Positions 1 to 40,717 of a stretch of DNA of 40,717 nucleotides are shown piece after piece. The notes beneath the pieces were generated by a model, which was not told the origin of the DNA, searched no databases, and saw only the letters and a program-made list of their open reading frames with translations. A program made the translations under genes and the position numbers. The stretch lies in assembly GCA_902196205.1 (NCBI GenBank), contig CABIKM010000034.1, positions 1 through 40,717 of the forward strand, given 5' to 3'. Source of the DNA: Candidatus Methylomirabilis lanthanidiphila (lineage in GTDB: Bacteria; Methylomirabilota; Methylomirabilia; Methylomirabilales; Methylomirabilaceae). The stretch's first letter is position 1; each line of letters starts with the position of its first letter.

Positions 1-2
1 CT

Positions 3-98
3 TTTCAAAAAAGGGGGGAACGGGGGGATTTCAGGGCGACAACTGGGGACTACTTTCTGGGCATTGACGGCTTCAGAAATGACGTCCAGAGGCGCTGA
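3..98 (+). CDS. possible 3' end of an upstream gene (31 codons) or read-through of a G-rich repeat
   Basis: A reading frame is open from the window edge to a TGA at 96-98. Its last codons give a protein-like ending (GDYFLGIDGFRNDVQRR), 30 bp before the ftsH start. However, bases 1-32 (A-run followed by G6-AAC-G6-ATTT) resemble the G-rich dispersed sequences common between genes in such genomes, so part of the frame may be open by chance. No function can be assigned from 31 residues. Confidence 0.2.
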   Translation, partial: FQKRGERGDFRATTGDYFLGIDGFRNDVQRR

Positions 99-128
99 AT
101 AGACGATACCATAGAGCCGACCGTAGAG

Positions 129-1994
129 ATGAGCGCGATGGAAAAGAAGCAACGGCAGTTTTCTTACATGTACTTTGTGGCGGCCTTTTTTCTTGTACTG
201 GCCGTTCACGATTTCCTGATAGCCCGCCATACCGAGACCCTGTCGTACAGCGAATTCAAGGTGCTCGTAAAAGCCGGGAAGGTGGAAGACCTGACCCTCG
301 GTACGCGTGTTATCTACGGACGGTTGAAACGGGAGGGGCTGGAAGGGCTTCTTTCCAAAGAGAAGGTGGAGGAGATTCAACGGCTGCCCAGCGGGGAGCA
401 TCGATTCGCGACCATCCGGGTTGATGATCCGACCCTCATCCAGGAGTTAGAGACGCTGAAGGTGCGCTTCGCCGGCGAGGTGGAGAGTACGTGGTTTACC
501 ACACTGCTTTCCTGGGTACTTCCCGCGCTGGTCTTCGTTGGTGTGTGGATGTTTCTGATGAAGCGGGTCGGAGGACCGGCCAGCGGTCTGATGGCGATCG
601 GCAAGAGCAAGGCCAAGGTGTACATGGCGAAAGAGACCGGCGTGACCTTTGCGGATGTGGCGGGGATCGACGAAGCGCGGGTCGAGCTGATGGAGATTGT
701 CGAATTCCTGAAGACGCCGGAGCGGTACCGCCGCCTTGGGGGGAAGATCCCCAAAGGGGTCCTGATCGTCGGGGCGCCGGGGACCGGGAAGACGCTGTTG
801 GCGAAAGCTGTTGCCGGGGAGGCAGGGGTCCCATTCTTTAGTCTGAGCGGGTCGGAATTCGTCGAGATGTTCGTGGGGGTCGGGGCGGCCCGTGTGCGGG
901 ACCTCTTCGCCCAGGCTCAGGAAAAAGCCCCCTGCATCATCTTCATCGATGAGCTGGATGCCCTTGGAAAGGCTCGTGGGTTTAACCCGATGGGCGGGCA
1001 TGATGAACGCGAGCAGACCCTCAATCAACTATTGGTGGAGATGGACGGCTTCGACACGAACAAGGGTGTCATCATTATGGCCGCGACGAACCGCCCGGAG
1101 ATTCTCGATCCGGCCTTGCTCCGCCCCGGGCGTTTCGATCGACAGGTGGCCCTCGACCGCCCCGATATCAAAGGGCGGGAGAAGATCCTCCAGGTGCATG
1201 TCAAGCCGGTCAAGCTCTCGCCGGCGGTGGACCTCTCGGCCATCGCCGCGAAAACCCCGGGATTCGTTGGAGCCGATCTGGCCAACCTGGTGAACGAGGC
1301 GGCGCTGCTGGCCGCGCGGAAGGGCAGGGATGCGGTGGAGATGGCGGATTTCGATGAGGCCATCGATCGGATCGTAGGCGGCCTCGAAAAGAAGACCCGA
1401 GTGATGAATCCCATCGAGAAGGAAACTGTTGCGTACCACGAGGCCGGCCATGCCCTGGTGGCGGAGTCCCGCCCTCGCGCCGACCGCGTGTCAAAGATCT
1501 CCATTATCCCTCGCGGCGTGGCGGCGCTCGGCTATACGCAGCAGTCGCCTACAGAAGATCGGTACCTGCTCAAGCGGGCCGAGATGCTCGATCGACTCGA
1601 TGTCTTGCTGGGGGGCCGGGTGGCCGAAGAGATCGTCTTTGAGGATGTCTCTACCGGGGCGCAGGATGATCTGCAGCGGGCGACCGATATGGCCCGTCTC
1701 ATGGTGACCCAGTACGGGATGAGCGAGCATCTGGGATTGGCGACGTTCGAGGAGCCGCGCAGCTCTCCCTTCCTCAATATCGGGAAACCTCAGCGGGTAC
1801 GGGAGTATAGCGAGCAGACCGCTCAGACGATTGATGAAGAGATCAGAAAGCTCCTCGCTGATGCGCACGCTCGAGTCGAACAGACACTTGCTACCAGGCG
1901 CAGCGAGTTGGACGCGCTGGCCAAGCTGCTGCTGGAAAAAGAGGTTGTCGATCGAGAGGCCCTGACGCAACTGCTTCAGCCACGAACAACCTAG
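129..1994 (+). CDS. ftsH: ATP-dependent zinc metalloprotease FtsH
   Basis: Membrane-anchored AAA+ protease that extracts and degrades misfolded or short-lived membrane and cytosolic proteins as a hexamer. Visible: TM helix about 12-32, a short periplasmic domain, TM helix about 124-144, Walker A GAPGTGKT (215-222), Walker B IIFIDE (270-275), the second region of homology ending LLRPGR (330-335), the zinc site HEAGH (437-441) with third ligand probably D514 in STGAQDDL, and a helical C-terminal tail. Length (621 aa) is normal for the family. The periplasmic domain is compact. ATG 129 is used, but ATG 138 is in frame and equally possible because only a weak purine tract precedes either. The stop lies 60 bp before the likely start of the next gene, so co-transcription is plausible. 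Confidence 0.97.
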
Positions 1995-2054
1995 GGTCAG
2001 GAATGCAGAGAGGGTTCAAGCATGGAGGCCGATAGGCGGAAGGGGAGGGGTGAC

Positions 2055-3164
2055 ATGACGGCTGTCCGGCGTGCGGCGGGCATCGGCATTATGGCGATCG
2101 CGTTGCTGCTGCTCGTGTGCTCGGCCGCGCTCGCGCACGGGGCAGGTGTGCGCGGCACGCAGACGCTCTACGTCGTGAACGAGGGTTCGGACACGATTTC
2201 GGTGATCGATATCGGGTCGATGAAGGTGACCGGTACTGTAACTGTGGGCGCCGGCCCGCAGCACATTGCCATCAGCCCGGATCGGCGCCACGCCTTTGTG
2301 ACGTGCGGTCGTTCGGCTGATGTCTGGATTCTGGCCTTACCGGCGCACACCATTGTCGCGACGGTCCCCAATGCGACCGGTCCCGAGGGCCAGACCGTAT
2401 TTGGAGCCGGCGCGACCTATGCCTACGTCACCAACAGCGCGTATAGCCGCGTGACGGTGATTGAGACCGCGACCGGCAAGAAGGTGGCGACGATCCCGGT
2501 GGGAGAAGCGCCGACCCATATCAGTATCTCCCCGGATGGCGGCCACGCGTATGTGCCCAGCGAGCGGTCGCATACCGTCGCGGCGCTGAACCTGTCGCTG
2601 AATGTGGTGGCGGCGGAGCTGCCGATGGCGGTAAGACCCCATGCCGTCGAGATCTCCCCCGATGGTAAGCACCTGTTGGTCTCCAGCCCTGAGTCAAACA
2701 GTATCACCGTCATCGATGCGGCCACCCAGCAGTCGTTGCGCAGAATCCCTGTCGGCGAGGACCCCCATCACATCGTATTCGGTCCGGGTGGAGCCTTTGC
2801 GTATGTGCTCAACAGGGGCTCGGACAGTCTGAGCGTAATCCAGATGGCGAGTCGTCAGGTGGTGGCGACCATCCCCGTGGGTAAGGAGCCAGGCGACGCC
2901 GACATCACCCCATCCGGCCACTACATCTATGCGACCAATACGGGGGGGAGCGATGTGTCGGTCATCTCAACGCAGACCAGCGCCGTAATAGGGACAATTC
3001 CTGTGGGGACTCAACCCCACAACATCGTCATTTCCGGTGACGGACGGTACGCCTTTGTGGCGAATACCGGATCGGATGATATCTCCGTAATTAACCTGCT
3101 GTCCCAGACAACGGTTGGGCGGGTGCCGGTCGGCAAGCGTCCCCGTGGGATGGCCTTATGGTAG
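2055..3164 (+). CDS. exported YVTN-type beta-propeller repeat protein
   Basis: Start ATG 2055 is preferred over the in-frame ATG 2022 because a strong purine-rich Shine-Dalgarno (AAGGGGAGGGG) precedes it and it places a clean Sec signal peptide at the N-terminus (basic MTAVRR, hydrophobic run IMAIALLLLVCSAALA). The mature protein, about 340 residues, is built of roughly 42-residue repeats with motifs such as YVVNEGSDTISVID, TIPVGEAPTHISISPDG and FVANTGSDDISVIN, typical of YVTN/surface-layer beta-propellers with about seven blades. Such proteins sit in the periplasm or on the cell surface; some bind metals or partner proteins, but no catalytic motif is visible here. It lies between ftsH and the CBS/oxidoreductase genes; its TAG is 10 bp upstream of the next start, suggesting one transcript. 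The specific ligand or role is unknown. Confidence 0.85.
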   Translation: MTAVRRAAGIGIMAIALLLLVCSAALAHGAGVRGTQTLYVVNEGSDTISVIDIGSMKVTGTVTVGAGPQHIAISPDRRHAFVTCGRSADVWILALPAHTIVATVPNATGPEGQTVFGAGATYAYVTNSAYSRVTVIETATGKKVATIPVGEAPTHISISPDGGHAYVPSERSHTVAALNLSLNVVAAELPMAVRPHAVEISPDGKHLLVSSPESNSITVIDAATQQSLRRIPVGEDPHHIVFGPGGAFAYVLNRGSDSLSVIQMASRQVVATIPVGKEPGDADITPSGHYIYATNTGGSDVSVISTQTSAVIGTIPVGTQPHNIVISGDGRYAFVANTGSDDISVINLLSQTTVGRVPVGKRPRGMALW

Positions 3165-3174
3165 GGAGCAGTCG

Positions 3175-3591
3175 ATGACGCAGCTTTCAGAGATTATGAA
3201 TCCGAAGCTGATCACTGTGGAAACCCGCGCCTCTCTACGCCAGGCCCAGCGAATGCTGGATCAGCATCATATCCGCCATCTGTTTGTCATGGACGGCAAG
3301 CGTCTGGTCGGAATCGTTACCGATCGTGATCTTCGAAAGGCCGCCCCCTCCTCCAAGTCGCCGCTCACGACGCGCGAACGCGAGGAGTTCATGGACGAAT
3401 TGAAGGTGATGGAGGTGATGTCGCGCAAGCTGATCACGGCCGCCCCGACAACGACGGTGCGGGAAGCGGCGAAGGTCATGGTTCACGAAAAGATCGGCTG
3501 CCTCCCGGTGGTTCACGGTAATACACTGGTGGGGATTGTGACCGAGACCGATCTGCTCGAAATCCTAGTCCGGGGAGAGGAGACATCATGA
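3175..3591 (+). CDS. paired CBS-domain protein
   Basis: 138-residue protein consisting of two CBS motifs (about 1-58 and 78-136) with the signature ends GIVTDRDLR and GIVTETDLLEIL. CBS pairs (Bateman modules) bind adenosyl nucleotides (AMP, ATP, AdoMet) or NADH and act as regulatory sensors. ATG 3175 is chosen because it starts at the first beta-strand of CBS1; the longer in-frame start at 3115 lies inside the preceding gene. The stop overlaps the start of the oxidoreductase alpha/gamma gene in an ATGA arrangement (3588-3591), so the two are translationally coupled. I infer that this protein senses energy state for that enzyme. A second CBS protein at 5656 precedes the other half of the enzyme. 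Confidence 0.9.
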   Translation: MTQLSEIMNPKLITVETRASLRQAQRMLDQHHIRHLFVMDGKRLVGIVTDRDLRKAAPSSKSPLTTREREEFMDELKVMEVMSRKLITAAPTTTVREAAKVMVHEKIGCLPVVHGNTLVGIVTETDLLEILVRGEETS

Positions 3592-5546
3592 CCGACGAGC
3601 AATTTCCTTTTCCGGGTATCCCGGCGACCGCAGACGGGTCGGCGGCCGTGGTTTGGGTCGACACGCATATTACGCAAGGCGCTTGCGCCTATCCGATTAC
3701 CCCCTCCACCAACATGGGGACCGGATACCAGGCGGAGGTCGCGAACGGCACACGCAACCTTTGGGGCGAGCCGCTCTTCTTCATCGAGCCCGAGTCGGAG
3801 CACAGCTCTGCCTCCGCGTGCGAGGGGTTTGCGCTGGCCGGTGGGCGGGTCTCGAACTTTACCTCCGGTCAGGGGCTGGTCCTGATGAAGGAGGTCCTCT
3901 ACACCATCGCCGGCAAACGGCTCCCGGCGGTCTTCCACATCGGCGCCCGCGCGCTGACGTCTCAGGCCCTGAATGTCCACTGTGGTCATGACGACGTGAT
4001 GGCCGTGGCAGACGTCGGCTGGGGGATGCTCTTTGCCAAAAACGCCCAGGATGCGGCCGATCTGGCGCTCATTGCGCGCCGCGCCGCCGAGGAGGGGGAG
4101 ACCCCCTTCATGACCGTTCAGGACGGTTTTCTGACCACCCACACGATTGAGAACATCCTGCTTCCGGAACTGGAGTTGATGAAGGAGTTTATCGGCGACC
4201 CGCATGGCGGGACGCGTCTGCGCAACCTCATGAATCCGTTGCAGCCGATCATGAGCGGTGTCGTACAGAATCAGGACAGTTACATGAAGGGCAAGATCGC
4301 CCAGCGGTTCTTCTACGATCGTCTGCCGACGATTGTTGAGGGGGTCATGGAGCGGTTCTACTCCCTGACAGGCCGTCGGTACGGTCTGGTGGAGGCATAC
4401 AAGCTGGAGGATGCCGACTATGCCATTGTGGGAATGGGAGGGTTGGTCGAGACCGCCATGGCGACTGTCGATTATCTGAGGACTCACCGCGGGATTCGAG
4501 CGGGCGCCCTCCACGTGACCAGCTTCCGCCCATTTCCCGGCCCGCAGATCGTTGAGGCGACGAAGCACCTGAAGGCGATGGCGGTGATCGAGCGGATGGA
4601 TAACCCGCTGGCCCAATCGAATCCGCTTACCGCCGAGATCAAGGCGGCCTTTGCCGATGCGGCGACGGGCGCTCCAGAGTTCCCGCCGATAGGGCGGCTC
4701 CCGATCATCTATTCCGGTTCGGCCGGCCTCGGCAGCCGGGATATCCGGCCAGGCGATCTGGTGGCCGCGATCGACAATATGCGGCGCGACGATGGCGGGT
4801 CTCGCTACTTCGTTGTGGGGATCAAGCACGACCTCGCGCTTGTGCCCGCCGATGATCCGGATGTCCGGCCGTCCGGGACCTTTTCGATGCGCGGTCATTC
4901 GGTCGGCGGCTTCGGATCGGTGACCACCAACAAGGTGATCGCCACGATCGTCGGCGATCTCTTCGGTTTGAAGGTCCAGGCCTACCCGAAGTACGGCTCT
5001 GAGAAGAAGGGGTTGCCGACAACCTACTATCTGACCGTGGCCAACGAGCGGATTCGCACCCACTGCGAGCTGACGCAGGTCGATTTTGTGCCCCTCAACG
5101 ATATCAACGCCTTCAATCTTGGCAACCCGCTGGCCGGCCTCGCGACGGGCGGCATGGTCTTTATTCAGACCGACAAAAAGACGCCGGAGGAGGTCTGGAC
5201 AGGGATTCCTGACTATGCCAAGCGGATCATCCGCGAGCGGCGTATCCGGGTCCTCGCCCTGGATACCGTGAAGATTGCGCGCGAGGTCGCCAGCTCTGCA
5301 GACCTGGAGCAGCGGATGCAAGGAATTGTCCTGTTGGGCATTTTCCTGCGCTGCACGCCGTTTCTCCGCGAGCAACAGTTGTCCGAGGAGCAGGTCTTCC
5401 CGGCGGTGGAGCGGTCGCTGCGAAAGTATTTCGGCAAGCGGGGTGAGCAGGTAGTTCGGGACAATATGGCGGCAGTGAGGCGCGGCTACACAGAGGTCTT
5501 CGAGGTCCCGGCGGAGACGATGGCATACGTAGAAACGGGCGGCTGA
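3588..5546 (+). CDS. 2-oxoacid (pyruvate):ferredoxin oxidoreductase, alpha+gamma half
   Basis: Corresponds to the N-terminal half of single-chain NifJ-type pyruvate:ferredoxin oxidoreductase. Residues about 15-250 are the alpha/pyrimidine domain (YPITPSTNMG; the PFOR-type ESE motif in FIEPESEHSS; FTSGQGLVLMKE), about 270-390 domain II (transketolase C-like, with VTSFRPFPG), and about 415-610 the gamma domain (GHSVGGFGSVTTNK). The enzyme oxidatively decarboxylates a 2-oxoacid to acyl-CoA and reduces ferredoxin, or runs in reverse for CO2 fixation. Pyruvate is the likely substrate by resemblance to NifJ, but the gamma part is divergent and other 2-oxoacids cannot be excluded. At 652 aa it is about half of NifJ; the ferredoxin and TPP domains are encoded by the gene at 6075. 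Translationally coupled to the upstream CBS gene. Cytoplasmic and probably oxygen-sensitive. Confidence 0.88.
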   Translation: MTDEQFPFPGIPATADGSAAVVWVDTHITQGACAYPITPSTNMGTGYQAEVANGTRNLWGEPLFFIEPESEHSSASACEGFALAGGRVSNFTSGQGLVLMKEVLYTIAGKRLPAVFHIGARALTSQALNVHCGHDDVMAVADVGWGMLFAKNAQDAADLALIARRAAEEGETPFMTVQDGFLTTHTIENILLPELELMKEFIGDPHGGTRLRNLMNPLQPIMSGVVQNQDSYMKGKIAQRFFYDRLPTIVEGVMERFYSLTGRRYGLVEAYKLEDADYAIVGMGGLVETAMATVDYLRTHRGIRAGALHVTSFRPFPGPQIVEATKHLKAMAVIERMDNPLAQSNPLTAEIKAAFADAATGAPEFPPIGRLPIIYSGSAGLGSRDIRPGDLVAAIDNMRRDDGGSRYFVVGIKHDLALVPADDPDVRPSGTFSMRGHSVGGFGSVTTNKVIATIVGDLFGLKVQAYPKYGSEKKGLPTTYYLTVANERIRTHCELTQVDFVPLNDINAFNLGNPLAGLATGGMVFIQTDKKTPEEVWTGIPDYAKRIIRERRIRVLALDTVKIAREVASSADLEQRMQGIVLLGIFLRCTPFLREQQLSEEQVFPAVERSLRKYFGKRGEQVVRDNMAAVRRGYTEVFEVPAETMAYVETGG

Positions 5547-5552
5547 GTCTGT

Positions 5553-5634
5553 GTAGGTCGGGTTAGCGTAGCGTAACCCGACATCCTCCGGTGAGCCGTC
5601 GGGTTACGGCCTTGACGGCCTAACCCGAACCTAC
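5553..5634. repeat. palindromic intergenic repeat (GTAGGTCGGGTTAG family)
   Basis: An 82-bp element fills the gap between the oxidoreductase gene and the next CBS gene. Its ends are inverted repeats: GTAGGTCGGGTTAG (5553-5566) and CTAACCCGAACCTAC (5620-5634). Internally GGGTTA and TAACCC recur so that two hairpins can form, one on each side of the centre. This sequence type is a widespread small non-coding palindromic element in Proteobacteria and related phyla. It may act as a transcription attenuator or mRNA-stabilising hairpin between the two halves of the operon. Confidence 0.75.
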
Positions 5635-5655
5635 GATACCAAAGAAGGAGTGCCG

Positions 5656-6051
5656 ATGGCGGAGGAGCTCGTCAGAGACTGGATGCACCGGGGCGTGATT
5701 ACGTGCGGGCCCGAGACGTCTATCCAGGCGGTGGCCGATGCAATGAAGGCGCACGACATCAGTGCCCTGGTAGTGGTGGACGAGGCGGGCGACGCGATCG
5801 GCGTCATCTCCCGCACCGATCTCGTCAACGCGCGGTTCATCGAGCCGTATCTGAAGCACTGGCGCGGCCTGACCGCCAAGCACCTGATGAGCGCGCCGGT
5901 CGTCAGCGTCTCGGATACGACGCCGCTTGCCGAGGCGGCGGCGCGCCTCCGCGACCGGAAGATCCACCGGTTGGTGGTGATCGAAAGGCATGGGCCACAC
6001 GAGAAGCCGATCGGCATCCTCTCGATCACCGATCTGGCCGGGAAGGCGTAA
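5656..6051 (+). CDS. paired CBS-domain protein
   Basis: 131-residue protein made of two CBS motifs (about 4-62 with VVVDEAGDAIGVISRTDL, and 75-131 with GILSITDLAGKA). ATG 5656 is preferred over GTG 5650 because the Shine-Dalgarno AAGAAGGAG (5642-5650) would overlap the GTG but sits at correct spacing from the ATG. It lies 24 bp upstream of the ferredoxin/beta half of the oxidoreductase and downstream of the alpha/gamma half, so each half-enzyme gene is preceded by its own CBS gene. It differs clearly in sequence from the CBS protein at 3175 and is not a simple recent duplicate. Probably an adenosine-nucleotide-sensing regulatory subunit; the ligand is unknown. Confidence 0.88.
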   Translation: MAEELVRDWMHRGVITCGPETSIQAVADAMKAHDISALVVVDEAGDAIGVISRTDLVNARFIEPYLKHWRGLTAKHLMSAPVVSVSDTTPLAEAAARLRDRKIHRLVVIERHGPHEKPIGILSITDLAGKA

Positions 6052-6074
6052 CAAAAGAGCAGAAAGGTTCAGCT

Positions 6075-7757
6075 ATGACAGAGTACGAGCCACGATATAA
6101 CCCTTTGGACGAAGAGCACGTCGAACAGGTCGCCGGGACCAAGCCTCGCGGGCTTGAGAAGGAGATCCACGAAAGCGCCCTGCCGCCGACCGGAGTGCTG
6201 GAGCTTGATCTTGAGCAGTATGTGGGCGACTTCAACGAGCGGATCATCGGGGCGTATGCGGCCGGGACCGGAGAGCAGAGCCTGCCCGCCGATGTCGGAG
6301 TGGCCCGCAGTCTGATCCCGCCTGGGACCGGCGCCCTGCGCGACTTCAGCTATATTGCGCCGGAGATCCCGCGGTTCGACCGGGATAAATGCGTCGGCTG
6401 CATGTCCTGTGTCACCGAGTGCCCCGATACCGCCATCCTGGGGAAGGCGATCCCCAAGTCGCACCTGGAGGCCGAGTTGAGCGCTATCAGCGATTCTCAG
6501 GAGCGGGATGGGATTCGAGCCCAGTGGGCGGTGACGCGGAAATACTACGAGGTCTTCGAAAAGAAGGGCGAAGAAGGCGCCCTATTCGGTATCTTCGTCG
6601 ATCCGACCAAGTGCAAGGGGTGCGCCGAGTGTGTCGAGGTTTGCGACGCCCTCGGCTACCATGCCCTCGCGATGATCAAAAAGGACGAGCAGACGATCCC
6701 CAGGTATCGGAGTTATTTCAACTTCTTCCGACAGGTCGGTCCGACCCCGCGCGCCTATATCAATGAGCGCGCCCTGGCCGACATGATGCTGTCCGACGAG
6801 GCGCTGTTGTATGTCGGCGGCGCCGGATCGTGCATGGGGTGCGGTGAGGCGACGGCGATCCGAATGATGCTGGCTGCCACCGGATTCGTGTATGGCGCCG
6901 AGCATGTGGGGATCGTGGCGGCGACCGGGTGCAACACGGTTTACGGCTCGACCTATCCCTACAACCCGTTCCTGGTACCGTGGACCAACTCCCTGTTCGA
7001 GAATGCGCCGGCGGTCGCGATGGGGGTTCGCGCGAAGTGGGACCAACGGGGATGGCAGCAGAAGAAGGTCTGGGTCATCGGGGGCGACGGTGCCATGTAC
7101 GACATCGGCTTCCAGGCGTTGTCGCGGATGCTGGCGTCGGGGATGGACATCAATGTGCTGATCCTGGATACGCAGGTCTACTCCAATACGGGAGGACAGG
7201 CCTCCACGGCGACCTACACCGGACAGGATGCCAAGATGGCCATTGTCGGGAAGGCAACACCCGGCAAACGGGAGCGGCGCAAAGAGCTGGCGCTCATCGC
7301 CATGATGCACCCTGATACCTTCGTCGCGCAGACCACCGCCGCCCACATTAATCACTTCTACCGGGCTATCATGGCGGCCAACGAATACCCGGGCCCGGCC
7401 GTGGTGACAGTCTACACGACCTGTCAGCCGGAGCACGGCGTGGCGGACGACCGGTCGTCGTACCAGGCGAAGCTGGCGGTCGATTCGCGGGCCTTCCCGC
7501 TCTTTGTGTACGACCCGCGCAAGGGCGAACGGATCAAAGAGCGACTCAGCCTGGCGGGCAACCCGGCCGTCGGCGACGACTGGTACCGACTGCCGCATAC
7601 GGGAGAGGTGGTCGATTTTGTTGCGTTTGCCAGGACGGAGGGTCGGTTCGCAAAGCAGTTCGACGCCGAGGGCCGCACGTCCGACACCCTGCGCGACGCC
7701 CAAGCCGATCGGCTTCAGTACTGGCGACGCCTGCAAGAGTTAGCCGGCGTACGATAA
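6075..7757 (+). CDS. 2-oxoacid (pyruvate):ferredoxin oxidoreductase, ferredoxin+beta half
   Basis: 560-residue counterpart of the C-terminal half of NifJ. After an unusual N-terminal extension of about 100 residues come two [4Fe-4S] ferredoxin motifs, CVGCMSCVTECP (C106, C109, C112, C116) and CKGCAECVEVC (C180, C183, C186, C190), separated by about 60 residues. The TPP-binding beta domain follows: CMGC (C253, C256) with C286 as further proximal-cluster ligands, GDG (337-339) and NTGGQAS (371-377) for Mg-TPP. With the product of the gene at 3588 it would form the complete 2-oxoacid:ferredoxin oxidoreductase. The start is ATG 6075, behind AGAAAGG; the frame is open far upstream but that part is antisense-like sequence inside the CBS gene. 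The split falls at the gamma/delta junction of NifJ. Confidence 0.9.
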   Translation: MTEYEPRYNPLDEEHVEQVAGTKPRGLEKEIHESALPPTGVLELDLEQYVGDFNERIIGAYAAGTGEQSLPADVGVARSLIPPGTGALRDFSYIAPEIPRFDRDKCVGCMSCVTECPDTAILGKAIPKSHLEAELSAISDSQERDGIRAQWAVTRKYYEVFEKKGEEGALFGIFVDPTKCKGCAECVEVCDALGYHALAMIKKDEQTIPRYRSYFNFFRQVGPTPRAYINERALADMMLSDEALLYVGGAGSCMGCGEATAIRMMLAATGFVYGAEHVGIVAATGCNTVYGSTYPYNPFLVPWTNSLFENAPAVAMGVRAKWDQRGWQQKKVWVIGGDGAMYDIGFQALSRMLASGMDINVLILDTQVYSNTGGQASTATYTGQDAKMAIVGKATPGKRERRKELALIAMMHPDTFVAQTTAAHINHFYRAIMAANEYPGPAVVTVYTTCQPEHGVADDRSSYQAKLAVDSRAFPLFVYDPRKGERIKERLSLAGNPAVGDDWYRLPHTGEVVDFVAFARTEGRFAKQFDAEGRTSDTLRDAQADRLQYWRRLQELAGVR

Positions 7758-7792
7758 AAGAAGCGCGGGCGCGATGGCCCCCTGCTATGCCC

Positions 7793-7839
7793 GGAGACGC
7801 ATCGGTCAGACGGTTGCGTAGTCACGCGTCGGCGTCTCC
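7793..7839. terminator. inverted repeat downstream of the oxidoreductase genes, possible attenuator/terminator
   Basis: GGAGACGC (7793-7800) and GCGTCTCC (7832-7839) form a perfect 8-bp stem with a 31-nt loop, 36 bp after the oxidoreductase stop. There is no T-run after it, so it is not a classical intrinsic terminator. It may protect the 3' end of the transcript. The rest of the 267-bp gap to 8025 shows no further recognisable element. Confidence 0.35.
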
Positions 7840-8024
7840 TAACAGGTCGATTTCATGGCACGCAGCACATCGATATGTTATGCTTAATCAGCTATTGTCA
7901 CCCTGTTGTATGGGGGTGGCGTGGGTGAAAGGCATAACTCGAACGATGTAATGTCGAATATGTAAGGCTCGGATCACGGTTCGGGCTGGAAAGGGGTCAG
8001 GCGGTAGTTTGCCGAAGGAGGAGT

Positions 8025-9140
8025 ATGTATCCAGTTATCAGCGGATTTGACCATCTGGTCTTTGCCGAGGCACCCAAGCTGATCTATTGGGAGCTGACGC
8101 GGGCCTGCGACCTGGTCTGCACGCATTGTCGCGCCGAGGCGATTGCGATGCGCGACCCGTTTGAGCTCAGTACGGAGGAGGCCAAGGTGCTGCTCGGGCA
8201 ACTCCGGACGTTCGGCGATCCGCCCCCCCAGCTTGTCATGACCGGCGGCGACCCGTTGAAACGTCCTGATTTCTTTGAGCTGGTGCGGCATAGCCGAAGC
8301 ATCGGGATGCCGACATCCGTTGCGCCGAGCGGCACCCCGCTCCTCACGCCGGACGCCATCGCGGCGCTGGCGGAAAACGGGGTGATGAGCATATCGCTGA
8401 GCATCGACGGCGCCACGGCCGGGAGCCACGATCGATTTCGCGGCGTTGCCGGGTGCTTTGAGACCACCATGCGCGCCATTCAGGCTGTCCGGGCGGCGGG
8501 GATCCCGCTGCAGATCAATACCCTTGTCACCCCCGAAACCATGGCGGAACTGCCCGGCGTATTCCGGCTGCTGAAGGACTTGGGGATCATGCGGTGGAGT
8601 CTCTTTTATCTGATCGCCACGGGGCGCGGTCGGGCCCTCCGTGAGATCAGGCCCAGCGAGGCCGAGGCGCTGCACAACTGGATCTACGACCTCGTCAAGA
8701 CGGCGCCGTTCGCCATCAAGGCGACGGAGGCCCCGCATTTTCGCCGCGTGGCCTACATGCGCATGAAGCTGGAAGGCCTGGACGACACCGCGATCCGCCA
8801 GACGCCTATCGGACGGGGCTTTGGAATCCGAGACGGTAACGGCATTATGTTCATCTCGCACACCGGGGATGTCTATCCGTCCGGATTCCTGCCGGTAACG
8901 GCCGGGAACGTACGCCGAGAGAGCCCTGTATCGATCTACCGTCATTCGGAGATATTTACGCGCCTCCGCGACGCCGATCAATATGGCGGCAAGTGCGGCC
9001 TCTGCGAGTTTCGCTGGGTGTGCGGCGGCTCGCGGGCCCGCGCGTTTGCCGAGACCGACGATCCCAATGGAAGCGACCCGCTGTGCGCCTACAGGCCGGA
9101 GGCTGCGCTGGTAGGGGCGGCGGACGGAGATCGAGGATAA
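8025..9140 (+). CDS. radical SAM / SPASM-type maturation enzyme
   Basis: 371 aa. The radical SAM cluster motif CDLVCTHC gives C28, C32 and C35, preceded by the typical ELTRAC; the GGDPL motif (74-78) contributes to AdoMet binding, and LSIDGA follows at 125-130. A C-terminal auxiliary-cluster domain has C324, C327, C333 and C354 (CGLCEFRWVCGG ... LCAY), characteristic of SPASM/twitch proteins. The opening PKLIYWELTRACDL is the form I associate with the TIGR04053-type subfamily, which is related to heme-modifying NirJ/AhbD enzymes; substrate unknown. The very good Shine-Dalgarno GAAGGAGG before ATG 8025 defines the start. Upstream 267 bp and downstream 215 bp are non-coding, so this may be a monocistronic unit. 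No precursor peptide gene is seen next to it. Confidence 0.85.
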   Translation: MYPVISGFDHLVFAEAPKLIYWELTRACDLVCTHCRAEAIAMRDPFELSTEEAKVLLGQLRTFGDPPPQLVMTGGDPLKRPDFFELVRHSRSIGMPTSVAPSGTPLLTPDAIAALAENGVMSISLSIDGATAGSHDRFRGVAGCFETTMRAIQAVRAAGIPLQINTLVTPETMAELPGVFRLLKDLGIMRWSLFYLIATGRGRALREIRPSEAEALHNWIYDLVKTAPFAIKATEAPHFRRVAYMRMKLEGLDDTAIRQTPIGRGFGIRDGNGIMFISHTGDVYPSGFLPVTAGNVRRESPVSIYRHSEIFTRLRDADQYGGKCGLCEFRWVCGGSRARAFAETDDPNGSDPLCAYRPEAALVGAADGDRG

Positions 9141-9355
9141 GCAGCCGGTTAAACATCCCATTTATCCCTCAATCTACCCAATTCGGCATACAGATGCTCT
9201 AGCCGATTCGCGATATTGGGCTTACATTGTTATAGGAGATGTGGCGCTATAGGCATCAGGCTGAAAGCCGATAAAAAGCTGACGGCGCATCCGTAGGGAC
9301 GGAAGGTCACGTATTGCAGCCGACCCGAAGGCGGCGCAGCCGACAGGAGGGACGA
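9141..9355 (+). other. 215-bp intergenic leader of the universal stress protein operon
   Basis: No coding frame is apparent. The second half contains short complementary G/C-rich segments (GCATCCGT and GGGACGG near 9288-9302; GCAGCCGACC and GGCGGCGCAGCCGAC near 9316-9344) that could fold in the mRNA leader, and the last bases carry a strong Shine-Dalgarno (ACAGGAGGG). I could not match it to a known riboswitch consensus. Confidence 0.25.
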
Positions 9356-9823
9356 ATGCAGATTTCACGGATCCTTTTTCCGACCGACTTCTCCCATGAT
9401 GCCGAGCACGCATTCCAGTATGCGCTCACCTTTGCCCGCGAGTTCGGCGCCGAACTGCACCTGCTTCACGTCATCTACTTCCCCCCCCAAACGCCTGAAT
9501 ACGACATCGGACAGGTCATTGACAGCCTGGTCAAGAACGCCGAGGGCAGCCTGAAAAAGCTGGCCGAGAGCGTCGACGACCCGAAACCGGTGTTTCGTCT
9601 GGACGTACAGGTCGGGGTGGAGCACGCCGAGATCACGAAGTTTGCCGAGCGGGAAAAGATCGATTTGATCGTGATGGGAACCCGCGGACGAACGGGACTG
9701 GCGCATGTTTTTCTGGGTAGTGTTGCCGAACGGGTGGTACGCCACGCTTCCTGCCCCGTCCTGACCGTCAAACTCCCGGCACGGAAAGGCGGAGAGGGGG
9801 TAAAAAAGGAGTCAGCGACATGA
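9356..9823 (+). CDS. universal stress protein (UspA family, ATP-binding type)
   Basis: 155-residue single-domain USP. The N-terminal strand KRILFPTDFS-like segment (RILFPTDFSHDAEHA) and the C-terminal GTRGRTGLAHVFLGS give the G-x2-G-x9-G-S signature of ATP-binding USPs. Such proteins accumulate in stress, hypoxia and growth arrest. ATG 9356 is chosen because AGGAGGG precedes it at normal spacing; the in-frame upstream start at 9314 is not needed. Its TGA overlaps the ATG of the APH-like kinase gene (ATGA, 9820-9823), so the pair is translationally coupled. The tail after residue 140 is Lys/Gly-rich. Confidence 0.93.
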   Translation: MQISRILFPTDFSHDAEHAFQYALTFAREFGAELHLLHVIYFPPQTPEYDIGQVIDSLVKNAEGSLKKLAESVDDPKPVFRLDVQVGVEHAEITKFAEREKIDLIVMGTRGRTGLAHVFLGSVAERVVRHASCPVLTVKLPARKGGEGVKKESAT

Positions 9824-10938
9824 CACTGCAGCACAAGGCGTTGGCCCAGTATCTCGAAGCCGCCCTTGGCGGCGTTGTCCAGGTGCAGGCCGTTCGGCCG
9901 ATCACAGGCGACGAATCTCACGTCGTCGGGAAGGAGCCTGGCGTGTTGCATGGTCACGATCTGAAGGCGTTCGGCTACGGCCGTCCGATCCAGATCGACC
10001 TGCTCCTGAATGGAGTCCCTCGCTCCTACGTCCTGTCCACGATGCGGGGCGGCCGTGGCTTCGGCCACGATCACAAGGCCGACAGGGCGGGCGCGTTGAT
10101 CTGGGCGCATGAGGCGTACGGGAAACTGGCGCGCCATGTGGAGAGCATTGACGTCGGCTTCTTCACGCGCGACGGACAGTTGCAGTCGGCCGGGCGCGCG
10201 GAGGAGTATTTCCTTCTTGTAGACAAGGTCGAAGGGGCCACGTATCGGCTTGATCTGGAGCGGATTCTGGCGGAAGGGAACGCGTCGAAACTGGACTTCG
10301 ACCGCGCCAGGGCGCTGTCGGACTATCTGGCCAAGATCCACGCCGAAAAAGAGCAGGACGAACAACTCTACTTCCGTCGGATCCGAGATCTGATCGGTCA
10401 TGGCGAGGGCATCATGGGGATTCTGGACGGGTATCCGACGGATTACCCTCTTCTCCCTTCGAAGCAACAATACGTTGTCGAGTGCGGATGTGTGGCGTGG
10501 CGACAGTGCCTGAAAGAAAAGAGTGCGCGCCTGAGCATCGTCCATGGGGATTTTCACCCCTGGAACATCCTTTTTCGAGAGGGGACCGATTTCACGCTGC
10601 TCGACAGAAGTCGCGGGGAGTGGGGGGAGCCGGCCGATGATATCGCGGCTCTCAGCATCAATTTTCTCTTCTTCTCACTTCTGCGGTCGGGTCGGCTGGA
10701 GGGTCCGTTCCAGGCGCTGTTTGACTGCTTCTACGGCGGCTACCTCGAGCGGACCCGCGATCTCGATCTGAACTCCGTGATTCCGCCCTTCTATGTTTTC
10801 CGGGCGCTGGTCATCGCCAGCCCGCGTTGGTACCCTGACCTTCCGGAAGAGGTGCGCATCAAGCTGTTGAGGTTTGTGCAGGCGATGCTCCGGATCGAGC
10901 AGTTCGATCACAAGGATCTTAATCGATATCTATTGTGA
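9820..10938 (+). CDS. aminoglycoside-phosphotransferase-like (APH/choline kinase fold) small-molecule kinase
   Basis: 372 aa. The kinase catalytic loop HGDFHPWN (about residue 242-249) and the metal-binding LLD (about 261-263), followed by GEPADDIAAL, place it in the APH phosphotransferase superfamily. The N-terminal lobe is divergent (HVVGKEPGVLHGHD; STMRGGRGFGHD). It is unlikely to be a resistance enzyme: it is translationally coupled to a USP upstream and overlaps a CysC-like nucleotide kinase downstream. This order recalls proteins such as mycobacterial Rv2004c, where an APH-like domain and a P-loop kinase domain are fused in one hypoxia-induced polypeptide. The substrate is unknown. Confidence 0.8.
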   Translation: MTLQHKALAQYLEAALGGVVQVQAVRPITGDESHVVGKEPGVLHGHDLKAFGYGRPIQIDLLLNGVPRSYVLSTMRGGRGFGHDHKADRAGALIWAHEAYGKLARHVESIDVGFFTRDGQLQSAGRAEEYFLLVDKVEGATYRLDLERILAEGNASKLDFDRARALSDYLAKIHAEKEQDEQLYFRRIRDLIGHGEGIMGILDGYPTDYPLLPSKQQYVVECGCVAWRQCLKEKSARLSIVHGDFHPWNILFREGTDFTLLDRSRGEWGEPADDIAALSINFLFFSLLRSGRLEGPFQALFDCFYGGYLERTRDLDLNSVIPPFYVFRALVIASPRWYPDLPEEVRIKLLRFVQAMLRIEQFDHKDLNRYLL

Positions 10939-11531
10939 GGATGACTGCGGTGGCGTGGGTGGCGTGGTTGACAGGACTGCCAGGAAGCGGCAAGAGCAGC
11001 GTGGCGCGCGAGACAGCTCGGCGCCTGGAGGCGCGCGGAATGCGGGTGCGGGTGTTGGAGCTCGATGAGATCCGACGGGTCGTCACCCCCTCGGCGAGCT
11101 ACACGGTCCAGGAACGCGAGACGGTGTATCGCGCCCTGGCCTACATGGCGTGGCTGCTCTATAACGAAGGGGCGAGCGTGATCATCGATGCCACCGCCCA
11201 CAGGCGGCGTTTCCGTGATGCGGCGCGCGCGCTGATCCCCGCCTTTGCCGAGATCTATCTATGCGCGTCGCTGGCCACCTGTCGGGCGCGGGCGGGAGAT
11301 CGGCACGGCGGCTACGCCCCAGCCGATGTGTACGGGCAAGCGGGTCGAGAGGGATCGACGGTTCCCGGCGTCGACGAGATGTACGAGCCGCCGCTTCACC
11401 CCGAACTGGTGATTAATGCTGAGACACTTGACGTGAAGGACGCCGCGGAAGAGGCGGTGCAATTTCTTGAAGGCTTTCAGGCTGATCGGGCCAGAGTCTT
11501 GTTGAATGCAGATGATAAGGGCGGGTGTTGA
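10935..11531 (+). CDS. adenylylsulfate-kinase-like (CysC-like) P-loop kinase
   Basis: 198 aa with P-loop GLPGSGKSS (residues 14-22) and the C-terminal CysC-like signature FAEIYLCASLATCRAR ... GVDEMYEPPLHPEL. APS kinases phosphorylate adenosine 5'-phosphosulfate at the 3'-OH. However, the usual LDGDNVR segment is replaced by ELDEIRR, and no ATP sulfurylase gene is nearby, so another nucleotide or alcohol substrate is possible. The GTG at 10935 overlaps the preceding TGA (GTGA); ATG 10941 is a near-equal alternative two codons in. Tight coupling to the APH-like gene suggests the two kinases act together. Confidence 0.78.
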   Translation: MRMTAVAWVAWLTGLPGSGKSSVARETARRLEARGMRVRVLELDEIRRVVTPSASYTVQERETVYRALAYMAWLLYNEGASVIIDATAHRRRFRDAARALIPAFAEIYLCASLATCRARAGDRHGGYAPADVYGQAGREGSTVPGVDEMYEPPLHPELVINAETLDVKDAAEEAVQFLEGFQADRARVLLNADDKGGC

Positions 11532-11547
11532 CTGCGGAGGGAGGACG

Positions 11548-11820
11548 ATGAGCGCGCTAACGAATCCACGGGTGTTGGATCGCATACGTGAACAGGGTGA
11601 GCGAAGCGAGGCGTGCCCCTACTTGGAACGAGCCATTGTGACGTCCCGGTACCCCATCGAGGGCTACTGTGTGGGGCACCCTCACGGGAGACTTCGGGTT
11701 GTGACGATTGCCGAGTATCGTGAGTTGTGCACGACGGCCGACCACGTCCAGTGTGAACTGTATCGCGAACTGCGTGAACAGGCTCTCGCCGAGGAAGGTC
11801 CGGAACGTGAGGCTGCCTGA
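11548..11820 (+). CDS. small four-cysteine protein of unknown function
   Basis: 90 aa, starting at ATG 11548 behind GGAGGGAGG. The in-frame start at 11506 lies inside the upstream gene and lacks such a site. Four cysteines are spaced C23, C41, C61, C69 in CPYLERAI ... YPIEGYCVGHPHG ... ELCTTADHVQC, a layout suited to binding zinc or an Fe-S cluster. I recognise it only as a small conserved type of unknown function. It sits 16 bp after the CysC-like gene and before hsp20, within the stress block. A soluble cytoplasmic protein, with no signal or membrane segment. Confidence 0.7.
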   Translation: MSALTNPRVLDRIREQGERSEACPYLERAIVTSRYPIEGYCVGHPHGRLRVVTIAEYRELCTTADHVQCELYRELREQALAEEGPEREAA

Positions 11821-11838
11821 CACGAGAGCAAAAATGCA

Positions 11839-11878
11839 CCCTCACCCCAACCCTCTCCCTCAGAGAGGGCGAGGGGGG
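11839..11878. repeat. C-rich/G-rich dispersed repeat, short copy
   Basis: A 40-bp unit with a CCCTCACCCCAACCCTCTCC left part and a GAGAGGGCGAGGGGGG right part that fold back on each other. It is the same family as the longer elements at 14843-15017 and 30074-30184. It lies 24 bp upstream of the hsp20 start. Confidence 0.75.
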
Positions 11879-11902
11879 AAAGAGTAGGAAGGAGGGGGGA
11901 CC

Positions 11903-12346
11903 ATGGCGCTTGTGAAGTGGACACCATTCGGCGATTTAGGCACATTCAGGCGAGAGATGGACCGGGTATTCGAGCGGTTTTTTGGCGAGCTGCCTCGTCT
12001 GGACCTGTCCGGAGGGGGGTGGACCCCGCACCTGGACATCACCGAAACCAAGGACCGCGTGATTGTGAAGGCTGAGCTGCCAGGGTTGGAGGCCAAAGAC
12101 CTGGATATCACCATCTCCGGCAACACGCTGAGCCTGAAGGGCGAGAAGCGGCAGCTTAAAGAGGAACATGACGAACACCACCACCTGCTTGAGCGCTCCT
12201 ACGGCGCCTTTGCTCGAACGGTTGAGCTTCCCGCGCCGGTGGCGGCCGACAAAATCAAAGCGGCCTTCAAAAACGGGGTGCTGACGATTACACTGCCGAA
12301 GACGGAGGAGGCCAAGCGAAAGGCAATCCCGATTCAGGTCGAGTGA
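11903..12346 (+). CDS. small heat shock protein, Hsp20/alpha-crystallin family
   Basis: 147 aa. The N-terminal segment WTPFGDLGTFRREMDRVFERFF is followed by the alpha-crystallin domain (about 42-135: WTPHLDITETKDRVIVKAELPG ... GVLTITLPKTEEAK) and a short C-terminal tail with the IPIQVE (I-x-I) motif used in oligomer assembly. This ATP-independent holdase protects unfolded proteins. The start is defined by a very purine-rich Shine-Dalgarno (GGAAGGAGGGGGG) six or so bases upstream. The adjacent C-rich repeat could pair with this site, see findings. Confidence 0.95.
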   Translation: MALVKWTPFGDLGTFRREMDRVFERFFGELPRLDLSGGGWTPHLDITETKDRVIVKAELPGLEAKDLDITISGNTLSLKGEKRQLKEEHDEHHHLLERSYGAFARTVELPAPVAADKIKAAFKNGVLTITLPKTEEAKRKAIPIQVE

Positions 12347-12433
12347 ATAGTGTGAAGTGCAAGGTGCGACGTTCAATGTGCCGCGCGCTTCGGGCAGGGC
12401 GCGTTGCGTCGCGCAATAAGGGGGGGAACGACC

Positions 12434-12952
12434 ATGAAGACAGCCATGGTTGCGCGTAAGCATTACAGTATTGCATCATCTAAGAAGAGCGTGGATACGG
12501 AAACCGATTCGTACCTGGCCAAGGGCGCACCCGGTAAGATGGTGTGCCACGGGTGCCACGCCATTTCAACAGGGAGGCGATGGTACCAGGATGAGGCGGT
12601 GTACGCTACGCTTCTCAAAGCCGGAACAGTGAAAGAGATATTCTGTCCCGCATGTGAAAAGATTCGCGACGGTTACCCGAGCGGGCAGGTGACGCTCAAG
12701 GGAGAGTTCCTGGCCGAGCATCAGGATGAGATTCTGCGCATTATCGCCAACGAAGAGAAGCGGGCCAGAGAGCGCAATCCGCTTCATCGGATCATGGGTC
12801 TCCGCGAGGAGAACGGGCAGCTTGAGGTGACGACAACCGATGAGAAGCTGGCGCAGCGGCTCGGGCGCGAGCTACATAAGGCGTGCGGGGGGACCGTTGC
12901 GTACGGCTGGTCGCATGACAACAAAATCCTCCGAGTGCAGTGGGAGCGATGA
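12434..12952 (+). CDS. zinc-ribbon protein of the BCAM0308/NMD3-like type
   Basis: 172 aa starting at ATG 12434 behind GGGGGGAACG. Two CxxC knuckles, VCHGC (C38, C41) and FCPAC (C71, C74), form a probable zinc ribbon; the remainder (KGEFLAEHQDEILRIIANEE ... NPLHRIMGL ... TTDEKLAQRLGRELHKA) matches my recollection of the conserved BCAM0308 family, distantly likened to the ribosome-export adaptor NMD3. Function in bacteria is unknown; a role in ribosome hibernation or RNA binding under stress is only a guess from its company (hsp20, USP, CBS). It ends 12 bp before the MAT gene. Confidence 0.72.
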   Translation: MKTAMVARKHYSIASSKKSVDTETDSYLAKGAPGKMVCHGCHAISTGRRWYQDEAVYATLLKAGTVKEIFCPACEKIRDGYPSGQVTLKGEFLAEHQDEILRIIANEEKRARERNPLHRIMGLREENGQLEVTTTDEKLAQRLGRELHKACGGTVAYGWSHDNKILRVQWER

Positions 12953-12964
12953 GGGAGCAGACCG

Positions 12965-14167
12965 ATGCCGCAGGCGCGCGTGCAACGGTTGCAGCAGCCG
13001 CCCATCGGCGAGCAGCCGATCGAGATCGTCGAGCGGAAAGGGCTGGGCCATCCCGATTCGATCTGCGACGCCGTGATGGAGGAGATCGCGCGGGCCATCA
13101 ACGCCGAATATCAACAACGCTTCGGCCAGGTCCTTCACAACAATATCGACAAGGGGCTGCTGGTCGCAGGGCGGGTTCGGCGGCGGCTCGGCAAGGGGCG
13201 CGTACTGCAGCCGATGGAGCTCGTGATCGGCGACCGTGCAACCTACCGCGTCGGGCGGGTGCGCGTCCCGATCAAGGAGATCGCGGTGGAGGCGGCCAAG
13301 GGTTGGTTTCGCAAGTCGCTGCGACATGTGGACCCGAATCGGCACGTGCGGTATCGGGTTGTGCTGGCGGAGGGCTCGGACGAATTGGCCGACATCTTCA
13401 GGCGCGAGGGGGTCAGAGAGGCCAACGACACCTCGGCGGCCGTCGGCTATGCCCCCCTGAGCGAGACCGAACAGATGGTCCTGTGGGTCGAGCGATACCT
13501 GAACTCGCCCGGCTTCAAGGCGGCGTTCCCGGAAACGGGGGAGGATGTGAAGGTCATGGGGATCCGCGCGGACCGGGCGCTCACCATGATGGTCGCCATG
13601 CCGCTGCTGTGCAAGGCGATTACATCCGAAGCAGCCTATTTTCGCAAGAAGGCTGAGGTTATGGAGGCCCTGCGACAGGCGCTGCCGCCCTCGCCAGGGC
13701 TGGATACCATCGAGCTGGTCCTGAACGCGCTGGATCGTGAGGGGCGCGGGTTGGGCGGCATGTATCTGTCGCTGCTCGGGACGTCGGCGGAGGACGCCGA
13801 TTCCGGGCAGGTGGGAAGGGGCAATCGCGTCAATGGGGTAATCCCCCTGAACCGGCCGGTAGGCGGAGAGGCGGCGGCCGGGAAAAACCCGGTGAGCCAT
13901 ATCGGCAAGATTTACACGGTGTTGTCGCATCGGATGGCCGATCAGATCTTCCGGCGGGTCGAAGGGGTGCGGGAGGTCTATGTCTGGCTTGTGGGTCAGA
14001 TTGGCCGACCGGTCGATCAGCCATGGGCGGCGGTCCAACTCATCCAGGCGGCCGATGCGGAGGATGAGCAGATCACGCAGGGGTGCAGGTTAGTGATCGA
14101 TCAGGAACTGAACCGTCTGACGGATTTTTGTGTTGAGTTAACCGAGGGAAAGTATCCTGTCTGCTGA
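12965..14167 (+). CDS. mat: S-adenosylmethionine synthetase, archaeal type
   Basis: 400 aa with the family hallmarks IEIVERKGLGHPDSICD (residues 21-37), HNNIDKGLL and GTSAEDADSGQVGRGNR, and the C-terminal VWLVGQIGRPVDQP. It makes AdoMet from ATP and methionine. This is the archaeal COG1812 family, very different in sequence from bacterial MetK and of normal length for that family. In bacteria it is rare and is often an extra copy. It is followed 21 bp later by a CBS-ACT gene, whose CBS domains might bind AdoMet or ATP, suggesting local feedback. The start follows GAGGGAGCAG. Confidence 0.92.
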   Translation: MPQARVQRLQQPPIGEQPIEIVERKGLGHPDSICDAVMEEIARAINAEYQQRFGQVLHNNIDKGLLVAGRVRRRLGKGRVLQPMELVIGDRATYRVGRVRVPIKEIAVEAAKGWFRKSLRHVDPNRHVRYRVVLAEGSDELADIFRREGVREANDTSAAVGYAPLSETEQMVLWVERYLNSPGFKAAFPETGEDVKVMGIRADRALTMMVAMPLLCKAITSEAAYFRKKAEVMEALRQALPPSPGLDTIELVLNALDREGRGLGGMYLSLLGTSAEDADSGQVGRGNRVNGVIPLNRPVGGEAAAGKNPVSHIGKIYTVLSHRMADQIFRRVEGVREVYVWLVGQIGRPVDQPWAAVQLIQAADAEDEQITQGCRLVIDQELNRLTDFCVELTEGKYPVC

Positions 14168-14188
14168 GACCAAGGAAAGGAGCCGACG

Positions 14189-14833
14189 ATGCGAGTTAAG
14201 GATCGAATGAGGCGCTCGCTGGTCAGTGTCGCACAGTCCGACACGCTGGATCATGCGCTGACAACGTTAAAGCGATTTAACATTCGCCACCTCCCGGTCG
14301 TCAAGGGGGACCATGTGGTGGGGATTGTGTCGGATCGGGACGTCAAGAAGGCTGCGCCCTCTCCGTTTGACTATCCGACCGCGGAGGAGTTTCGAGCCTT
14401 TACATCCGCAGTGTCCGTCAAGGAGATCATGACGAAGGAGGTGGTCACGGTGGCTCCGCTCACCCCCATCGAGGAGGCGGCCAGCCTGATGAGCCAGAAG
14501 CGGATCGGCGCGCTGCCGGTCGTCCAGGAGGGGCGGCTGATCGGGATGATCACTGAGACCGATGTCCTGGGCGTCATGACCGAGATGATGGGCGCGACGC
14601 AGACGGCATCTCGCATTGAGATTGAGATTCCGGCGAGTCCTGGAACGCTCACCGAGGTCATCGGGATCGTCGAGGGGCAGCAGATAGAGATTGCCAGTCT
14701 CGTGACCTTACCGGCTCGTGAAGGGGCCAGGCGTCTCCTTATCATGAGGCTACGAACGATCAATCCGGACCCCGTCGTCAGGGCGTTGGAGGCGCGCGGT
14801 TATCCGCAGGTAGTCGGCGAATTTGTCAGCTAG
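14189..14833 (+). CDS. CBS-pair plus ACT-domain protein (AcuB-like)
   Basis: 214 aa. Two CBS motifs (about 1-60 with GIVSDRDVKKAAPSP, and 75-133 with GMITETDVLGVM) are followed by an ACT-like domain (about 140-212: RIEIEIPASPGTLTEVIGIV). The combination is that of AcuB-type proteins, presumed small-molecule sensors (nucleotides on CBS, amino acids or similar on ACT). The RBS AAGGAGCC precedes ATG 14189. The first CBS half resembles the CBS protein at 3175 (both have DRD-KAAPS). It probably shares a transcript with the MAT gene. Confidence 0.9.
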   Translation: MRVKDRMRRSLVSVAQSDTLDHALTTLKRFNIRHLPVVKGDHVVGIVSDRDVKKAAPSPFDYPTAEEFRAFTSAVSVKEIMTKEVVTVAPLTPIEEAASLMSQKRIGALPVVQEGRLIGMITETDVLGVMTEMMGATQTASRIEIEIPASPGTLTEVIGIVEGQQIEIASLVTLPAREGARRLLIMRLRTINPDPVVRALEARGYPQVVGEFVS

Positions 14834-14842
14834 TGTACTGAT

Positions 14843-15017
14843 CCCCCTCACCCTCGCCCTCTCCTTCAATGGGGGCGAGGGAAACATAGAAGGGCCTCCG
14901 CTATATCCCGAGAGGCGAGGGATACGAAAAAGATCTCCTCTCTCCAAAGGGGCGAGGGGCACCAAAAAAAAGATCTCCTCTCCCCCACACCTGGGGGAGA
15001 GGATGGAGGTGAGGGGG
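14843..15017. repeat. composite C-rich/G-rich dispersed repeat, long copy
   Basis: A 175-bp element whose outer ends are inverted: CCCCCTCACCCTCGCCCTCT at the left (from 14843) and a GGGGGAGAGGATGGAGGTGAGGGGG-type right end finishing at 15017. Inside, the segment AAAAAGATCTCCTCTC occurs twice (around 14927-14942 and 14967-14982), so this copy carries an internal duplication absent from the copy at 30074. Non-coding; MITE-like. It fills most of the 225-bp gap before the next gene. Confidence 0.8.
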
Positions 15018-15058
15018 AAATAGGCAACGGGTGTCCGACTCGGGACACGAGTGCGGCC

Positions 15059-15871
15059 ATGCAAAAGATCCTGATGAGTGTGGACGGATCGTTCGCCGCG
15101 GAGGCGGGGGCACGCTACGCCCTTGCGCTGGCCAAGGCCTGTGACGCGGAGCTTGATCTGCTCTTTGTCGCGGCGGATCAATCGGCCGGCCCGATGAGAC
15201 GCGCCGAGGAGTCGCTGCTGCGCCTGCTTCGGCAGGCGCATGCGCTTGGTCTGAAGGCGCGGAGCATAACCGAGATCGGCGATCCGGTCCGGGTCATGCG
15301 GGACTGTGTCTCGCGCGAGGCGATCACGCTGGCTATGGCGTCCGTGACCGGACCGGAAACGGCGCGCCGTCTCCTGCGCGAGATCCCTTGCGCCATGCTG
15401 CTGGTCCGGGTGGTCCATCCGGGTAGGATGGCATCGCCGCACGAGATTCTGGTCCCGGTCTATGGCGGCGAGTTCGAGGGCGGCAGCCTCGAGTCGGCGG
15501 CCGATCTCCTGGCCAGTCTTGGAGCGTACTGGCACGCTCGGGTCGTCCTCTTACAGTTGAGGCAGCCGCTGACGCGGCTGTTCGAGCGTCGACGCTTCGG
15601 AGAGGAGACGCCGGAACAGGCGGAACGTAAGCTGATCCCGATTGTGACTGCGCTCTCCCGCCGGGGCATGGCGACGGGGACGCGGGTCTCGCGGGGCCGT
15701 CGCCACGGTCCCGGCATCACGGCTGAGGCGGCCGCTAGACGCCATGATCTCATCTTTGTGGGGACGAAGGGGCCGAAACGCTTCCTGCAGTGGTTACGCA
15801 CTGAGACCGTCGACCATCTGGTGCGGAAGAGTCCATGCGACCTGATGCTTTTCCGACCGGCGGCCGCCTGA
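15059..15871 (+). CDS. tandem universal stress protein
   Basis: 270 aa in two UspA-like halves (about 1-120, beginning MQKILMSVDGSFAAEAGARY; about 128-268, beginning HEILVPVYGG). Neither half has a complete G-x2-G-x9-G-S/T ATP motif: the first ends ASVTGPETARRLLREIPCAMLLV and the second VGTKGPKRFLQWLRT. It may therefore be a non-ATP-binding or degenerate member. No convincing Shine-Dalgarno precedes ATG 15059, which directly follows the repeat. It is 34 bp upstream of the P-type ATPase gene, with which it is probably co-transcribed. Confidence 0.8.
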   Translation: MQKILMSVDGSFAAEAGARYALALAKACDAELDLLFVAADQSAGPMRRAEESLLRLLRQAHALGLKARSITEIGDPVRVMRDCVSREAITLAMASVTGPETARRLLREIPCAMLLVRVVHPGRMASPHEILVPVYGGEFEGGSLESAADLLASLGAYWHARVVLLQLRQPLTRLFERRRFGEETPEQAERKLIPIVTALSRRGMATGTRVSRGRRHGPGITAEAAARRHDLIFVGTKGPKRFLQWLRTETVDHLVRKSPCDLMLFRPAAA

Positions 15872-15905
15872 GATCGTCGATCCTGCTGGCGGGAGATGAG
15901 AGACC

Positions 15906-18662
15906 ATGCAGATTCACCGTCTGTCGGTTGAAGAGGCGCTGAAGGCCCTCGGAACCGGAGACCAGGGGTTGAGCGAGGCCGAGGCGGCGAGCCGACTCCG
16001 CGAATTCGGCTCCAACGAACTCCATGCCGCGGAACGCATACCGGTCCTGGCCATGCTGGGGCGGCAGTGCACGCACTTTCTGGCGCTGCTGCTGTGGGCC
16101 GCGGCGGCGCTGGCGTTCGTCGCGGATTGGATGAAGCCCGGCGAGGGAATGGATCTGCTCGCCTGGGCGATCATCGGGGTGATCGGGGTGAACGCCCTCT
16201 TCTCATTCGTGCAGGAGTACAAGGCGGAGCGGGCGATTATCGCCTTGAGGCGCCTCTTGCCGATGCGCGTGAAAGTCGTTCGAACCGGCCAGATCAGTGA
16301 GGTCTCGGCATCCGATCTGGCGCCGGGCGATCTCACGATTCTGGCTGAGGGCGATCGAGTGCCTGCCGATGGGCGGGTGATTGCCGCGGTCCAGTTCCGG
16401 GTCGACAACGCGCCGCTGACGGGCGAGTCGATCCCCAAGAGCCGCATATCCGAGGCCGCGATCGAGGGGCCGCTCGTCGAGAGCGCTAACATCGTCTTTG
16501 CCGGTACCACGGTCCTCTCCGGGACGGCGAGGGTCGTCATCTTCGCGACGGGGATGAACACGGAGTTCGGGAAGATTGCCCATCTGACGTCTGGGATCGA
16601 GGCCGAGATGAGTCCGCTGCAGCAGGAAATCCGAAAGGTCACTCGACTGATCGCGGCCATCTCGATGGGCATCGGTGTCGCCTTCTTCGGACTCGGCATC
16701 CTGAGCGGTCGAAGTTTCTGGGAGAATTTTGTCTTTGCGGTAGGACTCCTGGTGGCCAACGTCCCGGAAGGTCTCCTGCCGACGGTGACCCTCGCATTGG
16801 CTGTGGGCGGACAGCGGATGGCTAAACGGAAGGCGCTGATGAAGAACCTGGCCGCGGTGGAGACGCTGGGATGCGCCACGGTGATCTGCACGGATAAGAC
16901 GGGGACCCTCACGGAGAATCGGATGGCGGTCACACGCATCTATATCCACGGCCGCGAGATTCGAGTGTCGGGCGGTTCGGTCACTACGGAGGCGGGAGAA
17001 TCGGTGGCACCCGAGCTGCTGAGGCAGTGGGCGCCGCTGTTCGCCATCGCGGTCGGGTGCAATAATGCGAGTCGCCGTCACGACGAGGATGGCCCAGGAG
17101 CGGCGTTCGTCGGCGACCCGACGGAGATCGCCTTGCTCCAGTGCGCGGGCGCGGTGCTGCCGGACGGACCGGACGTATCGCCTCGCATTGGGGAATTCCC
17201 GTTTGATGCCGACCGGAAGCGGATGACCACCATTCACGCGGCGGCGTCCGCGGGCAGGGTGGCCTACGTGAAGGGCGCTCCAGAGGCGGTCCTGCCGATT
17301 TGCGGCTCTATCTTTGTTGATGGACGGGCGCTCCCTCTTAGGGAGGTCGATCGTGCGGCGATCGTGGACCGGCTGAATGCGTTTACCGGATCGGCCCTGC
17401 GGGTACTGGCGCTGGCGTACCGGGAGTTGCCTGAGGCCGCGAAGCTTTCGTCGATGGAGGAGACCGAGCGGGATCTGACCTTTGCGGGCCTGATGGCCAT
17501 GTTCGATCCGCCCCGGCCCGAGGTTGCCGAGGCGGTGGCCCGCTGCAAGCGGGCCGGGATCAAGCCGATCATGATCACCGGGGACAACAGCCGCACCGCG
17601 CTGGCCATCGCGCGGACTGTCGGAATGGTCCGGAATGAGAAGGCGCCGGTGCTCGAGGGCGCACAGATCGAACGGATGCGGGACGAGGAACTGAAGGGCG
17701 CCCTCGCCGGTTCGGAGATCCTCTTCGCCAGGATGACCCCCATGCAGAAGATGCGGGTCGTGACGCTGCTGAAGGAGATGGGAGAGGTGGTGGCCGTGAC
17801 AGGCGACGGCGTGAACGACGCTCCAGCCCTGAAGAAGGCCGACATCGGGATCGCTATGGGGATCGCCGGGACCGATGTCGCCAAGGAGGCTGCCGATATC
17901 GTCCTGCTCGACGACAACTTTGCCACCATCGTCAACGCCGTCGAGGAGGGGCGGGCGGTCTATGAGAATATCCGAAAGTTCGTGACCTATATTCTTGCGA
18001 GCAACATTCCGGAGATTGTTCCTTATCTAGCTTCGGTGGTGTTTCGGATTCCGCTCCTGCTCACAATCGTTCAGATCCTGGCCGTCGATTTGGGTACCGA
18101 TATGCTGCCGGCGCTAGGGCTTGGGGCGGAGCCGCCGGATGCGACGACGATGGATCGCCCGCCGAGGTCCAGAGACGAGCGTCTCTTGAATACCCGGTTG
18201 TTGGCGAGATCGTATCTGTTTCTCGGACCGATCGAAGCAGCTGCCGCCATGACCGCCGGGCTCTGGTATCTCGGTTACAACGGATGGGAGTGGGGCATCG
18301 ACCTGTCGGCTACGAGCCCGCTTTACAGGCAGGCGACGACGGTGACGTTCGCCGCGATCGTCGTTTGCCAGGTGGTGAACGTCTACGCCTGCCGGAGCCA
18401 GAGGGTATCGGTCCTTTCCATGGGTCTCTTCACCAACCGTCTCATCGTCTGGGGTATCGCGGTCGAGCTTATGATTCTCGGCGTAATCGTGTATAGCCGG
18501 ATGGGGCATCGCATCTTCGGGACCGACGCTTTTCCGGGTGAGTTCTGGTGGTTGCTGATCGGGTGTGCGGCGCTGTTGCTGCTGGTGGAAGAGGCGAGGA
18601 AGGGAATTGTTCGTCGTTTGGATCCGGTGAAAGGACTTCGTTACCAGGAGGGGACTGTATGA
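15906..18662 (+). CDS. P-type cation-transporting ATPase, P2 subclass (Na+/K+-ATPase-like)
   Basis: 918-residue inner-membrane pump. Actuator TGES (172-175), phosphorylation site CTDKTGTLTENRM with D330, hinge TGDGVNDAPALKKADIG (from about 632), and about ten TM helices. Membrane motifs match animal Na+/K+-ATPase alpha more than Ca2+ pumps: VANVPEGLLPTVT in M4 (E288), SNIPEIVPYL in M5, and VDLGTDMLPALGL in M6 retain the acidic cation ligands corresponding to E327, E779, D804 and D808 of the animal enzyme. The substrate may thus be Na+, K+ or H+. No beta-subunit gene is seen. RBS GGGAGATGAGAG. The stop overlaps the next start (ATGA). Confidence 0.93.
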   Translation: MQIHRLSVEEALKALGTGDQGLSEAEAASRLREFGSNELHAAERIPVLAMLGRQCTHFLALLLWAAAALAFVADWMKPGEGMDLLAWAIIGVIGVNALFSFVQEYKAERAIIALRRLLPMRVKVVRTGQISEVSASDLAPGDLTILAEGDRVPADGRVIAAVQFRVDNAPLTGESIPKSRISEAAIEGPLVESANIVFAGTTVLSGTARVVIFATGMNTEFGKIAHLTSGIEAEMSPLQQEIRKVTRLIAAISMGIGVAFFGLGILSGRSFWENFVFAVGLLVANVPEGLLPTVTLALAVGGQRMAKRKALMKNLAAVETLGCATVICTDKTGTLTENRMAVTRIYIHGREIRVSGGSVTTEAGESVAPELLRQWAPLFAIAVGCNNASRRHDEDGPGAAFVGDPTEIALLQCAGAVLPDGPDVSPRIGEFPFDADRKRMTTIHAAASAGRVAYVKGAPEAVLPICGSIFVDGRALPLREVDRAAIVDRLNAFTGSALRVLALAYRELPEAAKLSSMEETERDLTFAGLMAMFDPPRPEVAEAVARCKRAGIKPIMITGDNSRTALAIARTVGMVRNEKAPVLEGAQIERMRDEELKGALAGSEILFARMTPMQKMRVVTLLKEMGEVVAVTGDGVNDAPALKKADIGIAMGIAGTDVAKEAADIVLLDDNFATIVNAVEEGRAVYENIRKFVTYILASNIPEIVPYLASVVFRIPLLLTIVQILAVDLGTDMLPALGLGAEPPDATTMDRPPRSRDERLLNTRLLARSYLFLGPIEAAAAMTAGLWYLGYNGWEWGIDLSATSPLYRQATTVTFAAIVVCQVVNVYACRSQRVSVLSMGLFTNRLIVWGIAVELMILGVIVYSRMGHRIFGTDAFPGEFWWLLIGCAALLLLVEEARKGIVRRLDPVKGLRYQEGTV

Positions 18663-18991
18663 GACCAAAGGCTGCGCCACCCGCTGGGCGGCGCTCAGGA
18701 CAGACGCAAAAGCAGCGAACGCGATCGACAGAGGCTAAGGTTGTAAGGGATCTCAGCGAAGAGACCGAGCGGCCGCTTGACGCCGAGGATATCGCTTTGG
18801 CCTCGCTGGACGCGCAGGTGCGGGCCAAAGAGGCAAGGTCGGATCTGGGCGCGACAGGAGGACCGGACGGGGTGGTGGCTATCCATCTGTCCGGCGCTGT
18901 AATCGCGCGGCTTGAGGCGGAGGCGCGCAGGCGTGGTATCGCCGAGTCGGAGCTGATCAAGCGGGCGCTCGTGCAGTATCTGCGGATATGA
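18659..18991 (+). CDS. small basic protein with C-terminal ribbon-helix-helix motif
   Basis: 110 aa. The start ATG 18659 overlaps the ATPase stop (ATGA), implying translational coupling; an in-frame start at 18548 would lie inside the ATPase. Residues 1-70 are low-complexity and charged (PKAAPPAGRRSGQTQKQ; ETERPLDAEDIALASLDAQ). Residues about 72-110 (VVAIHLSGAVIARLEAEARR ... ELIKRALVQYL) show a beta-strand followed by two helices as in CopG/Arc-type DNA-binding domains. It could be a local repressor of the pump operon. No partner toxin gene is adjacent. Confidence 0.7.
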   Translation: MRPKAAPPAGRRSGQTQKQRTRSTEAKVVRDLSEETERPLDAEDIALASLDAQVRAKEARSDLGATGGPDGVVAIHLSGAVIARLEAEARRRGIAESELIKRALVQYLRI

Positions 18992-19023
18992 AAGGTTATG
19001 CGAGATCGTACCCGCTTATAGCT

Positions 19024-19115
19024 CGTCATTGCGAGCGACCAACGGGAGCGCGGCAATCTCACCGTCGTTATCCTGAAAGACTGTGAGATTGCTTCGGCTT
19101 CGCCTCGCAATGACG
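19024..19115. repeat. palindromic dispersed repeat (CGTCATTGCGAG family)
   Basis: 92-bp nested palindrome. The outer arms CGTCATTGCGAG (19024-19035) and CTCGCAATGACG (19104-19115) are perfect 12-bp complements; the inner arms GCAATCTCAC (19053-19062) and GTGAGATTGC (19083-19092) are perfect 10-bp complements. This is the non-autonomous intergenic repeat known from many delta-proteobacterial, Nitrospira-like and related genomes. It fills most of the 170-bp gap between the RHH gene and the GNAT gene. Confidence 0.85.
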
Positions 19116-19161
19116 CAGGCGGAGGACGTTCTAACCGATACACCATAAAGGAGGCTATCCC

Positions 19162-19725
19162 ATGCTGGCCGGGTTCCCAAAGCAAGTTACACTTCAGACC
19201 GGAACGAGCGTCACGATTCGTCCGATGGTCAAAGAGGATACAAAGAGACTTCACGAATTTTTCTGCAGGCTGCCGCGCGAGGATCGTCTCTTTCTGCGGG
19301 ACGATGTCTCGCTCGTGGAGGTGATCGATGCGTGGGCGGACGAGCTTGACTACGACAAGGTCCTGCCGCTCGTCGCGGAGGTGGACGACACCATCGTAGC
19401 TGACGCCACCTTGCATCGCCGAAAATTCGGTTGGACGAGCCACGTGGGCAAGGTCCGCCTGGTCGTCGATACCGACTATCGGGCACAGGGCGTCGGGACG
19501 CTGATGCTCGAGACGCTGATCGAGATCGCCAAGAAGGCCGGCCTCGGAATTCTTGTCGCCGAGATCATGGGGGGTCAGACGGAGGCGCTGAAAATCCTCA
19601 AGCGGTTAGGATTCACGAAGGAGGCGGTCTTCTACAACTATGTCAAAGACCAGATAGGAGAGGAACACGATCTCGTCGTGATGATGAAAAGTCTGCAGAT
19701 CGAGCCGGCCATGGTCCCCTTTTAA
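19162..19725 (+). CDS. GNAT-family N-acetyltransferase
   Basis: 187 aa with an N-terminal TIRPMVKEDTKRLHEFF start of the GNAT fold and the acetyl-CoA pyrophosphate loop VVDTDYRAQGVGTLML (R/Q-x-x-G-x-G, about residues 99-114), then ALKILKRLGFTKEAVF. It transfers an acetyl group from acetyl-CoA to an amine, here probably a protein lysine or small molecule. In related stress clusters similar enzymes act as protein acetyltransferases. Strong RBS AAAGGAGGC before ATG 19162. No fused cyclic-nucleotide domain is present. Confidence 0.85.
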   Translation: MLAGFPKQVTLQTGTSVTIRPMVKEDTKRLHEFFCRLPREDRLFLRDDVSLVEVIDAWADELDYDKVLPLVAEVDDTIVADATLHRRKFGWTSHVGKVRLVVDTDYRAQGVGTLMLETLIEIAKKAGLGILVAEIMGGQTEALKILKRLGFTKEAVFYNYVKDQIGEEHDLVVMMKSLQIEPAMVPF

Positions 19726-19755
19726 TGATGGGAAGTTGTCAGCGTCTGGGGGAAG

Positions 19756-19817
19756 AGGCTGAAGGCGGATAGACTGAAGGGTTTTGCGGTTTCCTTTTAG
19801 CCTTCAGTCTTCAGCCT
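19756..19817. repeat. imperfect inverted repeat (AGGCTGAAG / CTTCAGCCT)
   Basis: The left arm AGGCTGAAG-(7 nt)-ACTGAAGG starts at 19756; the right arm CCTTCAGTCTTCAGCCT occupies 19801-19817. Pairing is perfect except for the bulge. There are two T-rich stretches within the loop but none after the stem, so I read it as a dispersed repeat that may also work as a weak bidirectional terminator after the GNAT gene. Confidence 0.55.
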
Positions 19818-19869
19818 AAACCCCTAAGTGAATGCTGATTGCTGAACGCTGTTTCCGGAGGTATGACCT

Positions 19870-20016
19870 ATGAGGCTGGTCATTAGAGTCAAGCCGCCTA
19901 AGAGGCGGGCCCCTCATCGGCCGACGAAGACGGAGCCGCAGCGGGTTCGGTACGATCGGAAACGGGCGAAACAGTCCGTTCGGGAAGAGGTAAAGGCGGA
20001 GGGTAAGGCCGACTGA
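19870..20016 (+). CDS. small highly basic protein (48 aa)
   Basis: ATG 19870 is preceded by GGAGG (19857-19861) at 8-nt spacing and the frame ends with TGA at 20016. The product begins MRLVIRVKPPKRRAPHRPTK and has about 18 Arg/Lys in 48 residues, with few hydrophobic residues after the first seven. It lacks cysteines. Such proteins may bind nucleic acid or ribosomes, but no family is recognised. The gene is 32 bp upstream of the LonB-like protease gene and in the same direction, so one transcript is likely. Confidence 0.6.
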   Translation: MRLVIRVKPPKRRAPHRPTKTEPQRVRYDRKRAKQSVREEVKAEGKAD

Positions 20017-20048
20017 ACGATACACCACAACACAACGCGAGTGAGACG

Positions 20049-22490
20049 ATGATCAGCCCATTGACACCTGATGCATTGCGTAAGATCTGCCCGCCGGAGA
20101 GCCTCCCATTCGAGGCGACGGATGAGCTGAAGCCCCTGGATGAGGTCGTCGCCCAGGACCGCGCCGTTGAGGCTATCACCTTCGGTGTCGGGATCCGCTG
20201 CGAAGGGTTCAATCTCTTCGTCCTCGGGCCTGCCGGCGCCGGTAAGATGACGGCGATCAAACGCTTCCTGGCCAGCGAGGCGGCTAAACTCCCGACCCCT
20301 CCCGATTGGTGTTATGTCAACAACTTCGTCGACCCGCAACGCCCCCGCGCGCTCTGCCTGCCGCCCGGCCGCGCCCGCGTCCTCCAGGCCGACTGCGAGC
20401 GGCTGCTGGCGGAGTTGAAGACGGGCGTTCCCAGGGCCTTCGAGTCCGAGGCCTATGAGCAGAACCGCCAGACCATTCTGGAAGAGCTGCAGAAGCAGAC
20501 GAGCGATGAGTTAGAGGCGTTGCGCAAGCGGGCGGACGCGCTGGGGTTTGGGCTGGCCAAGACGGCCAGCGGCTTTATGATCGTCCCGATGCTTCGCGGC
20601 AAACCGTTGAAGCCGGAGGGGTTTGAGGGCCTCGATGAAGAGATTAAGCAGCAGGTGGGCCTCAGAATGGAGGAGGTGCAGAAGGATCTGGCCGCGACGC
20701 GCCGTCGAATCCGCGACCTGGAGCGGGAAGCGAAGAACCGCCTTGACGGGATCGACCGGGAGGTCGCCACCTCTGCGGTGGATCACCTGATCGAGGAGGT
20801 CAAAGACAACTACGCCGATCACGCGGCGGTGCAGGCGCACCTCGAGGCGATACGCGAAGACGTCATCGCCAATGTCGATCTATTTCGCCGCGACCAAACC
20901 GGCGCGCAGGGCCAGCCGGACCCGACGGCGATGCTGCGGCAGGGGATGGACCCCTTCGACCGATACCGGGTGAATGTCCTGATCGAACAAGGGGAAAACG
21001 GCGGCGCGCCGGTCGTGGTCGAACCCCACCCGACCTGTCAGAGCCTGCTGGGGCGGGTCGAGCACCAGGTCCAGATGGGCGCCCTCTACACCAACTTTCT
21101 GATGGCCAAGGCGGGCGCCCTGCACCGGGCCAATGGGGGTTTCCTGGTCCTCGAAGCGATGGAACTGCTCAAGCAGTTCTTTGCGTGGGACCAACTGAAG
21201 CGGACACTCAAGCATCGGAGAATCAGGATTGAAGAGCCGGGGGAGCAGTTCCGCCTCTACAGTACGGTGACGCTTGAGCCTGAGCCGATCCCCCTGAACG
21301 TGAAGGTGGTCCTCATCGGCAGCCCCTGGCTCTACTATCTGCTGCACGGCTATGACCCGGAATTTCAGGAGCTGTTCAAGGTCCAGGCCGAGTTCAGCGA
21401 TCGCGTGACCCGGACGCCCGACACGATCCTGACCTTTGCCCGCCTGCTGTCCACCTGTTGCGGGGCCGAGGGACTGAAGTCGTTCGACCGGGGCGCCGTG
21501 GCGAAGTTGGTGGAGCACAGCTCGCGTCTGGCCGAGGATCAGGATAAGCTCGCGACGACGTTCAGTCATCTCCTCGATGTAGCCCGCGAGGCGTGCTTCC
21601 GGGCCGGACGGAACGGGCATCAGCGGGTCACGGCGGAGGACGTGCGAACAGCGATTTCCGCCAAGATCAGGCGCGCCAACCGGCTGGAGGAGCTGTTGCA
21701 GGAACTGGTCCTTGATCGGACCCTGCTGGTCGACACCGAGGGCGCCGTGGTTGGCCAGGTAAATGGAATTGCGGTGATCCAGCTTGGAGAGTATCACTTC
21801 GGGAAGCCGAGTCGCATCACGGCGCGCGCCTTTCTCGGGCGTGGCGGTATCATCGACATCGAGCGCGAGGCCCGGATGGGCGGCCGTATTCACAGCAAAG
21901 GCGTGCTGATCCTGTCGGGCTATCTCGGTGGCCGCTATGTGCAGCAGACGCCCCTGGCCCTGTCGGCCAGTCTCGCCTTCGAACAGGTGTATGAAGAGGT
22001 TGAGGGCGACAGCGCCTCGTCGGCGGAGCTGTATGCAATTCTCTCAAGTCTGTCAGGACTACCGATCAAGCAGGGGTTTGCGGTGACAGGGTCGGTCAAT
22101 CAACGTGGCGAGGTCCAGGCGATCGGGGCCGTCAATGCCAAGATCGAGGGATTTTTCGATGTCTGCCGCGCCAGGGGGCTGACGGGAGAGCAGGGGGTGC
22201 TGATCCCGGCGAGCAATGTCCGGCATCTGATGCTGAGGGAGGATGTGGTGGAGGCGGTCGCCGCGGGGCAATTTCAGATTTTTCCCGTGCACACCATCGA
22301 TGAGGGGATTGCCTTGTTGGCCGGAAGGGAAGCGGGCGACTGCGGTCCGGAGGGGACCTTTCCGGATGGCAGCGTGAATGGGCTGGTGCAGGGGCGGCTA
22401 CGCGAAATGGCTGAGCAGGCGCGGGCCTATGCCGGCGAGACTCCAGCAGCGTCGCCGGCGGCCGACCGCCATGACGCCGAAGTTGGGTAG
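20049..22490 (+). CDS. LonB/YcbZ-like ATP-dependent serine protease
   Basis: 813 aa. The N-terminal ATPase module has a P-loop-like GPAGAGKM (60-67), in which the usual Ser/Thr after Lys is Met, then a long coiled-coil insertion (about 150-270) and the second part of the AAA domain. The C-terminal Lon protease domain carries the dyad S655 (EGDSASS) and K698 (GAVNAKIEG), 43 residues apart as in Lon. It belongs to the COG1067 Lon-like family rather than to classical LonA, since it lacks the LonA N-domain. It probably degrades unfolded proteins in stress. It is the third protein-quality-control gene of the window, with FtsH and Cdc48. Confidence 0.88.
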   Translation: MISPLTPDALRKICPPESLPFEATDELKPLDEVVAQDRAVEAITFGVGIRCEGFNLFVLGPAGAGKMTAIKRFLASEAAKLPTPPDWCYVNNFVDPQRPRALCLPPGRARVLQADCERLLAELKTGVPRAFESEAYEQNRQTILEELQKQTSDELEALRKRADALGFGLAKTASGFMIVPMLRGKPLKPEGFEGLDEEIKQQVGLRMEEVQKDLAATRRRIRDLEREAKNRLDGIDREVATSAVDHLIEEVKDNYADHAAVQAHLEAIREDVIANVDLFRRDQTGAQGQPDPTAMLRQGMDPFDRYRVNVLIEQGENGGAPVVVEPHPTCQSLLGRVEHQVQMGALYTNFLMAKAGALHRANGGFLVLEAMELLKQFFAWDQLKRTLKHRRIRIEEPGEQFRLYSTVTLEPEPIPLNVKVVLIGSPWLYYLLHGYDPEFQELFKVQAEFSDRVTRTPDTILTFARLLSTCCGAEGLKSFDRGAVAKLVEHSSRLAEDQDKLATTFSHLLDVAREACFRAGRNGHQRVTAEDVRTAISAKIRRANRLEELLQELVLDRTLLVDTEGAVVGQVNGIAVIQLGEYHFGKPSRITARAFLGRGGIIDIEREARMGGRIHSKGVLILSGYLGGRYVQQTPLALSASLAFEQVYEEVEGDSASSAELYAILSSLSGLPIKQGFAVTGSVNQRGEVQAIGAVNAKIEGFFDVCRARGLTGEQGVLIPASNVRHLMLREDVVEAVAAGQFQIFPVHTIDEGIALLAGREAGDCGPEGTFPDGSVNGLVQGRLREMAEQARAYAGETPAASPAADRHDAEVG

Positions 22491-22493
22491 AAG

Positions 22494-22610
22494 GTGGAAC
22501 GCCTCGAGATCTCGCTCAATCCGGACGCGGTCATGAAGATGACGGCGAAGGTGTCGGAGATTGAGCAAAGAACGGCGGTCGACCGGATGGGGCTATCGGC
22601 TGCCCGATAA
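22494..22610 (+). CDS. possible 38-residue small protein
   Basis: A GTG-started frame, 3 bp after the protease stop, encodes VERLEISLNPDAVMKMTAK and continues to a TAA at 22608-22610. The composition is protein-like and amphipathic, but the Shine-Dalgarno (AGAAG) is weak and there is no homology I recognise. It may be a small gene, a remnant, or chance. Confidence 0.25.
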   Translation: MERLEISLNPDAVMKMTAKVSEIEQRTAVDRMGLSAAR

Positions 22611-22627
22611 TGCCCTGGTGGTACGTT

Positions 22628-22647
22628 CCCGCTGTTGATGCAGCGGG
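22628..22647 (+). promoter_or_regulatory. hairpin in the leader of the DUF2934-Hsp20 gene
   Basis: CCCGCTG-TTGATG-CAGCGGG forms a perfect 7-bp stem with a 6-nt loop, ending about 10 nt before the Shine-Dalgarno AAGGAGGAGAGAG of the heat-shock gene at 22672. There is no T-run, so it is not a terminator. A post-transcriptional role in the stress gene's leader is possible. Confidence 0.4.
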
Positions 22648-22671
22648 CAATCGTTCACAAGGAGGAGAGAG

Positions 22672-23190
22672 ATGGCAGGTCAGAAGGTTCCGGTCAAGTC
22701 AGTCAAGAAGGTCGGTTCGCTGCTCAGTGAACTGTTGGAGATCGAGCACCGCGTGTCCGAGCGGGCCCATGAGCTGTTCAGGGAGTATGGTTGCCAGGCC
22801 GGTCGCGAGTGTGAGTATTGGTTGCAGGCCGAAAAGGAGCTACTGTGGCGGCCCTGTGCCGAGCTGGTTGAGACCGACGGCGAGCTGCGAGCCAGCTTTG
22901 CCCTGGCCGGTCTCACGGCGAAGCATGTGAAGGTGCTGGTGGAGCCTAACCACCTGACGGTGCGAGCAGCCACCACACACGAAGATCGAAAGGAGGAGGG
23001 GACCTGCCACTTCTGCGAGTTTCACCGAGGGGAACTGTATCGGTCGATGGCGTTGCCGAGTCCAGTCATCCCGGAGAAGGCTCAGGCGGAGATGAACGAG
23101 GGAATGCTGACGGTGGTCCTTCCTAAGGGTAATGGAGTTGCCGTCAAGAAGATTCCGATAAAGAGAGCAGCAGCGAAAGCGCGTGGGTAA
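22672..23190 (+). CDS. DUF2934-Hsp20 fusion protein
   Basis: 172 aa. Residues about 20-65 (IEHRVSERAHELFREYG ... CEYWLQAEKELL) match the DUF2934 helical motif (R-A-x-E-L-Y ... W-x-x-A-E). Residues about 66-165 form a divergent alpha-crystallin domain (AELVETDGELRASFALAGL ... EMNEGMLTVVLPKG), and the tail KKIPIKRAA carries an I-P-I motif. Unlike the Hsp20 at 11903, it contains several cysteines, including TCHFCEF in the domain. Likely a specialised holdase, perhaps redox- or metal-responsive. Strong RBS. Previously seen mainly as separate domains; fusions do occur in related genomes to my recollection. Confidence 0.8.
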   Translation: MAGQKVPVKSVKKVGSLLSELLEIEHRVSERAHELFREYGCQAGRECEYWLQAEKELLWRPCAELVETDGELRASFALAGLTAKHVKVLVEPNHLTVRAATTHEDRKEEGTCHFCEFHRGELYRSMALPSPVIPEKAQAEMNEGMLTVVLPKGNGVAVKKIPIKRAAAKARG

Positions 23191-23326
23191 TGCTCACGTA
23201 AGCGGGCGTACGACCTCATTGAATAACCTGTCGCTATCAGTCACGGTCGAGTCGGTGTACGGTCATCGTAACGGCGCGCAGAGGCCTCAATCAAAAGGCT
23301 ATCGCCTGCGGTCAGGAGGTGCGATC

Positions 23327-23812
23327 ATGACAATTCCAGCACGGGTACGCGAGTGGTTGGATCAGCAGCAGGTACGGTACGAGATCATTCCACACAGAGA
23401 GGTGTACACGGCTCAGGAGGTGGCGGGCGCCACCCACATCCCCGGTCGGGCCTATGCCAAGGTGGTCATTCTGAAAGGGCGGCAAGGCCTGATGATGGCG
23501 GTCCTGCCGGCAAAGTGTCGATTGGACGTCGTCCGAATGCGGCACGTTGTGAACGACAACACGGCGAGCCTGGACCCGGAGGCCGATTTCGCGCAGACAT
23601 TTACCGGCTGCGAGCCGGGGGCGATGCCTGCGTTCGGCAACCTCTACGGGGTCCCGGTGTACTGCGATCAGCACCTGACGCAGGAGACGACGATCGCCTT
23701 TCCGGCGGGAAGCCACCACGAGGTGATCCGAATCGCGTCCAAGGACTTTCTCAGGATAACGGGCGCTCAGGTACACGAAATGTGCACAATCGCACACGAG
23801 CAAGCCGCGTGA
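23327..23812 (+). CDS. YbaK/EbsC-type aminoacyl-tRNA deacylase-like protein
   Basis: 161 aa, spanning a single YbaK domain: HREVYTAQEVAGATHIPG, AKVVILKGRQGLMMAVLPA, AMPAFGNLYGVPVYCDQHL, IAFPAGSHHEVIRI. The family hydrolyses mischarged aminoacyl-tRNAs (for example Cys-tRNA-Pro). Start ATG 23327 follows CAGGAGGTGCG; the longer frame from 23183 overlaps the previous gene and is not favoured. It is the last gene of the 8-24 kb block and is followed after 22 bp by a strong terminator hairpin. HHEV is typical of the subfamily often located with stress genes; the precise tRNA substrate is unknown. Confidence 0.85.
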   Translation: MTIPARVREWLDQQQVRYEIIPHREVYTAQEVAGATHIPGRAYAKVVILKGRQGLMMAVLPAKCRLDVVRMRHVVNDNTASLDPEADFAQTFTGCEPGAMPAFGNLYGVPVYCDQHLTQETTIAFPAGSHHEVIRIASKDFLRITGAQVHEMCTIAHEQAA

Positions 23813-23834
23813 AGTGAGCTCAACAAGGCTCCGG

Positions 23835-23880
23835 CAAGAGGCCCCTTGACGGCGTAAGCCGAAGGGGCCTCTTGTTCTTG
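23835..23880 (+). terminator. strong Rho-independent terminator
   Basis: CAAGAGGCCCCTTGACGGC-GTAA-GCCGAAGGGGCCTCTTG forms a long stem (with one small internal mismatch) capped by a GTAA tetraloop, followed by TTCTTG. It lies 23 bp after the YbaK-like stop and closes the co-directional stress block. Confidence 0.85.
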
Positions 23881-24169
23881 GGGGCAAAGTAGCCTAATGG
23901 CCCGTTCTGCCTTCATGGGGTAAGATGATTTCGGCTATCCGGATTGATTTGCAGAATCAACCGAAAGAATCTCTTACTCATCCGAACTGCAATTCGCCAG
24001 GTTCCCGCCCTTCGAAGATGTTCTACCCTCAGTTGTCGTCTCTGCGACGAGCGGGGATACATGACAGCCTCACCACAAACCATCAGATAGTGATACCTGA
24101 TTTCAGGAGCCTCAAGGCGCAAAGTCTATCTTCGCGTTTACGGCTGAGGTTGAAATAAAAGGAGCAAAA
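23881..24169 (+). other. 289-bp promoter region of the haloperoxidase-like gene
   Basis: There is no credible gene. TTGATT-(5)-AATCAA (23944-23960) is a perfect short inverted repeat of the size of a dimeric-regulator operator. The region is less GC-rich than its surroundings and ends with the good Shine-Dalgarno AAAAGGAGC before ATG 24170. I could not define a convincing -35/-10 pair. Confidence 0.35.
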
Positions 24170-25951
24170 ATGGATACGGAAAAAACGGCAATGAAAGACC
24201 TAGCCGATTCTCAGACTGAGAGAGGGAAGGTAAGCAGAAGACACTTTGTCAAAGGTGCCGCAACGATAGCGGCCGTCGCTGCGGCAATTCCCTTTGAACC
24301 CCTGCTCGGCGGAAAAGGGGCGGTCGCCGAGGCGTCGGTTGTAGACTATGATTCTGAGGACCGCGCCGAGGCCAGCTTCAACTACCGCAAAAGGGCGGCC
24401 CATACGGAGAAGATCAATGTCGGGGTTCAACCGGACAACGGCGATGCATCGAGATTCACAGACTTCAGCGGCAGCTACAGCAAAGCCCTGTTACACGACG
24501 GCCTCGGCGTGCCGAATGCCGCTGCGTGGCTCAGCCTAAGACATGCTCTCATGACCGGCGAGTTCGAAGACTTCGCCAACATCGGTGTGGGAACGCCCGG
24601 CGGCGGGGGCAACTCGAAGTTGAATGGCCCGCAGGTCGCGCTCGCATTTGACTTACAAGGCCTCGACTCACATGCCACCGTCATCCCGCCGGCGCCGAGC
24701 GTCGCCAGTACGCAGACGGCGGCCGAACAGGTCGAGCACTACTGGGCTGCTCTGCTGGCCGACGTGCCGTTCAGCAGATACTTGACGAATTCGCTGGTTG
24801 CTGAGGCTGTGGCCGACATGAACAGTCTGTCATACCTCGGAAGCCCCGCGAATGATCAGTTCTCGTTCCCGGTCACACCGCAGAATCTGTTCCGCGGGCA
24901 GTTCGTCCCTGGCGACGGCAACGTGCAGGGACCTTACGTCTCGCAGTTCATGGTCCAGCCGACATTCTGCGGCGTGCAACCTCTCAGCCAGCGGTATCAA
25001 ACGTTCCTGCCCGTGGGGGGCGGCGGGAGCGCATACATGACCTCGGTCAGCGAATACCAACTGGTCCAAAACGGCGGGGACTCGGGTCGCCAACTGGCCT
25101 TTGACCCGGCATTCCGGTTCGTTAGGAACGGTCGGGACCTTGCCGCATATACCCACGTGGACGTGCTCTATCAAGGGTACTTTACCGCCTTTCTCGTCCT
25201 GACGGGGATAGGCGCATCGCCGAATCCGGGTAACCCCTATATCGGCTCGCTGACGCAAAAAGCCTTCGCCACGCTTGGCGGGCCGGACGCCGCGGGGACG
25301 CTCGCGGAAATGGCCACGCGCGCGCTCAAAGCCGCTTGGCACCACAAATGGATCAAGGACCTGCGGATGCGGCCGGAGGAATATGGGGCCTTAGTGCATG
25401 CGAGACTTACCAATTCCAGCCCATTTCCTCAAGCGGCAGGGGCGCTGCACGGAGACGTCCTGAACTCAGCGGCACTGCCCATCATCTTCTCGACCTATGG
25501 CAGCTACTTGTTGCCACAGGCGTTCCCGGAAGGTTCGCCAACGCACCCATGCTACCCGACGGGTCACGGAACGGTCGGCGGCGCGTGCGTCACGGTGCTG
25601 AAGTTCTTCTTTGACGGCAGTCAGAGGATTAGGCCGCTGCTCAGAGGTACGGGACGGGACGTGGCCGTGCCAAGCACGAATGGTCTCGCACTCCACACGT
25701 ACACGGGCGCGGACAGGGACAATCTGGACCTTAACGGAGAACTGAACAAGCTGGCGTACAACATCTCGTTTGGTCACGGGATTCACGCCGGCATACACTT
25801 CCGCAGTTCAACCTACTGGTCGATTTTGCTGGGCGAGCAGGTTGCGCTCAGCATCCTGCAGGACCGGGCCAGGTCCTATAACGAGCCATTCACAGTCAAC
25901 ATCACCAAGTTCGACGGGACGACGGCAACCATCACCAACCAACAACACTAA
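24170..25951 (+). CDS. Tat-exported vanadium-haloperoxidase-like (PAP2 superfamily) protein
   Basis: 593 aa. The twin-arginine signal SRRHFVKGA (from residue 22) precedes a hydrophobic Ala-rich helix, so the protein is exported folded. The catalytic region matches vanadium-dependent haloperoxidases: KWIKDLRMRPEEYG (about 391-404, the Lys and Arg vanadate ligands), HPCYPTGHG (about 459-467), and AGIH (axial-His region, about 539-542) followed by FRSS. Family members oxidise halides with H2O2, while relatives are acid phosphatases. Two deviations are visible: Ser of the PSGH motif is Thr, and the Arg expected six residues before the axial His is missing (GHGIHAGIH). The length fits the algal/bacterial type. 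Apparently monocistronic and convergent with the genes downstream. Confidence 0.85.
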   Translation: MDTEKTAMKDLADSQTERGKVSRRHFVKGAATIAAVAAAIPFEPLLGGKGAVAEASVVDYDSEDRAEASFNYRKRAAHTEKINVGVQPDNGDASRFTDFSGSYSKALLHDGLGVPNAAAWLSLRHALMTGEFEDFANIGVGTPGGGGNSKLNGPQVALAFDLQGLDSHATVIPPAPSVASTQTAAEQVEHYWAALLADVPFSRYLTNSLVAEAVADMNSLSYLGSPANDQFSFPVTPQNLFRGQFVPGDGNVQGPYVSQFMVQPTFCGVQPLSQRYQTFLPVGGGGSAYMTSVSEYQLVQNGGDSGRQLAFDPAFRFVRNGRDLAAYTHVDVLYQGYFTAFLVLTGIGASPNPGNPYIGSLTQKAFATLGGPDAAGTLAEMATRALKAAWHHKWIKDLRMRPEEYGALVHARLTNSSPFPQAAGALHGDVLNSAALPIIFSTYGSYLLPQAFPEGSPTHPCYPTGHGTVGGACVTVLKFFFDGSQRIRPLLRGTGRDVAVPSTNGLALHTYTGADRDNLDLNGELNKLAYNISFGHGIHAGIHFRSSTYWSILLGEQVALSILQDRARSYNEPFTVNITKFDGTTATITNQQH

Positions 25952-26070
25952 TCAACTGGATGCGCGCACGGCGTCCATTGGGGTTGGTCGTGGAGGTAGC
26001 GGATCCGCCCTGCGCGACTGTGATCACGCGAGTCGAGCAGACCCAGAAGGCCGAGCAGACGTTCCTAGTC

Positions 26071-26088
26071 TGCGAACGTTCGCATTTT
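26071..26088. terminator. short palindrome between convergent genes
   Basis: TGCGAACGTTCGCA is a perfect 14-bp palindrome followed on the + strand by TTTT. It lies 120 bp past the haloperoxidase stop and 60 bp before the 3' end of the minus-strand gene. With a 5-bp stem it would be a weak terminator. The remaining convergent gap contains no gene. Confidence 0.3.
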
Positions 26089-26145
26089 AGTGACCAACCG
26101 TTGATCACCCGCGACGACTTCCGGCACCGTCTGAATGTCATCCGG

Positions 26146-26634
26146 TTACAGTTTGTAGCCGAACTGGCGGAGCAACGCCTTTCGCGCGGCAATGTCGGTT
26201 TCCTGTTCAATCCCCTTTGGCGCCAATCCGTCTACCACTCCCATGATGCCGCGTCCGTTGGCCGTTTCAGCCAGAATGACCTCTACCGGGTTGGCGGTCG
26301 CGCAATAGATGCCGCAGACCTCCGGCACCTGACGGATAACCGGCAGGACGTTGATCGGAAAGCAGTTCCGCAAGAAGATCAGGAAACTGTGGCCGGCCCC
26401 GATGGCGTAGGCAGTGTTGCGCGCCAGCTCCACCAGCTCCTGGTCGGTCCCGCTCCAGCGCACCAGGCACGGCCCTGAGGACTCGCAGAATGCGAGCCCA
26501 AAGGCAATGCCGGGGACAGCCGTCACGAGGGCCTCGTGCAGATCCTCGACGGTCTTGATGAAATGGGCCTGTCCCAAGATCAGGTTGACCGAGTCGGGTT
26601 TCTGGATCGTGACTGAGATGAAGTTGACGGCCAC
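26146..26634 (-). CDS. COG1839/DUF355 'adenosine-specific kinase' family protein
   Basis: 162 aa from a GTG start at 26634, which is preceded by a strong Shine-Dalgarno (GGGAGGAGCT) and gives the family's usual length and N-terminus (VAVNFISVTIQKPDSVNLI). Typical segments: GQAHFIKTVEDLHEAL, GIAFGLAFCESSGPCLVR, ICRN-like LRNCFPINVLPVI, CGIYCATANPVEVI. The family is common in archaea and some bacteria; a structure from Pyrobaculum was annotated as adenosine-specific kinase, but a physiological role is not established. It starts 63 bp after the Cdc48-like stop on the same strand, so the two probably form an operon. Confidence 0.85.
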   Translation of the reverse strand: MAVNFISVTIQKPDSVNLILGQAHFIKTVEDLHEALVTAVPGIAFGLAFCESSGPCLVRWSGTDQELVELARNTAYAIGAGHSFLIFLRNCFPINVLPVIRQVPEVCGIYCATANPVEVILAETANGRGIMGVVDGLAPKGIEQETDIAARKALLRQFGYKL

Positions 26635-26697
26635 AGCTCCTCCCGTAGATTTGCCTTGGTTGTACAACCCATTCCGGTGGTATTCCGGTAATCTCTG

Positions 26698-28983
26698 CTA
26701 CAGGTAGTGGCCGCCGGGGGCGGAGTCGGGCTGTGGGGCGCCTTGGCGCAGGCGTTTGCCGACCTCGGCGTATTCGCGCTCCATCGCCTCGGTGACAGAG
26801 GGAAGTATCTCGGTAAGCGCGGCCAGGAAGTCGGCGTGCGTGACCGTCTTGGCCTCCAGGTCCTTTCGCAGGGCGAGCTGGGCGGCGCGCATGCAGAGAA
26901 GGGCAAGGTCGGCCCCGGTAAAGTGGTCGGTCCTGCGGACAAGGTCCTTCAGATCCACGTCAGGCGCGACGGCCATGCGGCGGGTGTGAACAGCGAGGAT
27001 CTCGGCGCGGGCGGCGGCATCGGGCACCGGAACATACACCAGCGCATCGAAGCGCCCTGGGCGCAGGAGCGCCGGATCAATAAGGTCAGGCCGGTTGGTG
27101 GCTCCCAGAATGACGACGCCGCGCAGCTCCTCCAGACCGTCCAGTTCGGAGAGGAGCTGGTTCACGATCCGCTCGGTCACGTGCGGTTCGCCTGCGGCTG
27201 TCCCGCGTCTCGGCACCAGGGCATCGACCTCGTCGAAGAAGACGATGGCCGGCGCAACCTGGCGGGCTTTGGCGAAGAACTCTCGAATCCGCTGCTCCGA
27301 TTCCCCGTACCACTTGGAGAGCAGGTCGCTCCCTTTGGCCAGCATGAAATTGGCCTTCGCCTCGTTGGCGACGGCCTTGGCCAGCAGCGTCTTTCCGGTC
27401 CCAGGCGGACCATATAGCAGGACCCCTTTTGGCGGCTTGATACCGAGGCGTTCGAAGGCCTGCGGATGGGTCAGCGGCAGTTCCACAGTCTCCCGGAGGG
27501 ACCGTTTCACATCATCCAGGCCGCCGACATCGCTCCAGGTCACCCGAGGCACCTCGATGAACAGCTCCCGAAGGGCCGACGGGCGGATCCGTCGCAGGGC
27601 CTGGTTGAAGTCCTCGTGGGTGACGACCAGGCGCTGCAAGACCTCGGCCGGGAAGGTCTCAAGCCTCAAATCCAGATCCGGGAGGATGCGCCGAAGGGCA
27701 TTCAGGGCAGCCTCGCGGCAGAGGGCCGCCAGGTCCGACCCGACGCATCCATGCGTGAGGTCCGCCACCCAATCCAGATTCACGTCCGGGGCAAGCGGCA
27801 TGGCCCGCGTGTGGATCGTGAGGATCTGGCGGCGCCCATTGCGATCCGGTACCCGCAGTTCAATCTCCCGATCGAAGCGGCCGGGGCGGCGCAGCGCCAG
27901 ATCGATCGCGCCGACGCGGTTCGTAGCCCCAATGACAATGACATTGCCGCGCGGTGTCAGGCCGTCCATTAATGTCAGAAGCTGGGCCACGATCCGCCGT
28001 TCTACCTCGCCCATCACCGCTTCGCGCTTGGGGGCGATGGAGTCGAGCTCATCGATGAAGATGATAGCGGGCGGGTTCTCTTGCCCTTCCTGAAAGATGG
28101 CGCGCAGGCGTTCCTCAGACTCGCCATAGAAACGCCCCATGATCTCGGGCCCATTGATGGTGGCGAAGTGGGCCTTGGCCTCATTGGCCAGGGCCTGGGC
28201 CAGGAGGGTCTTGCCGGTCCCAGGGGGGCCGTGCAGGAGTACGCCCTTAGGCGGCGCGATTCCGAGGCGATCAAACAGTTCCGGATGCTTGAGCGGCAGT
28301 TCGACGACCTCCCGAATTTCACTGATGACCTCGCCCAGCCCGCCGATGTCATCGTAGGTGATATCCGGGAGTCGAGTCTCCTTGGTCTCCACAAACTCCG
28401 GGAGGAGTTCTACCTCTGTTTGGGGACTAATACGCACGATGCCGGATGGGACGGTGCCGGCGACGACCAGGCGCACCTCGCCAAGCCCGATCGCCAGGGA
28501 GCCCAGCAAGCCTCGGAAGAGCTCCTCCGGATACATTCCGGACGGGATCGTCTCCTTCGAACGTGAGGCTGTTCCGACCGAGATCAGATCGCCGCGGACC
28601 ACGGGACGGTAGAGGAGCGCCTGGCGGAGCACTTCGCCGGGGGCGACGGCGCGCAACCCTTTGCGGGCTGGCGCCAGCGTGACCTTCTGCGCCTCTCGCC
28701 ACGCGGCCTTTCGGACCTGCACGTAATCTCCGATGCTCGCATGCGCATTGGTGCGAATCACACCGTCGACCCGGATCACATCGAGACCTTGATCGGCTGA
28801 GCGGGCCGCCGCCACCAGGGCAGCCGTTTCCCGGTCCCCGACGATCGAAACGATCTCGCCTCGCTCCAGCTCCAGGACGGCAAAGGCCGCATCGCTGACG
28901 CGGACGATCCCGCGACCGATGTCTTCCTGGCCCGCTTCGGCCACCTTCAGGCGGATGCCTTCTGCCGATTGATTCTGTTGCAT
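26698..28983 (-). CDS. Cdc48/VAT-type double AAA+ ATPase
   Basis: 761 aa. N-terminal double-psi-barrel-like domain (about 8-100, LKVAEAGQEDIGRGIVRVS) and N-C part (about 105-200), then D1 with Walker A GPPGTGKT (252-259) and IIFIDELD (307-314), and D2 with Walker A (525-532), IVFFDEVDAL and the [11 protein letters not shown]. This is the archaeal VAT/Cdc48 architecture, an unfoldase that feeds proteases or dismantles complexes. It ends HYL, with a penultimate Tyr as in proteasome-docking HbYX tails, though the -3 position is His. ATG 28983 has no obvious Shine-Dalgarno. A promoter candidate lies about 70-95 bp upstream. Such genes are patchy in bacteria. Confidence 0.93.
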   Translation of the reverse strand: MQQNQSAEGIRLKVAEAGQEDIGRGIVRVSDAAFAVLELERGEIVSIVGDRETAALVAAARSADQGLDVIRVDGVIRTNAHASIGDYVQVRKAAWREAQKVTLAPARKGLRAVAPGEVLRQALLYRPVVRGDLISVGTASRSKETIPSGMYPEELFRGLLGSLAIGLGEVRLVVAGTVPSGIVRISPQTEVELLPEFVETKETRLPDITYDDIGGLGEVISEIREVVELPLKHPELFDRLGIAPPKGVLLHGPPGTGKTLLAQALANEAKAHFATINGPEIMGRFYGESEERLRAIFQEGQENPPAIIFIDELDSIAPKREAVMGEVERRIVAQLLTLMDGLTPRGNVIVIGATNRVGAIDLALRRPGRFDREIELRVPDRNGRRQILTIHTRAMPLAPDVNLDWVADLTHGCVGSDLAALCREAALNALRRILPDLDLRLETFPAEVLQRLVVTHEDFNQALRRIRPSALRELFIEVPRVTWSDVGGLDDVKRSLRETVELPLTHPQAFERLGIKPPKGVLLYGPPGTGKTLLAKAVANEAKANFMLAKGSDLLSKWYGESEQRIREFFAKARQVAPAIVFFDEVDALVPRRGTAAGEPHVTERIVNQLLSELDGLEELRGVVILGATNRPDLIDPALLRPGRFDALVYVPVPDAAARAEILAVHTRRMAVAPDVDLKDLVRRTDHFTGADLALLCMRAAQLALRKDLEAKTVTHADFLAALTEILPSVTEAMEREYAEVGKRLRQGAPQPDSAPGGHYL

Positions 28984-29049
28984 CTGACGTTCCGCGTACC
29001 CAGGTCCGATGGACGATTCCAGCCTATGCTCTCTGTGCTGTACGGGCGA

Positions 29050-29078
29050 ACTCTACCAAGGGCAGCAAATCACGTCAA
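29050..29078 (-). promoter_or_regulatory. candidate sigma-70 promoter for the Cdc48-like gene
   Basis: Read on the minus strand: TTGACG (29078-29073), 17-bp spacer, TAGAGT (29055-29050). Five and four matches to consensus. The distance to ATG 28983 implies a leader of about 60 nt. Confidence 0.45.
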
Positions 29079-29152
29079 GGCCAGAGTGCAGAAACATAGC
29101 CGTAGACTCAGTATCAAACAGGTTGGAGTGGAGGAAGCTAAGGGAAGGCCTG

Positions 29153-29349
29153 AAAAAAGCAAAAGCCACAAGGTGTCTAGTGATACATCACCTCCGGGCA
29201 AATGCCGGACACCCCGTGGCTCTCTCGAGGAAGCCTTACTCGGAGCGGGTTTTGGTCTCAGGCTAAGCCCTCTTGCTCTGCAAGCATGTACTTCCTCGTG
29301 CTTGCTCGCAGTTCATTCGGCCATCGCCCGCTCACTAGGGCTTCCTCAC
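29153..29349 (-). ncRNA. predicted structured small RNA with own promoter and terminator
   Basis: On the minus strand, right after a good -10 box, the transcript would start GTGAGGAAGCCC. GAGGAAGCC (29346-29338) can pair with GGCTTCCTC (29235-29227); nested inside are GAGCGGG/CCCGCTC and the hairpin GCAAGCA-(12 nt)-TGCTTGC with AGGA in its loop. The 3' part is a second domain, AGCCACGGGGTGTC (29221-29208) pairing with GACACCTTGTGGCT (29177-29164) around two small hairpins, followed by TTTTGCTTTTTT, an intrinsic terminator. Total about 197 nt. No family (RNase P, tmRNA, SRP, 6S, known riboswitch) could be matched. No protein-coding frame is convincing in the 530-bp gap. Confidence 0.55.
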
Positions 29350-29353
29350 TAAT

Positions 29354-29382
29354 AATATAGTACTGCCTCCCATTACGTGCAA
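29354..29382 (-). promoter_or_regulatory. candidate sigma-70 promoter for the structured RNA
   Basis: Read on the minus strand: TTGCAC (29382-29377), 17-bp spacer, TATATT (29359-29354); the -10 matches five of six. The expected start point is about 29347-29349, exactly at the beginning of the structured region. Confidence 0.5.
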
Positions 29383-29426
29383 GACCCATTCGCTATCCGG
29401 TTGACTGATCAGCCCGTCTTGTCTTC

Positions 29427-29455
29427 TTCACAAGAGCGGCAATGACGGCTATACT
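29427..29455 (+). promoter_or_regulatory. candidate sigma-70 promoter for the USP gene at 29514
   Basis: TTCACA (29427-29432), 17-bp spacer, TATACT (29450-29455): five of six matches in each box. It points away from the structured-RNA promoter, 45 bp distant, and gives the USP mRNA a leader of about 50 nt. Confidence 0.55.
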
Positions 29456-29513
29456 GAGAGCGCCCGCCCGGAAGGTATACCTTGGCAGATGCGATGGAAG
29501 GAGCCGACATATC

Positions 29514-29987
29514 ATGATACCGAGGTATCGGAAACTGCTGGTCACCACAGATTTTTCGCCGCTCGGAAACGCGGCGATCCCCCACGCGTATGCCATATTG
29601 TCGAAACATGGCGGTACTGTTATTCTGTGCCACGTGACAGAGGTACATGGGCCGCCGAACCCGCTCTACGCCCACTACTCTCCATGGAGTGCACTCTCCG
29701 GACCGGAGCGAATAGAGCTTCGGCAGACATTGCTCCGCTCGCTGGAAGCGCTTGTGCCTGAGCAGGCCCGTCAAGAGGGGATCGTGACGACGGAGGTGCG
29801 GGTCGTGGAGACTCCGTTGCTGGTCCACGAAGCGATCTGCCAGGAGGCCGTCGAACTGGACGTGGACCTGATCGTGATGGCGTCCCACGGCCATTCCGGG
29901 GTAGCTCGCTTACTTATGGGTTCGGTGGCCGAGCATGTGCTGCGGGTAGCCGATCGCCCGGTGCTCATTGTCCGTAGTCGGGGTTGA
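29514..29987 (+). CDS. universal stress protein (UspA family, ATP-binding type)
   Basis: 157 aa beginning MIPRYRKLLVTTDFSPLGNA. C-terminal ASHGHSGVARLLMGS contains the G-x2-G-x9-G-S ATP-binding signature, followed by VAEHVLRVADRPVLIV. ATG 29514 lies about 10 nt after GGAAGGAG; the in-frame upstream start at 29442 lies within the promoter-proximal leader and is not favoured. It is the third USP of the window and differs from the one at 9356 by a longer central loop (PPNPLYAHYSPWSALSGPE). Divergent from the structured RNA; followed by a repeat element. Confidence 0.92.
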   Translation: MIPRYRKLLVTTDFSPLGNAAIPHAYAILSKHGGTVILCHVTEVHGPPNPLYAHYSPWSALSGPERIELRQTLLRSLEALVPEQARQEGIVTTEVRVVETPLLVHEAICQEAVELDVDLIVMASHGHSGVARLLMGSVAEHVLRVADRPVLIVRSRG

Positions 29988-30073
29988 CACTTCTTCTGCT
30001 GGTGAATGTGCGATATATCCACGCTTGCGTCGACTCGTGGTAGGAATCTATAATGCGTTGGAACGCAAATTTG

Positions 30074-30184
30074 CCCCTCACCCTGGCCCTCTCCCCCACA
30101 TGGGGGCGAGGGGGAGTAACAAAAACGCCTCTTCGCAAAATCTCCTCTCCCCACATTGGGGGGGAGAGGATGCAGGTGAGGGGG
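30074..30184. repeat. C-rich/G-rich dispersed repeat
   Basis: 111-bp element between the USP and rhodanese genes. It starts CCCCTCACCCTGGCCCTCTC and ends with a GGGGGGGAGAGGATGCAGGTGAGGGGG-type end; each half also folds locally (CCCCCACATGGGGG; CCCCACATTGGGG). Same family as 14843-15017 without the internal duplication, and 11839-11878 is a short version. Confidence 0.8.
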
Positions 30185-30263
30185 CGCGTAAGACGTTGAT
30201 TAGTAGACCCAGGAACGTATCGGACTATCGTTTACCCACGGCGTCCGGGAGAAGAGGAACGGG

Positions 30264-31151
30264 ATGAAACGGATGATGATGATAGCCGCAATGGGGGCAG
30301 TGACGCTACTCGCAGCGACTCAGGGGTCGGCCTTGGCCGCCGGCTACGCCAATCCGCAGTTGTTGGTCGACACCCAGTGGCTGAGCCAGCATCTGAACGA
30401 CCGGGATCTGCGGATCATCGACATGCGCAACAGCGCCGAGGAGTATGCGGCCGGACATATTCCGGGTGCGATCTACCTTTCGGTCAATCAGATACGTCTG
30501 GTGCTGAGAGAGTCGGGTTTTGCTATGCCTCCCGATTATGAGATCGAGGAGCGGCTGGGACAGCTCGGGATCAACAAGGAGACGATGGTTGTTGCGTATG
30601 ATGACCAGGGGGGCCTCAACGCATCACGCCTGTTCTTTAGCCTCGAATATGCCGGTCACCAAAGGGCAGCGCTGTTGAACGGAGGCATCGGGAAGTGGAG
30701 ATCTGAAGAGCGGCCCCTCTCGAAAATCGTACCGCAGGTGAGCAGGACGATCTATCGCATCGATTCCGAGACGCAGCGTGTTGCGTCGGCAGGCTGGATT
30801 GTCGCGAACCTGGGACGGTCGAATGTCGCCCTGGTGGATGCCAGGTCGCCTGCCGAGTTTCGCGGCGAGGATCTGCGAGCCAAGCGGGGAGGCCACATCC
30901 CGGGCGCCGTCAATATCGAATGGACGCACAACCTGGCCGGCGACAAGACATTCAAATCGGCCGATGAACTGTCGGCTCTGTATGAGCGGGCAGGGGTGAC
31001 AAAGGACAAGACCGTTGTCAGCTACTGCCAGACGATGCATCGCGGAGCCGTCACGTACTTTACGCTTCGGCTGCTGGGCTATACGGACGTTCGAGGGTAC
31101 GATCGCTCCTGGAGCGAGTGGGGTAACGATCCTACGCTGCCGATCGAGTGA
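30264..31151 (+). CDS. exported two-domain rhodanese (thiosulfate sulfurtransferase)
   Basis: 295 aa. Sec signal peptide (MKRMMMIAAMGAVTLLAATQ ... ALAA, cleavage about residue 26) indicates a periplasmic enzyme. Two rhodanese domains: about 30-155, inactive because the catalytic loop position reads AYDDQGG instead of Cys, and about 170-292, active with C255 in YCQTMHRG. DARSPAEF, GHIPGAVNIEW and RSWSEWGN are typical of thiosulfate:acceptor sulfurtransferases. The probable reaction transfers sulfane sulfur from thiosulfate to cyanide or a thiol. RBS GAAGAGGAACGGG. Confidence 0.9.
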   Translation: MKRMMMIAAMGAVTLLAATQGSALAAGYANPQLLVDTQWLSQHLNDRDLRIIDMRNSAEEYAAGHIPGAIYLSVNQIRLVLRESGFAMPPDYEIEERLGQLGINKETMVVAYDDQGGLNASRLFFSLEYAGHQRAALLNGGIGKWRSEERPLSKIVPQVSRTIYRIDSETQRVASAGWIVANLGRSNVALVDARSPAEFRGEDLRAKRGGHIPGAVNIEWTHNLAGDKTFKSADELSALYERAGVTKDKTVVSYCQTMHRGAVTYFTLRLLGYTDVRGYDRSWSEWGNDPTLPIE

Positions 31152-31201
31152 TGAGTGTATCGTAACGATCAGAGACGTTAGCTGGTGGCGCGAGGAGAGC
31201 G

Positions 31202-32200
31202 ATGGGTGAGTTGCGACGTGATCCGGTGAGAAATCGTTGGGTGGTGATCGATCCGGAGCGGCCGGATCGAGAGGCGGCCCTCAAGGTGGAGGCGCAGCCG
31301 CCGCCTCCGCTGTCCGGCCCATGCCCCCTTTGTCCAGGCAATGAGGCGATGACCCCGCCCGAGATCATTGCGTTCGGCGAGTCCTCGCGTCAGCGAAATC
31401 AGACCGACTGGTCGGTTCGAGTGACGCCTGACCTGCAGCCGCTATGTCGGATTGAGGGTGATTTCGATCGAAGACCTGAGGGACCCTTCGACGTAATGAA
31501 CGCGTTGGGGGCTCATGAGATCGTCATAGAAAGTCCACAGCATCTTTTGACATGGGCGGAATTTCCGGAGCAGCAGTTAGAGCGGGTCCTGCGCACCTAT
31601 AGGATGCGAAGTCTGGACCTGCGCCTGGATGGGCGGTTTCGATCGCTGATCGTCGTCAAGAATAATGCGGACGCGGCCGGTATCCTCAGACACCCTCATT
31701 CCCATGTGCTGGCGCTCCCGTTCATCCCCTACGGGATTGAAGAGGAACTCCGCGGCTGTCGGGAGTTCTACGCGAGAAAGGAGCGCTGCGCCTTCTGCGA
31801 TATCATCCTCCACGAGCGGGTCTCCCGCGTCAGACGAGTGGTGGAGACCGATTTCTTTGTGGTGCTGGCGCCCTTTGCCTCTCGCTTTCCATTCGAGACG
31901 TGGCTACTGCCTCTCCGGCACGCTTCCGATTTCGGGAAGATCGGCGAAAAGGAGCTGGTCGATCTCGCGAGTCTCGTCAAGCGGACGATGCAGATGGTCG
32001 GAAAGGTCCTCGGCAATCCGTCCTGCACGATCGTCCTGCACAGCACCCCATTTGACGAACCGCACACGCATGACTATCACTGGCATCTTGAGATCATTCC
32101 GAAGACCGCGCCCGTGGCGGCATTCGGATGGGGCGCGCGGCTGTTTGTCAATCCGATTCCGCCTGAGGAGGCGGCTGCTCTGATGGCGCAGCAGATGTAG
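31202..32200 (+). CDS. GalT-like nucleotidyltransferase/phosphorylase (HIT superfamily)
   Basis: 332 aa with the GalT fold: N-terminal RRDPVRNRWVVIDPERP, zinc-type CPLC (C41, C44), second CAFC (C196, C199), active-site HPHSH (164-168) and C-terminal HDYHWHLEIIP. Galactose-1-phosphate uridylyltransferases have HPHxQ, where the second His is the nucleophile and Gln orients the phosphate; here that Gln is His (H168), giving an HxHxH pattern as in HIT hydrolases and nucleotide phosphorylases. The enzyme may therefore act on other NDP-sugars or dinucleotides. RBS GAGGAGAG. Followed after 9 bp by pncA, suggesting one operon. Confidence 0.82.
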   Translation: MGELRRDPVRNRWVVIDPERPDREAALKVEAQPPPPLSGPCPLCPGNEAMTPPEIIAFGESSRQRNQTDWSVRVTPDLQPLCRIEGDFDRRPEGPFDVMNALGAHEIVIESPQHLLTWAEFPEQQLERVLRTYRMRSLDLRLDGRFRSLIVVKNNADAAGILRHPHSHVLALPFIPYGIEEELRGCREFYARKERCAFCDIILHERVSRVRRVVETDFFVVLAPFASRFPFETWLLPLRHASDFGKIGEKELVDLASLVKRTMQMVGKVLGNPSCTIVLHSTPFDEPHTHDYHWHLEIIPKTAPVAAFGWGARLFVNPIPPEEAAALMAQQM

Positions 32201-32209
32201 GGTAACCCG

Positions 32210-32815
32210 ATGTTGCCGCAGGGAGCGCACACGCTCACGCTGGGCCTGGGGGACGCCCTGATCGTGGTGGACGTCCAGAACGATTTTCTGCCGGGGGGCA
32301 GCCTGGCGGTGCCGCATGGCGATGAAGTGATCCCGGCGCTGAATCGCTACCTGGACGCTTTTGCCCGCCGAGGGCTGCCGATTTTCGCCACCCGAGACTG
32401 GCACCCGCCCAATCACTGTTCCTTTCAAGCGTATGGCGGGCCCTGGCCTCCCCACTGTGTGGCGGGGTCAGAAGGCGCGGCGCTTGCCTTCGGCCTCGAA
32501 CTTCCGGCTTCCATGACCCTTATCACGCTCAAGGGAACGCAGCCTGACAAGGACGCCTACTCTGCATTCGACGGAACGGATCTTGACGTGCGACTGCGGG
32601 TTCAGCGTGTGGGACGCGTGTTTGTCGGCGGCCTCGCTACCGACTACTGCGTTCTGTGTACGGTGGAGGATGGTCTGAAAGCCGGATATGCGGTGATCCT
32701 CTTGCAGGATGCCATTCGAGCCGTCAATGTGAAGCCGGATGACGGGGCGCGAGCGGAGGCGGAGATGATTCGACGGGGGGCCATACCGATCCGATGGGAG
32801 ATGCTGGCCGAATGA
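32210..32815 (+). CDS. pncA: nicotinamidase
   Basis: 201 aa isochorismatase-fold hydrolase converting nicotinamide to nicotinate. Catalytic triad candidates: D21 in VVDVQNDFLPGGSL, K108 in TLKGTQPDKDAYSAF, and C147 in GLATDYCV. Metal site: D63, H65 and H69 in TRDWHPPNH. HCV (82-84) is also conserved. Its TGA overlaps the pncB start (ATGA), so the two salvage steps are translationally coupled. Upstream 9-bp gap from the GalT-like gene. Confidence 0.95.
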   Translation: MLPQGAHTLTLGLGDALIVVDVQNDFLPGGSLAVPHGDEVIPALNRYLDAFARRGLPIFATRDWHPPNHCSFQAYGGPWPPHCVAGSEGAALAFGLELPASMTLITLKGTQPDKDAYSAFDGTDLDVRLRVQRVGRVFVGGLATDYCVLCTVEDGLKAGYAVILLQDAIRAVNVKPDDGARAEAEMIRRGAIPIRWEMLAE

Positions 32816-34149
32816 ATCCGCCATCCAGCCTGCTGTTGACCGATCTGTACCAGCTCACCATGTTGCAGGGGTACGTCGAGTACGAGATGGAGGAGCAGGC
32901 GACCTTCGAGTTCTTTGTCCGCAAACTGCCGTCGACACGCAATTTCCTGCTGGCGGCCGGGCTGGAACAGGCGCTGAGCGTCCTCGAAGCGTTGCGTTTC
33001 ACCTCCGAGGAGCTGGAGTGGCTGAGCGGCTGCGGGCTGTTCCGGCGGACCCTCGTTGACTATCTGGAGAAACTGCATTTCACCGGCGATGTGTATGCGA
33101 TGCCTGAAGGTACGGTCTTTTTCTCTGACGAGCCGATCGTGCGGGTCACCGCCCCGCTGCCGCAGGCGCAACTCGTAGAGACACGTCTGATCAACCTGCT
33201 GCACTTCGAGACGCTGATCGCCTCAAAGGCGGCGCGTTCAGTGCTCGTTGCCCCAGGAAAACTCCTGGTTGATTTCGGTCTGCGGCGGGCCCACGGGGCA
33301 GAGGCCGGGTTGCTCGCGGCGCGCGCCAGTTACCTGGCGGGATTCTCGGGGACGTCTGCGGTGCAGGCGGCGCCGCTGTTCGGTATCCCGATCTATGGGA
33401 CGATGGCGCACTCCTTTATTCAGGCCCATGACGATGAGACAGCCGCCTTCGAGCGCTTCGCGTATGCGAACCCGGATAATGTCGTCCTACTCATCGATAC
33501 CTACGATACCGAGGCGGGTGCGGCCAAGGTCGTTTCGCTGGCGCCCAGGTTGCGACAGAAGGGAATCTCCATCAACGGCGTACGCCTGGACAGCGGCGAC
33601 CTTGCGGATCACGCGCACAAAGTACGGCGGATTCTGGATGAGGGCGGGTTGGCCGACGCGGTCATCTTCGCGAGCGGAAATCTCGACGAGTCGATCGTGA
33701 GGCAATTAGTGGCGGCGCAGGCCCCGATTGATGGCTTTGGCATCGGGACGCGGATGGATACCTCTGCGGATGCCCCCTCTCTGGATTGCGCCTACAAGCT
33801 GGAGGAGTACGGTGGAAGGCCGCGCCGCAAACGCTCCGAGGGTAAGGCGACATGGCCAGGTCGCAAGCAGGTCTATCGCCGGTATGACGCCGACGGCCGT
33901 ATGCGCTCCGATATCCTGACTGTGGAGGACGACCCGCAGGAAGGCGAGCCGTTGATTCAGCCGGTGATGCGCGCCGGTAAGCGCCTTCAGGCATCCGTCC
34001 CCCTTGCGGCGATTCGTGAGCATGCGCGCAACCAGCTCACGCGCTTGCCGCACGCGCTGCAAGCGTTGGAGAAAGGGCCGGACTACCCCGTCCACGTTTC
34101 AACCGCACTTCGCGACTTAGCCAAGGCCGTGGACGAACACCGACTCTGA
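32812..34149 (+). CDS. pncB: nicotinate phosphoribosyltransferase
   Basis: 445 aa. LLTDLYQLTMLQGY at the N-terminus, GTMAHSFIQAH around the phosphorylatable His, and IRLDSGDL-like NGVRLDSGDLADHA and FGIGTRMDTS segments identify the family. It joins nicotinate and PRPP to nicotinate mononucleotide, the step after PncA in NAD salvage. ATG 32812 overlaps the pncA stop; the longer frame from 32794 lies inside pncA. Length is usual for the family. No terminator hairpin is seen after it. Confidence 0.95.
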   Translation: MNPPSSLLLTDLYQLTMLQGYVEYEMEEQATFEFFVRKLPSTRNFLLAAGLEQALSVLEALRFTSEELEWLSGCGLFRRTLVDYLEKLHFTGDVYAMPEGTVFFSDEPIVRVTAPLPQAQLVETRLINLLHFETLIASKAARSVLVAPGKLLVDFGLRRAHGAEAGLLAARASYLAGFSGTSAVQAAPLFGIPIYGTMAHSFIQAHDDETAAFERFAYANPDNVVLLIDTYDTEAGAAKVVSLAPRLRQKGISINGVRLDSGDLADHAHKVRRILDEGGLADAVIFASGNLDESIVRQLVAAQAPIDGFGIGTRMDTSADAPSLDCAYKLEEYGGRPRRKRSEGKATWPGRKQVYRRYDADGRMRSDILTVEDDPQEGEPLIQPVMRAGKRLQASVPLAAIREHARNQLTRLPHALQALEKGPDYPVHVSTALRDLAKAVDEHRL

Positions 34150-34232
34150 ATTGACCCCGTTGCTTAAGTCGCCGTAGCCATAGTGGAATTACGCTGACCA
34201 GTAAGGGGCGGCTCGACGGAACCCGGAGAATC

Positions 34233-34261
34233 TTGACGACGCCCTGGGAATACGGGAGAAT
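34233..34261 (+). promoter_or_regulatory. candidate promoter for the leader ORF/helicase
   Basis: TTGACG (34233-34238), 17-bp spacer, GAGAAT (34256-34261). GGAGAATC is repeated directly (about 34225 and 34255). The match in the -10 is modest (4 of 6). Confidence 0.35.
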
Positions 34262-34332
34262 CGCCGCATTCGTTAGTCGTTCGAGGCCAGGGATATGCTG
34301 ATCGATATACTCGATAGTTGGGCAGATGGGAG

Positions 34333-34425
34333 ATGATCATGATGTCGAACCGTATGCTCGAAGTAATGATCGTCGAGTGGTACCAGCGCCATCGCGTGAA
34401 CATTTTGCGCGGAAACGCGAAATGA
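34333..34425 (+). CDS. leader ORF (30 aa) overlapping the helicase start
   Basis: ATG 34333 is preceded by GGGAG. The product starts MIMMSNRMLEVMIVEWYQRH and ends in a basic tail (RHRVNILRGNAK). The stop forms ATGA with the helicase ATG at 34422, so the helicase would be translated by re-initiation. No homology recognised; could be a small functional protein or a regulatory leader. Confidence 0.35.
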   Translation: MIMMSNRMLEVMIVEWYQRHRVNILRGNAK

Positions 34426-37400
34426 ATTCGTGTGAACTGCTCACTCGATTGCTCGACTACATCGGTGAGCAGGCGAAGGACATCAACCCCCGTGCCTATC
34501 GGCTAGCGAATGCCAAAGGATTCCTTAAGCGACGCGCCGAACTCATTGGCCTTCCCGGCGTCGAGTTCGACTTGAACGTCCAAGGCGACCACCTGTGGCT
34601 ACGCGTACAACGCCTGCAGGCGCACAAGCCGCCAGCCCCCGACGAGAACTTCAAGGAGCTAATTCACGTCAGTGAGGACCCGGACGGCGCCAAGCCGGCC
34701 ATCGACGAACCGGCGATGAAAGCGCGCATTGCCGCCGCCGCTGTAGACAAGACGTCAGAAGAGCGCGGTGAGCTTGAGCGGCGCGACCGTGCCGTACTCG
34801 ACCAGGCGCTCGCGCAGTACCTCCCCCTTTGGGAAGCGTGGGCCGAGGGTGAGAAGCCGCGTCGCAGAAGCATCGACCTGTACGGCGAACTCTTCTCCAT
34901 TAAACATCAGCTCGAGGCTGAAGAGACGGCCAACCCAGTCGAACTTGTGTGGGGCGTGGGCATCGCGACTTGGCAACTGAAGTGGCAGGAATCGTCGGAA
35001 AAAACTTCACCGGTGGATTTCGAGTACCCGCTGCTCACTCAGCAGATGGAAGTCGGACTGGACGAAGCGACGATGGCGCTATTCCTGCGGCCGCGGGCCA
35101 CCGACACGCGCTACGAAGGGGACGCGTTCGCCGTATGCCTGGGTCGCGGCTCAGCGGACGTTGAACGGGCTGCGCGCGATCAGCTCGCGCGAAACGCGGA
35201 GCGTCCGGTTTCGCCGTTCGATCCGGGCTCGTACATGGACGTATTGAAACTCGCTGCCGGTAATCTGGATAGTCAAGGCAGCTATCGCACACTGCCCGAA
35301 TCCGACGGCGTCGTGCCGCCGCCAGACGAACACTTAGTCGTCACCGATGCGTGGGTGTTGTTCCTTCGGCCGCGCACGAACAACGTATTGGCCGACGACC
35401 TGCGTCGGCTGAAGCAGCGACTTATCGACGGTTGCGAAATCCCTGCGGGACCGGCGGCGTTGGTGACGCCGCCGTCGGATGAACCTGTACCATTCGCTAG
35501 TATCGAGTTTCGCGGCCTGTCGAGCCGCGGCACGGGCGGCGGCGGCGAACTACGAGAGCTGTACTTCCCCCTACCGTACAACCAAGAGCAGGTGACCATC
35601 GTCCAGCAACTGGAGCAAGCGGAAGGCGTGTCGGTCCAAGGGCCGCCCGGCACCGGCAAGACGCATACGATTGCCAACATCATCTGTCACTACCTGGCTA
35701 CAGGCCGCCGCGTGCTCGTGACCTCTAAGGGCGAGCCAGCGCTCGAAGTCCTGCAGGACAAGATTCCCGAGGAGATCCGCCCGCTCACGGTGGCGCTACT
35801 GACGAGCGACCGCGAAAGTCTGCGGCAGTTCGAAAGCGCCATCAATACGATACAGGCGAAAGTCTCCCAGCTCAACCCCGAACTAACGTGCCAGGAAATC
35901 GAGTACCGGAAGAGCCAGATAGACCGCGCGCACGCCGAACTCTCGGCAATCGATCGACGCGTCGATGAGATTGCTCAGGCGCAACTCGCCGAAATCGAAG
36001 TCGACGGCCGCCCGATGCGCGCGCAACAGCTCGCTGAGCTGGTCGTCAGCGGCCAAGCCGAGTACGGCTGGTTCGACGACGCCGTCACATTGGCACCCAA
36101 ACACACGCCGCCGTTTTCCGAAGAGGAAGCCGGGCGGCTGCGCCAGGTCCGGCGCAAGCTGGGCAGCGACCTCGTCTACGTGCGGGGGCGCGTCCCCGCG
36201 GCCGACGACTTGCTGCCGCCTTCCGACGTGGCCCAGTTGCACGGCGTCCTGATTCGCATGCGCGAAATCGAGGAGCAGGTCGGCAACGGCACGCTGCTAC
36301 CACTGAAAGCCACCACACCCGAGGTACTCGACGCAGCCCGCCAGTTGCTCGCAGCCATCGAAGCCGCCCGCGGTATGTTGTCGGAAATCGACGAATTGGG
36401 CGAGCCGTGGGCACATCAGCTCCGAGTTAAATGCAGAGTCGCCTCATTCCACGCGGAGCGCACCGCGCTGGAGGCGCTGTTCGACGAGATTACCGCACTG
36501 ACCGAGTCCCGCGCCGCGTTGCTGCAGCGCCCAGTAGAAGTACCGGCAGCCGCGTTCACCTCATCAAAGGTACGCGAAGCCGTACAACGCGCCGCTGAGA
36601 CCGGCAGGCCGTTCGGGCTGATGTCTTTCGGCAGCGGCGACGTGAAGAATGTTGTTTCGCAGGTGAAGGTGGCGGGACTCCCGCCCGCGAGCACGGACGA
36701 CTGGCGGCACGTCAAGTGGTTCCTCGACCTGCACCTGCGCGTCACTTCGTTCGTCACGTGCTGGAATCAGTTCGCGCCGATGCTCGCGGCGCCAAGGCTC
36801 GACGGCGGCGTCACTGAGCTGCGTCGCATCGAGATGGTCGCCGCCACTGCACGCAAGGCCCACAGGCTCGCTACCCACCATGACGTCATGCTTGTGCGCA
36901 AAGCAGAACAAGTCTTCGCCCAGGTGCCGGTCAAGTATCTGAACGGTACCTCGGAGGATTTGGCGGCGGTACGCGAGCAATTGATGACGCACTTGACCAA
37001 GGCCGACCTATCCTGGGCAGCGACACAGCTCTCGACACTGCAAGCGAAGCTCGCCGGCACATCCGGGCCTGTCTCGAAAGCGCTGACCGCCTTCATCGAT
37101 AAGAAGCTGGGCAAGCCGGGCCTCGCTGCGGAAGGCATTGCTGCCGAGTACGCGCGTCTCATCGCAGAACTGCGTCGTATCCAGGCGCTCGGCCCTGACC
37201 TCGGATTTGTGCGGGAAGCCGTGGGCCTCCTGGAGGCTGCCGGTACGCCGAAGCTTGCGGCACGCGTCCGCTCGATCGTCGTGCCGCACTACGGCGAGGA
37301 TGCCGCATTCCCGGCCACCTGGCGCCAGGCATGGACCTGGGCGCGGGTGAAGAGCTATCTCGACCAGATTGACGCACGCGAGGAGTTGCTGACGCTATCC

Positions 37401-38927
37401 GCCCGCCGACGCGACATCGAGCAAGGACTGGCAAAGCTTTATCGCGAGATGGTCGCCCGCGCCGCGTGGCTGGAGACGAAACGCAACGCCTCACCCCGCG
37501 TGCTGCAGGCATTGCAGGGCTATGCAACTGCGATTCGCCGCATTGGCCAAGGCACGGGACCGAACGCCACGCGCTATCGGCGGGACGCCCGTCACCACAT
37601 GACAAGCGCAGCCGGCGCCGTGCCCTGTTGGATCATGAGTCACTTCAAGATTTCGGAGTCGATGCCTGCGGATATCGGCGCCTTCGACCTCGTCATCGTG
37701 GACGAGGCGAGTCAATCGGACCTGTGGGCACTCCCTGGCATCTTGCGCGGTAGGAAGATTCTGGTCGTCGGCGACGATAAGCAGGTCTCGCCCGACGGCG
37801 GCTTCATCGCCGCCCAGCGCATCCAGGAACTGCGCGACCGGTTTCTCGCGGAGCAGCCATTCAAGGAGGACATGACCCCGGAGAAGTCGCTGTACGACCT
37901 CGCCGCACGCGTTTTTGCGGCGCGTCAGGTCATGCTGCGGGAGCACTTCCGCTGCGTACCGCCCATCATCGCGTACTCCAATCGTATCTTTTACAAGGGC
38001 GCCATTCAGCCGCTGCGTATTGCGAAAAGTAGCGAGCGCATCGACCCGCCGCTGGTAGACGTGTACGTAGAAGGCGGACTGCGCGACCGGCGCGACTGTA
38101 ACCGCGAAGAAGCCGAATGCATCGCCGCTGAGATTGCCGCGGTGCTCGAAGACGAGCGCTTCGCCGGCCGGACGCTAGGCGTTGTGTCGCTGCTCGGCTT
38201 CGAGCAAGCCAAGCTTGTCGATGAACTCGTTCGCAATCGGTGCAACGCCTCCGAGTTGCTGCGCCGGCGCTTCGAATGCGGCGATGCGCGGACCTTCCAG
38301 GGCAGCGAACGCGACATCATGTTTCTGTCGATGGTTGTCGATCCAGGCAGTTGCAAGGCCCTCTCGGGCAACATGTTTGAACAGCGTTTCAACGTCGCAG
38401 CCAGTCGCGCCCGCGACCGGATGTACCTTGTGAGGTCGGTAGCCGCGTCCCACTTGTCAGATAAGGACCTGAGGCTGTCGTTGCTGCAGCACTTCGATAA
38501 GCCCATCGTCGCCGATAAGGAAGAGGCCGCGATACTCATCGACCGTTGTGAATCTGGGTTTGAGCGGCAGGTGTACTCAGTGCTGGTAGAGCGAGGATAT
38601 CGCGTCATCCCGCAGGTTCGGACCAGCGCGTATCGAATTGACATGGTGGCTGAAGGCGCCGGCGATGTGCGCCTTGCCATTGAATGCGACGGCGATGAGT
38701 TCCACGGACCCGACCGTTGGCCACACGACATGGCGCGGCAGCGGGTACTCGAACGAGCGGGCTGGGCGTTCTGGCGATGTTTCGCGTCGACGTGGCAACT
38801 GTACAAGGATCAAGTCCTCACCGAACTCATTGAGCGCCTCACAACGATGGGCATCGAGCCGCTAGGAGCTATGGAAAGGGCGCCGCAAGTCGTTGACAAG
38901 CGGATAGTAAGGAGAGCAAATATATAG
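34422..38927 (+). CDS. large SF1 DNA/RNA helicase with C-terminal Vsr/DUF559-like nuclease domain
   Basis: 1501 aa from ATG 34422, an overlap with the leader ORF; an in-frame ATG at 34326 is the alternative. N-terminal region (1-360) of unknown fold; split UPF1/Sen1-like SF1 helicase: Q-motif NQEQVTIV, Walker A GPPGTGKT (about 408), a long helical insertion (about 440-1060), Walker B DLVIVDEASQ (about 1085), GDDKQVSP, REHFRC, QGSERDIMF and NVAASRARDRMYLV. The last about 120 residues resemble a PD-(D/E)XK nuclease (RIDMV ... LAIECDGDEFH ... GWAFWRC). Similar helicase-nucleases occur in anti-phage islands, but no defense partner is visible, so a role in defense or in DNA repair is inference. 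Confidence 0.85.
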   Translation: MNSCELLTRLLDYIGEQAKDINPRAYRLANAKGFLKRRAELIGLPGVEFDLNVQGDHLWLRVQRLQAHKPPAPDENFKELIHVSEDPDGAKPAIDEPAMKARIAAAAVDKTSEERGELERRDRAVLDQALAQYLPLWEAWAEGEKPRRRSIDLYGELFSIKHQLEAEETANPVELVWGVGIATWQLKWQESSEKTSPVDFEYPLLTQQMEVGLDEATMALFLRPRATDTRYEGDAFAVCLGRGSADVERAARDQLARNAERPVSPFDPGSYMDVLKLAAGNLDSQGSYRTLPESDGVVPPPDEHLVVTDAWVLFLRPRTNNVLADDLRRLKQRLIDGCEIPAGPAALVTPPSDEPVPFASIEFRGLSSRGTGGGGELRELYFPLPYNQEQVTIVQQLEQAEGVSVQGPPGTGKTHTIANIICHYLATGRRVLVTSKGEPALEVLQDKIPEEIRPLTVALLTSDRESLRQFESAINTIQAKVSQLNPELTCQEIEYRKSQIDRAHAELSAIDRRVDEIAQAQLAEIEVDGRPMRAQQLAELVVSGQAEYGWFDDAVTLAPKHTPPFSEEEAGRLRQVRRKLGSDLVYVRGRVPAADDLLPPSDVAQLHGVLIRMREIEEQVGNGTLLPLKATTPEVLDAARQLLAAIEAARGMLSEIDELGEPWAHQLRVKCRVASFHAERTALEALFDEITALTESRAALLQRPVEVPAAAFTSSKVREAVQRAAETGRPFGLMSFGSGDVKNVVSQVKVAGLPPASTDDWRHVKWFLDLHLRVTSFVTCWNQFAPMLAAPRLDGGVTELRRIEMVAATARKAHRLATHHDVMLVRKAEQVFAQVPVKYLNGTSEDLAAVREQLMTHLTKADLSWAATQLSTLQAKLAGTSGPVSKALTAFIDKKLGKPGLAAEGIAAEYARLIAELRRIQALGPDLGFVREAVGLLEAAGTPKLAARVRSIVVPHYGEDAAFPATWRQAWTWARVKSYLDQIDAREELLTLSARRRDIEQGLAKLYREMVARAAWLETKRNASPRVLQALQGYATAIRRIGQGTGPNATRYRRDARHHMTSAAGAVPCWIMSHFKISESMPADIGAFDLVIVDEASQSDLWALPGILRGRKILVVGDDKQVSPDGGFIAAQRIQELRDRFLAEQPFKEDMTPEKSLYDLAARVFAARQVMLREHFRCVPPIIAYSNRIFYKGAIQPLRIAKSSERIDPPLVDVYVEGGLRDRRDCNREEAECIAAEIAAVLEDERFAGRTLGVVSLLGFEQAKLVDELVRNRCNASELLRRRFECGDARTFQGSERDIMFLSMVVDPGSCKALSGNMFEQRFNVAASRARDRMYLVRSVAASHLSDKDLRLSLLQHFDKPIVADKEEAAILIDRCESGFERQVYSVLVERGYRVIPQVRTSAYRIDMVAEGAGDVRLAIECDGDEFHGPDRWPHDMARQRVLERAGWAFWRCFASTWQLYKDQVLTELIERLTTMGIEPLGAMERAPQVVDKRIVRRANI

Positions 38928-39050
38928 GCTGCGGCGGTTCATGCACTGTATCCAAGCGGCACATGGCAAAGGCGCTCGCGCTTCAGGGGTTGCCGCCTAT
39001 GAGAATCGGGGAAGGAGAGACCTACGAATCAAACGCTACCTGGAGGACGT

Positions 39051-39287
39051 ATGAAAACGCCTATAAAGCCGTTTGCGCTGTGTATCGATAACACGGACTA
39101 TGAGGCATCACTCATTCTTGGAAAAGTCTATCGTATTCTTTTGGATCCAAGAGCGGCCAAGGATGACCTTGTGCGCATCGTCGATGAAAGCGGCGAAGAC
39201 TACCTCTACCACAAGGAGCATTTTGTTTTTGTAGATTTTCCGAAGGCAGTGAAAAACAAAATCCTCGCCTTTGCCACTGCTGCGTAA
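39051..39287 (+). CDS. small conserved protein of unknown function
   Basis: 78 aa: begins MKTPIKPFALCIDNTDYEAS, then LGKVYRILLDPRAAKDDLVR and DESGEDYLYHKEHFVFVDFP. The alternating beta pattern suggests a small barrel (SH3-like). I recall related small proteins (ALCIDNxGYEASL ... IDESGEDYLYP) in many environmental genomes without known function. Strong RBS (CTGGAGGACGT) before ATG 39051. Stands alone between the helicase and a tRNA gene. Confidence 0.75.
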   Translation: MKTPIKPFALCIDNTDYEASLILGKVYRILLDPRAAKDDLVRIVDESGEDYLYHKEHFVFVDFPKAVKNKILAFATAA

Positions 39288-39322
39288 CTCCAATCCCGGT
39301 ACTCCAAATCCGTTCTAGCGGC

Positions 39323-39351
39323 TTGACCGTCCACAGCGGTCATGCTACAGT
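39323..39351 (+). promoter_or_regulatory. candidate promoter of the tRNA-Arg gene
   Basis: TTGACC (39323-39328), 17-bp spacer, TACAGT (39346-39351), 26 bp upstream of the mature tRNA 5' end. Confidence 0.55.
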
Positions 39352-39377
39352 CTGCGCGTTCCTTCCGAAATAACCCT

Positions 39378-39455
39378 GCGCCCGTAGCTCAGCCCGGATA
39401 GAGCGTTTGCCTGCGGAGCAAAAGGCCGGCAGTTCAAATCTGCCCGGGCGCACCA
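39378..39455 (+). tRNA. tRNA-Arg (anticodon GCG), CCA encoded
   Basis: Acceptor GCGCCCG (39378-39384) pairs with CGGGCGC (39445-39451); D-stem GCTC/GAGC with a 10-nt loop; anticodon stem TTTGC/GCAAA with loop CTGCGGA, so the anticodon is GCG (39413-39415), reading CGC/CGU; variable loop AGGCC; T-stem GGCAG/CTGCC with loop TTCAAAT; discriminator A followed by encoded CCA. Most bacteria use ACG (inosine-modified) for this codon box. tRNA genes are also common integration sites, and the sequence after it looks degraded. Confidence 0.93.
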
Positions 39456-39585
39456 CCACAATCCCCTCTCGTTATAATTTGTCTTGCCGCCCCTGCCCGG
39501 GTGCCAGGTTCCGGTTCCCGTTTCGCCACCCAAAATGCTTGACAGCCTCCCCTGACTGTGGCAGATCCTCGTACATTGGGGGGGT

Positions 39586-39806
39586 GAGTGGTCAGCAAAT
39601 TCAAGCGGCAAGCTGGCTGGTGAGCCGCCAGAGATAGTCTTCGCAGGGAAGACTTGGGCGCGATGGTGCATGTGTACGAGCCCGATGGGCTTGAGGAGGA
39701 GTTCGTGATAGGCATTCGTCTCTCCCATCGGTCCTTTTCCCTTGACCTCTGCCTCAACCAGGAATTACCATCGGGCCACCTCGACAGCGCCACCTGTTCC
39801 CGGTGA
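39586..39806 (+). pseudogene. probable frameshifted remnant of an unknown gene
   Basis: One frame reads EWSANSSGKLAG then EPPEIVFAGKTWAR up to about 39660; the next frame continues directly with MVHVYEPDGLEEEFVIGIRL from 39663 to a TGA at 39804-39806. The two pieces look like one protein broken by a shift around 39660. The second piece alone could be a 47-residue ORF. I do not recognise the family. No start with a Shine-Dalgarno is apparent. Confidence 0.35.
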
Positions 39807-39888
39807 AGAGGAGGGTGTGTGGTCATGGCGGCTGATGAGAACCCACAACCAACCCGACCAACGTTCAGATAGAGGCATACATATGCGC

Positions 39889-39931
39889 GGCCCTTCAAGG
39901 TACGGGAAGCCCTGAAGGGCCGTCGTCTTTT
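39889..39931 (+). terminator. Rho-independent terminator
   Basis: GGCCCTTCA (39889-39897) pairs with TGAAGGGCC (39913-39921), a 9-bp stem with a 15-nt loop, followed by GTCGTCTTTTC. It closes whatever is transcribed through the remnant region. Between it and 40210 there is no gene; the stretch is AT-richer than the rest. Confidence 0.7.
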
Positions 39932-40052
39932 CAGGGGCAAGCGCTGGCTGCCACGATGATCGAGACCCATGGTGTGAATCGGGGCGGTAAGGGAGTTTAT
40001 AGTGCGGTGGATCAACTTGGGATTGATTCGGGCCCACTGTAGTCGGCAAAGG

Positions 40053-40077
40053 CTGACAATAGTGCAGTGTTTGTCAG
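40053..40077. promoter_or_regulatory. inverted repeat upstream of the trypsin-like gene
   Basis: CTGACAA (40053-40059) and TTGTCAG (40071-40077) are perfect complements with an 11-nt centre; TTTGTCA recurs 14 bp further on. About 130 bp upstream of the proposed TTG start, in AT-rich sequence; possible operator. Confidence 0.35.
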
Positions 40078-40209
40078 GTCATTTGTCATTGTTAACTAGC
40101 GAAAAAGATGACAGGATTGCCCATATTTATGAAATCGTCGATTAGGATAGTTGACCGACTCTCTTAGGGGTTATGCGCTTCGAGAGATCATCATCGGCCG
40201 GAGTTGACT

Positions 40210-40717
40210 TTGAACGAAGTATCTTTCGCGAATCCGTTCTTCGACGAACTCAGCAAGTACCCAGTCAGATTCGCCATGCCTGTGATCTTCGGGGATTCGC
40301 CATATTCGTCGTATGCAGCATCGCTCAGTAATGGTTCCGCCACGCTTCTGAGGCTTCGAGACAGATTCGTCGGTGTGACGTGTCACCACGTATTGGATAG
40401 TTTTCGTCAGTTGAAGGCAACACAAAAAACATTCTTTCAACTCGGCCCCGTCCGAATGGATCCTGACCAATATCTCGTGAGCGAAGACCAGGTACGGGAC
40501 CTTGCAGTCATTGATCTGACTGCCTTTGTCGGCAACGTTCCTGATTTGAGGGAAGGCAGCTTCGTTCAGCCCACGACCTGGCCTCCTGGTGATGTCTCGA
40601 AGGAAGATGTCCTGTGTCTCGCCGGGTTTCCAGGCGTTTGGCGTGAGCAAAAAGATTTGGGGCACCTGCGGTTCTACTCGTACAGTGTCAAGGGTCACCC
40701 AAATTTCCCTAGGTGTG
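40210..40717 (+). CDS. trypsin-like (S1/chymotrypsin-fold) peptidase-domain protein, 5' part, truncated by the window
   Basis: The frame is open from 40168 to the window end without a stop. TTG 40210 is the best start, with CGGAG at 6-nt spacing, giving LNEVSFANPFFDELSKYPVR. The following GSATLLRLRDRFVGVTCHHV resembles the N-terminal barrel of trypsin-like proteins (catalytic His context TCxHV), and VRDLAVIDL matches the catalytic-Asp context (D-x-A-x-x-x-L). The Ser motif would lie at or beyond the present end. Many such domains in bacteria act as effectors or sensors, sometimes in defense islands. Not fully assignable because truncated. Confidence 0.65.
   Translation, partial: MNEVSFANPFFDELSKYPVRFAMPVIFGDSPYSSYAASLSNGSATLLRLRDRFVGVTCHHVLDSFRQLKATQKTFFQLGPVRMDPDQYLVSEDQVRDLAVIDLTAFVGNVPDLREGSFVQPTTWPPGDVSKEDVLCLAGFPGVWREQKDLGHLRFYSYSVKGHPNFPRC

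Follow-up and report, generated by a model that had tools for sequence, protein, structure and literature searches.

A new structured RNA family, very probably encoded by a stand-alone gene, in the genus Methylomirabilis

What kind of genetic element lies between the universal-stress-protein gene (plus strand, Pfam Usp) and the Cdc48-like AAA ATPase gene (minus strand) of Candidatus Methylomirabilis lanthanidiphila? The window analysed here, a stretch of 40,717 nucleotides, is a single contig (C34) of a 3.05-Mb genome (G000) that is 99.98% complete. A first-pass annotation had placed in this gap, on the minus strand, an unassigned structured RNA of about 200 nt, which could be either a trans-acting molecule or a long leader of the Cdc48-like gene. 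The evidence presented below indicates that positions 29349-29153 (minus strand) very probably constitute a stand-alone non-coding RNA (ncRNA) gene of the genus Methylomirabilis, approximately 197 nt in length.

The proposed sigma-70-like promoter, TTGCAC-17-TATATT, is present on the minus strand and is conserved in related genomes. Its -35 element (TTGCAC; 29377-29382) contains a CTTG motif that is invariant in all 14 homologues, while the -10 element (29354-29359, following a 17-nt spacer) reads TATATT in 11 of the 14 and CATATT in the remaining three. The -35 box of the window copy is weak, i.e. it agrees with the consensus at only 3 of 6 positions, which is why this promoter was absent from a consensus promoter scan; the corresponding position in the relatives is occupied by TTGAAA, TTGACA or TTGCAA, giving the general form CTTGNA-17-[T/C]ATATT. 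At the opposite end of the unit, the terminal U-run noted previously can be read directly from the sequence (UUUUGCUUUUUU; 29164-29153, minus strand). Both promoter and terminator are retained at 14/14 homologous loci. A housekeeping-type sigma factor would start the RNA at about 29348 (the inferred start lies within 29347-29349), and the intrinsic terminator would end it at about 29153.

The predicted transcript is exceptionally stable, having a folding energy of -88.1 kcal/mol versus a shuffle mean of -63.8 kcal/mol (z -5.07; 0 of 200 shuffles as stable), and its divergent homologues yield z values of -4.4 to -5.0. A consensus structure and its covariation were computed using 13 distinct homologue sequences. 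The covariation score exceeded those of 500/500 shuffles and of all slid controls, and the consensus pairing was satisfied in 94.9% of cells, compared with 33-50% in the slid controls. Comparative alignment, suggested earlier as a check, revealed compensatory (two-sided) changes at eight base pairs, which support two domains, a branched 5' domain and a long 3' hairpin. The former is closed by the 9-bp helix P1, composed of the strands GAGGAAGCC (29339-29347, minus strand) and GGCUUCCUC (29227-29235, minus strand), both assigned by fold and alignment; this helix barely varies, and it is supported mainly by consistency rather than by covariation. In the interior of the domain (29243-29333, minus strand), helices P2 and P3 run up to a junction from which hairpins P4 (29309-29275) and P5 (29270-29260) emerge. 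The 3' domain (29161-29224, minus strand), defined by fold and covariation, is a long imperfect hairpin, made up of 16 pairs and an apical helix of 5 bp, which doubles as the terminator stem. Its large internal bulge carries the near-invariant sequence GGAGGUGAUGUA (29184-29195, minus strand, located by alignment), most of which is drawn unpaired in the consensus structure. Two finer details of the original description fared less well. The alternative AAGCCC/GGGCTT pairing, proposed as a possible switch, corresponds to a helix (AAGCCCU/AGGGCUU) that displays no compensatory change and performs no better than shuffled sequences. The hairpin exposing AGGA can be seen in the window copy; it is, however, peculiar to this genome, the others having GAAG or a similar sequence at that point.

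Sequence constraint is distributed very unevenly along the RNA. When the two divergent homologues (from genomes G007 and G002) are compared with the other sequences, the interior of the 5' domain is 44% identical, whereas identity is 78-98% in P1 and the two strands of the hairpin (P1 itself 89-98%, the 3' hairpin strand 89%) and 98% in the bulge. The alignment of the 5'-domain interior is uncertain in these two genomes, which constitutes the weak point of the structure model. Within the 3' strand the sequence CCUUGUGGCUUUUGCUU shows no variation at all, whereas the strand opposite has drifted by way of G-U pairs. Given this invariance and the near-invariance of the bulge, the functional part of the RNA is probably the 3' hairpin, for which P1 and the 5' domain would serve as a scaffold.

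A DNA search matched 13 other genomes of the genus, once each, and a covariance model detected full-length, single-copy homologues (129-227 bits) in 14 of 15 Methylomirabilis genomes; the copy in G006 occupies C1:858627-858432. The sole genome without the RNA (G012) is 80% complete and likewise lacks a match to the cdc48-like gene. No homologue was found with the whole-RNA model in the other 80 genomes of the phylum set (n=95, identical to the class set), and a model built on the 3' core likewise detected none in 40 genomes sampled from the class. The weak hits obtained at the order, class and phylum levels were rejected, being coding DNA, terminators of the ordinary kind or a coding start recognised by eye as SRP54-like. 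An exact-pattern scan of 84,980 species gave model-confirmed matches exclusively in Methylomirabilis or Methylomirabilota contigs; pattern matches in Bacteroidales, Pseudomonas and Bacteriovoracaceae failed the covariance model, and the RNA was not detected in phage, plasmid and viral-contig records. The label "unassigned" proved appropriate, in that the window copy has no match in Rfam 15 at E<=10 (gathering and permissive thresholds) and nothing was found over the RNA at four further loci (L011-L014) at E<=5. We found no paper on small RNAs of the Methylomirabilis/NC10 group in the library searched. Judging by these searches, the family appears to be restricted to Methylomirabilis, and it adds a conserved RNA gene without known relatives to the NC10 nitrite-dependent methane oxidisers.

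Is this RNA a part of the cdc48-like transcription unit? The gene order usp - RNA - cdc48 is maintained in 12 genomes, with the RNA upstream of cdc48 and on the same strand, as would be expected of a cis-acting leader or attenuator. However, the 132-331-nt gap between the terminator and cdc48 contains a separate cdc48 promoter in 12/12 syntenic loci (general form TTGACG-17/18-TA[G/C]AGT; in the window TTGACG-17-TAGAGT, 29050-29078, minus strand), which lies outside the RNA unit and marks its end. Moreover, the promoter, RNA and terminator are all intact in two genomes in which the context has changed. In G002 the cassette precedes an rpoD-like (sigma-70) gene, and in G007 it is convergent with an hsp20-like ORF (small heat-shock protein, read by eye); the RNA is kept in G007 even though no cdc48 homologue was found there at E<=1e-150. 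A leader or riboswitch would be expected consistently in the 5' UTR of a single gene or regulon, with no separate promoter downstream, and this RNA is found instead in three contexts and ends at a terminator of its own. The suggestion that it forms a leader of the Cdc48-like gene was therefore rejected, and we regard it as very improbable. That 14/15 genomes have kept the RNA, even where it has moved to a new context, points to an important function.

Several minor observations were made on the neighbouring genes. A stretch of the cdc48 promoter is tandemly duplicated at one locus (L004). The Usp gene is associated with a promoter-like sequence (TTCACA-17-TATACT; 29427-29455, plus strand), and the alignment starts of its homologues suggest a start codon further in than 29442. 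Two long ORFs adjoining cdc48 (593 and 172 aa; 24170-26478, plus strand) have no Pfam match.

It could also be considered that the transcript serves as an mRNA, encoding a very short peptide that begins at the AUG inside GGAGGUGAUG, since a perfect extended Shine-Dalgarno (SD) sequence touches this codon and several genomes read MY[E/D]..PCGFCF. The spacing between the two is only 2 nt, four genomes have a stop codon immediately behind the AUG, the window copy reaches one after three codons, and G010 has no such start. This small ORF was discarded as not conserved, and a coding role of this type seems hardly credible; there is no conserved reading frame anywhere within the RNA among the homologues. 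In view of the separate promoter of cdc48, the promoter-like site of usp, the three genetic contexts, the intact cassette and the lack of a conserved reading frame, the locus is best regarded as a stand-alone RNA gene, whose promoter and terminator are conserved together with the RNA (14/14 homologues) and whose covarying structure defines a new family of a known kind, the stand-alone bacterial ncRNA. From the sequences compared we infer that the RNA is expressed and that it would act in trans, the former of the two original options, which we consider probable.

The most specific lead to a mechanism comes from the bulge. In 13 of the 14 genomes with the RNA it includes GGAGGUGAU, a 9-nt complement of the 3' end of 16S rRNA (the anti-SD), which reads GGATCACCTCCTTT in the four genomes in which we inspected it. 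In 12 of 13 distinct sequences this complementarity is kept, and the predicted pairing (-16.9 kcal/mol or stronger) outweighs the 1.4-7.6 kcal/mol needed to open the site. These calculated energies, together with the complementarity, suggest 30S binding. Most likely, P1 and the 3' hairpin would form a rigid platform presenting GGAGGUGAUGUA to a partner; according to the 30S proposal, the bulge would form 9 bp with AUCACCUCC of the 16S rRNA, and the RNA would bind 30S subunits in competition with mRNA loading. There is a partial precedent in Staphylococcus aureus, where SprF1 is reported to bind ribosomes through a purine-rich stretch at its end and to compete with the loading of mRNA (PMC8938821). 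The likeness concerns this stretch and the proposed competition for ribosomes, i.e. the way of working, and no homology is claimed; SprF1 is a type I antitoxin, the antisense partner of SprG1 (PMC8938821), whereas ribosome binding by the Methylomirabilis RNA is a prediction. That the bulge pairs with the 16S 3' end, implying some 30S contact in a loose sense, is our first but tentative guess. The complete proposal, of a genus-specific RNA, neither antitoxin nor tRNA fragment, whose structurally presented SD mimic would let it regulate 30S availability globally and as a stand-alone agent, we think unlikely; if true, it would mean that anaerobic methane oxidisers possess a global control of this kind. 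In either case, the near-invariant SD-like bulge is a concrete, testable feature.

Several observations weigh against the 30S proposal. In G010 the bulge reads GGAGAUGCUGUA and the 16S 3' end is unchanged, so that the predicted pairing falls to -6.4 kcal/mol and the complementarity is lost. When an RNA of 197 nt is compared with an entire 16S rRNA, a match of 9 nt is about as long as chance would produce, and it stands out only by lying at the anti-SD. Furthermore, in several sequences a large part of the motif is predicted to be partially engaged in base pairs, and 30S binding offers no explanation for the invariant strand CCUUGUGGCUUUUGCUU. The bulge might alternatively be a protein-binding site. 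Such an RNA, 6S-like or a ribonucleoprotein scaffold, would have its bulge and terminator strand recognised by a protein, base-pairing playing no role. This is consistent with the compact, very stable fold, with a bulge and hairpin strand conserved to an extreme degree in an otherwise drifting sequence, with our failure to find a conserved complementary mRNA site, and with G010, which keeps the structure and a UGUA but loses the SD-like match. On the other side, no candidate protein was identified, and the RNA is not 6S RNA itself. The 6S model (RF00013) does not match the window RNA at E<=1, and in 11/15 genomes of the genus it has one match (E<=1) at another locus, by which canonical 6S identity was excluded. 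The two RNAs are alike in being stand-alone, highly structured, approximately 190 nt long and single-copy, with their own promoter; the Methylomirabilis RNA differs by its closed branched domain and terminator hairpin. Binding of a protein is no less likely than 30S binding, and we consider it a realistic prospect, falling somewhat short of probable. The four genomes without an RF00013 match are G002 and G012, which are incomplete, and G001 and G007 (99% and 94% complete, respectively).

A third trans mechanism is that of a base-pairing small RNA, in which the invariant 3' strand or the bulge would act as a seed against mRNAs. Conserved unpaired or U-rich stretches are typical seeds, and the 3' strand is more invariant than pairing requires. 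Against this, no genus-wide complementary site was detected in a search covering near-perfect sites: in most genomes the complement of the bulge 12-mer occurs nowhere else, so that no shared mRNA target was seen, and neither bulge nor 3' strand has a conserved second site among mRNAs. We are rather doubtful about this mechanism, a version of which with short seeds is possible. The confidence placed in these rival explanations overlaps because a stand-alone RNA may use any trans mechanism.

Finally, the GGA loops had been thought to suit a CsrA-type protein, and an RNA sequestering CsrA/RsmA would resemble the CsrB/RsmY type in being structured, containing GGA sites and ending in a terminator. 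A CsrA is indeed present in G006, but the RNA lacks the repeated, conserved GGA hairpins of that type, AGGA occupies a hairpin loop only in the window copy, and no CsrA gene (PF02599) was found in the 99.98% complete window genome. The data do not support this interpretation, which we consider extremely improbable. The CsrA gene of G006 is located at C1:1550489-1550647, and CsrA thus appears to be patchily distributed within the genus, as judged from the two genomes checked.
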